Below, in pieces: positions 1 through 64,000 of a stretch of DNA of 64,000 nt (position 1 is its first letter; each line of letters starts with the position of its first letter). Position numbers and translations under genes: made by a program. Below the pieces are notes generated by a model. That model was not told where the DNA came from. It did not search any database and was given only the letters and a program-made list of their open reading frames with translations. The DNA comes from Dipodascopsis uninucleata var. uninucleata (taxonomy: Eukaryota; Ascomycota; Lipomycetes; Lipomycetales; Lipomycetaceae), in assembly GCA_030568195.1 (NCBI GenBank), contig JAJLTO010000003.1:766501-830500 (forward strand), in the 5' to 3' direction.

Positions 1-21
1 TGAAATGTAATAGATGAAATA

Positions 22-1506
22 TCATTCTGATTTAACGGACTTTGGTGACTTTGGTGACTTTGACGATCGGTTAACAGGAATCATATCCTTCTCTGAAAGG
101 TCGCCGGACAAATTCTTCCCTCTCGACGTGGCTACATAATAACCATGAACTGATCTTTCATGTCGTGTACGATTACCTGCATCTGCATGCCATTGTGTGG
201 TACAGATTTTGGAACCTGGAAACTTTTCATTATCTGGTCCAGCCCAAAATCTGCACTCATATCGGGGAACTCCGTGCTTGCGAGTATGATGACGGTCGCG
301 CTCTAATTTTCGCTGAAATCCAATAATTGACCAAGGACACGATGATTCGGAGCACTTATATGGTCTTTGAATACCATACTTAATTACATGATCGCAATAC
401 TCATTCAAGTCAGCAACTGAAAACCTCTTGGTGCAATGAGAACACGAGAATTGTGTCCTCCTGTATATTCGCCGTTTTCTTCCATTTCTATCAACATCTG
501 AATTTCCGGCAGACTGGTCGGGACTTTCGATGGTACCATTCTCCAGTTCACTGGGACTTTCGATATCGTCAGCATCTCTCTCCGGCATGATATTTGAATA
601 ACTAGGCTGTGATGTGGTAAGTGGCGACACAGAGTTGGCATTAACATTTTCATCAAGGCTACTGGGCTGTCCTTCTTCTTCCCCAAAGTAAAACCTTTCG
701 TAGCTAGGAACCGAAAGCCTTGTACGATGATCGGCTATCTGGAGTGGAGCATTGCTGGGAATCGCCTGTGGAGGCAAGGACGTACTATGCAAGGACGGTG
801 AGATAGCAACAAACGGTGATGAAACTGGTGTAGTATCCGACTGTGGACTGAGGAACTCAAAATCTGAGGGAGAATCTATAATGGACTCATTTAACATAGT
901 CGATATTTGTCGAGCACTGTCGTTGTTGTCAAGGGTGCTGTTATTCCAATTGTAAGCAGAAAAAAGCTGTAAATTGTCAACGATAATCTCAACGGAGCTT
1001 CCCGTTGCAACAGGAGTAGTGATCGTACTTGCTCTCCCTGCATTCACATATGGTACTGTAAATAATGACTGCTGGTCGTTCTCCATATGTAATTGGGGAT
1101 ATGGCATTATTCTCGATGGATATTGCTGTGGAGTACACTGCTGTTGCTGTTGAGAGTATTGACCGTATCTATCTGTTGCTTGTGCTTCATCAAGTTGCAT
1201 ATCCAGCGCAGGCTCTAAATCATACGTTGATACACGGCTAGCGTCCGAATAATCCATATAATGGTAAATTTCACTCTGTGAGCCATGAACTTCAAATGCT
1301 GGATTCAAATGAGTTGCAAACTGAAGAGATTCATGGGTGGCTGCAGCTGTACCTTCATCAGACTGGTATATTCCAAAAGTCGCGGTCAAGGGACGACGTT
1401 GTACATTATCAGATTTTTCGCGTTCATTCGCATCCCCAGTTTCGCTGAACCTGTAGTCATTGTTATTCGACATGAGATCTAGAGATTCTATCAAGAATTC
1501 AAGCAT
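22..1506 (-). CDS. C2H2-type zinc-finger transcription factor
   Basis: Single-exon, 494-residue protein. The N-terminal 340 residues are low-complexity (Ser, Asn, Gln-rich, with a short polyQ run), as in many fungal activators. A cysteine/histidine cluster lies at about residues 350-430: CSHC followed by two His, then a finger with CPW and GFQRK before an RHH...KHG motif, then a third partial finger (YECRFW ... CTTQWH ... RH..VHG). This atypical spacing is common in ascomycete regulators. The tail has repeated SPK units (KSPKSPKSVKSE), possible Cdk/MAPK sites. The start is the first ATG of a long open frame. The exact orthologue and target genes are not recognised. It shares a 3 kb upstream gap with the divergent lipase gene, which may mean a complex promoter. 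Confidence 0.8.
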   Translation of the reverse strand: MLEFLIESLDLMSNNNDYRFSETGDANEREKSDNVQRRPLTATFGIYQSDEGTAAATHESLQFATHLNPAFEVHGSQSEIYHYMDYSDASRVSTYDLEPALDMQLDEAQATDRYGQYSQQQQQCTPQQYPSRIMPYPQLHMENDQQSLFTVPYVNAGRASTITTPVATGSSVEIIVDNLQLFSAYNWNNSTLDNNDSARQISTMLNESIIDSPSDFEFLSPQSDTTPVSSPFVAISPSLHSTSLPPQAIPSNAPLQIADHRTRLSVPSYERFYFGEEEGQPSSLDENVNANSVSPLTTSQPSYSNIMPERDADDIESPSELENGTIESPDQSAGNSDVDRNGRKRRIYRRTQFSCSHCTKRFSVADLNEYCDHVIKYGIQRPYKCSESSCPWSIIGFQRKLERDRHHTRKHGVPRYECRFWAGPDNEKFPGSKICTTQWHADAGNRTRHERSVHGYYVATSRGKNLSGDLSEKDMIPVNRSSKSPKSPKSVKSE

Positions 1507-4500
1507 TCTTGGCTCATAACGTTTAGTCGTTTAGTGAGCCGTGTTATACAGCAGAATTCGCGGACTACTTTGTAAAAAGATATTCCAACGAGCAGCAAAA
1601 CAGAAAAAAATCCTCTAGTATCTCGCACTAGTAGCTACTGTAGTAACTGACAAACTATCTGTTTCTGCGTCTAGAGTCTAGAGTAAAGCCGTTATGACAT
1701 GCAGTGCTGCCTCGACAGGTTTAAACTTAGTTAATTTGAGTCGAAAGCTAATGAAAAAGAGCTAATGAAGTTAGGTAATCTCGTGCGAGGACACTTAATA
1801 ATGTGGCTGCAGATTGACGCACAATACAATAGAACGGTTTGAATGAAGGAGAATAATATAGATGAGGGAAGTAAATCTCTTTAATATATTGAGGATAGAA
1901 AGATAGACGATAGAGAGTACAGACGAAGACGTATAAAATTATTTTTAGAAAAATAGAAATAAGGGCAAGTGTGGAGTGCTATGTTCGCCAGTCTAACAGT
2001 GTTTGATGATGATAATCAGAGATGAGCATCCTTCAACGATGTGAAGGATAAAAAATAGTATGTTCGGAAATTTAAAGGTCTACGCCTCATCTGCTAGGCC
2101 AGTAATCCACACCGGCGCTCCCTTTTCCAAATCTCGACCATAAAAATATGTGGCAGTTCAGTGCTTGAAAGTAACTAGCCAGCGGTGGAAGGCTGAGAGC
2201 TACATGGAGCGGAAGACCAAGTTTAGACGTGCTTAGGCGAAACAGCCTTGAGCAAGCATTAGGACGAGAGTCAGACACTCTGCTATTGGCGAGAGCAGCA
2301 GCAGGCCAGGGCAGTTCAAAGGTGGAGCCTCAGTATTCACTAGTTTATTTCCTATGTTTGCAAATCTTACGGTATCTGCGGCTCTCTAAGTAATGAGTGC
2401 ACTTCACATTAGCGCGCAGTTAAGGAATGGACAGAGGTTTTGTCTAGCTGCAGAGGGCTATGCCCAGGCTGTAAGGGCTGTGTCTTAGGAGAAATTATGT
2501 GGCTTTGCTCAGACACAGCCAGCATAAACTTGCAGTTTAATATCAATAGAGTTTAATTTATGCAACGTTAAAACTATACTATCTGCATGTATGTGTGACA
2601 AGGTATATCGCCTAAATAAGATTTAATCTTACAAGCGTAGAGAACGTAGAACAGAGTTTCTACGGCTGAAACTGAATTAAATGCAATACAGCACTAAATT
2701 ACAGCACAGCATCGTCGGGAAGTGACTTGTCGACACTAAATCTGAGGCTCAGTTTGATTATTTATCAAAAGCAGCGAAACTGTATGAAACGGATGCATAA
2801 TGCTGTTACGGTCATATTCAGCGCAAGGATAATAATAACAGCAGTATCTGAAGCGACGACGACTGACAGCAGTGACAGTAATAATAGAATGACTAATGAC
2901 AGCGAAAAGAAGATAATCATATTTAACTATAATATCGATAGTAACGTAGCAAAACAGCCATAAAATAATAATATAATAGCCAGCAATAACCATATAAGAA
3001 ACTATATCCCATCGCTGCCTGGGAAGTCACTACCACTATAGGAGTTCTGGACAATTATGAAAAAAAGGCTAATTAAAATAAGCCATTGCAAGACCTAATT
3101 ATCAGCCAACCAAACGTAAAACTGCCACCTTAAGGACTGTCAGCCGCAGAAAATGAAGACCATCACCTGTCTAGTGCTTGGTATTACGTAAAAATAGAAA
3201 TCGTTCGCTGCCTGTTGACTATGGTCCCATATCGGCTGCGCAGGCTTGCTCGCTCGCTAGCCCTATTTGTTTCGTCGTCGGACTTGGTTCGCCAATGCGG
3301 TAGCTGCCTACATGACTGCCAGACATCGCCCGGTACCTGTCGTCTAGCTTCTGCTCAGTTATTGCCTGATAGCCAGTCGCCAGCGACGACGCAGACCTAA
3401 ATTTAGGACTGACTGTGTGGACAGTGCTGCGACGATCGTTTCTCCATTGTAGCGCATGCTACATTCTGACGAGGCGTTTTCTTTGTCTTATCAAATTTTT
3501 GGGACCATTACTGGGCTCCGAGGTCTTTAAAACATATACGCGTGCACGCTCACAAAAGTCTGCTCTCTAGTCCCTGCAGTCCCGCGCATAGAGACTGCTA
3601 AAATTGCTCTCGTCACAAATTGGATGCCATGTTGTACTTGCTGGCCTCGTAGGATACTATTTCTCTTTTTGCTTCTCACATATACTACATTCTTTGTAAG
3701 CATCACACTGCGGTATTTTTCTGTTTACAACGGTCTTCAAGAAGTATCAACTGCGTCAGCCGAAATTACAGTTTCGGAAAAGTAGACATATCTGTTCCGC
3801 ACTTTCTCCGTGCATTGTCTGTCTTTCTGGTTGCAATACAGTTAGTTACCAGGCAGTATCTGGTATTAACCTCCGGAAATATATGTATGGACACAAATTA
3901 CCTCGGTTTCTTTTGGTATTCTACTATTTTGTTGTCTCACTATTATCTTCTTTAATATATTATTTTTTAAATTTTTATTTACTTGGTTATATGCTTCTTT
4001 GCAATAAGCTGTGATGCGCGTGAAATATCTTACAGCTGGCGGAAGCTTGGCATGGTCTATATCTGATCCACTATCTATATGATACGATTTTCTACACTTC
4101 GAGGGCGTGCGCGCTCGAATGCGTTGTCTTCCTCGTAGCAGATCCTATATCCAGCCTTTGTCGCATCTCCAGCAAGCGTCCGGAAAATATGCTGCTCGCA
4201 TTTGTATGTATATTTAATAATTCCCTTAGCATTATATATCACGTCCCAACCGCTTTTTCCCTCCTCCCCTTCCAACTTCTCTATCGCACTCCGTGCGTCG
4301 TCCTCAGAGTAATCGCTCGCTGCTATCTGTCCTCTTAAGTGCCCTTTCTTTACTAAGCAATTATGTGCAACGTCAGCCGTATGAGGTTAGGGCATAAGCA
4401 GTGCTGACTCGCCCGATAAAGCCGTAGCCGTGGATAGATCATCGTATGGGTCGTATGGAAGATGGCAGGACGTACGTTTACATAAAGTCGTGTCTGGTAC

Positions 4501-4539
4501 GCGAGACTGCCAATTTGTTGCATCACGGTGGAGTACAAG
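1507..4539. other. 3.0 kb divergent intergenic region
   Basis: This region lies between the zinc-finger factor (-) and the lipase (+). Short open frames here (for example near 2087-2278, 2727-2993 and 3215-3400) have no family resemblance, no splice-supported extension and overlap on opposite strands, so I do not call them genes. No tRNA or repeat was recognised. It probably holds promoters and 5' leaders of both genes. Confidence 0.5.
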
Positions 4540-6069
4540 ATGACAAAGGATTCGGATTACTCGGACCACCTGTTTGTCCTTCTTCATGGGTAAGTAAAAG
4601 GTGTTGTGGTAGGGTGCGTAAAGATGCACGTATGTTAGCGATCTGCATGAACATGGCTTCTGACAGATAGGTAGTCTCTGGGGGAACAAGGGCCATATGG
4701 CCTCTATGAAGAAGCAAATCAAGAGGAAATTGCCTAAGGTCCATGTTTTTGTGCCTAATAGCTTCTCTGGAAATCTCACGTACGATGGAGTAGCTGTCTG
4801 TGGAGACAGAGTGCTGGCCGATGTAAGTTGAAACTGATGGTATCTGATTCGTCTTCGGCACGGAAATTAACGTTCTTGGCCTTTTCTCCACCACAGATAG
4901 ATAAGATCTCTAAGAAGCATGAATATAAGAAGTTCAGCATCGTTGGTTACTCTCTGGGTGGACTGATTGCGCGGTATGTTGTAGGCAAATTGCTAGAGAA
5001 AGGTTTCTTCGATCTTATTGAGCCTTACAACTTCACAACATTCGCCTCGCCACATCTTGGAGTATTTATCGACGAAAAGTCCGCATATCGATACGTATTT
5101 AATACGTATGGTAGAAACTATCTTTCGCAATCTGGACGTGATCTTTTTGTTACGAAAGATTCCATTCTTCCGGCAATGGCCGAGGAGGACTCGATATATA
5201 TGGAAGCTTTACGTCGCTTCCGAAAGCTCATTTTATATTCAAACATTGTCAATGACCGTAGCGTACCTTTTTTCACTTCGTTTATAGATTATCGAGATCC
5301 ATTTCGTGATTTGACTCATGTTTGTCCTCAATACATCTCAGAATACGAGCCTAATATTCTCGACCTATCAAAACCGATGGTGGTGCGTAATAAGCCTTAC
5401 AAGCGTTCTTGGTCGACTAGAGACTATATTTTTATATCCACTCTGGCGACTGTGGGACCTGTTATGATCGTTATTGCATTGTCTACTATAGCTGTCTGTG
5501 CCCAGTTCTCTGAGAAGCGTGTTATTTCTTTTAAAAAGAGTCGCCTAATCAAGCCGAGTTCTGCGTCTGAGAGTATAGCTGAGTCTACTGATTCTACGAC
5601 ATCCGATGACTTCAGCGACCTAGGCGTAGAAGAGGAATCGAGCAACACAGATGGCAAGTACGAAGAGGATCATCACGATGATGAAGCTGAGATGATGCAG
5701 ACTGTAGTTGAAGATATGTTGGACGCATCTGCTTCTGGCATCAGCGATGAAGATGGAGATCTGAACCTATATTCAGATTCTACTACGGGAAATACAACTC
5801 CAGAATCCCATGGGTCTGTCTTATCTACGTCATTTTCACTGGATGCAATTTGCAATGACACGATCCATGATACCTTTGAAGTTGCTGATATTCAGCTAAA
5901 CGATATCCAGCAAAAAATGAGCGAATCGCTGAATAAACTCGCTTGGAACAAGTTTGCTGTTCATATCCATGGAACACTTCACTCTCACGCAATCATTGTT
6001 GACAGACGTGGTGGTGATCCTGAAGGTCTCCGTATTATTAGTCACTATTTAAACACACTGGAGTTATAA
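4540..6069 (+). CDS. DUF676 alpha/beta-hydrolase lipase (ROG1/LPL1-like), 3 exons
   Basis: Exons 4540-4589, 4675-4822 and 4897-6069 join in frame to give 440 residues. The first junction restores LLHG-LWGNKGHM, the oxyanion-region signature of this family, using donor GTAAGT and acceptor GTAG at 4671-4674. The nucleophile elbow GYSLGG lies at residues 67-72 (Ser69). A FASPHLGVF block follows, and a late HGTLHSHA segment probably carries the catalytic His. One hydrophobic segment at about 226-252 looks like a membrane anchor. A Ser/Asp/Glu-rich stretch of about 100 residues separates it from the C-terminal His region. Members in yeast are putative phospholipases/lipases, some on lipid droplets. 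Substrate is not deducible here. The start is the first ATG after an in-frame upstream stop. Confidence 0.88.
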
Positions 6070-6364
6070 AGGCATAGCTTGTTGTATGTTAATATAATAA
6101 ACAGTAGTTAACCTTGATCTTGTTTAACTCGGCTACAGATTGCAAACCTTTGTGATTCGTAAACCTAGTTTGACACATTATTCTATACTTATACGCTATG
6201 TACACCAAAACGCCAGATACAATTAGAGACTAGTATGTAGGAAATGAGAGACTGATTAATGACGGACTCATTAGAGATTATTACAAGCAGAGATGCTAAA
6301 CAAGAAATGAATGCGGAAATTGAAAACATGAGCCAAGCATCAGCCTTTCACTATAGCAGCATCA

Positions 6365-8392
6365 TCACAGTTGGTTGGCGCTCAATAGTCCAAGTTTACG
6401 CCAAACATCATCCGTCAACAGCTCAATATCTGCCCAATCAGCAACACCACGTTCTGCCCCGTATTTAACAGAACGAGCTAAAAGCTTGTGTAATATGTCT
6501 TTTGATATGTAGCGAGGATTCAAGAACGGTCCTTCTAGCAAGTCATTTATCTTGCTACGACGGTCTACATCTCTGTCCAGGCAGCCCTTGATAGCTTCTA
6601 TTGCTTCTCGAGGTACTCGAACATCGCCAAGACCAGTTTCAGGATAATGAATAGTAACATTTGGACTCATAATAGCGAGTACTCGTTGATGTTGATTATA
6701 AGTCGCATAGGGTGGTTTACCATAAAACATTTGATATATGATACAGCCGCAGCTCCAAACGTCTGATGGGCGACCCACCTTTGTACACCTCTTTCCAGAT
6801 GCAGCAGAGGGATCTACTTGGCTTACGTCCGTCAATGCTTCTGGTGCCATATAGTTTGGAGTTCCCATTTGCGTTTCGCGACGAATATTTGCTGTGTACT
6901 CCGGAACTGCATTCGCAATACCAAAATCAATAATCTTTAGCATGCCTCTGACGAGAAGAAAGTTTGCAGGCTTTAGATCAGAATGGACGATCCCATGGTC
7001 ATGAACTGCCGCAACACATCGTAACATTTCGGTTGTGTAATAGCGAATGAATCCAACATCCAGTGGCTGGTTCAAGCGGGCGGCCAGTACATGAGCCAGA
7101 TCAATTTCACCGCATTCCATGACCATATGAACACACCCTTCTAGAATTTCATAGTCTACTAAGCGAACAACTCGTTCGACATTTTGTAACTTCTTTAATA
7201 ATTCTATCTCTCCTTTAAAGCCCCGTATAACTGCTTCGTCAATTTCATAGAAAGTAACCTTTTTCAGGGCATACACCTTGGTTGAGTTTGCAAGCTGGAC
7301 TTTATAGACTTTTGAGGATCCACCTTTACCGAGTAGCTCTAGTCTTTGATAAGCCTTTCCAGCAACGTATACCATATTCTTTTTCTTGGAAGTCATTGGG
7401 GTTTTAGGATTTGGTCTCGGTACATCCAATGTACTCATTTTTGGTGGTGATGCAAAAGCATCACAAGCTGGTGGCGGTGTAGATGTTCTTAGAGGTCGAA
7501 CAACATTTGCTGACAAGGGAGTCAGTAATTGCCTTGCTTGCTGTTTTGTCGAGTTTTGACTCTTTTGGCTCCTTCCACTATTCTCGTCATGGTATATCTG
7601 AGGTTTGAGATAGTCCTTACCTGGAGAAAATAATCTGACAGGAGAACAAGGTGATGAGCGAGTAGACGATTTTGTAGAATTCCTACTTAACGGCGACTTT
7701 GCTCGTAAAGATGACGAATTTCCTAGTTGCCCCGATGAAGCAGACGAAGTCTGAATTGGAGATATAGGCGGTATTTCCTCGTTTCTATCCGCAAACCGTA
7801 CATGCTCCCCTTCAGTATTGGCAGGAGATACTGAAACGAAACTCTTGCTAACTCTGGGTTCATTCTTTGAATCCTGTCCTTGAACAAAGTTTTTATCTTG
7901 ATTTTCATCTGGTCCAGAATACTGGTCATCTTGGTGCTCTCCATTTTCAACTGATTTTGAATTGGAAGTTGCATTGTTTGAGCTATGAAGGTCATCTGCC
8001 AAAGCATCGGCTTCTTCACTGTCTCGACGTATCGCTCGCTTTGGAGGACCTAAACGGCCAGGTTTAGATTTTCGGAAGATACTTCTATACTGAGATGTCT
8101 GCTCAACTGTACCACGAGTCAATGCTGGAGTTACGAGGCCTGCTGATGAGGAAGACGAAGGAGGTGGTGAACGGTGACTAGTGGAAGTTCCTGGTGATGA
8201 TATACTCTGCTTCGCATAGCCATTCCCAGGAGTTGCCGCTGACCCAATAGGTAATTCACTGGACGTAGAAACCACTGGCGGATTGTCAGATGATGATAGA
8301 AGAGCAAGGGCATATGAACTAAGTGCAGGCAAGGCATAGCTGTCATCAGACACAGTATCATCATTGAATATTGAGCTCCGTGAAGTAGCCAT
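6365..8392 (-). CDS. MPS1: Dual-specificity spindle checkpoint kinase Mps1/TTK
   Basis: Single exon, 675 residues. The N-terminal half (about 1-335) is Ser/Pro-rich and disordered. The kinase domain spans about 345-640: Gly loop GKGGSSKVYKV near 350, VYALKKV Lys near 375, catalytic loop HSDLKPANF near 467 (HSD in place of HRD is typical of Mps1), DFG near 487, and MGTPNYMAPEAL activation loop/P+1. The loop sequence, the ECGEIDL motif after the hinge and WSCGCIIYQMFYGKPPY match the Mps1/Mph1/TTK family rather than other kinases. The enzyme acts at kinetochores, phosphorylating Knl1/Spc105 to start spindle checkpoint signalling, and at spindle poles in budding yeast. It converges with the lipase gene across about 295 bp. 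Confidence 0.94.
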   Translation of the reverse strand: MATSRSSIFNDDTVSDDSYALPALSSYALALLSSSDNPPVVSTSSELPIGSAATPGNGYAKQSISSPGTSTSHRSPPPSSSSSAGLVTPALTRGTVEQTSQYRSIFRKSKPGRLGPPKRAIRRDSEEADALADDLHSSNNATSNSKSVENGEHQDDQYSGPDENQDKNFVQGQDSKNEPRVSKSFVSVSPANTEGEHVRFADRNEEIPPISPIQTSSASSGQLGNSSSLRAKSPLSRNSTKSSTRSSPCSPVRLFSPGKDYLKPQIYHDENSGRSQKSQNSTKQQARQLLTPLSANVVRPLRTSTPPPACDAFASPPKMSTLDVPRPNPKTPMTSKKKNMVYVAGKAYQRLELLGKGGSSKVYKVQLANSTKVYALKKVTFYEIDEAVIRGFKGEIELLKKLQNVERVVRLVDYEILEGCVHMVMECGEIDLAHVLAARLNQPLDVGFIRYYTTEMLRCVAAVHDHGIVHSDLKPANFLLVRGMLKIIDFGIANAVPEYTANIRRETQMGTPNYMAPEALTDVSQVDPSAASGKRCTKVGRPSDVWSCGCIIYQMFYGKPPYATYNQHQRVLAIMSPNVTIHYPETGLGDVRVPREAIEAIKGCLDRDVDRRSKINDLLEGPFLNPRYISKDILHKLLARSVKYGAERGVADWADIELLTDDVWRKLGLLSANQL

Positions 8393-9195
8393 TGAGCTGC
8401 AATTTTTGTTTGCTCTATATTATATAAATCAAAAGATAGAAATAGTAAAGCTAAGCAATCAGGAGTAGCCACAAATAAAGCTCAGTGTATAAAACTGGGA
8501 TTCTCTTAAAATAAGATAATACCGGACGCTATTGAAGCAAATACCAAGCAAGTGTTGTATCGTGAAAGGTGATTACCAATTTGGCGTAATCTGAAGAACG
8601 GAATAAAACTATAGCAAGACGTTAAACACTAAAAGTACAAATATATATAGAGCAAAAAGATTAGATATGTGTATGCATATGAATGTCTATAGAACTGTAA
8701 AACAAAACTAGATGAAAATCAGGATCTCTGAACAAGCAATCAGTTCTTGCTATCAGGGCCACCAAGATACAAAGAGCTCTGGTGCCGTGACAAAATCTGG
8801 TCACTCAGTGATAAGAGTCTGATATGAATATAACCAAGGCACTAAAAAACTAGAAAGATTAACGGTCTAAATAAATTTTTAAAACCCACAACGTAATACG
8901 AAAATGGGAAAGGCAAGAAAGGAACAAACGAATTTTTAGAAAAATTAAGCCGTGATGGTGGAGAGTGTTATTGCAATGTTTACATTTGGTTGCCCCAACA
9001 ACAATGTATTAAATTACTCGAACGCGCCGCTCTATCTGTAATATATACCTATATATATATGAACAGCCATACTTTTGCAATTATAGGAGGATTTCTGAGC
9101 GCCAAATGGCGTAATATGCAAGGAAATATATACACGAAAAGGTAATTAAAGACATGTAAAAGAGAAATTAGTAAAAAGCGACAAACTAATATAGG
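8393..9195. other. Intergenic, MPS1 promoter side
   Basis: An 803 bp AT-rich stretch between the 3' end of the hypothetical gene at 9196 and the MPS1 start. I see no coding frame, RNA gene or repeat. Confidence 0.5.
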
Positions 9196-10119
9196 TCAGA
9201 AATGGCATAGTCGGGGCCTCCGAAACACCGACTTGTCAGAAGAACAAGAGTACCAAGGTGAAGCAGATATACTACGACTAGTTTGTGAACTATAACCGAG
9301 TGGAACAAGGGAATAAATACGAATAGCATGAAGGCGGTAATCTGAAGAGGCCCATCCCTTTAAAAAGTTGCGATAGTGGATGGGCACTAATTGTCCATCT
9401 TCTTGGTGCAGACGAGATTGTTCTCGTCGAAAAAGCGGAAGTGGAAAGGCAAAGAGTGAGATGCAACGACGAGAAGATTTCTTTCGACGGCTCATTGCTG
9501 CATTTAATAAAGCAGTTTCTGCTGCAATTACCAGGGCGTCTGCAGAGGATTGAGTAAGATTTCGTTGCAGTATATCTCTCTGTTCGGGCAAGGAAGCTCT
9601 GCGAACAATATCACGAGAAGTGCTATTTATCTTCGAAACCTTTTTCACATGATCTTGTGAAGCATGGCGCATACGATTCTTTGTGATGGTAAGAGGCGCA
9701 GTACTAGTTGCTTGTGAGGCAAATTTCGCGTGCTTTATAATTAGACCAGATGTTGCTTTCGACCGCATTGCTGAGGCTCCAACCAGGTCAACACAGTGAT
9801 TTCTCGACTTAAATTCCCTTAGAATATCGTCTCTCGGCACGCCTTCTGTGCTATGAACAACAAAATTCACGTTGCCATCATCAACGCTAATCTCATGATA
9901 ATAATTAATATTCTCATCATTAACAGTAGTGTTTGTGTTCGCTGAGTGACTATTTGCATTTACTTTGTTTGTCTCAGTTTCATCAGATTGCCGATGACCA
10001 TTGGCCCTCAGACTCTGGCGGATATTCGATACTGCTGCAGTAACGTCAAATCCATATTTAATAATCCTAGAATACACAAATACTATAAAATTTGGCTGTG
10101 TAGTGCCTTGCGTATGCAT
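9196..10119 (-). CDS. Hypothetical protein, basic Ser/Arg-rich C-terminus
   Basis: A single open frame of 307 codons, not overlapped by a better candidate and long enough to be unlikely by chance. The upstream in-frame stop lies four codons before the ATG. The N-terminus has a mildly hydrophobic segment (NFIVFVYSRIIKYGF). Residues about 45-90 are Asn/Thr-rich. The remainder is basic, with an SRRKKSSRR stretch and a C-terminal piece rich in Ser, Tyr and Arg (HYRNFLKGWASSDYRLHAIRIYS). I do not recognise a family and no catalytic motif is visible. It could be a fast-evolving lineage-specific protein. It is divergently arranged with COQ5 over 572 bp. Confidence 0.5.
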   Translation of the reverse strand: MHTQGTTQPNFIVFVYSRIIKYGFDVTAAVSNIRQSLRANGHRQSDETETNKVNANSHSANTNTTVNDENINYYHEISVDDGNVNFVVHSTEGVPRDDILREFKSRNHCVDLVGASAMRSKATSGLIIKHAKFASQATSTAPLTITKNRMRHASQDHVKKVSKINSTSRDIVRRASLPEQRDILQRNLTQSSADALVIAAETALLNAAMSRRKKSSRRCISLFAFPLPLFRREQSRLHQEDGQLVPIHYRNFLKGWASSDYRLHAIRIYSLVPLGYSSQTSRSISASPWYSCSSDKSVFRRPRLCHF

Positions 10120-10691
10120 CGTGTTGCTAACCTAACGACTTTCACCTCCCTAATATCTCAAGTTAGCACCTCGTTTTAAACAAATCATAGCAGTTTACTC
10201 AAGAGTATCGAGAAAAACTTATGACCCAACATATATATCCGACAAGTTACAAGTAATAGATAGGTACGAGGTCGTCGACTGCTTAACTATAATGACGTAC
10301 CTGGCAAGGGTAAATCAGGCCCAATTGCGAAGTGGACTGAAGTATCATCATTTCTATACGGTGAATCAAAACAGCTATAGCAATATCAATGGCCCATGAA
10401 GATGCACATAATGTGTGAGTCCTGCTTTGGTAGCTTCCCCGGAAATATGCTCTACCTTGCATAAGTTTTACGAAATCATACCATCAGTATATGGTTATTG
10501 TATAGAATGAGGAAAGTCATTGATATTAACGTGTCCGACATAATGGGGTACGGGTTCACATAACATTATGCTTAATGTTCAGAAACTGAAAAGTTTGCTA
10601 CAGAAATTCGTGTTAAGCATTTGATGTATCTTGCACACGATTATTGATTCTTGTCTAATACATTGAATCCACAGAAATTGACTTGAGCAAC
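10120..10691. promoter_or_regulatory. Divergent intergenic, hypothetical gene / COQ5
   Basis: A 572 bp region between two divergent starts, so presumably both promoters. No specific element recognised. Confidence 0.4.
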
Positions 10692-11705
10692 ATGTTTATA
10701 GAACGTCAGCTTGTTGTTAACTCCATTCGGAGAATTACTCCACGGTCCGTGACAGGAAGATTGAGTAGGGCTGTGCAACAACATCAAGTGCGGATGGCAA
10801 GTACAGAGTCCGAAGAACAGAAAACAACGCATTTTGGATTTAGAAGTGTACCAGAATCAGAAAAAGAAAAACTGGGTACGTAAATGTTTTATATTATACA
10901 AAGAGTGTCTGTCTTCTAATAAACGTGTACTTTAATATATATAGTTCGCGATGTATTTTCGTCAGTTGCAGCATCATACGATCGAATGAACGACGTCATG
11001 TCATTCGGAATTCACAGACTGTGGAAAGATCAATTTGTATCGCTTCTGGATCCTGGACGAAGACCAGGTGGGCAACCACTGAGAATCATCGATGTAGCTG
11101 GTGGTACAGGAGACATTGCTTTTAGAATGCTTAATTGGATGACAGATGTGCATAACGATCACCAAAGTAAAGTGTTGATAACCGACATAAACAGTGATAT
11201 GCTTAAAGAGGGAGAAAAACGAGCGGAGGAGTGTGGATATGGTAAGGCATCTGGAAGAACCGAGTTTCTCGTACAGAATGCAGAAATCCTAGATGCGGTA
11301 GAAGACAATTCAATGGATCTGTACACTGTTGCATTTGGAATCCGAAACTTCACCAATATTAATGCTGCCCTAGAAACAGCTTACAGAGTTTTGAAGCCTG
11401 GTGGAATATTTGCATGCATGGAGTTCAGCAAAGTAAATATTGGTATCTTGGATATGATCTACCAACAATATTCATTTAACATCATTCCTCTTATGGGTCA
11501 GCTTGTTGCTGCAGATAGAGATTCCTATCAGTATTTGGTTGAATCGATCCAGCGCTTTCCCTCACAGGAAGAGTTTGCCAGTATGATCAAGCGGGCTGGT
11601 TTTGAGTTGTCCGGACCAGGATACAAGAATTTGACTTTCGGCGTTGCTGCCATTCATACTGGAGTGAAGCCTCTCGTGGAATCAAAGCTGGAAGAGCAAG
11701 AGTAG
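10692..11705 (+). CDS. COQ5: Ubiquinone biosynthesis C-methyltransferase Coq5, 2 exons
   Basis: Exons 10692-10875 and 10945-11705 join (GTACGT donor, TATAG acceptor) to give 314 residues. The enzyme C-methylates 2-polyprenyl-6-methoxy-1,4-benzoquinol with SAM in the mitochondrial matrix as part of the CoQ synthome. The N-terminus is Arg-rich without acids (a likely mitochondrial presequence), followed by THFGFRSVPESEK and VFSSVAASYDRMNDVMSFG, the UbiE/COQ5 signature. SAM motif I is DVAGGTGDIAF near residue 110. The other family signature is GIRNFTNI...RVLKPGG, with EF and NIIP.MG later. The C-terminal half, with YQYLVESIQRFPSQ, matches the family. The call is firm. Confidence 0.96.
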
Positions 11706-14515
11706 AATATAGCAATATTTATGTATTATAGTTGGAATTTATATACAGCAACCGCGTTTATTTATATGTTGGTACCAGATTTTTTATCTTGTCTAATACT
11801 TTAACAAATTATAGGCATTACTACGTATTTGTCTATATATATGTACGGTTTTTCATGATATCAAGAGTTGCTGAAGCTTTGTAGCAATTACAATCACTAC
11901 TAGAGTACCAAAATAAATCATCTGTCAATTTATGTCCTAGACCTAGGATTACTCTCTGTTGGGACCCGACTTATTCCGAAGCACGATACAACACTCTAGA
12001 CAATATCCCGCGTTATAGATATCTATATACTGATATTAAAATGAGAATTTTCCATTATTGTCTACGCGATCAAGCATAATTTTCTATGACTAGCTGAACA
12101 CTTTCTTGTGCTATATCCTACATGATCATGTATAGCTGCCTCTGATTATTCAACTAACTGGACAAGATTACTTAACAGTAATCCTTCAACACTAAACTAC
12201 GAAACCCATGTTATATAATTTCCAAATATGTCAATATAAGTTCAGGAAGTCTAAGAGAGTCAAATTGTAGGATAGTTCTGTTCTATGCCTAAAAAAGTCT
12301 AATTGGTACGCTACAAATACGAGGTTAAGAAACATAAATTCTGAGCCTACGAAAAGGCCACTTTAACCTTAGTGCAATTTGCATATATATGTCTGTAATT
12401 AGTAGTATTATTTCACTGCCATAAAAAGGAGTGCTGCTCACCTTTCCGACAAGTAGCGGCAAGGCGGTTATGACACCAAGATTGGCACCTTAAAGCCATA
12501 GTAATAAAAAGTGCGCTGCAGGGACGAGTCCTCCGATATTTTCCGTAAGCTGTTCTCCGAATACACCCGACTAATGCCAATGTACATACTATGCAATTCT
12601 GCTATATAACCTTATTTGTCTTACGAAAGGTGCAGCAATATAATATATAATATATTACCACACTCACTGTACATACACTTGTCATGGATCGGGTGAAAAC
12701 GGAATGAAGTTATCGCAAGTTCCAAAGATCACCACCGAGCTACACTTGTAAAACAAAACTTGTGTAGATAGCTCTTGCTTGTGTCATCTATATCAGCGCA
12801 AACGACGCATTAAGCCAATTCGAGAGTAAAGAACCATATGAAATGGCAAACGGCCACGCAGAGAGAGCGAGCAACTCTCGGTCCAGCTTCCTTCGAAGCA
12901 TGCGATTTATCATCTGTAAAGATATCACGAGAACTCGATCATCTTTACTCAGAACTGCCCCGCTCTACGAAGCCATGCTCAGCTTTACGTCCTAACATAC
13001 TCAGCAGACCACAATAAACGTCCTGAGACAAAAGTCAACAATGAGCTCTGTGCTATGCCTTAACTAAATGCCAATTTAGCTTTAATTTGCGTTCTGGGCT
13101 GTACATTGAAGTATCAATTAGGCTTTTATGTTATTCCATTTTCGGTATAAGATCTGGTTACCCGGTGCATCCCCACATTTTCGTCCTCCCCCTTTTGGAC
13201 TAAATCACGCGAATCAATAAGATCCAAGAGCAAAAGGACTGAAAATCACTAGGTAAAAGCATATGATGCAGAGATTTACAGTGTAATGGTCTTTCATGAG
13301 AAGGTCACTGGTCAGATTGCCGATGACATTTGCTTTTGGCTTATTGTGTACCTCTTCTATGTGACATGGTGACGGAATATGATCGGTAGTAAGTGTTCGC
13401 ATAGAAGGGTCAGAACTGGTCAGATAGCCGAGCGTATCTCGGTGGTGCAGTGTTTCGCGATTATACAAGTTTTGTTATAGACTGCAGTAAGAGAGGAGTG
13501 ACTATTTAGAGATGTAGAACAGAGTGAACAGAGCCATAAGCGGTTCGTGATATTTATTTCTGTAGTCTTTTTTGATATCTTCCAGGTCATTACGGTACAA
13601 AAAATAACTCTACTTAGCGTAGCGATAATATAATATAATATAAAATAATATATGTGTAATATGCGTGTACAACACCGCAAACGATAATTAATATACGCAC
13701 TGTACCTCCTTCATTTAAACTCCTTCGGTACAGTTATTTGACTTCTCTGGAAAAATAAATGAGTGATCGGAAAGTCGGTCAGAGTATCACAGAAAATATA
13801 TCCGAGCTACAGTGGACTGCTGATGATGGTAGCAGGTGCCTATTCTATTACTCTGCGTAAATGCGCTTTTTTTGCTCAGATCGGTCCTTTGACGGCAGTC
13901 TGTTGCTGAATATTTTTTTTGGGTGTGTATAATATGGCAGATCTGGGATCACAAACAGATTATGCATTACGGTTCCGATGGGCAAATGGAAATGTACCTA
14001 ATTTGTATGCTTCTCGAGTAATGGCACCCATCCTCAGTAAAAATGCTCCAAAAACAAACTAAAAACGCCTACCCGCCTCTAACCCCAATTAAGTGTAAAA
14101 ACTGGAAAACCGAAATTCGATCACAGTTAAGAGCATGGAGACTGTAAAACGAAAACAAAGGAAAGTTGACGTAAACGCAGGCACGGAAAATATTGCATCT
14201 TGGTAAGTAGAAAATTACTCCCGAGGTGCGTGATCCCGATAGTCGGTTTCGTAGCGTTCGGATTATTATATAAAGGAAGAGGTAGATCATCGTTCAAAAA
14301 GTAATATTCGATATCAGTGCACCACACTTTTAAAAAGAATATTTATATAGCTTTATACAACTAGTATATGCTATAAGTGATAAGCTACTTTTATTTTATT
14401 ATTTTATATACCGGCAATAGTTATATTTTGTTGCATATCTAGCTGGATCAGACAGTAATCGTTGTAGTGATCACGCTCTTATATTTTATATACTTCAATT
14501 TTTAAACTGTACAAG
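11706..14515. other. 2.8 kb intergenic upstream of PEPCK
   Basis: This lies between the COQ5 3' end and the PEPCK start codon. Small open frames at 13214-13680 and 14069-14327 lack any family signal, and I do not call them. No tRNA or repeat was found. As PEPCK genes are strongly carbon-source regulated, an extended promoter or long leader is likely, but no specific binding site could be assigned. Confidence 0.5.
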
Positions 14516-16174
14516 ATGTTACAAGTTAATAAAACAAATCTTCACCCAGATGGAGTTTCTCCTACTCCAAAGGATGTTGAGACTCATTTGGGTCAGGCTC
14601 ACATTGATTATGGTAAGCTTACCATCCAACATAATCCTTCTGTTCCAACTTTATATGAAGACGCTCTTGTCTATGAAGTTGGATCTGCGATTACTTCAGC
14701 TGGTGCTTTGGTTGCTTCTTCAGGACCAAAAACTGGCAGATCTCCAAAGGACAAACGTATCGTTGATGAGCCTTCTTCCGTTGATGATGTTTGGTGGGGA
14801 CCTGTTAACACCAAACTTTCCGTTGAAGTTTGGAGAATCAACCGCGAGCGTGCTATTGACTACTTAAATACTCGCTCCAGACTTTACGTTATTGATGCAT
14901 ATGCTGGTTGGGATCCTAAATATCGTATTAAAGTCAGAATTGTCTGCGCAAGAGCATATCATGCTTTGTTTATGCGAAATATGTTGATCAGGCCTACTCC
15001 CGAGGAATTGAAGAGTTTTGGTCATCCCGACTTCACAATTTACAATGCTGGTGGTTTCCCTGCCAACCGTTATACTCATGGCATGACGTCAAGCACTTCG
15101 GTTGTCATTAACTTTGCTGACAAGGAGATGGTCATCCTTGGCACTGAATATGCTGGTGAGATGAAGAAGGGTGTGTTAACTGTCATGTTTTATCTCATGC
15201 CAGTTAAGCATGATGTTCTTACCCTGCACTCTTCTGCTAATGAGGGTCCAAATGGTGATGTTACTCTCTTTTTTGGTCTCTCTGGTACTGGCAAAACCAC
15301 TTTATCCGCTGATCCTGCCAGAAAGTTAATTGGTGATGATGAGCACTGCTGGTCTGATCGCGGTGTTTTCAACGTTGAGGGAGGCTGCTATGCTAAATGC
15401 ATTGATCTCTCTCCAGAGAAAGAACCAGATATTTTTAACGCCATCAAATTTGGTTCTGTTCTTGAGAATGTTGTGTTTGATCCAGTTACTCGTGAGGTAG
15501 ACTATTCCGATGCTACCTTAACTGAGAACACCCGATGTGCATATCCAATTGAATACATTCCAAATGCTAAGATTCCTTGTCTCTCAGAAAATCAACCTAC
15601 AAATATAGTCTTGTTGACTTGTGATGCTCGTGGTGTCTTACCTCCGATTTCTATGCTTACCAAAGAGCAGGTTATGTACCATTTCATTTCTGGATACACT
15701 TCAAAGATGGCTGGAACTGAGGATGGTGTCACGGAGCCTCAGGCAACTTTCTCTGCATGCTTTGGACAGCCTTTCCTTGTGCTTCATCCTATGAGATATG
15801 CTCAGATGCTTTCAGATAGAATGGCGAAACATAAAGCTCGTGCCTGGCTGCTCAACACCGGCTGGACCGGCCAGTCGGCAGCTAAGGGAGGTTCTAGATG
15901 TCCATTGAAGTATACTAGAGCGATTCTTGATGCTATTCATTCTGGAGAACTTGCTAATGTTGAGTTCGAGAGGTTTGGTGTCTTTAATTTGAATATTCCA
16001 AAGAGTTGTCCAAATGTTCCTTCCGAGATTTTGAATCCTTCAAAGTCATGGAAGGGTGGAATTAGTGAGTTTAGTGATGAGGTCAGGAAACTTGGTGGTC
16101 TCTTTGCTGAAAATTTCAAGAAATATGAGTCTGGAGCTACTAAGGAGGTAATTGCAGCTGGACCCGAGATTTAA
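14516..16174 (+). CDS. PCK1: ATP-dependent phosphoenolpyruvate carboxykinase
   Basis: Single exon, 552 residues, the usual length for fungal ATP-type PEPCK. It converts oxaloacetate plus ATP to phosphoenolpyruvate, ADP and CO2 in the cytosol, the committed step of gluconeogenesis. Visible motifs: [14 protein letters not shown] (substrate-binding Arg region), [11 protein letters not shown] (metal-binding Lys), the kinase P-loop GLSGTGKTT at about residues 256-264, then DDEHCW and the downstream [11 protein letters not shown] and [12 protein letters not shown] blocks. The frame strongly prefers T-ending codons (GTT, GCT, GGT, ACT), unlike its neighbours, which suggests high expression. A very long upstream gap probably contains its carbon-catabolite control. 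Confidence 0.97.
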
Positions 16175-16760
16175 AATGGGGAAGTAAAAATATGAAGCCA
16201 GCAACGAAGTCAGATTGAGTTTTGATGAAACATTGCTATCTTTAATACTTGGAAAGGATATGTTTAAAGGATATGTTATGTCATTATTTTGTTTTTTGAA
16301 TGGGATGCGAGTAATTTGGCTATATTAATGAAGTTATTATTTACATTGCAAATATTGTTCCTTAAGTAATAGTTAAATTGCTAATAGGCTTAGACTAATG
16401 TAGAGCTACGAGTCGTATTGCTTACAAAACTTGTGTAATAAATGTAAGGAAGTAGCTACTCGTATATTCGGATTCCTACTTATGATAATCCGTATTTTGT
16501 AGACCGATTGTACATTTATATTGGCAAGCACTATTATAAATAGGTGAATGCTATGATAACATATTAACTTACTAGCAAATTACCTCAAGGACATTCGGAT
16601 CTGACTAGGAGTATTAGAAAGAATTGGAAATAAATTTCAATAACAATAGACATAATGCGTTCAGCTGACAAAGAAAACCAGTTTACAACGATGCAGAATG
16701 CAAAATAACAAACATTTGAATTCGTATTCAAAAATTAGATTATAATTCCTGTATGTATAT
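16175..16760. other. Convergent 3' region PCK1 / LSM12
   Basis: A 586 bp AT-rich region holding both 3' UTRs. No gene or repeat seen. Confidence 0.45.
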
Positions 16761-17589
16761 CTAGCCTCCTTTTCGTTCCTGTAATCGTTTTCGTTCTCCT
16801 TCAACGACTCTTTTTATTCTTATAAGTGCAGGTGATGACGGGTTTTTTGACTTACAAGATTCTGATGTATACGGTGGATCTATTCTTACTTCATCAAGTA
16901 CTATGATAGACTTGTCAGCCCACCTGCAGGGTAGCCTAGAAAATATATGTTAAAATTCTAATTGATCAGAGCATCTATACAAATATGACTACTTACGTCT
17001 TGACTAGAGCATTAAAGAGTTCTTGTGCTTCTTTAGTAACGCCAACACCTTCCTGTACAATTGCCTGATTAGCTGACCGAATCGCAGAATTCAAACGTTG
17101 GTTCGCGCTTGCAATTGAAACTGGTGATATCGACGGAACTGCTTTGGCAAACGCACTTGAACTATTGTTGCTAGTTCCACTACCACTGGAGGTATCACTT
17201 GTTACGGAAGACTTTCCAATAACCTGAACATCCTTTATAAATGATATTTTCAATAGTCTGTAGTTCTTCTTTTTGTTCTTGATCGATTCATCTCTGCTTT
17301 CTGATGCTTCAGACCCTTCTTCAATCTCCTCGACTACAATAGTGTTGGTCAGAGTACAATAAGAATATATATTTCCTACCACAACATCATCCAACGTTGT
17401 AGTCAGCTTTACTTGAAGACCAATAGTCCAATCTGTTGACTGCGGTCCATTATTATATCTGGACGACCCAGAGTTGTTATTATACGAGTTACTGCCACTA
17501 TTGTTTGGCCCTCCTCGCCCTCCTTGATGGTAGCTTGACGAAGCTGTAGTTGCTCCGCTTCCAGTTGATCCAGCGTTGCTTCGACTCAT
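16761..17589 (-). CDS. LSM12: Lsm12 RNA-associated protein, 2 exons
   Basis: Exons 16997-17589 and 16761-16935 (minus strand) join across a 61 nt intron (GTAAGT...TCTAG) to give 255 residues. The junction recreates KTLPCRWADKSIIVLDEVRI, which is the conserved LSM12 C-terminal signature. A Gly/Ser/Asn-rich N-terminus of about 50 residues precedes the Lsm-like fold (DWTIGLQVKLTTTLDDVVVG through KISFIKDVQVIG, about 50-120). The anticodon-binding-like AD domain follows, with NALVKT-LPCRW and PPY. Lsm12 in yeast associates with Pbp1 (ataxin-2) and ribosomes and is linked to stress granules and translation. The protein ends ERKRLQERKGG. Confidence 0.93.
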
Positions 17590-17645
17590 CGTGTATTGCG
17601 TCTCTTATAGTGTAGCAATTAAATACTGATGGTTAAAATTATTAT

Positions 17646-17763
17646 CTAGATTCAGTCTTTTGTTAGCATATATTGTAGCGATGCGCATGCTTGACTCGCC
17701 ATTCGAATATTCATCTTACACTCTAATCATTTCAAGACTCAAATAAGAAGTTATTTTACTTAC
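17646..17763 (-). other. Candidate 5' UTR intron of LSM12
   Basis: On the minus strand upstream of the LSM12 ATG there is a perfect GTAAGT donor (at 17763). It is followed about 90 nt on by TGCTAAC and a TCTAG acceptor (ending at 17646). No coding frame spans it, so this would be a leader intron. It is a prediction from splice motifs only. Confidence 0.45.
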
Positions 17764-18281
17764 CGCTATGAGATTTAGATCCAAATATTTCTTTTGGTTC
17801 CCTGTATAATCAACTATATATAATAAGCATCCAATTCTATCTTGCATACGATAGATGCTGCTCCTTCTGAAATGTTCCTTAAGCACTCTCTCTTCCTCGC
17901 GAGATATAATACTCTTGTATCTTCTACGTACTTTTCTTGATATCTACTTTTTTGTCTCTCTATCTTCCTTTTGCTTTCGTTCTCGAACCCGCAGTATCCT
18001 ACAGTTACTATTTTCCTCGTTTCAAACCAACTTATTTCTATACTTGACAATTTGTTCTTCTCGTTCGTCTTTGCATATGATTCTTTTTCGATTTCGAGGA
18101 TCTGAGCTCGAGAAAATGCGGCGGTTGATCATGTGACCAAGTATCTGTGTAGAATGTTCATTATGAAGCACTTGATCATAATACTTTATGCAATTGTTTT
18201 CTTTTTTTATACAACGACTCTTGTAAAGAACAAGAAATAATCATTGATTTGTAGTCTACGAGGAAGGGACGAAGACAAGTA
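17764..18281. promoter_or_regulatory. Divergent intergenic LSM12 / WDR70
   Basis: The distal part of the 692 bp region between the two divergent starts. A Lys/Arg-rich frame on the minus strand (17814-18050) has no ATG in context and no family match, so I treat it as leader or promoter DNA. Confidence 0.4.
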
Positions 18282-20059
18282 ATGCTACCGACGGAGTTTG
18301 GAAGGCAAAGTGCGAAGAAAGCGAACTTCGATGCTCAATATCGGCGGTTTGCTAGGCAAGAATACATAGATCTGATGCAGACTCGATGTAAGAATGATGA
18401 CGACGACGATGATGATTATGATAGTGATGATGACAATGAGATAGATAACTTACCTATATCTCATGAGCTTTGCTTAGTGGAACATAATAAGGTAAGTACT
18501 TTTTTTTTGCAAGTTTTAATTAAAGACGAGAAGTACACTGTATTAATAAACTCAATACACTGCTTTAGACCATCTCTGCTCTAGACATGGATCCAGCAGG
18601 AGTCCGCTTAGCTTCTGCATCCTACGATCTCAATCTAGATTTGTGGGACTTTAACGGAATGAATCCGTCAAGCTTAAAGCCATTCCGTACGATAGAACCA
18701 TCTGAAGGACATCATGTTCATCAAGTTAGATTCTCAAATGATGGTTCACAAATTCTTGTGGTTCCTTCCTCATCGCAGGCTAAGCTTTTCTCTAGAGATG
18801 GTACTGATGAAGTGGAATTTACACGTGGTGATATGTATCTGGTAGATATGAATAATACTACTGGTCATGTTGCCGAGCTCACAACTGCGGAGTGGCATCC
18901 AAACAACAATTCTCTATTCGCTACTGCTTCTCATGACTCGACTATTCGTATCTGGGATGTTTCAGTAAGACGTACTCAACGGAATGTTATTATCTTAAAA
19001 TCTAAGGTTGGTTCTGGACGTACTGGTAAACCACATGTGAGTGCGCTTGCATGGTCCACTGATGGTCGATTGCTGGGTGGAGCTGCTACAGATGGATCGC
19101 TCTCTCTGTGGCCAGCATCAGGTCCATACAATCGTCCTACGCAATCAATACAGGATGCGCATGAGAAAGGCAGCTGGACCTCGTCTGCAATATTTTTGCC
19201 GGACTCTACTTCTTTGTTAACCCGTGGGGGTGATCATACGATAAAGCTTTGGGACACGCGTAATTTTAAGCGACCAGTTTTAATACGTAATGGTCTCCCT
19301 AATAATGTTCCTGAGACTGATGTATCAGTGTCTCCAGATGGAAGATTTATTCTTTCAGGAACATCTGCAGAAGGCAATAAACCCGGTGTCCTAAATGTCT
19401 TGGACAAGTCAGATTTGTCGACAATCGTGACTCTGGATCTGGGCAGTAATTTGAAGAGCAGCGACGGCAACTCCACTACTATCAGTCGTCCGCTTTCTGT
19501 GGTCCGCACTGGATGGAATGCCCGCACCAATCAGATATATGCAGGAACTTCTCTTGGAAGTGTCCATATAATATTTTCAAGAGATATTTCTTCAAAAGGT
19601 GCCAAAATGGTTGTGGAACGTGCTCCAAAGGTACGTCATATTGATGACGATGTCACTGCAGATATTGATTTATCTTCTGCTGCAATGACAACAGTGGAGT
19701 TGGCGGGTAAGGGCCGTGACCAAAGCACTTTGACAGCAACTCAGCGGCAGCGCAGGGATAGAAAAGATCCTGTTAAGTCTCATAAACCCGAGATGCCTTT
19801 CAATGGAGCATTCACAAGGTCTAATCCTGACAGCGAGCACGTCCAGAAGAATGTAGCATTAGCAGAAATGATTAAAGAGGACCCCCGCGAAGCTCTTCTC
19901 AAATATGCGAAAGAAGCAGAGGCTAATCCTATGTTCTTCAACGTTTACAAGAAAAATGAACCTAGTAAGATCTATGCAGATCCAAACGAATATGTGGTGG
20001 ATAACGAAGACGAAAGCAGCGAAACGGCGTCGAAGAAACGTAAAATTAGAAGAGACTAG
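18282..20059 (+). CDS. WDR70: WDR70-type WD40 protein, 2 exons
   Basis: Exons 18282-18491 and 18569-20059 join in phase 0 (GTAAGT donor, TTTAG acceptor) to give 566 residues. The N-terminus has an acidic run (DDDDDDDYDSDDD), then LPISHELCLVEHNK-TISALDMDPAG leads into a seven-bladed WD40 propeller (SASYDLNLDLWDFNGM, TASHDSTIRIWDV, GAATDGSLSLW, RGGDHTIKLWDTR). The tail DPREALLKYAKEAEANP and basic KKRKIRRD end match WDR70/gastrulation-defective homologues. In fission yeast and humans WDR70 works with the CRL4 ubiquitin ligase in DNA-break resection and H2B ubiquitination. Saccharomyces lacks it. The basic C-terminus is a probable nuclear signal. Confidence 0.9.
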
Positions 20060-20520
20060 ACTTTACATTTGTATAATATGAATTTCGATGTACAACATAA
20101 ATCTTGTGGCGGCATGGAATAATTTAGGGATCGTTGGGTGAGTAAAAATTAACTATAATGAACATGTAATAAGAAGCATAAAATATAAAAATCAGTCGTT
20201 AATCAAATTTGCATATCATTTACAACAAATAATGATAGTTCAAGGTAAATGAATTAGAATATAAAATGAATTTGAAACCCAAACAATATCTTTACAATTA
20301 TGAAACAAAAACTCGGGGAAAAGATCACAAAAGATATCAAATAGCTTTTGATCATAACATCCATTAACTCTAGCATAGCACCTCCAGACTGCGTCATACA
20401 TTACATGTTACATGCATTCTACCAAGCTCCTCATAATACGATAATCTATCTATTTTTAGTCTGTATCTGTGCTTTGTATATATGTATGCATGCGCGTGCA
20501 TGTAGTCTGATTTCAGAGCT
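20060..20520. other. Convergent 3' region WDR70 / CAF1
   Basis: 461 bp, AT-rich, holding the two 3' UTRs. Nothing else recognised. Confidence 0.45.
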
Positions 20521-21606
20521 CTACATGACACTACCTGCCGATCCAAGACCCCAAATATGACCTTGACAGCTATCCTCACGGGCCTCTGTAAGATGCTTCC
20601 GTAATTCGAAGAAACAAGAGTTTGTTAATAGAGCTTCACTACCAGCCTGATGAGCTGGTCCTATACGTGTTATCCGTAATTCATCTGCTAGCTCTTGTAA
20701 ACTACCTTTCACATTCTTAGTGCTTGTCAATCGAAGTAAGTACTTTATGTCGAAGAGAGAGGGGAAAAAAATCTTGACCAGACTTAAAAATTCTTCTTCC
20801 TCAGGTGGCAGAGGTGTACTCAACATCAAAGACACTAGATAGCCAAAGTCATATCCACTATGAAAACTAACCCACTTAACACTGTCGTCAAGGACCAAGC
20901 CACTGCTGATGAGGAGTTCTGCAAATGCCTGAGGTTCAATCCCATATTCTTCATGCTTTTTGAAATCGATCCCGGACTTAGTGAACAGATCAATTGAATC
21001 AGCGGAGTACATTTCCTGCGCTAAACTGAATCTAAGATTGAACTGCCATGTACTGGGCAGTCCTTCCGGATGATTTCCATGTTCATCAGCGAAAGTAATC
21101 GCCAGCTGAATGACATTTAATAAATCGACGTTACACCGCAGCGTTTGATAATGATAGTCTGTAGTAGTTTTGAACGATCCAATAGGTCTTGCGACTATGC
21201 CCGGAAATTCCGAATCCATTGATAAATAGTTGTAGCGCTCCACCAATTCTCTTAAAACATGCATCTCCTGTTCAAAATTGGTTCTCCAGACTTCGCGTAT
21301 TAGCGAACCTGCTAATGTATTTGTCATCTGTGGAGATGCCATAGCCGACGTAAGAGAAGGTTGTAATCCATGATTCTGTTGATGTTGGAGCTGTGGAGTT
21401 TGTAGTTGGACTTGCTGTTGTTGTTGTTGTTGTAATGACGTTGCTTGATGAACAGATGCAGATGCCATTGGGGGGGGAGGAGCGAATCCACCTCCCAAAT
21501 GTGAATTCATTCCGGTACCCATAGGAAACAAATTATTAAATCGTGGAAGCATACCAGCTCCTTGCATAGGCATTTGCATCGTAGATGGTGTTGCAGGCGG
21601 TGCCAT
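20521..21606 (-). CDS. CAF1: CCR4-NOT deadenylase Caf1/Pop2
   Basis: Single exon, 361 residues. The N-terminus of about 95 residues is Met/Pro/Gln-rich with a polyQ tract. The RNase D-like DEDD nuclease domain runs from about 100 to 340: IREVWRTNFEQEMHVL, MDSEFPG (D131, E133), RCNVDLLNVIQL, SFHSGYDFGYL (D253), LPPEEEEF, and RIGPAHQAGSEALLT (H319 and E324). The protein shortens mRNA poly(A) tails as a Not1-bound subunit of CCR4-NOT. The fourth acid, Asp in most Caf1 proteins (AGSDSLLT), is Glu here. Budding yeast Pop2 is also degenerate at this site. A tandem diverged copy lies immediately upstream on the same strand. Confidence 0.95.
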   Translation of the reverse strand: MAPPATPSTMQMPMQGAGMLPRFNNLFPMGTGMNSHLGGGFAPPPPMASASVHQATSLQQQQQQQVQLQTPQLQHQQNHGLQPSLTSAMASPQMTNTLAGSLIREVWRTNFEQEMHVLRELVERYNYLSMDSEFPGIVARPIGSFKTTTDYHYQTLRCNVDLLNVIQLAITFADEHGNHPEGLPSTWQFNLRFSLAQEMYSADSIDLFTKSGIDFKKHEEYGIEPQAFAELLISSGLVLDDSVKWVSFHSGYDFGYLVSLMLSTPLPPEEEEFLSLVKIFFPSLFDIKYLLRLTSTKNVKGSLQELADELRITRIGPAHQAGSEALLTNSCFFELRKHLTEAREDSCQGHIWGLGSAGSVM

Positions 21607-22455
21607 TGCTGCCGATCTTTGTGTAATTTTCCAAGCGAAGAAAAAAGAATAAATAGAAACGTTATTGCTACAATGCTGCTAAAATAGCTGATAGTTTTGC
21701 GAAAGCTTGAGTTTAGCAAAGTCAACTTTCGCAAAGAAGAGCAAGCACTGCAATTGCTCCAAAAATGTATCTAGAAGACAATTATTGCAAGTATATATAA
21801 ATCGAAGGGAATATATCCTCAGCACCAAACCAGGAATCAGCAACTTAGTATCAATGACACAAATATATATAAATATGCCTCTAGCTGCAAATGCATCACA
21901 GCTTTTAATATAGAGGTTTACAGTGTATAATTCATTAACTATATCTCTTGAGGATATTTGATGATGGAATCCCAATATATGTACTTAGATAGTTAGATAC
22001 GGTGTTAGTTTTCTGTGTCACTCAAAATTTGTAAATATCTCTTTAATTTAGAGATCTTCACTCAAATTCGCTAGACTTGTCATGAAGAAAAAAGGTGAGG
22101 CGTAGTGTATTTTCGGCGTCACTTGATACTTCACGTGACCTATCTGAACCGAAGATATCAATCTACACTCAAATGAAGTCAGCATATATTATGTAGTATT
22201 ATACTAGCATTAAAGATTCTTGTTACGATTTTTTCTATAATAAGGAGAAATGTATGTAGAAATAAGCACTAAATGAATATTTATGGACTAAAAATGAAGA
22301 TACTAAACGTTAATATGGTACATTCAGAGAATGGTAACTCTAGTTCAAGATAGCTCTAGATAGCTACCAATAATATTTAGTCTATTTGATTCGATTGTCA
22401 TAAACATCAGAGAAGAGATTAAATATATAAATATGTTGTATCTTGTTTAAGTACC
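21607..22455. other. Intergenic between CAF1 and its paralogue
   Basis: 849 bp containing the CAF1 promoter and the 3' end of the upstream CAF1-like gene. Short frames on both strands overlap and have no family signal. Confidence 0.45.
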
Positions 22456-23900
22456 TTATGGTGATGTTTGCTGATATGCACTTAACTGGCTACCATCAAT
22501 CGTCTCGGAAAAGAGTGAGTTGGTATCTGCACCTGGTAGGTAATGTTTTAGTTCAGTAAGGAATATTTCTATGTCCGGTGGTAGCTGTTTATTTGTAAGA
22601 ATTGAGAATATGAACCCATATGTCAAGGGCCTAGAGTACCAGTTAGTTTGACGGAAAATACTACTATCAAATCAACCATCGGTTGAGAACTAAAACAAAA
22701 GAATCTAACCCAGATGTGGATTTCCAAAAAATATTATTTGACAACACTAGACCACTACCAAATAGACGTTCTGCAAACTCAAGATGACCTATGCCATCGT
22801 ATACATGGGACCTTAAGTGATCCGGACCGTTAAAAAGCTTCGGCACAGACGCAAGTGAATACATATCTTGGCTAAAGCGGAGTTGTAACTGTCAGGCCCT
22901 TGAATTTCATAAAAGCTCTAATAAGATGACTTTCCACAAACCTGATCTTAAATTTGAAATTGAACACCCATTTATACTGTATTCCTTGAGGGTATTCATT
23001 ATGTTCAGTTGACAATACAAACGAGAGTCTCAGCAGTTTAACCATGTCAACGTTGCATCTCATTCTCTGATAAGTGTGGTCAACACGATCACTAAAGTTT
23101 CCAATAGGCTCACAGGGTAAGTCTGATACTTGACTTTCCTTTAAATATTTTATTAGAAGACCAATCGTTAGCAAGGCAGTAACAGATAGTCCGAGATATT
23201 ACCCCAAAAAAGTCCTTACCACTCTTATGAAATTGAACTGGTCTACCAAGTTTCCAATTACATCTAGTTCCTTGTGAAAATTATATCTCCATACATTAAT
23301 TGTCGTAAATCCATTATCATTATATATCGATGAAAAGGTCTCCTGATAACCTAATCCAGTGTATCCTGGCTTTGAGTAATCAAAATCAGTAGGTATCAAC
23401 AGTTCTTGCAGGTTTATAGGATAGTGGTTAATCTTGCCATATGGTGGCCCGTCCAACATAGTACATCCAAGTCCCGAAAAACCCTCACTTGAGACGTAGT
23501 CAATAGTAGATGGGAATTTAGTATCTATTTCAACACTGGTATTGTACTTTCTGCTCTCTTGAGGGCCATATAAAATGGTATCAGACGTTTGAGGACTGAA
23601 CAATACGCTAGCATAGCCATACTCTCTGGCTGCTTTTTGCTCTGCTTCATACCCGACATCCTTGGCATACACTTCGGTTAGAAACGAAGTCGAGTCAGTG
23701 ATTCCAGCTTCATGATTATCATTTAGATATTGCTCATACAGTCTAGGAACTCCAGTTGACAAAGCTATCTCGTCGTCTTCGCCTTGATGCTGTTCATTCA
23801 CGTCTATGGATACTTGGTTCAGTTCATTAGCTGCAAGCCTCATATTCGTGCCAGCTAATTGGATATTTCCCTTTTGCAGGTATTCCCACGCTGAATTCAT
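22456..23900 (-). CDS. Diverged Caf1-like protein lacking catalytic acids, 4 exons
   Basis: Exons (minus strand) 23220-23900, 22942-23138, 22710-22871 and 22456-22660 join in frame to give 414 residues with no internal stop. Donors are GTAAGG, GTTTGT and GTTAGA. Residues 1-205 are a unique acidic extension. The rest aligns without gaps to the neighbouring Caf1 over long runs: VWRYNFHKELDVIGNLV with VWRTNFEQEMHVLRELV, RMRCNVDMVKLL with TLRCNVDLLNVI, WVFNFKFKISQDMYS with WQFNLRFSLAQEMYS, and LPPDIEIFL with LPPEEEEFL. The active-site DSE is ESQ here, the third acid position (YDFG) reads LTYG, and the protein stops before the fourth acid. It is therefore predicted to be a non-catalytic paralogue, perhaps a Not1/Ccr4 competitor or scaffold. 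An expressed gene is inferred from conserved frame; a decaying duplicate is the alternative. Confidence 0.75.
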
Positions 23901-24389
23901 AGAATACCGAGATATTATTTGGTACTAAACGATCAAAGTCGCGTGAGACTATGATATGATCTATTGGAGTAACAAGCTACTATATACGATGACAAGTGCT
24001 TCTTCACCTAAATCGTTTATATTCATAAATATGCTATAAGTCATAAATTCAAAATATTTTCTGGGACACTATTGAACAATATATGTTTTGTATTGTTTAA
24101 GTAGTTTAGCTCAACTGAGAACCTTCAGCTATTCTAGTCGTATTATATGTGAATTAGTCGATTTCATGATGGACGAAAGCTGAATGCTATTTATTATGAG
24201 GGTCTCGTGTATGTATGAAAGTGTAGCCAATCAAATTTAAGAGAAAAAAAGTTGAGATTTACCCATCCAAACTCACAGAGACTAAAGCACCAGTGAATTT
24301 CATTAAATTTGGAGATACCGAGAACCACTAGTTATAGAAAAGACGATCTTAGGGACTCTATTATATACATATATTTAATAAAGGACACA
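23901..24389. promoter_or_regulatory. Divergent intergenic, CAF1-like gene / complex I subunit
   Basis: 489 bp between two divergent starts. No element recognised. Confidence 0.35.
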
Positions 24390-24700
24390 ATGCAGCAAAG
24401 TAGATTATTACGTGCAGCAGTAAAGGATCCATGGGAGAGAAGGTTAGTGCAGTGCTGTGGATTGCTATGGTTTGAAATTTTGTAGTTGAAAGGAATAATG
24501 AAAGGTACAGACTAAATTTGCTAACACAGTCTTGACGTATTTGTCTGTTAATGCGAATTAATAGAGAAGCTTGGAGATATACTGGCCAATTTTCAAGATT
24601 TAACAGAATTAAGGGAATGTTCCCAGGTTTCGGTCTTGGTGCTGGAGCTTTCGTTCTCTACTGTGTCGCCGAAAAGGTTTTCGGATTCGGTGGTCATTAG
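24390..24700 (+). CDS. NADH:ubiquinone oxidoreductase B12-type subunit (NDUFB3-like), 2 exons
   Basis: Exons 24390-24442 and 24565-24700 join across a 122 nt intron (donor GTTAGT, acceptor AATAG) to give a 62-residue protein. The junction makes DPWERR-EAWRYTGQFSRFNR, followed by KGMFPGFGLGAGAFVLYCVAEK with one transmembrane helix. DPW..REAWR and the FPG.G.G..AF...E pattern are the NDUFB3/B12 family signature. This is a small accessory subunit of the complex I membrane arm in the inner mitochondrial membrane. Its presence shows that the organism keeps respiratory complex I, unlike Saccharomyces and Schizosaccharomyces. The gene is too short to stand out as an open frame and was found from the splice-joined translation. 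Confidence 0.88.
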
Positions 24701-25598
24701 AGTAACAAGAAGAATAGCAAATAGGTGAAGTGCATCAAAATTGTATGTCCGTTACAGAAAGAGATGAAATGAGACGTACAATTCATGATTTCTTCTCACT
24801 TAATGTAAAGATCAAAATATTGTCATAACTATGTTTTACGTCATCAATGTTTCTATGGACCACAATACAAGGATCGAAAGATCTGTCATTAGTTCTCGCA
24901 ATGCGGAAGACAGTAACTAATAGGTATTCGAAGTCATAACAGAATATTACTATTGTTGGAGCTGGTTGGTTTAGATCAATTAATGAATGTACTTAACGGT
25001 TTAAGCGCTATAGATTTTCGTGTTCTCTTTTAACCTTCATCTGCTTTTAGTACTATTTCTCATTAATCTATATTTCACCATTATGAACTGCCATGTTTAG
25101 TCACTGCATACTATATCAAAAACTTTTTTAATCTGCAATTCTACTGTATTGAAAGATTCACAATACAGAAAACAAATCCTGTCCATTTACTTGGTTATGC
25201 GTGTTCTGCAATATTATTCGCGTACTTCAATCGTGCAATCCATCCTACGAATATATAAATTTAACATAAGATTATCTATGAAAAACATTAGTTTTTGAAT
25301 TGCTCTCTCAAATAGAGCTATTATAACAATGCTTATGATGATTCTATGTACCAACTTCTTAGCTCATAATCTTCGGCCTTAGACCCTAGATAGTTGTGAT
25401 AATGCTTTATACATAATGCCAGAACGCAACACAAATTAACACAAATTAACACAAATTCACTTGGTCTAACATGTAATGCTTTGATACCCTTCTTAGATGA
25501 CTCGATAGACGTCTCATTTATTCTGAACTCCTAAACTTCTTCCTTCAAATAAAATGCAAAAGAGAGAAGGAGAAGAATTAGAGAGCGCTAATTGATTT
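24701..25598. other. Convergent 3' region, complex I subunit / NIPA-like
   Basis: 898 bp AT-rich. It contains a short direct repeat (25433-25460, see separate entry). Nothing else recognised. Confidence 0.4.
25433..25460. repeat. Short tandem repeat, about 2.5 units of ACACAAATTA
   Basis: The unit acacaaatta is repeated in tandem (acacaaattaacacaaatta followed by acacaaattc) in the non-coding region. It is probably ordinary replication slippage. Confidence 0.6.
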
Positions 25599-27485
25599 TT
25601 ATCCCATATTTTCTTGTTGGTTGTCTGGCCGTGTCTGCGTTCTATATAGAGGCGTGGATCTTGAGTCAATAATCTCAGCTTCAATTTCACGTCTCCTTCG
25701 TCGCGAGCCACCTCCTTCTGCTGCAATTTTACGTCTCTGTTGCCTGCGCTGCCAGTTTTTCATACGGTCACGTACAACAGATTCCACAATCATACCCATA
25801 CCAGTTCCAGGAACGTATGTTCTAGATGTTCTACCAGGGCTAGTACTGTAATCAAAACCGGTTGGAATCAAAGGCGTGGTCTCTCCATTAGTCTGTACAG
25901 AACCAGCATAAGGCACATTAGTTGCAGTAGCTGGAATACTAGTAAACTCTCCATTGTTGAGCAGCGATGTTACTCTATTTCGAGAACTGATCATAGCATC
26001 AGCATCCCTTATTTCCTGCGCATCTTCGTCCTCATCGTAGAAAGACGTAGGAGTACGTGCACCTGACGATCTGTTCAAATTGACAGAAGCAACAGTTGAA
26101 AAAAGCTCATCATTCTCACGTACGTAATCACTATCGACTTCCTTCTTCATGGTACTATCTTGCGAGGTACGTCTAGTAGTAATAAGGTAGACTCCAATAA
26201 ACGTTAAACCACAGCCAAGAACGAAAACTAATAGCTGTCTAGTTGTTTTCCCTTTGAAATCTTGATACAGAATTGACGAACCCACGATAACCGAGATTGT
26301 AAAAAATACAAAGTGTGTTGGTATCACCTGTGTAGACTCGAATCTCTGTAAAGCTCTCGTTAAATATTTGACTTGCATAATAGCAGTACTAACAAGAACA
26401 AACAAAAGGGCATATGTGATGGGGAAAGTGAATACTCTGTATAGCGTCAAGGATAGCAGACTTGACACTCCCTTAGTAGAAAGTGCTGTATATCCACCAA
26501 ATAGTGCAACAAGAGCAATATCAATAAAAATTAAACGCCCTCCATATTTGTTACTGAGTAAAGACAACAAGAAAATTAGGACCAGAGTTACACCGACATA
26601 TACGAGAAAAGAAAGCTGCTTTGCTGCTGCCAAAATCCTGTCGGTATCCAATACAGTGTCTTCAGTACTAGAAGAGAACACAACAGTCACAGCACCACCA
26701 ATTGCAATACAAACACCAATGAAATCCCGCAGTCTGAATGCTTCGTGGAAAAATATTGGGGCAACAATACAATTAGAGACAAGAGCGACCACACCAAGAG
26801 GAGAAACCACAGAAGCTGGAGCAAAACCGTAAGCAAGAAAGTTTCCAGTTTCGCCCACAACCATAAGGGAAATACCGAGCCACCAATATCCACTGCGCAT
26901 ATATTTTGGTAATCTGTCTCCAGCCGTAGAGTCAGTTTTGCTGAGCATTGATATATCAGTCATATTTCTTCTTATTTGCGGTATGTCTCGGTTGGACGAC
27001 CATTCTCTTCCAGATTTAGTAGCTGCCATAAGCTTGACATCTTGCGAGCCATTCTTAGTTGCACTGTCGTCAAAATCATTAGCAAAGCTAATTTCGACAT
27101 CTGGAGAGTGTGAATGAGTTTCTAGAACAAGAGATGAATTATTCGTCTCACTTATAAAAACTCTGTTGCTGTTATAGATGTAATCCGCTTCCTCATCCGC
27201 TTCTTCTACATCTCCGTCATACGCTCTTTCTTCAACAGACAGCGTCCGATCTAATACTCCATAACCATGGTCACTTCTCTCTCTAGGCTGCTGCCCATAT
27301 TCTAGTCGGCTTGCTAAATCGCCATTCTCAGATTCATCGGTTTCACCAGCTTCTCGTTTAAGAAGTAAATGCGCGTATCGTTGTAAATTTAGCGCAATAC
27401 TTATAATAATATTTCCCGAAATTGCAGTTGCAATTCCGATCAAGGTAGAAGAGCGAGTAAGCTCCGGATTCCCTGTAGACGACAT
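25599..27485 (-). CDS. NIPA-like (DUF803) magnesium transporter family protein
   Basis: Single exon, 628 residues with nine predicted membrane helices. TM1 (LIGIATAISGNIIISIALNL) is followed by a long acidic cytosolic insert of about 150 residues. The NIPA core follows: YWWLGISLMVVGETGNFLAYG, SPLGVVALVSNCIVAPIFFHE and DFIGVCIAIGGAVTVVF, then further helices to LLVFVLGCGLTFIGVYLIT at about residue 440. The C-terminal 180 residues are hydrophilic with RRQQRR and RRRRRE basic patches. NIPA proteins are EamA-like and implicated in Mg2+ transport. The fungal version with this large loop is uncharacterised as far as I know. Substrate is inferred from family only. Confidence 0.85.
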   Translation of the reverse strand: MSSTGNPELTRSSTLIGIATAISGNIIISIALNLQRYAHLLLKREAGETDESENGDLASRLEYGQQPRERSDHGYGVLDRTLSVEERAYDGDVEEADEEADYIYNSNRVFISETNNSSLVLETHSHSPDVEISFANDFDDSATKNGSQDVKLMAATKSGREWSSNRDIPQIRRNMTDISMLSKTDSTAGDRLPKYMRSGYWWLGISLMVVGETGNFLAYGFAPASVVSPLGVVALVSNCIVAPIFFHEAFRLRDFIGVCIAIGGAVTVVFSSSTEDTVLDTDRILAAAKQLSFLVYVGVTLVLIFLLSLLSNKYGGRLIFIDIALVALFGGYTALSTKGVSSLLSLTLYRVFTFPITYALLFVLVSTAIMQVKYLTRALQRFESTQVIPTHFVFFTISVIVGSSILYQDFKGKTTRQLLVFVLGCGLTFIGVYLITTRRTSQDSTMKKEVDSDYVRENDELFSTVASVNLNRSSGARTPTSFYDEDEDAQEIRDADAMISSRNRVTSLLNNGEFTSIPATATNVPYAGSVQTNGETTPLIPTGFDYSTSPGRTSRTYVPGTGMGMIVESVVRDRMKNWQRRQQRRKIAAEGGGSRRRRREIEAEIIDSRSTPLYRTQTRPDNQQENMG

Positions 27486-29409
27486 TAATAAACTGTCTTT
27501 GTTTTGATTAAAACTATATGGTTCATGAGGTCCGTATGGTAAGGTACGTTGTTCTTCTATTGCGTCGTTAGCCTACTTAAATTTGCCAATCATCAAACAA
27601 AACAATTTCAACTCTACTATCACCATATACTACCACTGATGACGCTATATAGTCACTATATGCAGTATGCACTCACCTTTCACTATCTTATTTAAAAAAG
27701 TATCGCTTAAACAAACGGCTATTAGTCTCAGGAAACTTTGCCGTCGTACAATGGATACAGAAAGTTACGAGTGTAACTGCTTCCTATTACTATATGTTTG
27801 GTGCCTGAGTTCTATAGTGACAGAAAGATAATACTTCGATATGTCTCTCTTTGTATACCGCTAACGGCCCAAAAAGAGTTCTATATTTCTCTATCAATTT
27901 CTGACTGAACCAACATACATAAATGTCTATCGCAACTTTTTCTTAAATTCTATCCCCAGCAAAGAATAGAAGTCGAAAAGTAAGCCTTACACAGATCCTG
28001 GTTTAGCACTAGTCAAATTTAATTTGAAGCTCGAAATACCCTTAACCCAAGATATAGAATGTACTTTTTGCGATAAGAACTTTTATAGCGGCCTCGGAGG
28101 AAGCGAACCAAAAAGAGGAAAGAATTGACCTTGATATTTTATCGTAGAGCTTTTTAACATGCTTCTAATACAAGGAAGCATATGGCATTTTTAATTTATT
28201 TCCTCTAGCCTTGGGTGAATTTTGCATTTGTGTGGTAAGCGGTACATGACCGATTTGAATAGACTACAAGTCGTTAATGTGAAGTATGAAGAGCACATAG
28301 CACAGAACCTAGTTCAACTGTTACGAAGTGTGAAGACAGAATATGTTCTTTTTGGTGCTAGAGAATGACAAATTAGCTTAAGAAATTGATTTGTATTTTT
28401 GAATAAATTAGTTTTCTTCAGTGCTAGAATGATTTTTATTAAACCGGTGTGAGTATAAAGCGGAGATAATGTAAGCATGTAAAGGACCAAGAACACCTAA
28501 GCATACTAAAATGTAGCAAATAAAAAATATTATAGTCCAATCCTACGCGTGCTATACGTTCCCCATATGAATAATTCCACAGAATGATTCACAGGCTATA
28601 GTAGTAAACAGAGAAGTCAAATCACGTCATACAATTACATAGTAGTTACACCTTGCTACTTGCGAAACAAGTGTTACATAGTTTTCCTTGTCCTTTTGTG
28701 TGAGGCTCAAGGACATCTAACATGCAGTATCAATCATTTCCATAAAAGCGAATACATACAAAGAAAGTTGGCTGAACTTGAACAATATCTGCTATATAAA
28801 TTATGAAGTTGTAATCCATATGTGTGGCATATTGCTCCATCACTTTTAAATGAAAGATATGAAAGTTAACCCAAAGAGACTGTTTTATCTTCTAGAATAG
28901 GAGTACAGAGTATATGAAACATTAGATATATGACTACAAAGATGTTCAACAGGCTGTAAACAAATGTAACAGAGAAAGCACAAGTATAGGTTAAGGAATG
29001 ACCGAAAATGGAACTAGAAGGAACACAGAGGACATACATAATGCGAGAAAGGGACATCTGACTTCTAAGAAAGATCAAGATAATAGAATGTTAAGAAATA
29101 CAAATTTGTACACCAGTGAGGGCTGCCTAATCAAACAAAAACAAGCATATGCAGTCAATTTCTGAATCAACTGTGCGAGTAAAGCACAGCGCACAATTCG
29201 GTATTTCAGTTCAAAGAACAAAGATTTGAAGGCCATTTCAAATCTGCAGTTATGAACTAGTGCCATAGAATATATTAAAGGTTCGAATAACAAGAAAAGA
29301 TAAAGAAAGAGGAAAAATTGAAGTAAATTACATGCACAAGGTCTACTCTCTCGAAAAAATCCAATCTGATAGAAAGTAATGCTCAATGTTATAATATTTG
29401 TTGTGAGAT
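27486..29409. other. 1.9 kb intergenic, NIPA-like promoter side / cyclin 3' side
   Basis: No family-supported open frame. Small frames (28314-28496, 28866-29413) are T/A-rich and not gene-like. It likely contains the NIPA-like promoter and leader and the cyclin 3' UTR. Confidence 0.45.
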
Positions 29410-30999
29410 TCAAAGAGACATGTTATTGATCCATTCGTTGACATATAGAGCCGCCTTCTTGAACTTTCTGTCGCAGTACTTCTCATAAATTGCTCTATGA
29501 TGGTCCTTGGGATTTGTGCAGCATTCAATAAGCACATTCATGGCCGGTCGCAATTGCTCGACCGTATAACCAGAGTAATACACGTGGGAAGGTGTCCAAT
29601 CGCCCTTCATTAGCATTCTGCGCGACAAACAATGTGCAGCAGCTGCAAGCCAACTGGGTATAGCACCCACAAAACGCTCATCCATGATTGTGATTTCAAG
29701 AATATATTTTGCGAGTGTTCGCGTCTCTATGTCGTAGTCATCTGCCTTGCTAGTTCTTCGCAAAAAACTCATAGGGCCAGGCCAGCCAAGATTGAATTCT
29801 AGTAAACCGACCATGAATCGTTCTGCTTTAAAAATCTCCTCTGCAGTATAGCTATGATCCACCATGAAGACAATTTCCTGGACAGAAGGGCAATTAATCT
29901 CTTCGTATTTCGCCGCCAAAAAGAGTGCAGTAGCACCCACTAGCTGTAACTTAGCCAACGAAACGACCTTGAGAGATAAGAATCTGTCAATATAATTAAT
30001 AGTAAGGAATAGAGTCTCTGGAAGTAACCCAAAACGATTGTGAACCTGCACAAGCCAGTCAACGAGAATGCTGCGCATTGACCAGTGAATCTCTGTCTGG
30101 TTATCCATATAACCAGGATTAGGTCTGAATCTTAGTTCAAGCTCGCGCATATAATCGAATATATCGTCGCTATACTCTGCTACCATTGAGATATCAAGAG
30201 AATCTTCATCTGTCTCATAGTCAGGCATTTTCATACGTTCTTCTTCTTCTACTTTGAACTTAGACGCAATTTGCTCATAGTCGCGTTTGGTATTAGAATT
30301 AATGATTGGAAAGAGAGCTCCAGGATTGGTAACCGACTTCAAGCTGGTATATTCTGTGAAGTCGATTGTCGAATGAAAATGTGAAACGGAAGATTCTTTG
30401 GTAATAGCTTCAGTCTCATCCATAGTGATCATCTCATCTTCATAGTGATCTAAGTCTGCAATGTCTACAGTGAGATCAACAAGATCAGACACTTTGATTT
30501 GTTTCTCTTGGATGATACCAAGTGCATTTTCTTGATGAGATTTAGTCAGACGGACATGATTGTATGCTTCCGCTACTTCATTTGCACCAACATGATGACC
30601 ATATCCAGAGTTCTCATCTCCAGGTTGTGACCAGACTCCCTTTTTTAAGGCAATAGAGGACGGCTTCTGCGACAAAAGTTGGCTCTGCTTGCCTGAAAGA
30701 AAAGGCGCGGCGGCAGCTGCCTCTGCTGTCTTTGCATTGCTGACATCACTTAGGACTATGCGCTTAGCACCAGCTTTGATTCCAACAGTTTTATCCATTA
30801 GTGCAGTACTACTGGAAGTTGATCTTAGCTGTGCTTTGCTTGTTTGACTGCTAATCACCGAATTTTCGTCTGGACGAACTCGAATAGCTGGTTGTCGTAA
30901 TCTCTTAATATAAAAAGGGAAAAATCGTGCCAATATGTTAGTTCACATTTGTTAATTACTGAGGAAACAATTCCATAATGGTATACTCACCCGATCCAT
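29410..30999 (-). CDS. Mitotic B-type cyclin, 2 exons
   Basis: Exon 1 (30991-30999) encodes only Met-Asp-Arg. An 87 nt intron (GTGAGT...TTAAG) leads to exon 2 (29410-30903), giving 500 residues. A canonical destruction box RIVLSDVSN lies at residues 51-59, so APC/C-mediated degradation is expected. The two cyclin folds follow: YMRELE then MRSILVDWLVQVHNRFGLLPETLFLTI (MRAIL-type Cdk-contact helix), LGATALFLAAKYEE-like LVGATALFLAAKYEE, and C-terminal LAKYILEITIMD...PSWLAAAAHCLSRR. This matches Clb1/2 and Cdc13 G2/M cyclins, which activate Cdk1 for mitotic entry. The in-track reading without the first exon would begin in intron sequence, so the spliced start is preferred. Confidence 0.93.
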
Positions 31000-33900
31000 T
31001 GACCACGATATATCTATGTTTCAGGACTATTTTTGCTATGCTTAAGATAGAAAGAATGAGGAAAAGAATGTACTCCGGCGAGAGAAGATTGACAGCTGTC
31101 GTAAGCAAAAGTCTTCCTGGTTCATATATAAACTAACTTTCACAAGATGTGTAGAACCGTAGCAAAGCACATACGAAATTCACACAACTAGAAAAAAACA
31201 CGATATGATACGAAAAAAACTACTAGACGACAAATGACTATAAGAGGTAACAGGTAACTTCTACTGCAAACTAGAAAAGAGAATATAAAAATAAAAAACA
31301 CTAAAAATGCCTGAGTATCAGAAACACAGGGATGCAAGAGAAGAAGATGAAGTACACGATTTACACGAGATGGTGACTCTCAAATAGCCATGAGAAACTC
31401 CTCTGACAGTCAACAATCACACAAGTCGATCAGTTCTTATTATAGACTCGTGTATACGATCAATTTCCTGTCTTCCCTGCAAACCACAACAGACTGGTGT
31501 CAAGCTTGTCAGATATATGAAATATTGATAGAAAAAGATTCCAATCTTTTACTCTACAACTCTCTCAGCTCGCGCAAATATTCATCACAAGTGTTGCGCA
31601 GACAACCGCACACTCTTTTTGGAAGTTTGTTGTCGTTTGTTGTTATTAGGTTAGGGGTTGTAATTATATTACAGAGTCTTTCCTAAATTGACAAATCATA
31701 AATACCGGTTGGCTAGACAACAAGGGCTCTCTTCCGGATATGAGATAATCACGTGATGACCACCTTCAGAGTTTATTATTCTTATTATTATATTGTAATA
31801 TTAGATAGAGCGAAACAATCTACACTAGGAGAGCGCACAGAACGAGAACATGGCCTTTCATAGTTACTTTGACAAATAGAGAGGAAAACAGGACAAGAAC
31901 AAGGCGCAATGTAGAATTATCAGGTGAAGTAGGTTAATCAATGTGGCGTGAATGTAAACGTCTCTCCTACATACAATTATCATCGTAGCAACTATGAATA
32001 TATATACGTGCAAGCATATATATGTGGAAGCTGACAATTCTGCGAATAGAGCCAAAACCACTATATAGCATATCAAGGAGCGGGGACTGTCAAGTCACGT
32101 TTGCCCAGAGACTAGGCCATAATCGCATACGCCTAGTAAGCTGCGGAGTCTCTACAGATATCGCATCTTACAGTGGTGCAATTGAGAGTCCTTAAGAGTA
32201 ATTAGGTGTGCCGAGATTCGACCAAGATTTGACATTCATTTTATAGAATTAAGACACATTATTTTGATTCTTTCATTGGCTTGCGTTATTTAAGCAGATT
32301 ATGTATATACTGGATATATAGATATTATATATGATTTCGAGGTACAATGATATATGCAATGATAGCTGTTTCATATATGGATAACGGGATACCGAGGCGT
32401 CCGCGTAATGCAGCTAAGTATTCGAACCCGTCCTTTAGTTGTCTTGTTTGACCCGCGAGGAAAAGTCTAAGGAAATTAACTTAGGCATTTGGCCATGAGG
32501 CTTGACTTGGAGAAAATATAGTATGGGTTTGAGGCAGAAAACATTTGGATCTAGCAGGCTAGTACCGATTACGGCCTGTTCATGGCCAACCCTGAATCTT
32601 CTCCACTTCTCGATTTAAGGTAGTAACTAAGGGGTGTTAACTATTTATAACCTACTGTACAACACAATGCATCGTAGTTAAAAAGCGATGTTTCTAGGGC
32701 AATTGGACAGAATATCAATGTCAGAGCCAGTAGATCATTAGCTATTTCATAGCTGTAATGCACAACACAAATAATAAAATGAAATAGCATGTAGCTCTCA
32801 GGTGCTTGTTAACGCGGTACCTTAGCATATAGAAGTCAGATGCATAGCTATTAGTATGCTTGTGGTCCTTAGCTGCCTTAGCTGCCATTATGAGAAAACC
32901 AGTCGTACCGAGTGATATAATCCATAGGCTGTTTATACCAGGACATGCTGCTCGTTACTTGCTACAATCTACAATAGTCCTCTAAATTAAAACCGCCCAT
33001 AGCATACTAATTAGTATTGTCCGCGTTTGCCGTATATACCGCACTCGCCTTCTGTCTATTTTTTGGAACTGTCCATAGTTCTATTGACAAGTGCCAGAGA
33101 TGGCCCTAGAGGAATTGACTCCGGCTTGGAGATTCCAGTGAGACGCGTAAAGTAAGATTCAGCCATCAGTTTATGCGCAGTGGATATCTCGGATTCCAGG
33201 GAAAACGAATAAAAAAGCCAGAAACCATATCTACAGGTAGCGAAGCACTCGGAACACGAACAGCGTTCATAATAAATAGGTTGGCCAGCTTTTGAGAGCC
33301 GTATACTATAATCTAATTTATCCAATCTCTTAATAAACCAACATCTAGGAACACCTGCTCCTTCGCTAATTTTTTCACTTTTGTAGGCTTGCTTTCGCGT
33401 GCAACTGTAGCAGGACATTGAGGCAGATTCGCTGGATATCAGAATGCATGTGGCCCAATAGTGTGCATATTAGAGATATAGGTTCTAATGCTAGTCGCTT
33501 ATCATCGGCTAGCTAGCTGACTCTTATTGTAGGCTCTCTAATTATTTTATTTCCACATCCAATCCTCTTTTTACTTTGTTTTTCTGTGGCCCTTCCTCTT
33601 TGTTCTACGCTTATTTTGTATTTTTATCGGGTAAACCGCACAGGATAGTCCATCTACTCGCGCACCAGTCCCAAGCAGAAACAGGCGTAAATGAACGCTG
33701 AAGCACCGCATGAATAGATTTCCTGGCCATTGCCAGCCAACTGCCAACAACGAGCCGGATTTTACTTCCCGACCTCTTCTCCTCTCCACTTAGCGCTGTG
33801 ACCGACATTAGGACTTGTAGCATGGGCCTTGAGAACCCCCCTCTTAATAAAGTGTACAGCTCCACAAGCAATCGCACTAGGCGTTCATTACGAATGCTAG

Positions 33901-35340
33901 GCCTGTTGCCATCAATTAATATACAGAGACTTTACTTCTATGGGCATCTTTGCATCTGCTTAATATAGTGTCTGCTTGGTTTTTGACGTCATGGCAAATC
34001 CAAGGAATCAAACGAGTCCCGAGTAGTGTCTCGTGCGTTTTTAATTTTTTAGTTTTATTCTCTTGTGTTCTGCTTTCCTGCTGGTAAGCCATAAGCAGCA
34101 CAGGGAAAAAAACCTCTACAAAAGATATTATTAGATAAAGAGACGCGGTTGCGATCGACCTATACTGCATGCTATCAAGGAATAGCCGGCAACGAGAAGC
34201 CATACTTGATCGAGAAATAATACCACAAATGTCAAATAGTGTGTTACTAAACGCATATATGCGCAAAGTTCTACATATTTGCACCATAAATAGCCACACA
34301 TTATAACCGGCATAACTCGGCATAATTTAACATTCTATGATTTGCATAGGACCTGCTTTAGTGGCGCTCAAATAGAAAAAAGGATTGTCTGAAGATTTTA
34401 AGGTAAAACGATTAATAGCGTAGAAAGCTAGATCCTGTGCCTCGTGAAATACTGACCCGGGTCTCACACCACTCAGCAGACCAAACCTTGGCTATTTGTT
34501 CTCCAGTACTAAAAAAGATAAACCTCACGCGCTACAGCACTATCTAGCTATCCGTAATTTCCCTCAGCTAGTAAACTCTCCTGTCCCGCCCAGAGAGGCA
34601 GTGTCCCTAACATAAAGGCAGTCTAAGAAAGATGGCCGGGTAACAAAGCTAGACGGTGGCTTATGAGGTAATGCATAGATAAGCGGGTACGTATATATCA
34701 TGACCCGAGAATCAGTGTTCATCGTTTCCCCAGTAGTATCAGACCAGGCAAGCCCCGGCTCTAAAATGTCAATAGTCGAGTCTGCTGGTACAAAGTGTAA
34801 CCTGGTCTTGTAGACGTCGAATAAAAAGAGCGTGAGGGTCGCCCAGAACTGAAATACAGCCATTTAGTCGCATGAGAAAGGTATAGCATCCATTTTTACC
34901 TCGAAAAGAATATTTTTTTTTGTTGTTCTCAAAGAGAAGTGCGACTTGCTACTTTTCATGTGTATATACTTGGAGAAAGAAGAGATTGATAGGTCACACT
35001 GTGTTTAGGAATAAGCGGATGTTGAAGTTTGGGCACTGAGACGACCGGAATAACGCAAGTCGACGAACGATATACTGCGAAATCATATTATACAAAGCTC
35101 GGGTTGGTCATACAGCTCTCTGTGCCATATATATATTTATTATCTAGTGCTGGTCTGCAAAATACTTGAATCACAAGCTGCCGACTAGTGCGGAGGTCTG
35201 TCTCTTGTGTATAAGAAGGTGCGCTTACACCTCGGAACAAACTGGAGCGACTGGTGTTTGCTGCTCCCACTTGCAGCTTTTATTTTCTACTGAAGTTTTA
35301 ACTACACGCTCAACCGTTCTCACCGTACGTATCGGTTGTA
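31000..35340. other. 4.3 kb gene-free divergent region
   Basis: The longest non-coding stretch of the window, between the cyclin (-) and the PH-domain gene (+). Open frames at 33056-33418, 33571-33877, 33916-34323 and 34564-34863 show no family resemblance, overlap other frames, and lack splice-supported extension. A tRNA-like TTCGAACCC at about 32422 does not form a T-stem. The segment at 33.0-34.9 kb looks slightly richer in G+C than its flanks. It could hold long leaders, an unannotated non-coding RNA, or an origin or centromere-like region; the sequence does not decide. Confidence 0.5.
32866..32887. repeat. Two-unit tandem repeat CCTTAGCTG
   Basis: The motif ccttagctg occurs twice in immediate succession with a single-base spacer (ccttagctgccttagctgcc). 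Minor and probably incidental. Confidence 0.5.
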
Positions 35341-37038
35341 ATGCCGTTCCTCAAAGGAATTAGATCTCGCTCGGCGTCGGATCCCTCAGTCAATGAGACT
35401 CAAGCTTCCGGGCCTAATAGGCTTGATCGAGATGGTGATATACTGCCGTTACCTGCCGAGGGCAGAAACCATACTACTCCATTCTATCGTACACTGTCTG
35501 CTCCTTCTGTGAGTATGATTCCTCCTCCTGAATATCCGCTGGATGCTGAACTTCCTCCCGGACGATTTAAGGTTAGTCCGAGGGATGAGGAAGGATGTGA
35601 GGACCTGCCACCGTACAGCTCGACTTTGTTTCGTGCCGCAATCCTGTCTCGAAAGATGGAACTTATTTCACCAGTTGAAACTGCTCCTTCTAGATCGTGG
35701 AACTCTGTTATAGTAGTTTTGAATAATACTCAGCTCAATATCTATAGAACAACGGGCACGCTTGCATATGGTAGTAGTATGAGTGTTGGCAATAGCTCTC
35801 ACGGTAATTCAAATATTACGTCCCTTAGTTCGAATCTACCGGCCTTACCGGCCGTCAGTGCTGCCGTCAGTGCCGCTAACAAGGTCGTGTCAGCATTGCC
35901 GTGGAGATCATCATCCTATTCTAGTTCATCATCGTCACCATCGCATTCTTTTTCAAACAATCATTCGTCGGGTGCACCTAATGCTAATTCTTCAAGCGGT
36001 AATTGCGCACTACATTCTTCATCCATTGTGAATGAAGATACAATAAATCCATTTTGTTCGAACTTGCCTCTGACTCCTTCAACATCGGCTTCATCGTCAT
36101 CAGTGTCTCTTTCACAGTCATCTACATCACTATCACTAGTTTCATCATCGTCATCAGTGCCAACGATGGCAACTGTTGCATCATATCTAGGCATGTCCGA
36201 AAGTGCTTTAGACAAGAGTAGATTAATTCGCTCCTATACATTACAATATGCGCAGATTGGCCTTGCAACTGATTATAAAAAGAAGCTCTATGTTTTACGA
36301 GTTAGAGCTGAAGGACAACAGTTTCTGCTGTCGTGCTCGAATGCCCGTGAGTGTGTCGAATGGACGGCTGCATTACAGGCGGCTTGTGATCTTGCTTTGC
36401 CTCTAGAAGATCGAGTTATTCCTCGCTATCGTTCCATTCCGTCTAGAAGAAGACGTCGTATCTTGCCTTCTGCTCGATCACCATCGCATAGGCAACGTCA
36501 AGAAGACAATGATAATGGTCCACTTTCATGGGCTGCTGCACGACCTGTGACTTCAGTTCCTGATACAGCAGATGGAGAAGAGAATGGCAACGGCGAAGGA
36601 GATGGTCATAATTCTCATGACGAAGAAGATGAAAATGAATATTATTATCGACGTAATAGACAGCGATCGAGTTCTAATGCATCTGCTGCAACAAACAATA
36701 CTGGAGAAGGTCATGCTGAATCTGAAGATGAAGACCATGTTGGTCCTTTACCTTCTAGAGAAGGTAATCATAACTCTCTATCATCCAGCCGATCTATTGT
36801 ACGTAATTCAATTGCTATACCACATTCATTTTCTATCTACAGTGATATGCTATGTGGTGATGAAAATGACAGCGATGAAAAATGGATGCCTGCGATCCCA
36901 AGATCTTCGACCGGCTCTAGAATCAGATATGCGCTACGTTGTATGTATTCTCTTCCGGCTAATGCCTCATGGGGTGATAAGCTCTTAATGACCAAAGGAG
37001 ACAAATTTATTGTTCGTGAGCGGATCCTAATCAATTAA
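35341..37038 (+). CDS. PH-domain protein with Ser-rich insertion (YHR131C/YNL144C-like)
   Basis: Single exon, 565 residues. Residues 1-75 are Pro-rich and end in EDLPPYSSTL, a PPxY-like motif that could recruit a Rsp5-type ubiquitin ligase. The PH fold begins at about 95 (FRAAILSRKMELISP...WNSVIVVLNNTQLNIYRT). It is interrupted by about 165 residues of mainly Ser, and resumes at RSYTLQYAQIGLATDYKKKLYVLRVRAEGQQFLLSC with the terminal helix CVEWTAALQAACDLAL. This split PH arrangement and LPPY motif resemble the fungal YHR131C/YNL144C family of unknown function. The C-terminal 200 residues are charged, with SRRRRRIL and acidic runs. The end lacks a membrane segment. Confidence 0.8.
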   Translation: MPFLKGIRSRSASDPSVNETQASGPNRLDRDGDILPLPAEGRNHTTPFYRTLSAPSVSMIPPPEYPLDAELPPGRFKVSPRDEEGCEDLPPYSSTLFRAAILSRKMELISPVETAPSRSWNSVIVVLNNTQLNIYRTTGTLAYGSSMSVGNSSHGNSNITSLSSNLPALPAVSAAVSAANKVVSALPWRSSSYSSSSSSPSHSFSNNHSSGAPNANSSSGNCALHSSSIVNEDTINPFCSNLPLTPSTSASSSSVSLSQSSTSLSLVSSSSSVPTMATVASYLGMSESALDKSRLIRSYTLQYAQIGLATDYKKKLYVLRVRAEGQQFLLSCSNARECVEWTAALQAACDLALPLEDRVIPRYRSIPSRRRRRILPSARSPSHRQRQEDNDNGPLSWAAARPVTSVPDTADGEENGNGEGDGHNSHDEEDENEYYYRRNRQRSSSNASAATNNTGEGHAESEDEDHVGPLPSREGNHNSLSSSRSIVRNSIAIPHSFSIYSDMLCGDENDSDEKWMPAIPRSSTGSRIRYALRCMYSLPANASWGDKLLMTKGDKFIVRERILIN

Positions 37039-37683
37039 AATACCATCGCCGTCTTGCAACAGTGTATACTGTTCTTTTATCCCTTTTTTTCATACATATA
37101 TATATACTTGGAGTGGAAGACTTAGAAATATCTTCTTTTTTTCGTTTGATTTCCGTCATGATGAATTTACAAGTTTAACCTCTGCTTGTAATTCACTTTA
37201 CAAAGGTGTCAAACTAGTGGACAGGATAGTATGGTAGGTTTTCTTCAAACTTCCCTTGTTAGAATATCACATTATATATTGCAGTATATATATAACTTTT
37301 GGGCTTTTGAGTTTGAATTTTTATGTTTTGGAGTACAGTATTAAGAAATGGTGTGGTGATTTGAGGAGTTTATTTTGTTCTGCTGGCTATACTATCCAAT
37401 TTTTCTTTTCACTTATATTGTTGGCCTTTCATTTCTGGAATTCTGATTTCTCACCTGTACTTTCTCCTCTTGTTTTTAAGTCTGCTATATCTACTGATGA
37501 GTTCATGAATTTCGCTTCTTTTGTGCTGTTACGTTCTGATATATTTTCAATGTTTGCTTGTTCTTTGTATGATATGTTAAGATGCCTACCAAACCAATGT
37601 GATTTATTTATCATATTCAATATGCCTATAAATATATATGAGACCCATTGCGACTATATAAAGTAAACTCAAACACTGAATAG
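37039..37683. other. Convergent 3' region, PH gene / methyltransferase
   Basis: 645 bp, T-rich. A T-rich frame at 37256-37666 without an ATG start is judged spurious. The region probably carries both 3' UTRs. Confidence 0.45.
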
Positions 37684-38610
37684 CTAGGTCCTAGCTGTAA
37701 CCCATGAATAAAATACACCCATTTTAAGATCTAGAAGTCCATTAGAGTCTTTAAAGTCACTAGCCTCTTCTCTCAATATTCTTTCAATTTCTAGCCTAAC
37801 AGAGGTCTTATCCTCTTCAGGTAATTCAGTGATATAACTTCGTGTTTCCCATAATGGCCAAATGCTTTCTGGAGATATTTTATATGACCAGTACATTTTT
37901 GTTCCCATCATTGGTGTGTAGAAAAGCTTATCCGCCTCATCCGTCATCCACACATTTTGCCATGTCTGTCGTCTGAACTGCGGGAGATTTAGATCGAAAC
38001 CCCAGCAAAGCTCTGCAATTCGCCGCTGCCATTTGGAATTATGTTCCATCTCTGGTTCAAAGTTCCAAACCAACGCCAATTTTCCTACTTCTGGCTTGAG
38101 CACTCTATGCATCTCTCGGAGCGATTCAATATCTGCAAACCAATGAAACGCTTGAGCACAAAATATAGCATCTAGCGAACTAGATTCGAAGGGGATATCA
38201 TAGCTAGAGCCTTTGTATGCAGGAATTGAAGAATGCTTCTTTCTAAATGTACTGAGCATGCCATCTGAAATTTCTACCGCAGATAAATCGAATCCTCGTC
38301 CTGCTAAAACTTCGGTAAATTTGCCAGTTCCAGCAGCAAGATCGATAACCTTTGCTCCTTTAGAGAGCTTTAATCGTCCCAAGAGATCAGTAATTGCCGG
38401 TCCATAGAATGTTGGTCTATATTGGTCATATAATGAATGGTTCGCATTGAAAGCATTTAAAGACGTTGGGTGGACTTCGCTCCGTGCATTGCTACTATTA
38501 AATCTTATCGGATTAAAACGTATCTGCCTATGACATTTTCCAAGTACTAGACTCTTGGTATTCGAGTATCTCAGGCTCTTGGATACCAATGCACGCATGC
38601 GTTGATCCAT
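37684..38610 (-). CDS. SAM-dependent class I methyltransferase (Crg1/UbiE-like)
   Basis: Single exon, 308 residues. The N-terminal 50 residues are Arg/Ser-rich without acids (SLRYSNTKSLVLGKCHRQIRF), a possible mitochondrial presequence. The Rossmann methyltransferase core starts with ANHSLYDQYRPTF, then motif I VIDLAAGTGKFTEVLA at about 86-101, acidic loop LSAVEISDGML, SLDAIFCAQAFHWF and the RVLKP motif. FCAQAFHWF and the tail WPLWETRSYI are typical of the Crg1/TMT1-like fungal group, which methylates small molecules. No specific substrate can be assigned. Confidence 0.85.
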   Translation of the reverse strand: MDQRMRALVSKSLRYSNTKSLVLGKCHRQIRFNPIRFNSSNARSEVHPTSLNAFNANHSLYDQYRPTFYGPAITDLLGRLKLSKGAKVIDLAAGTGKFTEVLAGRGFDLSAVEISDGMLSTFRKKHSSIPAYKGSSYDIPFESSSLDAIFCAQAFHWFADIESLREMHRVLKPEVGKLALVWNFEPEMEHNSKWQRRIAELCWGFDLNLPQFRRQTWQNVWMTDEADKLFYTPMMGTKMYWSYKISPESIWPLWETRSYITELPEEDKTSVRLEIERILREEASDFKDSNGLLDLKMGVFYSWVTART

Positions 38611-39120
38611 TTATCTATATATAGAATGATATGAGTAAGTAAATGATTTGAAGAACCAATACTTTTACACGTTTGATTCTACAATATTGAGACAAATTGG
38701 GCGACAAATATTTGACCTATCGATAAGATGTCGCTTATTAAGTGGGGAGAGGGGTTTCTCTGAGATCTTGCGTGGATGTAAAGATATTATTTAGATATGC
38801 AGTAAAAGCTACATAAGTTAACTAAAGGCGTAAGTCAGTCTCCTCTGGGATATTATACGTTTCTAGTCCCAGCCTTCTCAGTTATTTATTCAATACGTGA
38901 TGGGATACATTGACGAATGCTACATAGTGTTTAATATCACGAGGAGATCTTACACTAAATAATATATTAATGCAGATAAACGATTAAATTTATAATAAAT
39001 ATTTCATATGCAAATTAAAATACTAGACCGTGAATTCAAATCCAAAACCGCTAATTGTAGCGGCTCAAACTTTTCAGAACCCATAAACCAAAATTATGCG
39101 GTTTAAGAACATACCAAGTA
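38611..39120. other. Intergenic, methyltransferase promoter / TFIIIA 3' side
   Basis: 510 bp AT-rich. Nothing recognised beyond presumed promoter and 3' UTR. Confidence 0.4.
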
Positions 39121-40791
39121 TCAAAGTAATAGATTAGGGTCTAGAACCTCAATACAGTTCTCAACATGAGTTGGCAGTGTTGTCCCAAACGTAGTTGAGT
39201 CAACATCTAATGCAAGCATAAGACTATCTTGATCGACCTGAGATAGAGTATCAACCGAAACGACGTTCGATTCAAACATACTATGATATCTAGCTATATG
39301 GCGCTGCAGGTCATATTCTCGAGCAAATCTAAACAAACACCCAGGTGAAGTACATGGTATATGTCTACCACTTTCTTCGTATCCCGTTCCTGCTAGCCGA
39401 TCTATAATATCGGACTGTTCGATAAGCCCAGATCTCGAGATATCAAGGCTCAGTTTCTTACCGGGAATAATCATCTCCGGAAAGAAGGCATCTAAGAAGT
39501 CTGTACCCTCTGACGACACATCCAGTACGTCATGCAAATCCATTGAACCTGTAGTTGTTGTCGTTGATGAGTTCTCCTGGCTCTGATGGACTTTAGAAAC
39601 GTGTTCTTTCAAAAGACGTTTGTGTCCAAATGCCTTATTACATCCTTCATACTCGCATTCAAACGGACGACGTCCCTCATGAACTGTAGCAGTATGTACA
39701 AGGAGAGCATGCTTTCGCGTAAACCCTCTGGAGCAGAATTCACAAACAAACTTGCGACGTTCCTCAAGACTTTCTTCGTGCACTCTCATGTGCTGCTTCA
39801 GAACACTCAGTTTGGTAAATTCAGTCCCACATATGGTACATACTGCCTTATGGCTTGATTTGATATGCTTTTGAAGTGCAGACCATGTCTGAAACCTAGC
39901 ATTACAAATAGCATAGTTTCCCTGCTCATCTGGCGAACCCCAGAGATTTACACAGATATAACGTGGTTCTGATGAATGATCTCGAGATTCATGAGCCTTC
40001 AGTCTAGAATTCTGAGTAAATGACTTGTCACAACCATCAAAAGAACAGATAAATGGTTTTAAATGTGTATGAACTTCAGCAACATGGACACGAAGCTGTG
40101 ACTGCTTATGAAATGCAGCAGTGCAAGGTGGATAGTCGGAGCATTGGTAAGGGTGCTTCTTCTCATGTATCAACATATGACGTTTAAGATGCTGGTTTGT
40201 GTTGAATCCATGCGCGCATATTTCACACTTATAGCGCTTTTCAGCTCTATGAGACGACTCATGTGCTTTAAGGTGAGAATCTCTTAAAAACGTCTTATGA
40301 CATCCAGGATAATCACACTTGAATGGCCGTTCTCCAGTGTGGCTGCGTATATGTTCCTCCAATCTGCAAGGTCTGGTAAATGATTTACCACACTCGTCAT
40401 AAGGACAGTGATAGCTCTTTGGCCTATGACCTTTCTTACGAAGATCACGATTAAAACCTGCTGAATCAGTAGACTCTTCAGTAGAGCCATATTCAGGATT
40501 TGGACGCTTCAGAGGTGATGACGTAGAAGATGGAGGAACAGGAATGAATTGCTCTCCATCTACGCCGTCACGACCATCGATATTTAAAGATTCCCTGAAG
40601 ACGCGATTGAAACTGACATCTTATAGCGTATGTTAGCTTATTTATTGAAAAACACTTGAATTTAGCATCAACTTACTGAAATCCAAGTCTTTAATATAGT
40701 CTATGGTTTCGTGAACCTGGATGTTCTCACGGCCATCGCCATACGGAACAATGTTAAAGTCAGGAGAAATTGGGTCTCTTTTTTGAGGCAT
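39121..40791 (-). CDS. Transcription factor IIIA, ten C2H2 fingers, 2 exons
   Basis: Exon 1 (40677-40791) and exon 2 (39121-40619) join (GTAAGT...TATAAG) to give 537 residues. The first finger would be lost if the start were placed at the internal Leu codon near 40362, so the spliced start at 40791 is preferred. Fingers: YHCPYDEC near 108, then eight more consecutive C2H2 units to FECEYEGC...H at about 380. Finger 6 has a long CVNLWGSPDEQGNYAIC spacing. A spacer of about 78 residues precedes a tenth finger (IPCTSPGCLFRF...RHIARYH, about 458-483). Nine-plus-one is the fission yeast Sfc2 plan. TFIIIA binds the 5S rRNA gene internal promoter and recruits TFIIIC/Pol III. Confidence 0.92.
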
Positions 40792-41159
40792 TATGCCACT
40801 CTCTTGGAGCCAGCAGTCTCAAGGTATAATTTCTTAGAACAATAATCAATATATAAGATGCAATAGTTCCACTTCAAGTGAGAAAAAAAATTGTGTAAGC
40901 TGAAAGGTTCGTTTATTAGTTGGGAAGTCTAACTTGATTTCTAATAGGAAAAAAATCTTTCTAATCACAAGTTGTGTGATTTAGCCGCATTAAATCACAA
41001 AACTCACAAAAACTTTTAACATCAATTTTTTCAAACTTCCTTAAATAAGTGGTAATAAATATTGCACTATTTGGCTAGAACTTGAACTTTTTTCATTCGT
41101 TCCATAAATCCAGATTATTTAAATAGTATTTGACTGTTAGCTATAATAGTTAATTAAAT
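40792..41159. promoter_or_regulatory. Bidirectional promoter, TFIIIA / RPB6
   Basis: 368 bp between the two divergent start codons. It has long A/T tracts but no recognised factor site. One shared promoter serving both genes is inferred from the short spacing. Confidence 0.55.
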
Positions 41160-41795
41160 ATGTCGGATTACGGTGATGATGGTGATGCGTAAGTTTTGAG
41201 CAAGAAATGGTAATTCTTTGTTGTAACATAAGCTAATAAGTTTGATCAGATTCAACGATGGATTCGAAAATGTTTATGACGAGTTCGATGAAGAAGCTCA
41301 ATTTACAGATACAGAAGATATATTGAATGAAGATGCTACAACTGAAGGAAATGAAGGTCAACGTGTTAATGCTGCAAGTGGCGAAAATGGCGAAGAAGGT
41401 GAAGCAGATTTATCGGTCAACGTTGTTACCGTCAATCAGCAATTTCAAGGACAGCGAAAGAAGACACAGAAAGAGCTTGCCATTCCAAAAGAGAAGCGGA
41501 CCACAACTCCATATATGACTAGATATGAGCGCGCTCGTATTTTGGGTACGAGAGCACTTCAAATTAGTATGAATGCGCCTGTTCTTGTTGATTTGGAGGG
41601 AGAAACTGATCCTCTTCAGATTGCTATGAAAGAACTTTCCCAAAAGAAAATGCCCCTCATAGTCCGACGCTATTTGCCTGATGGAAGGTAAGTTCTTTTT
41701 TGACAATCTATTGCACTGCAATTATAGCCATTTGTTAATTTAATTCTTTTAGTTACGAGGATTGGGGAAGTGACGAGCTCATCGTTGAGAATTAG
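41160..41795 (+). CDS. RPB6: RNA polymerase I/II/III shared subunit Rpb6 (ABC23), 3 exons
   Basis: Exons 41160-41188, 41250-41687 and 41753-41795 join (GTAAGT donors, ATCAG and TTTAG acceptors) to give 169 residues. The N-terminal 80 residues are acidic (the flexible Rpb6 tail, a CK2-like Asp/Glu/Ser region). The conserved core is [33 protein letters not shown] and [14 protein letters not shown], completed across the last junction by [14 protein letters not shown]. This core occurs in all Rpb6 proteins and stabilises the clamp of all three nuclear polymerases. Orientation next to TFIIIA links two Pol III-related genes. Confidence 0.97.
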
Positions 41796-42249
41796 CTGTA
41801 TTTTTGTTGTATTCTAAAAAGTTCCCTGTTATATATACAGGTCTCTTTTCGTTAGAGACCCAAATTTCTGGATTCTCACTATCTTCTACTTTTTTTATTT
41901 CATTTTTGATCATGTTTTGTCAAATGGTTTTTTCGCTTTTATCATATGTTTGATACTTTTAGTGGCGTTTAGATCGGTGTATTTCTATCTATCTTTCGAA
42001 AAGCTGAATTGTTAAAGAGTAAAGAGAGTACTAAAGAAGTCTTTCTATATTTACTTACTATAAGTATAATTTCTGAAGTTTATGATTCTTTAATTAATCC
42101 ATAAATTTGACGTACTATCTCTTGTCTACAAAAGCAGCATTGTCTCGTGGAAGAGAACAAAGCCTGAATTAAGATCCACCCAAATTTCCTTCCAGCACTC
42201 CAAAATAATATCTCGAGCCAAAAACAAGAATTTAATACAAACAGTAACT
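41796..42249. other. Convergent 3' region RPB6 / RLC1
   Basis: 454 bp AT-rich. No gene seen. Confidence 0.45.
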
Positions 42250-42921
42250 TTAAACTGTCACCATAGCATCGACAAGATCCTTATATAATAGTCTCTCTCT
42301 TCCCAGACCAAATCTGACAAATGGCTTTATACAGCTATTTATCTCTTCCTTTGTCATACCTCCCATTTCTATTAAAGCTTCCCGAAGATCTTCTGCGTCG
42401 GCCTCTTTGCCATTGTCGTCATCATCGAATGCTCCGAATGCTGTGATCAACTCTTCCTTGGTGGAAAACTTCGACAGCGTCGATGACATTTCCGTCAAAA
42501 ACGAGGGAAATTGTAAGGGAGTAGGCATACCAGAGAGCATTTCGTCTAATTCTTCTGAGGAGGGATACTGGCCTATTTCATTTCACAGACTGCGTTAGGA
42601 AATTACAAGCAGTTTACGAAGCGTTTCTAATACTAACTTACCAAGCGACGTGAGCATTTGCTCCAAGTCTGATCTGCTAATTACACCATCTCGATCTTTG
42701 TCAAGCATGGTAAAAGCTTCCTTAATCTGGTTGATTTGGGACTGGTTCATTTGCGTAAATGCTCCAGAGAGGACTCTATTACCTGTACCTTTATTGCGAA
42801 ATGCCATTCCAGACGCAGGTGAACTTGCGTCTATGCGAGGTTTTGACTGTGATGGAGAGCTAGGCTTCAAAAGAGCCTGTTAGATTTCCACAGCACTATA
42901 GAATACAGAATAACTTACCAT
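42250..42921 (-). CDS. Myosin II regulatory light chain (Rlc1-like), 3 exons
   Basis: Exon 1 is just the start codon (42919-42921). Exons 2 and 3 are 42642-42876 and 42250-42572, giving 186 residues. The first intron ends CTAACAG. After a short Ser-rich N-terminus (possible regulatory phosphorylation sites, as in Rlc1) come GAFTQMNQSQINQIKEAFTMLDKDRDGVISRSDLEQML, a complete first EF-hand with DKDRDGVIS loop. Then come degenerate EF-hand pieces (FDDDDNGKEADAEDLREAL) and a tail YKDLVDAMVTV. The order, spacing and 186-residue length match S. pombe Rlc1 (about 184). It would bind the IQ motif of type II myosin heavy chain in the contractile ring. Calmodulin-type proteins are excluded by the non-canonical later loops. 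Confidence 0.85.
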
Positions 42922-43337
42922 AATATTTAAATAAGATAAAAAAAATACTCTTCATGAGATTTTCTCTGCTGATTCGTATTTTCCTGTGTTTATGTTATCA
43001 AGAGTCTGTCGCATTCAGGATGTTGAAATCCTGAGGCCGAAGTGTTACTGACGTGTGTAAATTTAATATATTATAGGCTCAAATGGCATATTACTCATGT
43101 GGATGCACATTTATGTCTTGTTGCCATGCCAATGCTACTGTTTATATCATCGCGAAATAGGTAAACAATAAAGTATGAAAAGTTACTAAAATACCCAAGA
43201 CTATATAATTCAAACCTCTCAACATTCTTATTCAGCTTGTCTGCAAACTGACGATTCTCCCCTGTCATAAATTGCTTTTACATTTTACATGTTGGAGACA
43301 TAATTCAATTTTTTAACAGATATAAGATAGAGATACC
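42922..43337. promoter_or_regulatory. Bidirectional promoter, RLC1 / kinesin-5
   Basis: 416 bp between divergent starts of two motor-related genes. No factor site recognised. Confidence 0.45.
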
Positions 43338-46300
43338 ATGACATCAAAGCAGTCCGGCACTTTGCTGTCGGTGCCCCGTCGCTCTAACAGCATGCGACCA
43401 CCGTCTACAATACCTCTATCCTCTACTTCATCTTCACGTTTAAATCGATCATCAGAAATCCATCCTCTGAGCTCAAGAGAGCCATCACCAGTTTTTGGAT
43501 CATCAGCTGTCTCACGGGCAAAGCGCACAAATGAGAACCAGCCTCCTGGAACGACTCACAAAACCAAAGACGGCATGAATGCTGGTTCAAGACCGTCTAG
43601 TCGTGCTGATACGGCAAGACAGCACCGAAATAATGCTGATACATCATCGGATGGGTCATCAAATAGGGAAACCAATATTCATGTTGTGGTTCGATGCCGT
43701 GGACGCAATGACCGAGAAGTCAAGGAGAATAGCGGCGTTGTAGTAAGTACTACTAGCGCTAAGGAAATAACCGTTCAAACAGGTCCTCTTGCCTTAAGTA
43801 ATAAGACTTACACATTTGACCGTGTATTTGGACCTGAGGCAGACCAAGTCATGGTGTATGAAGACGTTGTTTCTCCGATTTTAGAAGAGGCTCTTTCAGG
43901 ATATAATTGCACGGTGTTTGCTTACGGTCAAACAGGTACAGGTAAAACATACACAATGTCCGGAGATGTCTCCGATAACTTTGGCACATTTTCCAGTGAT
44001 GCAGGTATTATTCCTCGTGCACTCTATAGACTATTTTTAGCGCTGGAATCTGAGCAGTCAGAATACTCTGTCAAATGTTCCTTTATTGAACTTTATAACG
44101 AAGAGCTTCGGGACCTGATCAGTAAAGAGGACGATAAAAAAGTCAAAATTTTTGAAGATACCAATAAAAAAGGCATAGTTATCCAGGGAATGGAAGAGTC
44201 TTTTATCAAGACAGCAGAAGAGGGTTTGAAGATCTTACAAGACGGTTCACACAAGCGACAAGTAGCAGCAACGAAGTGCAATGACCTATCTTCTCGATCT
44301 CATACGGTATTTACGATCACCGTTCATGTAAAGGAAACTTCCTCAGCAGGAGAAGAATATTTGAGGATTGGAAAGCTAAACTTGGTTGATCTAGCAGGCT
44401 CTGAAAACATCAGCAGGTCCGGTGCTGAAAATAAGCGTGCCAGAGAAGCAGGAATGATCAATCAAAGTTTACTTACTCTTGGTAGAGTTATCAATGCTCT
44501 TGTTGACAGATCGTCGCATATTCCTTACCGAGAATCAAAATTAACTCGACTTTTGCAAGACTCACTCGGTGGACGAACCAAGACCTGCATTATTGCTACT
44601 ATAAGTCCGGCAAAAATGAACCTTGAGGAGACTATTAGCACGCTTGATTATGCCAGTAGAGCAAAAAGTATTCGTAACAAACCTCAGCTAAATCAAGTGA
44701 TGTCAAAGAAAGCTTTAATAAAAGAATATATATTAGAAATAGAACGTCTTAAGTCCGATCTACAAGCATGCAGACAAAAGAATGGTGTCTATATTACCTC
44801 AGAGTCGTACCAAGAACTTACAGCCGAATCTGAAAGTCGAAGAATACTTGTTGATGAACAAAAGAGAAAGATTGAAGTTATGGAAGAGCAGCTTAAAACC
44901 ACTCGTGATCAATATGAGCAGAGCATGAGAACAATGATCGATACCAAGAGAGAACTCGAATTTACTAATAAGCTTCTTAGTGACGCTAAGGGCTCGTTGG
45001 CTATTACCGAAAATGATCTTCGAGTTGCAAAGGCAGCACTAGATCAAGAGGTCTCATTATCAAATGCATATGCAATCACAGAAGATAAGCTAACCAAAAT
45101 CGGAAAAGAATTAATTCTTTCGGTAAAGGATTCCAATGCTGAGATTGAAAACCTCCACGGCAAAATTGAGAAAGAATCTCTACTCGCGGTTACAAATAAA
45201 GAAGTTTTCGAGAAATCTCAGCAAACAGTGGCTGCTGCTAGCAGCCATTTCGAGGGTCGACTCAAATCATATACCGAGGCTCAAATTCAAAACTACGATT
45301 CTGCTTCATTACTGCTAAAGAATATGTTGACTGAGGAAACTGGAAAACTCGGTAACATTTATAAGATGATCGAAAAGCAGGTTTCGGATTTTGAAGAAAA
45401 GGAAAGTTCCCTGAAACAGCTTACTTCTGGTTCAAAAGACGAGCTGAATCAAGTCCTCGAAAATATTAAAGTATTAAGAGATGATATTAAAGGAAAAGTC
45501 GGTGAAGGCCTTGAAGGTTTAACTAAAGCAACTGAGAAAATTGCCGAGGAACTGATGAATCAAATTGAGGTATTCCAAAACCAAACGTCCACTTCGTATA
45601 ATCAACTGGGACGCGACATAAAAGGAATGTTTGATGAATTTCAGAAACGAATGCATTCCCAAAATGCTGATATTGAAAGCCTTCATGCTGCACTTGTTGC
45701 AGCTTCATCTAACGTTTCATCAGAAATTGACGAACGTTCGCTGTCTTTGCAGAAGGCACTTGAAGAGGAAGAACAAGTAGCGGCTGAGGAAAGAAAAGAG
45801 CTCTTGGCTGAAATGAAGAATCAAATAGAGCGTATGTCCAGTCATATGGAGCGTATGTCGGAGGAGCAAACTAAGAGGCTCCGTAGTCGAGTGGGGTCAA
45901 TCCGAGAAGGTATGACCTCATCTAAAGAGCAATTAGATACCGCAGGTAGTACCTTTATTGAAGGAGTTTCGGGATGGCTGAACAACCAAGCAGACTTTCA
46001 GAGAGGAATGCTGCAAACAAAGGAGAAAATTAAGCAAACAATAATAGAATCGTATAGATTAGCTGAACAGCAAGGAGAACATTTACAAGAAAGTACCAAG
46101 AGTATTCACTCCGAATCCATCAAAATAGTGAACTCTCAGAAGGAAAATTTGAACTCACAAATGAAGTCGCTGGATGAATTTGTGATGCATGCGCGGGCTC
46201 AAAATGAAAAGCACTACGAAGCATATTCTGTGGCTTCCAGGGAGATAGATCAAATGGTTAAAAATGGATTCAATAGCGCAAATGGAAGCATTAACGATGT

Positions 46301-46592
46301 TGGAAGAGATTTGCATCTCTATTCTAATGAAGCCATTAAACTCTATGAGTCGGCGAAACACGATACGAACGTCCATAAGGACCAAGGTTCCAAGGACTTT
46401 ACAGCTCTGAGGGAGAGAGTCCTCAATATCAAGATGAGTCAGTCTATGTCTACGGGAAACACACCCAGAAAGACAAGAGTTCTCAACATCCCTAATGAGC
46501 TTCCTCGTACTAGACCTCGAAATTCTGTGATACCCCTTCCAGAGTCTGTACAGATCCGTGAGAACTCCGAACTAAATGACTTAAAGAATTAA
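43338..46592 (+). CDS. Kinesin-5 mitotic motor (BimC/Cut7 family)
   Basis: Single exon, 1084 residues. A Ser/Pro-rich N-terminal extension of about 110 residues precedes the plus-end motor domain (about 112-455): NIHVVVRCRGRN, P-loop GQTGTGKTYTM near 197, NDLSSRSHTVFTI switch I, NLVDLAGSEN switch II, and the YASRAKSIRNKP neck linker. A long coiled coil follows to about 1000, and a C-terminal BimC box NTPRKTRVLNIPNELPRTRP near 1040 contains the Cdk1 site (Thr-Pro) needed for spindle localisation. The tetrameric motor slides antiparallel spindle microtubules for pole separation. The length is normal for the family (Cut7 about 1085). The start is the first ATG. Confidence 0.96.
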   Translation: MTSKQSGTLLSVPRRSNSMRPPSTIPLSSTSSSRLNRSSEIHPLSSREPSPVFGSSAVSRAKRTNENQPPGTTHKTKDGMNAGSRPSSRADTARQHRNNADTSSDGSSNRETNIHVVVRCRGRNDREVKENSGVVVSTTSAKEITVQTGPLALSNKTYTFDRVFGPEADQVMVYEDVVSPILEEALSGYNCTVFAYGQTGTGKTYTMSGDVSDNFGTFSSDAGIIPRALYRLFLALESEQSEYSVKCSFIELYNEELRDLISKEDDKKVKIFEDTNKKGIVIQGMEESFIKTAEEGLKILQDGSHKRQVAATKCNDLSSRSHTVFTITVHVKETSSAGEEYLRIGKLNLVDLAGSENISRSGAENKRAREAGMINQSLLTLGRVINALVDRSSHIPYRESKLTRLLQDSLGGRTKTCIIATISPAKMNLEETISTLDYASRAKSIRNKPQLNQVMSKKALIKEYILEIERLKSDLQACRQKNGVYITSESYQELTAESESRRILVDEQKRKIEVMEEQLKTTRDQYEQSMRTMIDTKRELEFTNKLLSDAKGSLAITENDLRVAKAALDQEVSLSNAYAITEDKLTKIGKELILSVKDSNAEIENLHGKIEKESLLAVTNKEVFEKSQQTVAAASSHFEGRLKSYTEAQIQNYDSASLLLKNMLTEETGKLGNIYKMIEKQVSDFEEKESSLKQLTSGSKDELNQVLENIKVLRDDIKGKVGEGLEGLTKATEKIAEELMNQIEVFQNQTSTSYNQLGRDIKGMFDEFQKRMHSQNADIESLHAALVAASSNVSSEIDERSLSLQKALEEEEQVAAEERKELLAEMKNQIERMSSHMERMSEEQTKRLRSRVGSIREGMTSSKEQLDTAGSTFIEGVSGWLNNQADFQRGMLQTKEKIKQTIIESYRLAEQQGEHLQESTKSIHSESIKIVNSQKENLNSQMKSLDEFVMHARAQNEKHYEAYSVASREIDQMVKNGFNSANGSINDVGRDLHLYSNEAIKLYESAKHDTNVHKDQGSKDFTALRERVLNIKMSQSMSTGNTPRKTRVLNIPNELPRTRPRNSVIPLPESVQIRENSELNDLKN

Positions 46593-47013
46593 TATGCTTT
46601 ATCGGATGTGATCTCTCTATTCCTTAGTTTGTAACCTTTAGTGACAGAAACGAATGTCTTCCCTATTGATCTATATATTAATCAAAAGAATCCTAAGAAT
46701 TTCTGCTATATCACTGTTGTATTAATTTCAAACGGTCGTTTTACTCGGTTTGATTTGTTGTTGTACCTGGTTTACCTTAATGTTTTAATTTTAAAGACCT
46801 TACACTTGGTTATAAAAATATAATGCTCTGGTCAAATATATACCATAAAATGATTCAATAATTAATCCCTGCGCCAATTTTGAAGAGCTGTCAACCTAAA
46901 ACAAAAAAAGCCCATTTATCCTCGCCAGCATGATAGAAAACAAATTACAGCAATTCATACGTACGATCAAGAAAAACCACTTCAAACATACAATTTTTTT
47001 CAATAAAAATAGT
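46593..47013. other. Convergent 3' region, kinesin-5 / hypothetical
   Basis: 421 bp AT-rich. Nothing recognised. Confidence 0.4.
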
Positions 47014-47824
47014 TTAACTATCATTTAATATGTTTTTCTCAAAATGATCAGATGTATTAAATAGAGCTTGCTGATTATCGTACTTGTGGTTTGATTCGGA
47101 AAGTTGGCTATTCACAACATCATTAATTTGCTCCGGAACTACTGCGTCTCTAGCTCTATTCAACCGATCAAGAATACTAATGCACTCTTCCGGCCGCAGC
47201 TGGTCAGTAATTTTACGTAGACTCTTACATCTATTGAGATCATTAATAAGCAATAGTAATCACAAAAGCAAATTTATCTCACCTTGTGCCTGACACATCC
47301 ATCATCTCTTCGATCTTCTTAAAATAATGATTAAACATATGCTTCTCGGATCCCTGATGGCTAGTAGCGATCTTTGAGCAATGCGAATGAAGATATTGAA
47401 AATAATTGTCGTGACTGTCAATCCCTTCAATGGAGAGCAATTTCGTTAGCTCTTTTGGTAGATTATCATGAATTTGATTTTCCGTGAGTGGTGAAACTTT
47501 AGCAGAGCATTGATAAAATGGAGATAGTGACGTAGCTCGCAGCACAGTTTCACCATCCTCGTCCAAGTCCACAATAACATTTACATGATCTGGATCGAGG
47601 TACCGGTCGCCAGATAATCTGCTAAACAAAGAACTAGCTCTCTCATCGTCGCTAAATATATAATGAACACGCGGGAAACTTATATCAGCTGCAGTGGCTA
47701 GAGGTACAGCAAGATGCTGGCTTGATTTATTCGAATTGTTAATCAGATTTTCTGGATGTCCGCATTCCGCCTTAGAAACAGTAAAAAACTTAAATGGAGC
47801 CTTTAGGAAGTCGTCTCTTTCCAT
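47014..47824 (-). CDS. Hypothetical protein, 2 exons
   Basis: Exons 47283-47824 and 47014-47230 join (GTGAGA donor, CAATAG acceptor, phase 2) to give 252 residues. The junction (SGTR-CKSLRKITDQLRPEECISILDRLN) reads smoothly from one amphipathic segment into the next. A central block SFPRVHYIFSDDE followed by HVNVIVDLDEDGETVLRATSLSPFYQ looks like a compact beta-rich domain, and the C-terminal half is helical and charged. I do not recognise the family with certainty and claim no function. It shares a 244 bp promoter region with BNA4 on the opposite strand. No signal peptide or membrane segment is visible. Confidence 0.65.
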
Positions 47825-48068
47825 GTCTCTTTTTTTAGGTCAGAGTTATAAATGCGACTGATAGGATAATAACCTTTGATTCCGTTGAAGTTGAACAAAC
47901 ATAAATCGGTTAGTCCCAAATTGTGTAATTTCTAGCGTAGCATAAAAGAATTGCACGAACTTATTTTCATATATGTTTTGCAAAGAGAACTTGATTGCGC
48001 TACTGATACTCAAACACTATAAGCTCAGAAGACAACGCCGCTGGATTCAAAATAGTATCTAAGTGATA
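47825..48068. promoter_or_regulatory. Short divergent promoter, hypothetical gene / BNA4
   Basis: 244 bp between two divergent start codons, so a bidirectional promoter is likely. Confidence 0.4.
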
Positions 48069-49829
48069 ATGACAATGGCCATGTCTAGTCCTCGTATCGT
48101 GTCAATTATAGGAGCAGGGCCAGTTGGTACTCTCGCAGCACTATATTTTTCTAACGATGGATGGGACGTGATGTTATATGACCTAAGAGATGGTATGAGA
48201 GAACTTAAGTGTGGTTAGAGACCGCAGCTAATAAACTGTTTATTCCATATGCAGACATTAGACAGACAAGAGTACTAGGAGGACCTGCATCCACTGGAAA
48301 GTCCATCAATCTTGCCCTTTCTCATCGAGGCATTGAAGGTCTCCGAGGAGCTAGTGAAGAACTCGCCAAAGTTGTGATGGAAAATGTTATTCCTGTGTAT
48401 GGACGAATGATCCATGACCGACGTGGACGACAGGTGTCTCAGATGTACGATGTTCATGGTGAGCATATCAATGCTGTTGATAGAGGTTGGCTCAATGCTT
48501 TACTTCTTGATGAAGCGGAGAAGAGGCCCAATGTCGAAATCAAGTTCAACCATAAGTTAGTGAAGTGCGATTTTAACAACAAGACTGTCAAATTCTCGAC
48601 AAGGTTAGCACATAGGCAATTTGACTTAAGCACAAGCTGTAGTAATCTCACTGACTGAACTTAGTACCGGAATCATTGATATGCACACTGATTTGGTAGT
48701 TGGTGCTGATGGCGCACATTCAGCAGTTCGACGAGAGCTAATGAAATTCGCCAGGTAAGCTTATTGATCTGCCGTGGTATTATAACCGGGTACAGGAGAT
48801 AATTATATGCTGAACTGAATTCTAACAGACATCAGAATGGACTACGAGCAAAAATACATTGATGCAGCTTGGTGTGAAATTTCTTTTCCACCAAGAAAGA
48901 ATAGTAAAGGAAATGATGAATATGCACTAGATCCAAACCATCTGCATATCTGGCCAAGAAAGACCTACATGTTAATGTGTCTCGCTAATATAGGCAATGA
49001 CAAGTCATTTACTGGAACGCTTTTTATGTCTCCTCATCAATTCGAAGATATCACATATCCAAGTGACATTGTGGACTTTTTCCGAGCAAACTTCCCCGAC
49101 GTCCTTCCGCTCATTGGCGAAGAAAATCTTGTAAAGCAGTATTTCCAGAATGAGAAAGGCTCACTGATGTCATTAAAGGTATTGCTAAGCATTTTGAGGA
49201 TCGTGTTAATTCACTGCACAATAGTGATTTGTTATGCTAACTCTATTATATTACAAAAAGTGTGAGCCATATCATTATTTAGACCGTTGCGTTTTAATTG
49301 GAGATGCATCCCATGCTGTAAGTATTTATTAGTCACTGACATCTGGTCTCCTAGCGTTTACAGGATAAGGCTAATTATCTATCGTTAGATGGTCCCCTTT
49401 TATGGTCAGGGAATGAACTGTGGATTTGAAGACGTTAATCAACTCTTCAGGATAATACATTCTACAAATTCACTGACTAGTGCTTTCGATCAGTATACCA
49501 CAACGCGTAAAGCAGATCTTTTTGCAATTTCGGATCTTGCTATGAACAACTATATTGAGATGAGACACTCGGTCACATCTAAAGTGTATTTAGCTCGCAA
49601 GCATACCGAGGAGCTTGTTTACAAGTTTTTTCCGAAGCTTGGTGTTCGTACTCTCTATCATATGGTAAGTTTTACAAGCATTCCGTATCATATTGCTTTG
49701 AAACGAAGCATAAGACAGGGAAAGATGTTTGAGGCTGCAACCGTTGGTCTTGGAGTTTGCCTGATAGGTACCATTGCTTATGGCGTGTTTAAATTTAAGC
49801 GAGTGTTTTCTGGTTATTTCAGTTCCTAG
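48069..49829 (+). CDS. BNA4: Kynurenine 3-monooxygenase, 6 exons
   Basis: Exons 48069-48192, 48255-48603, 48665-48754, 48836-49178, 49261-49317 and 49389-49829 join in frame to 467 residues, close to the usual 460-490. The enzyme hydroxylates L-kynurenine with FAD, NADPH and O2 in the tryptophan-to-NAD pathway at the outer mitochondrial membrane. The FAD-binding GAGPVG lies at residues 15-20. Junctions give YDLRD-DIRQTRVLGG...[40 protein letters not shown] and [37 protein letters not shown], all diagnostic. A hydrophobic helix near the C-terminus (AATVGLGVCLIGTIAYGVF) is the membrane anchor. Each exon boundary was set by frame and motif continuity. Confidence 0.95.
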
Positions 49830-50172
49830 TGATTTACTAAATGCATTTATATTTCCTTTTGATTAAATTTCTATCATTGAATAGATAATTTTGTAACATT
49901 TTGTATGAATTGAGCCGACACTATGACTTACCTTTGGTATATCATTTTTGTGATGTAGGTCTATTGACAGGTTTCCAGATGTGAAAACGTGTTCGTTCCG
50001 TCCTCCCAGTCTGAGACATTTGAGTTCAATTACAACTGTTACATTTGCTACCCATCTATAATAGACGATTTTTTTTTCATATTTTGACCACGGCATTCCT
50101 GTTCGAAAGATCCCATATTTCGAAAGCTGTAGTGCTTAAATAATAATATCAAATTACAAAAGAATTGCAAAC
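49830..50172. other. Intergenic BNA4 to FKBP gene
   Basis: 343 bp between tandem genes, holding the BNA4 3' UTR and FKBP promoter. Confidence 0.4.
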
Positions 50173-51046
50173 ATGAAAATATCTCTTGCATTTGTTGTCA
50201 TCGTGGCTGTGTTGATCTTGTCCGTGATGGACACAGTCGAGGCAGGCTTCTCGGCTGCGTTACAAATCGGTAAGTAATATTTGAAATCTTATAATTATTC
50301 TGCGTAATCAACAATTCGATCTTTGATCTAGCATGTGCAGATTGATGAGGCTCCTAACATGTTTTTGTAGGAATTACCAAGAAAATTCCTGCTGCAGACT
50401 GCAAGCGCAAGGCGAAGAAGGGTGATAAGTTGGAAATCCACTATACTGGAACACTGACTGATGGAACTGTTTTTGATTCTTCCATCAGCCGTGGTAAACC
50501 ATTTTCTTTCACCCTTGGTGCTGGCCAAGTAATTAAGGGATGGGATCAAGGAATCCTTGGGTAAGAGCATAAGATTGTGAGACAGTTGTTATTTCTTACA
50601 CGAGTATACATGCTAAAGGTATTATATGTTGTAGAATGTGCATTGGCGAGCAACGCAAGCTTACCATTCCTCCAGAGTTAGGATACGGTTAGTATATATT
50701 TACTCAATTGTATTAGATACATAGGATAATAATTGACCGCTGAATGGTTTACGTGGTGGTAGGTTCTAGAGCTATTGGCAAAATCCCTGCTCAATCTACA
50801 CTTATTTTCACTACTGAGTTGATAGGAATTGAAGGCTATACGCCAGAAGTCGAAAGTGAACCGGTTATCGAGACTCCTCCTGAAACTATCGAGTCTATTG
50901 TTGCAAAGAATACTGCTGATGAAGCCGAGAATGCAGTTACTAAGTCTGCCGAGGCCAGTAAAGAGTCTCTCGCATCTGAGGTTCCGACGGTTGACTTGGA
51001 AGCTGAGACTGCCACTGCCGAAGAGCCTGCTAAGGATGAATTGTAA
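50173..51046 (+). CDS. FPR2: ER-luminal FKBP-type peptidyl-prolyl isomerase with KDEL tail, 4 exons
   Basis: Exons 50173-50269, 50371-50560, 50635-50687 and 50763-51046 join to 207 residues. A signal peptide (about 1-22, hydrophobic [11 protein letters not shown]) precedes the FKBP fold: [49 protein letters not shown] and [22 protein letters not shown]. These are the FK506-binding and proline isomerase residues. The protein then carries about 75 residues rich in Glu, Ala and Thr and ends exactly in KDEL, an ER-retrieval signal. Fpr2/FKBP13 assists folding in the secretory pathway. Saccharomyces Fpr2 is shorter, without this tail. Retention by KDEL implies an Erd2 receptor that recognises KDEL here. 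Confidence 0.93.
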
Positions 51047-51180
51047 GAACTCTAGAATGATATAAAGTAACATGGATTGGTATTATCTGAAATCTATTTA
51101 TGCAAAATAATACAAAGAAGTGATGTTCCTATTTACAAAAACTCCGATATAAAAGCTTAGAAGGTGGCCAACATATAATA

Positions 51181-52032
51181 CTAGTCTCTTCCATTATCTA
51201 TTCCACTTTGTCTCTCTATTATCGCCCAAATACGCTCCATCTTGTAGCCTCCAACATCATCAGTAACGTAAAAATTGCGACGAGAACGCGAACCGTCTAA
51301 TGCCTTTTCGGCTAGAGTCTGGTTTGGGTATTCTTTGTTGAACCTATCATCGCAAACTTCTAGGTTGACCCATCCAAATCGACGATTCACTACTCGCAAA
51401 TCTGAAAGTCGAACACGGCAATTGTAGGTGGATCTTCCAAAAATTGAAATACATTCAAATAAAAACTCCTCATTTTTCTCAAGCTCTTCTACATTTGTAG
51501 GATGACCCTCAGGATGTGGATATATTCTGTATATGCGCGAAACATAGGATGATGTAAGATACTGTACAATTGGCAAAGGAAGTGTTGTCGGAAGCCCAAC
51601 CAAAAACGCCATAACTACCGGTATACCATCCATGCTGTACATGGCAGACGAGAAATATCCACCAAGGATCCCTATAGTCCAGGCAACCCTCTTGGTGGCC
51701 GCCACATGAAAAGATGACGGCGCTTCATAAATTGGTCTCCTCGAAATGCTTTCCTTACTTGGATCAATGTATTCCTTGTGGTATACAAGTGGCGCATAGA
51801 GACCTGTCTTAAAGCTATTTCGGACTTCAGATTCTTCGGGTCGGGATGGATCAATTTCACTATACCAGCGTACTTGGTTTCTCGGTATTACTGATATGCA
51901 GGAATTTCCTGCCTGTAAAAAACTGAAAATTCTGCCGGTACTTGCCTCTAATTTATCAATGTTCTTTCGAGCCAGGTTCCGACCTCCAGTACTTCCAATT
52001 GCGCGTCTCGCGCAGGGTCGACAGCAATACAT
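51181..52032 (-). CDS. Probable mitochondrial inner-membrane protein, TMEM70-like layout
   Basis: Single exon, 283 residues. The N-terminus (MYCCRPCARRAIGSTGGRNLARKN) is Arg-rich without acids, consistent with a mitochondrial presequence. Two closely spaced hydrophobic segments (TKRVAWTIGILGGYFSSAMYSM and GIPVVMAFLVGLPTTLPLPIVQYL, about 113-160) form a hairpin. They are followed by SSYVSRIYRIYPHP and a mixed alpha/beta tail (FECISIFGRSTYNCRVRLSDLRVV). This layout resembles the TMEM70/TMEM186/TMEM223 family of respiratory-complex assembly factors. The similarity is by eye only and the identity is tentative. It converges with the FKBP gene (134 bp apart). Confidence 0.65.
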   Translation of the reverse strand: MYCCRPCARRAIGSTGGRNLARKNIDKLEASTGRIFSFLQAGNSCISVIPRNQVRWYSEIDPSRPEESEVRNSFKTGLYAPLVYHKEYIDPSKESISRRPIYEAPSSFHVAATKRVAWTIGILGGYFSSAMYSMDGIPVVMAFLVGLPTTLPLPIVQYLTSSYVSRIYRIYPHPEGHPTNVEELEKNEEFLFECISIFGRSTYNCRVRLSDLRVVNRRFGWVNLEVCDDRFNKEYPNQTLAEKALDGSRSRRNFYVTDDVGGYKMERIWAIIERQSGIDNGRD

Positions 52033-53022
52033 CTACACTATAGTCGAGTACACCAGAAACTTCAGAACAGACTATTTAAAAGACAGGAACGTATGTTCAC
52101 GAGCATTGACACTGATTAAGTATCGTAACAACCAGCGTACTGCGACTGGCTTCTAATGGTGCGAATGACTTTAAATTTTTTTCTCTGTGCGAGCCTTACA
52201 GACCGGGTAAACATCTCTGACAGGATACAGGGACACAATTTCAGGCAGGGTAAAATTATATATTAGGGTAACTTGCGTTTCGTAATATTCCGTGGCATTA
52301 TCAGTCCGTTCACTCAGGGTAAGTCGAAGCGCAGCTTATTAGGTCTCAAATGTTACACGAACTTATCAGCGGCATTATTAAGCTTCTGATCGTGATCATA
52401 GCCATGCGGCGTATTATTACTGAGAAGGCGGATATTGGCGGCTAAGAGCGGTAAGAAAATGCAAATGCAAGTACTCATTTACTAAAAGGAAGTAGCTGAG
52501 AAGCTAGGCTACTCGGCCAGTTCAATTGTTCGTCTCCTACAAGAAGTGGCTCGTAGAGTAATCAGGCTAGCGGCAAACAATATACATTGTTTTATGTACG
52601 GCGTTTTGGCTGTCGGAGTATAATAGAGATGCTAGTACACAACAGAACAGACAATCTATTATCTTTTTAGAATTGATATTTATAACATGCGTTATAGGAA
52701 GTTCCGATATTACAAATACAATATTGTCCGTTTATTAGTAAACTGTATTTGTAAGAATGCAAATCACACAATGAGCCTGTTCCTATAGTATTATCGCTAT
52801 TGTGGAATCGGACACCAAAAAAAACTAAAAGGTCTAATATATGAGTGCTTTCGCATTTTTTAACTCCGCATATATGCATATACGATTATATATAAAACCT
52901 ATATTATATGAAATCTATCATGTTGCATCGTAATCCGTAAAGTGATACGTAAAAAGTTGAAGAGCATTTAGCTGACATTCGAAGTGACCCTCAATATATG
53001 CTGCTAACTTAGAGCAAGTCTC
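52033..53022. promoter_or_regulatory. Divergent intergenic, mitochondrial protein gene / MFS transporter
   Basis: 990 bp. No coding frame with support. Transporter genes of this class often have long regulated promoters, but no site was identified. Confidence 0.4.
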
Positions 53023-54765
53023 ATGGAGCGTGATATAGAAAAAGAAGCAAGCCAAGATCCTTACGAGATTGGGCAAATGGCCTGCGTTCGACATGTACAG
53101 CACTCTGCGTTGGACGCTGTTTTGACTCCAACGGTGTCAAAAGAAGCCGCTCACTATGAGTTGACTGATTTGAATATGGCTGCAGATTTCGCACAAGACG
53201 ATGAGGAGGATTCCGTGGTCCTTGAGCGAATGAGGTCAGAGCGCTCAATCGAGTACGAGACCGTAGGTGGTAAGCCATTGTATCATATTCCAGATTCGAG
53301 CCTGCCCTCATTTGGCTTGAACAAAGATTATCCACCTTTAATTGAAAAAGAGCGCTATGTTGTTGAGTTCTGTGGGCCCGATGACCCAGATCACCCCCAG
53401 AACTATGAGGTACAGAAAAAACTAAGAATTACGGGCCTTTTGGGATTTACAACACTCATCGTCGCTTGGGCTTCTTCAATTTACGCGTCAGCTGCTGCTG
53501 AGATAGCGAAAGAATATCATATTGGTATCACAGTTTCTATCCTCGGAGTGTCTCTATATGTCCTTGGGTTTGCATCAGGCCCTCTCATGTGGGCTCCTTT
53601 TTCTGAGCTAAGAGGTAGACGAGTTCCACTCCTTATTGGAATATTTGGATTTGCAGTATTCAATACCGCAGTGGCTACAGCAAAAGACATACAAACCATC
53701 ATGATTTGCAGATTTTTTGCTGGATTCAGTGGTGCAAGTTGCGTAACACTGGTTCCTGCAGTTATTGGCGACGTGTGCAGCAACAGATGGCGGGGAACCT
53801 CTATGGCTCTATTCGTCGCTGCTGTCATGTGTGGTCCCTTCTTTGCTCCAGTTCTAGGCGGCTTTATAGTCAAAAGACTAGGCTGGAGATGGACAGAATA
53901 CGTTACCAGTATTTTCGCATGGTTTTGTTTCTGCAGCGCTCTATTTTTGCTTGAAGAAACATACCCACCAGCAATTCTAGTTTCTAAAGCATCTAGACTT
54001 CGACTTCTTACAAGAAACTGGGCAATTCATGCGCGACAGGAAACTGTTGAACTCAATATGAAAGAATTATTCGAAAAGAATTTTAGTCGACCTATACGAA
54101 TGTTGGTGCAAGAGCCAATTCTGTTACTCGTCACTATGTATACCTCCTTCATCTACGGTATACTTTACTTAATGCTGGAGGCATTTCCTATCATATTTAT
54201 CGAAGGCTATGGAATGAGTACTACTGTAGGAGAGCTACCATATCTTGGTATGGTAGTAGGCGAGGCTATTGGGTGCTGTATTTTCTTACTCTTTGAGCCC
54301 TATACTATTAGAATGATCGAACAGAATGGCGGAAAACCGGTACCTGAAAATAGATTGCTTCCCGCTATGATAGGCTCAATTGACTTTACCATTGGTATGC
54401 TCTGGTTAACGTGGACTGGTGCATATCACGATTCTGTCCCATGGATTGTTCCGACGCTTAGTGGTATTTTTATTGGCTCTAGTATCATCCTGCTATTCTT
54501 GAGTCTCTTCAACTTTATTCTGGAGTCCTACTTGACATTTGCTGCTTCTGCAATTGCAGCTAATACTATTGTTAGATCTGCATTTGCGGCCGGTTTCCCT
54601 CTATTTGCAAATGGCATGTTCCACAACCTAAAAACTCAATGGGCAGGCACGCTTTTAGGATGCATTGGCTTTGCTATGATCCCGGTGCCATTTATTTTCT
54701 ATAAATACGGCAGCCGACTCCGCAAATATTCACGTTTTTCACCACAGCCTGCTATGAAGTCTTAA
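53023..54765 (+). CDS. MFS DHA1-type multidrug/polyamine exporter (TPO1-like)
   Basis: Single exon, 580 residues. A hydrophilic N-terminus of about 140 residues is followed by 12 predicted transmembrane helices. Diagnostic features: VEFCGPDDPDHPQNY before TM1 (the typical fungal drug-transporter lead-in), motif A SELRGRRVPLLIG between TM2 and TM3, RFFAGFSGASCVTLVPAVIGDV and GPFFAPVLGGFI (motif C region) in TM4-TM5, and WRWTEYVTSIFA. The family includes Tpo1-4, Flr1 and related plasma membrane H+ antiporters exporting polyamines or drugs. Substrate cannot be read from the sequence. It is separated from SVF1 by 556 bp on the same strand. Confidence 0.88.
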   Translation: MERDIEKEASQDPYEIGQMACVRHVQHSALDAVLTPTVSKEAAHYELTDLNMAADFAQDDEEDSVVLERMRSERSIEYETVGGKPLYHIPDSSLPSFGLNKDYPPLIEKERYVVEFCGPDDPDHPQNYEVQKKLRITGLLGFTTLIVAWASSIYASAAAEIAKEYHIGITVSILGVSLYVLGFASGPLMWAPFSELRGRRVPLLIGIFGFAVFNTAVATAKDIQTIMICRFFAGFSGASCVTLVPAVIGDVCSNRWRGTSMALFVAAVMCGPFFAPVLGGFIVKRLGWRWTEYVTSIFAWFCFCSALFLLEETYPPAILVSKASRLRLLTRNWAIHARQETVELNMKELFEKNFSRPIRMLVQEPILLLVTMYTSFIYGILYLMLEAFPIIFIEGYGMSTTVGELPYLGMVVGEAIGCCIFLLFEPYTIRMIEQNGGKPVPENRLLPAMIGSIDFTIGMLWLTWTGAYHDSVPWIVPTLSGIFIGSSIILLFLSLFNFILESYLTFAASAIAANTIVRSAFAAGFPLFANGMFHNLKTQWAGTLLGCIGFAMIPVPFIFYKYGSRLRKYSRFSPQPAMKS

Positions 54766-55321
54766 TGACAGTAAATATGCATTAATGGTCCTTTATGTTT
54801 TTTTTTTAGTAATATTGCACAACTTTTTTTATTGTGGAAGTATCTAGTCCATCAGATATAGTTGTTTCTTTACAGACAATATACCATTATGTCATCGCTT
54901 GCTCACAAATTGATTTCGAGTCATTTTATTAAGGTTTGTTGTTATTATACATCGCGTCACTACTGTCTTCTGCTTGCTTCCGTTTAGTCGGGTAATATTA
55001 CAGCCATAATATAGCCACATAATATGGCGGTGCGTGCTACGATAACAAAATTAAGAGAAACTTTCCGGAATATGGTAACCAAAATAAATTGTAAACACCA
55101 TCGCCATCGTCATAATTTATCATCACTCCAGTATAAGTCTCGGTCTGAAGTTTGACATCGTAATTTCTCTCAAAACTTCAGTTGTCCTTTAATAACTGCC
55201 TTTACAAAGCGGTGCGACCTAACAATAGACCAAAACTTACACAAAATTCACAAATTCTAGAAGGCATTAGTCTCAGGTATTTTAATCTGAAATTTATTAA
55301 TCCCCAATCTATAGTTAAAAG
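54766..55321. other. Intergenic MFS to SVF1
   Basis: 556 bp with the MFS 3' UTR and SVF1 promoter. No other signal. Confidence 0.4.
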
Positions 55322-56847
55322 ATGTTGAAGTGGGTACAATCAGGGTGAGTTTTAATTTTCGTATATTTTATGGGGCATCTTCATCTATTCGACTGCATCC
55401 AATGTCTAGAGAGCTGAGAAAGTCGGATAAGAATCTGCAGGGAAAAATACTACTAGTGAAATAAAAGTCATGATATCTTCAGAATATTATTGATGAAATT
55501 AAGATAAGCATGATAGTGTTGATGGAAAACATGCCTTGCTAGAGACAATGAGCTACACAGAGAGTAGCAGATTCTAAATGCTAAGGAACGAGACGCTAGT
55601 GACATGAAACAAGATGATAATATATGGAATATGTTTGTAATTGAGTAGCAGAATCTACTAGAGTAAAATTGCTGAAATGTTTCGTCATCTTCGCTGATAT
55701 ATTAACTCTTTACTGTTATCTATATAGTCTTTCCGCGGTCGCAGGAACAGCAGAGCCTATTTATGGTCCAGAAGCCTTACATTCAGTCACAAAGCAAGTT
55801 GCTGAAGGCGAGAATCCATTTTCTGAAGTAACTAAGGAGGATCTCGAATGGCGTAACCTGTCGTACACTAATGTTGAGACTCAAACCTTTTATTTGACTA
55901 CTACTACCGGCCATATTTGCTTTGTCCAAGTTATTCTCTCCAACTTGGCTGGAATTCACACTACAGCACAATTTACATGCAGAATTTATCACCCAGATAA
56001 GCCAGAGGAGTCAGTCTGGACGTCTACTCACTTGAATGAGTTTCAAGTTAGCGAGAACAAGCTTAATTTCAGTGCTGATAATCTTTCAATTCAGTTGTCT
56101 GATGACTTGAAAACATACACGATTAAATCCCGAGTCAATGACAAGTCCCTTGTTGATATAGTTATTACTAGAGAGGCTCCAGGCTTCAAGGTCGGTAAGG
56201 ATGGTACTACCAAGTTTGGTACAGATATCCAAAATCCGTGGGGTTCTATGCGTCATGTTTTTTGGCCCAGAGCAACTGTAACTGGTAAGATCTCCGTTAA
56301 CGGAAAGGAATTGGAAGTTTCTGGACATGCGATGTATGTCATGGCACTTCAAGGCATGAAGCCTCATCATGCTGCTGCGAGATGGAACTTTGTGAACTTT
56401 CAAGGGCCAACTACGTCTGCTGTCATGATGGAGTTTACTACCCCACCAAGTTATGGTTCACAGACCGTCAATGTTGGTGCGATTGCTAGAAATGATCAGC
56501 TTCTTGGAGCTACTATTTTCAACAGTGCTGAGCATACTAAGGTCAAATCTGACGACGCAAATGGCTGGCCAGAACCTACTGATATTAAATTTGTTTGGAA
56601 GGGAAAGTCACCTGATAATGCTACCGAAGTAGAAGCTACTGTTGAGGGCTCTATTCCAAATCTAGTCGAGAGAGTTGATGTTATGGCTGAGATACCAGCA
56701 TTTGTCAAGAAGGTCGTTGCGGGTGTTGCTGGAACTAAGCCCTACATCTACCAGTACTCTAATCCGCAGTCTATTAAAGTCACGTTCGGTGATGAGACAT
56801 ATGAGGAAGCTGGCCATATGTACAACGAGGCCACTTTCATCTGCTAA
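55322..56847 (+). CDS. SVF1: Svf1-like survival factor, 2 exons
   Basis: Exon 1 (55322-55344) encodes MLKWVQS plus two bases. A 383 nt intron (GTGAGT...TATATAG) leads to exon 2 (55728-56847), giving 380 residues. The junction restores SG-LSAVAGTAEPIYGPEALHSV, the conserved start of Svf1. Two lipocalin-like domains follow, with SNLAGIHTTAQFTCRIYHP, NPWGSMRHVFWPRA and the C-terminal EEAGHMYNEATFIC. The first 20 residues form the amphipathic helix that targets Svf1 to Golgi and other membranes. Svf1 protects from oxidative stress and supports sphingolipid (ceramide) transport. The un-spliced reading starting at 55669 would lose that conserved N-terminus. Confidence 0.92.
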
Positions 56848-57884
56848 ATTGTCTTTGCTATATTGTCAGTTGTTATCATGTTTGTGTTTTTTCTTTGGTT
56901 TTTGTTAAATATTTGAATATTTGCCGCAGACAGAATCTTTTAATTAATCGCATCTTTTGAATTAAGCAAAGCGAGAGAATGTTAAAGTGAATTTAATATG
57001 ACATGGACGGCCAGATTATGTGGAACAACACGGACACTTTCTGAATTGTATGAGATTTTTGTGGTTGTTGTATTACTGTTTTAATTTGGTTTCTCTCAAA
57101 TGACTTGCACATATATTATATCCTGATAGCCTTCTTGATGTAACCAAGATTATATTTATTGTAGTCATGGCTCGTATTGAAGGGTTATTGTAGCTACATA
57201 ATGTTTTAATGATATATTTGGATCTAACAGTTGGCTAATTCTCATATTTCCCTTTTTCCGTATCAGTTTACCAGAAGGATACAATTAATAAAATATTGAA
57301 TTATATTGTATTGACAAGTCATAATTTTATGGCATAAATTTATATTATCAAAATAATTACAATAAAATATCCCAAATACTTCGTTACAGAAGAACAGTAT
57401 GACATATGAAATGATAAGAAGTATGACATAGCATCTTAACATAACGTACTACTTAAAACGTAGCTGAGTTAGAAAACATACATAATCGACTGAACAAAAA
57501 CCTTGGACCAAAATCTCGGTCATAATAACATCAATCACTGAGATTTCATAAAAAGATAAAAAATATTTAGATCAGAAACTATTGACACTTCTTGGCTCAT
57601 TCAAAGAGAACGAATAAAGAGCTGCTGATATTTACTTTTAGCAGAATTTTCTAGTCTCTGAATATCATATTCAACAAATATTCTGACAAAACCTTCCGAA
57701 CAATACACAAAGTTCAAACGAAATAAGCATTATAGTTACCAACTCTTACTTATAGAGTAAAAATACAAATATTTAGTATATCAATAATTGATATAAATAA
57801 TAAGTAGCCAAAAATTGTAGTATATATATATATATATATATATAACATTAAATATTTAGAAGTATGAACATAGTAGAAACAAAA
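56848..57884. other. Convergent 3' region SVF1 / bHLH gene
   Basis: 1037 bp AT-rich, ending in a dinucleotide repeat. No gene seen. Confidence 0.45.
57821..57844. repeat. (TA)12 microsatellite
   Basis: A perfect run of 24 alternating T and A bases in the 3' region of the bHLH gene. Confidence 0.95.
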
Positions 57885-59633
57885 TCATGCATCAGCCTTC
57901 AGTTCTAAATTCATCGTCTCAGAAGACTTTCCATCTGAAGCAGATCCATCCTTACTTCGTTCAATCGCCAAGTCGTTTCTCGTATCTTTTAGACGTCGTT
58001 TCAGCGTATCAATGCGACCTTGCAGTTTTTTGATATATTCAATAGCAAGTTCAACAGTGTTGGCCTTAGAGCATTGTTGCGGAACTGGGGGCATCGCGTT
58101 ATCCTCTGATTCATCTTCTGAGACAGGAGCATTAAAATTTTCAACCAGTAACTGATTCAGCTCAGACAAAGCATTATTAATTCTGTTACGACGACCCTGC
58201 TCCGCTATTTTGTGAGAAGTTCTCTTAGATGTCAGATTTATACTCAGTTGCTCAGGATAAGAAAGGCCCAATTGCGAATGCTTTCCTTCGAGTATATTCT
58301 GATAGTTTGATTTAGAAGCAAGCAGTTGAGAAGCAGCTTCTACACCACTAGGTAACAGAGGCATCAAGTTAGGAGAAATTTTTGGCTTGATATTTGGTGA
58401 TATCGGTACACTTCCAGTTCGTGACCGCATAGGTTTAACTGGTCGCACAGGCCCTAAGGCAGGTGACTTTGCCGGTGGAGGGGCACTTCCTGACATATCA
58501 GTCGAAACAGTTGGACGAATAGGTCTTTGTAATGATGTGCCAATCTGCTTCCCGTCTCCACCGTCCTTACTCTGCGACTGCTGTTGTATTTGCAACTGCA
58601 TTTGCATCTGTAGTTGTTGCTTCTGCTGCAATTGTGCAACGTTTTCTATGATAACATCAGCGTCTTCAGGACTACTGTTCTCTGGTACCTTGTACTGCGC
58701 ACGACTAAGGTTCATCAAACTTGATGGTGTTACCGGTGCAAGGCGTCGCTGAGTACGAATACCATTGCCTGATGCTTGAATAGGATTCGTAGACGAACTT
58801 GTACTGGGTACTGGTGGAGGAGCCATATCAGACTGAGTAGAAGATGGAACAACTGACATTAGTGGCTCTGGCGATATACTGTCAGACGAAGAGACATCTT
58901 CAGAAGGTTGAATAAATGCAGTCGTAGCTCTCCGTTTTGTCAAACGCAGAGAAGAAGCAGCTTGAGACTTAGGACTTAATCCTATCTGCGGAGAAGAAAG
59001 TACTCCGCCAGGTTGTCGTAATCTAGCGTAGTCTGCATTATTGGGAGAACCTGCACTGCTGCTGTTTAAAGGATATGATTGAGCCTCTAGCGCGGGTGAA
59101 GTCAAAGGACTGAAATATGTCGAACTAGTGTGATAACTAATCTCTTTGTTGTTCATAGATTTGTCCAGAGGAGTAACCGCTGGTGAAAGTAAAGGTGTGA
59201 ACATGAGATCTTCACGGCCCATTGCTTCATTCATGCTCGAAGGTGACGGGAATACAGAAGTATTAACACCACTGTTACCAAACACAAGATCAAGTGAGGT
59301 CGGCGTGGGTGGGACAGTTGCAGACTTTCCACCATGGCTACTCATATCCTGATTGTGAAATTCTTTACCACGTACTGGTTGGTCGTGTTGGCGTTGCTGG
59401 TGGTGATTGTGTTGCTGCTCATGCTCGAACTGCTGGTGCTGATCATGATGCCGCTCACCCATGCCACTCATATTGAAATCAAAGACTGAGAGATCTAGAT
59501 TGATATCCGTAACATCTATAAATGGAGCAAACTCGCTGTCATCATGATTGACTTGACTAGCGTCATGACGTTGCATTTCATAACTTCGCTCATTTCCGTT
59601 TGGCGCGTCCCAAGGAGCCTGGTTATTCTCCAT
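57885..59633 (-). CDS. bHLH transcription factor, PHO4/NUC-1/PalcA-like
   Basis: Single exon, 582 residues. Residues 1-460 are low-complexity (Gln, Ser, Pro-rich, activation-domain-like). At about 466-545 lies SKRTSHKIAEQGRRNRINNALSELNQLL (basic region and helix 1), then an unusually long acidic loop of about 25 residues, then CSKANTVELAIEYIKKLQGRIDTL (helix 2) with a short zipper-like extension. The His/Glu/Arg basic-region triad predicts binding to CACGTG-type E-boxes. The sequence is closest to the Pho4/NUC-1/PalcA group that controls the phosphate-starvation regulon. The long loop is also seen in that group. Target genes were not looked for. Confidence 0.83.
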   Translation of the reverse strand: MENNQAPWDAPNGNERSYEMQRHDASQVNHDDSEFAPFIDVTDINLDLSVFDFNMSGMGERHHDQHQQFEHEQQHNHHQQRQHDQPVRGKEFHNQDMSSHGGKSATVPPTPTSLDLVFGNSGVNTSVFPSPSSMNEAMGREDLMFTPLLSPAVTPLDKSMNNKEISYHTSSTYFSPLTSPALEAQSYPLNSSSAGSPNNADYARLRQPGGVLSSPQIGLSPKSQAASSLRLTKRRATTAFIQPSEDVSSSDSISPEPLMSVVPSSTQSDMAPPPVPSTSSSTNPIQASGNGIRTQRRLAPVTPSSLMNLSRAQYKVPENSSPEDADVIIENVAQLQQKQQLQMQMQLQIQQQSQSKDGGDGKQIGTSLQRPIRPTVSTDMSGSAPPPAKSPALGPVRPVKPMRSRTGSVPISPNIKPKISPNLMPLLPSGVEAASQLLASKSNYQNILEGKHSQLGLSYPEQLSINLTSKRTSHKIAEQGRRNRINNALSELNQLLVENFNAPVSEDESEDNAMPPVPQQCSKANTVELAIEYIKKLQGRIDTLKRRLKDTRNDLAIERSKDGSASDGKSSETMNLELKADA

Positions 59634-60463
59634 TTCACAATGTCACAACACTACTAAATATAATGATAATAATTATTTACTTCTTTCCCTTGCTGCGATG
59701 AAGTTCCAGCAAAAGACTAATCTAGTATCCAAAAACTCAGCGCACTGCTTGACATAGACTCTCTAAACAAGAAAAATTGGCTGAAATTTTCACTACACTT
59801 CCAAATACAAACGGCCCACTCTAGCGAAACAGTTGAACTGTCTATTGAAACGCAACCTCAAGATATCCGCGTTCCAATCGATTCCTATTGATGAGAAATA
59901 ATTCTCAGATAGTAACTCCGACTCGCCTTTTATGTCGTAGGATGAGATATATCTCCAAGTAATTGAAGTTCTTACTTCCGTTAGCTATCTTAGGTCCTGA
60001 TAGAATAGATGGAGACTAATATTCATTAATGTAGAGGGCGGCGGATAGGTTTACCCTCTTTTAGAGTTAGGCATCGTCGTATATAACTCTTTTTATCCAA
60101 CTGGTTCTTCGATACTTTACCTAAATGAATGCGACTCTCGATGACTTACCCACATTTAGTATAGCGTGTAAACCTTGCTTATATGTTTTCATCAAATGCT
60201 TATATAATTTTGATACAGCAGCAAAAGAAAAATCATTACCCGGATAAAAGGAAAATTTCCTCCAGATGAACATAGATCTGTGACTTGAAATGCAGTTGAA
60301 CAGTGAAAGGCGAGGAAGCAACCGGCAGGATTTACAGAAACGAGCAACTGGAGAGAAAGGTTATTTTACCTTGGAACAGGAGGTAGACGTTTGAGAGCCT
60401 ATTGACTACTGGTGAGTAGTCTTTGATCTATAGCAGGTAATATATTATCTTGTTAGCGGAGTG
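59634..60463. promoter_or_regulatory. Divergent intergenic, bHLH / RRP46
   Basis: 830 bp between divergent starts. No coding frame or element recognised. Confidence 0.4.
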
Positions 60464-61405
60464 ATGATGGAAACGGACTCTCGTTACACAGTAGTGCCCT
60501 TAACAGAGGCATCTACAACTCAATCGTTCTTATATCGAGCAGACGGATCCGCCTCGTGGACAATCGGAAATGCTAGTTTTATAGCTTCCGTTTCAGGTCC
60601 AATGGAAGTCCAAAAGCGAGATGAAATTCCTGATATTGCATACATTGAAATGATCGTTCGACCTGATGTTGGAGTTACGTGTAAGTTTTGAGAAAAAATT
60701 TGATGTTCCTGCAGGATCAGATCATGGTATGAATCTAGTAAACTAACAGGGCAACTTGTAGCTCCTAGAGAGCAGTTTCTCGAAGACAGAATACGACGGA
60801 CCATAAGTCCTGTCATTCTACTTGAACAACATCCGCGAACTCTTATTCAGATTGTCGTTCAAATAGTTCAATCTGGAGATATCAAGAATATTGTGAGAAA
60901 GCCTTTTTGTTAAAATTGTGTACTTTATACCAGCATTGCTAGATGGTCTGGTTGGGACCCATAGCACAAGTTCTAGTTGACCGACGCTTCAAGGAATTTA
61001 CTAATGCAGTTCCACAATTAGAATACTTTAGCGCTCTCTGGCGGAATAAATGCTACATTCATGGCTCTGTTGGATGCGGGCATCCCATTACGGTCTACGA
61101 TATCAGCATGTAGTGTTATAGTAGTCGATGGCGAAGATAATGATAAGAAGACTATCTTAGTTAACCCTGAGAAGCGGGAACTAGAAAAATATGAAAATAA
61201 GATATCATCCCATCATACGATTGCGTACGAACTGAAAGGCGGCAAAATTGAGCGGTTATTACTTAGCGAGAGTAGTGGAAAGTTCACCAACAAGATTTTA
61301 TTCGATTGCTATGACATTGCAAGTGAAGTCTGTGTAAATACGAATCAGACAATGAGAAATACGGTCGCAAAGGCTGTTGAACAATGGAGCAAATGGAAAC
61401 AGTAA
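60464..61405 (+). CDS. RRP46: Exosome core subunit Rrp46 (RNase PH-like), 3 exons
   Basis: Proposed exons 60464-60680, 60762-60892 and 61022-61405 give 243 residues (fungal Rrp46 about 223-235). The first junction yields RPDVGVT-SPREQFLEDRIRRT. The core signature includes YRADGSASWTIGNASFIASVSGPMEV near 25-50 and LLEQHPRTLIQIVVQIV. The last exon begins NTLALSGGINATFMALLDAGIPLRST, the conserved RNase PH helix region. Rrp46 is one of six structural ring subunits of the RNA exosome, catalytically inactive in most eukaryotes. The second intron (129 nt) is placed by frame and by an ATTAG acceptor. Its exact donor (GTGAGA) is less certain than the others. Confidence 0.88.
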
Positions 61406-61962
61406 TAAAGATCAAAACTATAGATTAAAAACCTATAGATTCATGTATATATCCTTCATTATCTTATTGGGTTCAGATGGAATAGATAGAATAATCGTGG
61501 TAGATGATAGACGTTGTAATTGTAAAAAAGTAATAGCGTGTTATATATATACTAGTCTAAAATGCCAAAGCTAAAAAATTATTGAAATGAATACTCTTTG
61601 ATCTCATTTCCAACCCTGTAATTCATTGAGTAGACCTTTCCAGAGAACGCTACGTTCATGCGTAGCCTGAAATTAATTAGGCCCTCTCATATTATAGCAC
61701 GAAGAGATACACCTTGAAATGTAGATTTGGCATATAAACAAATTCAATCAAGATCTTGCAAAGTTAAAGATTGCCGTCTATCAACTTAGTAGTGTCTATC
61801 ATCTTGTCCACGTCAGTTCTTTGTTCCTAATAAGCGAGATTGGCGATTTGAATAAAGCAAGTAACTAATAGCCATTAACTACCAAGAGCCTGAGATCTCG
61901 ATAGCTAAAGTTACATGCTGAAAAATGGAACTGAACTTGATGCGGAATAAACGGAAGGAAAT
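61406..61962. other. Convergent 3' region RRP46 / ARE-type gene
   Basis: 557 bp AT-rich. Nothing recognised. Confidence 0.4.
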
Positions 61963-63825
61963 CTAAAACGTAAGGTAAAGTGTACACATCATAGACGGAC
62001 CAGCACAAATTCCGAACCAGAATATAACGTTTCCTAGCGTTGGTCGATTTGCCAGGAATTTAGTTTTTGATAATGCAACTAGCGGAAGTTGAAACATCTG
62101 TAGGCAAAGTAAATAGCCTCTAAGTTTCTTAAAAATTACAAACATGACCAGTTCGTGAATAACTGAAGACAGCAAAAAAGTAATGATTGTTGCCGAACCC
62201 TTGGAAACTTGAAAGGCAGAAATACTGCTATGGTAAACGTGTCGCAAAAGGAAATGGTGCACAGGAATGTTCCAATCTCGGGCAAAGTTATCCCATCGAA
62301 CGGAATTCCACCAAGGACCATAAAAAGAACGATCTGCAAAGCGAGTGAGCTCTGCAAGCGCATTTAAAATAGCATCCCAGATCAGGTACCACGTCAATAA
62401 ATACATCATAATGAATCTAAAACAAAATACAATGTCAGAAACGAATTTCAATTACGACAAAAATACCTTAATTACTTACGGTGCAACCATATCTATTAGC
62501 AAAAATGGATATTCCATCAGTTTAGTGGTGAAAGGCAGTGATCGAAGCGAAAGTGCATGCATAACCATAGGATAAAAATGCTGTTCGGCAAGAGTGATCA
62601 TCAAGAAAAAAACTCCGAAGATGGCCGCGACTTTCTCAAAAAAATAGCCCCATCTAATTCTCTTGGTTCGAGGATACTCAAGGTCGTAGACAATAGTGGG
62701 AAGCATCATGAAATCAAAGAAATTAGCTAATGTGACATTTTCTGGATACTTGATCTTTCCGCTAATTGTAGACTTCAACTCAGTCTCACAGAACTGGATC
62801 TCATCCAGCAAAAGTTCTTCCTGGTCCTTGGCTTCCTTGGTTTCCTTTTCGGATTTATTTGCTTCCTCTCGTAGACCAACAATTGCCGACTCAAATAATT
62901 CAAGATCTCGACGCACGCCGTCTAGATAACCAAGTGTGAAGCCATAAGAATGCTGCTTCATTAATAGAACAAGAGAATGTAGAGTCAAGAATACTCTTCC
63001 AATCCAAGGATAATCTCTATATATAGGCCAAGTAATCATTCCAATAAGAATAACGCTCTCGTATACAGACTGAATATAGAGACCAGTCTTGTTCCAGCGA
63101 AACTTCTTGTTGGCAATAGCTCGTTGTAGGAACACACTCTCAAAAGTGAGTAAGAAGTAAACAAAATCAGTGAACGCAATCTTAGTGATATCACGCCACA
63201 GAAGCTTCACTACGTTTGTATCGAGGATGTTGCCAGTTCGCTTATAATTCCCCATAAGAGTTCTTACAAAAACCATGAACGTAGCAAGCCAGAAGAGAAC
63301 ATAAAAGCCAGAGAATACAGAGTTTTTACCTGCCTCGCCTTCAAGAATCGTGGTATTCGGCTGAAACTTCACATCATGAAACTTGGGTCTTCGAGCCTTC
63401 CTAGAACGCTTTCCACCGGAATAATAGGTCGCTACTACAGCCTTTTCTGTCGATGGAAAGATCATGTTGTCTTTCTGAAAGTATGAATTACATTAGTGAT
63501 CTGTTCTCGGCTGACCGCTAGCTGGAATGATCCAGAATAAATGTCACGCGTAACAGTCCCATGCACCCACATCACTTACCTCGCATGATAACTTTCTCAA
63601 GTCAACATTTGAATCAGTCTTGTCTTCTTTCAAAGATTCGATCTTATTGGAGCTTGGAGTGCCAGGTTGGTCCCGGTCGGATAGCTCAGCGACGGATAGG
63701 TGCTCGACATACACAGGCCTACTCATCTCCCGAAACTGCCGAAGAGAGTCGGCGCCCTTATTTGCGCTTTCTGGCATACTGAAATCTCCAGTTTGGCTAC
63801 TTGTCTCTATCTCTGTGTTAGTCAT
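61963..63825 (-). CDS. Sterol O-acyltransferase (ACAT/ARE family), 3 exons
   Basis: Exons 63580-63825, 62480-63474 and 61963-62416 join (GTAAGT donors, TTTCAG and TTTAG acceptors) to give 564 residues. This ER MBOAT enzyme esterifies ergosterol with acyl-CoA for lipid droplet storage. A polar N-terminus is followed by RRPKFHDVKFQPNTTILEG (conserved fungal ARE lead-in) and about eight membrane helices. The active-site motif is FYGPWWNSVRWDNFARDWN, then VHHFLLRHVYHSSISAF and catalytic His in SSVIHELVMF, ending GNVIFWFGICAGPSM. The consensus FYxDWWN has Pro instead of Asp. As far as I recall, Pro here occurs in other filamentous ascomycetes, so I do not call it a defect. Confidence 0.93.
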
Positions 63826-64000
63826 TGCGATTTTTTCGTATGTCAGTAGGATTTTGTTGGACTCCTGATTTCACCGTTTAATCTTCGTACACTTGTGGAA
63901 CTTCCACTATTCTATACTAGTTTTGATTAGCCTGACTAGTACAAGTTGATTGAAGCGTGTTCGTATGTCTTAAGAAGCTTGAAGAGCTATGAAGACACTT

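Follow-up and report, generated by a model that had tools for sequence, protein, structure and literature searches.

Most poly(A) tails of mRNAs are shortened by the CCR4-NOT complex, in which the part played by Caf1 other than cutting is debated, as exemplified by Pop2 of S. cerevisiae. Pop2, described as the only Caf1 of that yeast (PMC3870282), has a degenerate active site (SEDQ) and was proposed to be mainly structural (PMC4032980, PMC8216464); the protein with SEDQ was also reported to be active in vitro (PMC4032980). Catalytically inactivated mouse CAF1 is reported to compensate in S. cerevisiae when the homologue there is lost (PMC8216464), a precedent for a non-cutting role. The catalytic residues of the family are given as D40, E42, D161, D230, and H225 (CNOT7 numbering; PMC3510486), and H157 is listed as an active-site position of CNOT7 (PMC8216464).

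For the locus described here, a sequence-only reading had proposed a pseudo-Caf1 of a kind not described for fungi. No fungal pseudo-Caf1 paralogue was named in the titles and abstract openings listed or in the accessible portions of PMC3510486, PMC8216464, PMC4032980, PMC3870282, and PMC3868889, which is weak evidence of absence; the word "paralog" is absent from the accessible portion of a review of CCR4-NOT in fungi. The claim of novelty has to be narrowed in one respect, as Pop2 with its SEDQ site is already degenerate, although it is not an extra, truncated paralogue.

Results

Locus and gene model

Two genes of the CAF1/POP2 family lie on the minus strand of the window (the whole stretch of DNA analyzed, 64,000 nucleotides), with the paralogue 849 bases upstream of canonical CAF1. 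The features are as follows.

20521-21606, minus strand: canonical CAF1/POP2, single exon, 361 amino acids, Q-rich N-terminus (best match among solved structures CNOT7, E 2.2e-97; Pfam CAF1, 78.9 bits)
23220-23900, minus strand: paralogue exon 1, residues 1-227, comprising the acidic extension (1-202) and the start of the Caf1-like part (open frame, codon score)
23139-23219, minus strand: intron 1, 81 nt, GTAAGG ... TGCTAAC ... AAG, with an in-frame stop inside (its removal yields the gapless alignment with CAF1)
22942-23138, minus strand: exon 2, carrying the RCNVD helix and, where the catalytic DSE would be, ESQ (alignment)
22872-22941, minus strand: intron 2, 70 nt, GTTTGT ... CCTGACA ... 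TAG (alignment)
22710-22871, minus strand: exon 3, matching CNOT7 ~105-158, including the NOT1-contact residues 137-149 (alignment)
22631-22709, minus strand: intron 3, 79 nt, GTTAGA ... AACTAAC ... TAG (alignment)
22456-22630, minus strand: exon 4, with LTYG instead of YDFG, a 25-residue tail without convincing match, and the stop codon (alignment)

The gene for the complex I B12 subunit (Pfam NDUF_B12) is divergent from the paralogue, starting at ~24390 on the plus strand; its product is closest to the solved structures 7zm7 (E 6.1e-19), 9iho, and 6gcs, of which we take 7zm7 to be from Chaetomium and 6gcs from Yarrowia. An ATP-type PEPCK is also present; together with the B12 subunit and the CAF1 tree, it points to a fungus as the source of the DNA.

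The coordinates originally proposed for the paralogue proved exact (start codon at 23900, end of the stop codon at 22456, minus strand), and its four-exon structure was supported; the predicted spliced product comprises 404 residues rather than 414, and the N-terminal extension 202 rather than 205. Met 1 is preceded by T at position -3 and Met 20 (23843) by A, and the latter could be the actual start. All three introns have GT...AG ends and branch-like motifs (CTAAC, CTGAC, and CTAAC in introns 1, 2, and 3, respectively). The splice model is best supported by the gapless match to CAF1 that results when the three introns are removed together. In 264 kb of the genome, GTAAGT was the donor most enriched upstream of CTAAC (30 observed vs 7.7 expected), whereas the donors of the paralogue, GTAAGG, GTTTGT, and GTTAGA, were not enriched there (4, 11, and 5 observed vs 4.5, 9.2, and 8.8 expected). 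Intron candidates found mechanically and having a good codon score (95 places, 45 of them printed, real introns being mixed with chance ones) include the donors GTTAGT, GTAAGC, and GTAAGG. In the window, a gene at 48090-49826 (plus strand), presumably KMO-like, has the donors GTTAGC, GTAAGC, GTATTG, and GTAAGT when read by eye; near 48195-48215, the frame of its first exon seemingly continues only across a very short intron or by a frameshift. The donors of the paralogue, though not strong, are inside the range of donor variety of this genome.

In the CAF1 domain, 4 of the 6 CTG codons stand opposite a Leu that CNOT7 and CNOT8 share; reassignment of CUG was set aside on this count, and the standard code was used.

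Membership in the CAF1/POP2 family

Residues 203-379 of the paralogue align with the neighbouring CAF1 over 177 positions without gaps, 61 of them identical (34%; BLAST, E 4e-40). The gapless match to Caf1 had been anticipated, albeit in several blocks, where BLAST returns a single one. Among solved structures, the paralogue significantly matched CNOT8 (E 9.5e-35), CNOT7 (2.4e-32), Pop2 (3.4e-25), and S. pombe Caf1 (5.5e-25) over the domain, its identity to CNOT7, CNOT8, and the neighbouring CAF1 being 33-35%. Weighing against the match, a profile search, which had been suggested as a check, gave 14.5 bits for PF04857, below the curated cut-off of 24.2, and a whole-genome search for the CAF1 family listed canonical CAF1 alone and not the paralogue. 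Further copies of the paralogue were not found in the genome by family, protein, extension, or DNA among the best first-look candidates, which were those scored; a weak match to the extension (E 0.13) contained three stops and was discarded.

Canonical CAF1 itself carries the catalytic acids D, E, D, and, as the fourth, Glu (HQAGSEALLT; D230 in CNOT7), which is unlike CNOT7, CNOT8, and two CAF1s from metagenome-assembled genome (MAG) records. These two were obtained with an alignment of the neighbouring CAF1, CNOT7, and CNOT8 as the query (the paralogue itself was not part of it): of 76 pattern matches in prokaryote MAG records, 2 were confirmed, as opposed to none of the 42 in viral contigs. 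Both look eukaryotic, and an algal origin is our guess. As their contigs, filed as Synechococcus and Euryarchaeota MAGs, bear a eukaryote-like CAF1, apparently with an intron, these contigs are probably contaminants. The two proteins served as controls below.

Loss of the active site and of the C-terminal part

By alignment, the catalytic DSE is ESQ in the paralogue, YDFG is LTYG, and the fourth acid lies beyond the end of the protein, all of which agrees with the sequence-only reading. In CNOT7 numbering, D40, E42, H157, and D161 correspond to E, Q, S, and T, whereas the sequence is too short to reach H225 and D230; the five DEDDh positions thus read E, Q, T, absent, and absent. One qualification of the catalytic loss is that E, at the first of these positions, is still acidic. 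The nuclease domain is also incomplete, BLAST homology ending at P190 of CNOT7. A search of 21680-24380 for a leftover C-terminal CAF1 exon gave nothing convincing (best E 0.31, for a plus-strand match inside exon 1), nor did one for a C-terminal remnant downstream of the gene (21680-22560; best E 3.1), and residues 363-404 had no match in the PDB at E up to 10. With the catalytic residues changed and the C-terminal part absent, nuclease activity of the paralogue appears very unlikely. Without the last ~70 residues of its fold, the domain may also lack stability.

The losses are not spread evenly over the remaining domain. Up to position 190, 95 residues are invariant in the family, that is, identical in CNOT7, CNOT8, and the neighbouring CAF1, and the paralogue retains 45 of them: 3 of the 20 that lie in the two active-site strands, compared with 42 of the 75 outside these strands. 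The difference (Fisher P 0.001) is post hoc because the active-site bins (37-47 and 151-166) were merged afterwards as those holding the catalytic residues. The two control CAF1s kept 19/20 and 16/20 in the active-site strands and 60/75 and 59/75 elsewhere. The best kept of ten bins in the paralogue was 131-150, which carries NOT1 contacts (9 of 10 invariant residues). Loss concentrated on the active site is the pattern expected when catalysis is gone and the fold is still needed.

That the paralogue is an artefact, be it a wrong gene model or a nuclease that is still active, is hardly credible. The splicing is predicted from sequence, and D40 to E keeps one acid, but removing three introns together yields a gapless alignment, other residues have replaced E42, D161, and H157, and the protein lacks H225 and D230 altogether.

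Age of the duplication

In the tree, which included S. pombe Caf1 as a fragment only, the paralogue was placed beside the neighbouring CAF1 with 48% support and with a branch about nine times as long (1.86 vs 0.21). Relative to CNOT7 and CNOT8, the two have in common a single additional residue in the loop that precedes the TWQF strand, a loop in which the insert of the control CAF1s is longer; the shared residue fits a duplication within fungi, without settling it. Among the sites at which neither human protein agrees with the neighbouring CAF1, the paralogue had the residue of CAF1 9 times, the human residue 11 times, and neither of them 26 times. As it sides about equally with CAF1 and with the human proteins, the split may be old.

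Integrity of the reading frame

Several measures bear on the distinction between a gene and debris. In a neutral simulation starting from the CAF1 segment and proceeding by substitutions only to the same divergence, 0 of 500 sequences were stop-free (mean 7.2 stops, minimum 1). An open run of 227 codons from the given start has a P of ~4e-7 at this base composition. Differences between the paralogue and CAF1 fell on the three codon positions in the proportion 87/66/110 of 177, and by NG86, dN was 0.65 and dS 2.8, a value that is saturated. For exon 1, the codon score was +0.073 in frame and negative (-0.067 to -0.171) in each of the other five. For exons 2, 3, and 4, it was -0.034, -0.003, and -0.048, one other frame being slightly higher in each; their own frame is the only one without internal stops. 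The whole coding sequence scored 0.025, compared with 0.086 for CAF1 and a mean of 0.138 (sd 0.070) for 48 long open reading frames.

Given 404 codons and three introns, ~4% neutral divergence would disable the paralogue with 95% chance, and ~2% suffices once an indel is allowed for every ten substitutions. As so little divergence breaks the gene, its frame was protected for most of its history, as judged from the sequence, and any loss of function would have to be recent. The proposal of a pseudo-nuclease rather than debris was supported by the intact frame, the gapless alignment through three introns, and losses centred on the active site; the paralogue is a diverged and truncated, presumably non-catalytic Caf1 that has, more likely than not, been kept for a function.

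The main rival explanation is a relic, that is, a duplicate long constrained that lost catalysis and its C-terminus and now drifts without function, no stop or frameshift having arisen yet. The long branch, which also fits relaxed constraint, is in its favour, as are the C-terminus cut off without a remnant exon in 21680-24380, the unenriched donors in place of GTAAGT, and the low codon score of the coding sequence (0.025 vs 0.138). Release from constraint would, however, have to be recent, since ~4% neutral divergence (2% with indels) is already disabling, and donors vary in this genome anyway, as in the KMO-like gene. We consider the relic slightly less likely than the reading preferred below.

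The N-terminal extension

Residues 1-202 are acidic (pI 4.25; 29 D/E and 11 K/R). They had no match in Pfam at E up to 1 and none in the PDB at E up to 10, and a single-sequence structure model of exon 1 was uninformative (mean pLDDT 28.8).

Contact surfaces for NOT1 and CCR4

The contacts of CAF1 with its two partners were compared at positions taken from published complexes: R28, A137, E138, M141, T142, L147, E149, N171, I184, L187, and F188 on the side of NOT1 (Petit 2012, PMC3510486), and G45-P50, C67, L71, and M107 on the side of CCR4 (PMC8216464), as far as the accessible portions of these sources list them. On the NOT1 side, the paralogue is identical to CNOT7 at 4 of 11 positions, and the neighbouring CAF1 and the two control CAF1s at 5 of 11 each. 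A137, E138, L147, and N171 are kept, and M141 is replaced by the hydrophobic F. Counted against docking on NOT1 are the replacements of R28 by G, I184 by E, and L187 by H; in the published complex, R28 is described as stacking on H1212 of NOT1 (PMC3510486). On the CCR4 side, the paralogue is identical at 3 of 9 positions, compared with 8 of 9 for the neighbouring CAF1 and 8/9 and 7/9 for the controls. C67, M107, and P50 are kept, L71 is conservatively replaced by M, and the patch of C67, L71M, and M107 is hydrophobic; these three positions are reported to cover the first CCR4 repeat (PMC8216464). The stretch GVVAR at the CCR4 repeat reads DLPCE. Taken as one set, 7 of the 20 contacts are kept against a baseline of 59/179, and 51% of random draws reach 7, which counts against a decoy on NOT1. 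Only by comparison with the other CAF1s do these counts suggest that the NOT1 face is kept and the CCR4 loop lost, which is not proof of selection for binding.

Possible partners are encoded in the same genome: one NOT1 MIF4G domain was found (C5:1145800-1146459, minus strand), and a CCR4-like protein with leucine-rich repeats, the latter recognized by eye, is present. This NOT1 reads SRIFKPPNPW where human NOT1 reads SVVFRPPNPW, placing R at the position of human V1250; the R of the human motif is presumably R1253. In the published complex, V1250 is described as contacting I184 and L187 of CAF1 (PMC3510486), and a charge match between the R of this NOT1 and E184/H187 of the paralogue is possible. 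The neighbouring CAF1 has L184 and I187, and as it is the presumed binder of the same NOT1, the R does not demand an acid. In a more elaborate version, a dedicated pseudo-Caf1 and the NOT1 of this genome would have evolved together, E184/H187 facing R, and the former would slow deadenylation stoichiometrically by keeping CAF1-CCR4 off NOT1, thus antagonizing the enzyme encoded beside it; this version is quite improbable.

The same contacts bear on two further explanations. The paralogue might be a functional protein outside CCR4-NOT, the extension doing the work and the Caf1-like part serving as a scaffold or dimerizing module for new partners. Half of the protein is indeed a unique acidic extension, coding by frame and codon score, only 3/9 CCR4 contacts are kept, and the hydrophobic NOT1 contacts 184 and 187 have become E and H. 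However, the extension is devoid of a recognizable domain, its model (pLDDT 28.8) being of no help, and the stretch best kept of all ten, 131-150, is that of the NOT1 face (9/10); a role elsewhere appears unlikely. Alternatively, the paralogue might resemble S. cerevisiae Pop2 as an adaptor without catalysis that holds CCR4 and bridges it to NOT1. This would be in line with C67, M107, and P50 being kept and L71 being conservatively M, and Pop2 with SEDQ could be its precedent (PMC4032980, PMC8216464), but the change of GVVAR to DLPCE, the 3/9 CCR4 contacts where three other CAF1s keep 7-8/9, and the canonical CAF1 already present make it very improbable.

Discussion

The reading that we prefer, with a probability of roughly one in three (0.36), is that of a non-catalytic, Caf1-like decoy or modulator docking on NOT1, derived from an old tandem duplicate of CAF1 and under selection. 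The duplicate would have lost its catalytic activity along with the end of the nuclease domain while selection on the protein persisted. If expressed, and if its truncated domain folds, the product would dock on the MIF4G domain of NOT1 via the kept alpha-5 face, would neither trim poly(A) nor hold CCR4 well, and would deprive some of the NOT1 scaffold of its nuclease module, thereby affecting deadenylation; the acidic N-terminal extension would add regulation. If this is true, a normal Caf1 and a truncated one lacking the active site, encoded side by side, constitute a natural case of separation of function, which would test whether occupancy of NOT1 by itself regulates deadenylation.

Compared with canonical CAF1/POP2 proteins (CNOT7, CNOT8, S. 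pombe Caf1, and the neighbouring CAF1), the paralogue has the same domain over CNOT7 ~15-190 but differs in that the DEDDh residues are changed or absent, the domain ends at ~190, and an acidic extension of 202 residues is added. Like the vertebrate pair CNOT7/CNOT8, it makes for two Caf1 genes in one genome; unlike in the paralogue, the active-site surface residues of that pair are described as completely conserved in both members (PMC3870282). With S. cerevisiae Pop2, it shares membership in the Caf1 family combined with degenerate catalytic residues, and by this analogy, Pop2 is its closest precedent. In contrast to Pop2, which was matched along the whole CAF1 domain when the neighbouring CAF1 was compared with solved structures, the paralogue is shortened, lacking the C-terminal part, and it is an extra copy beside a normal CAF1.
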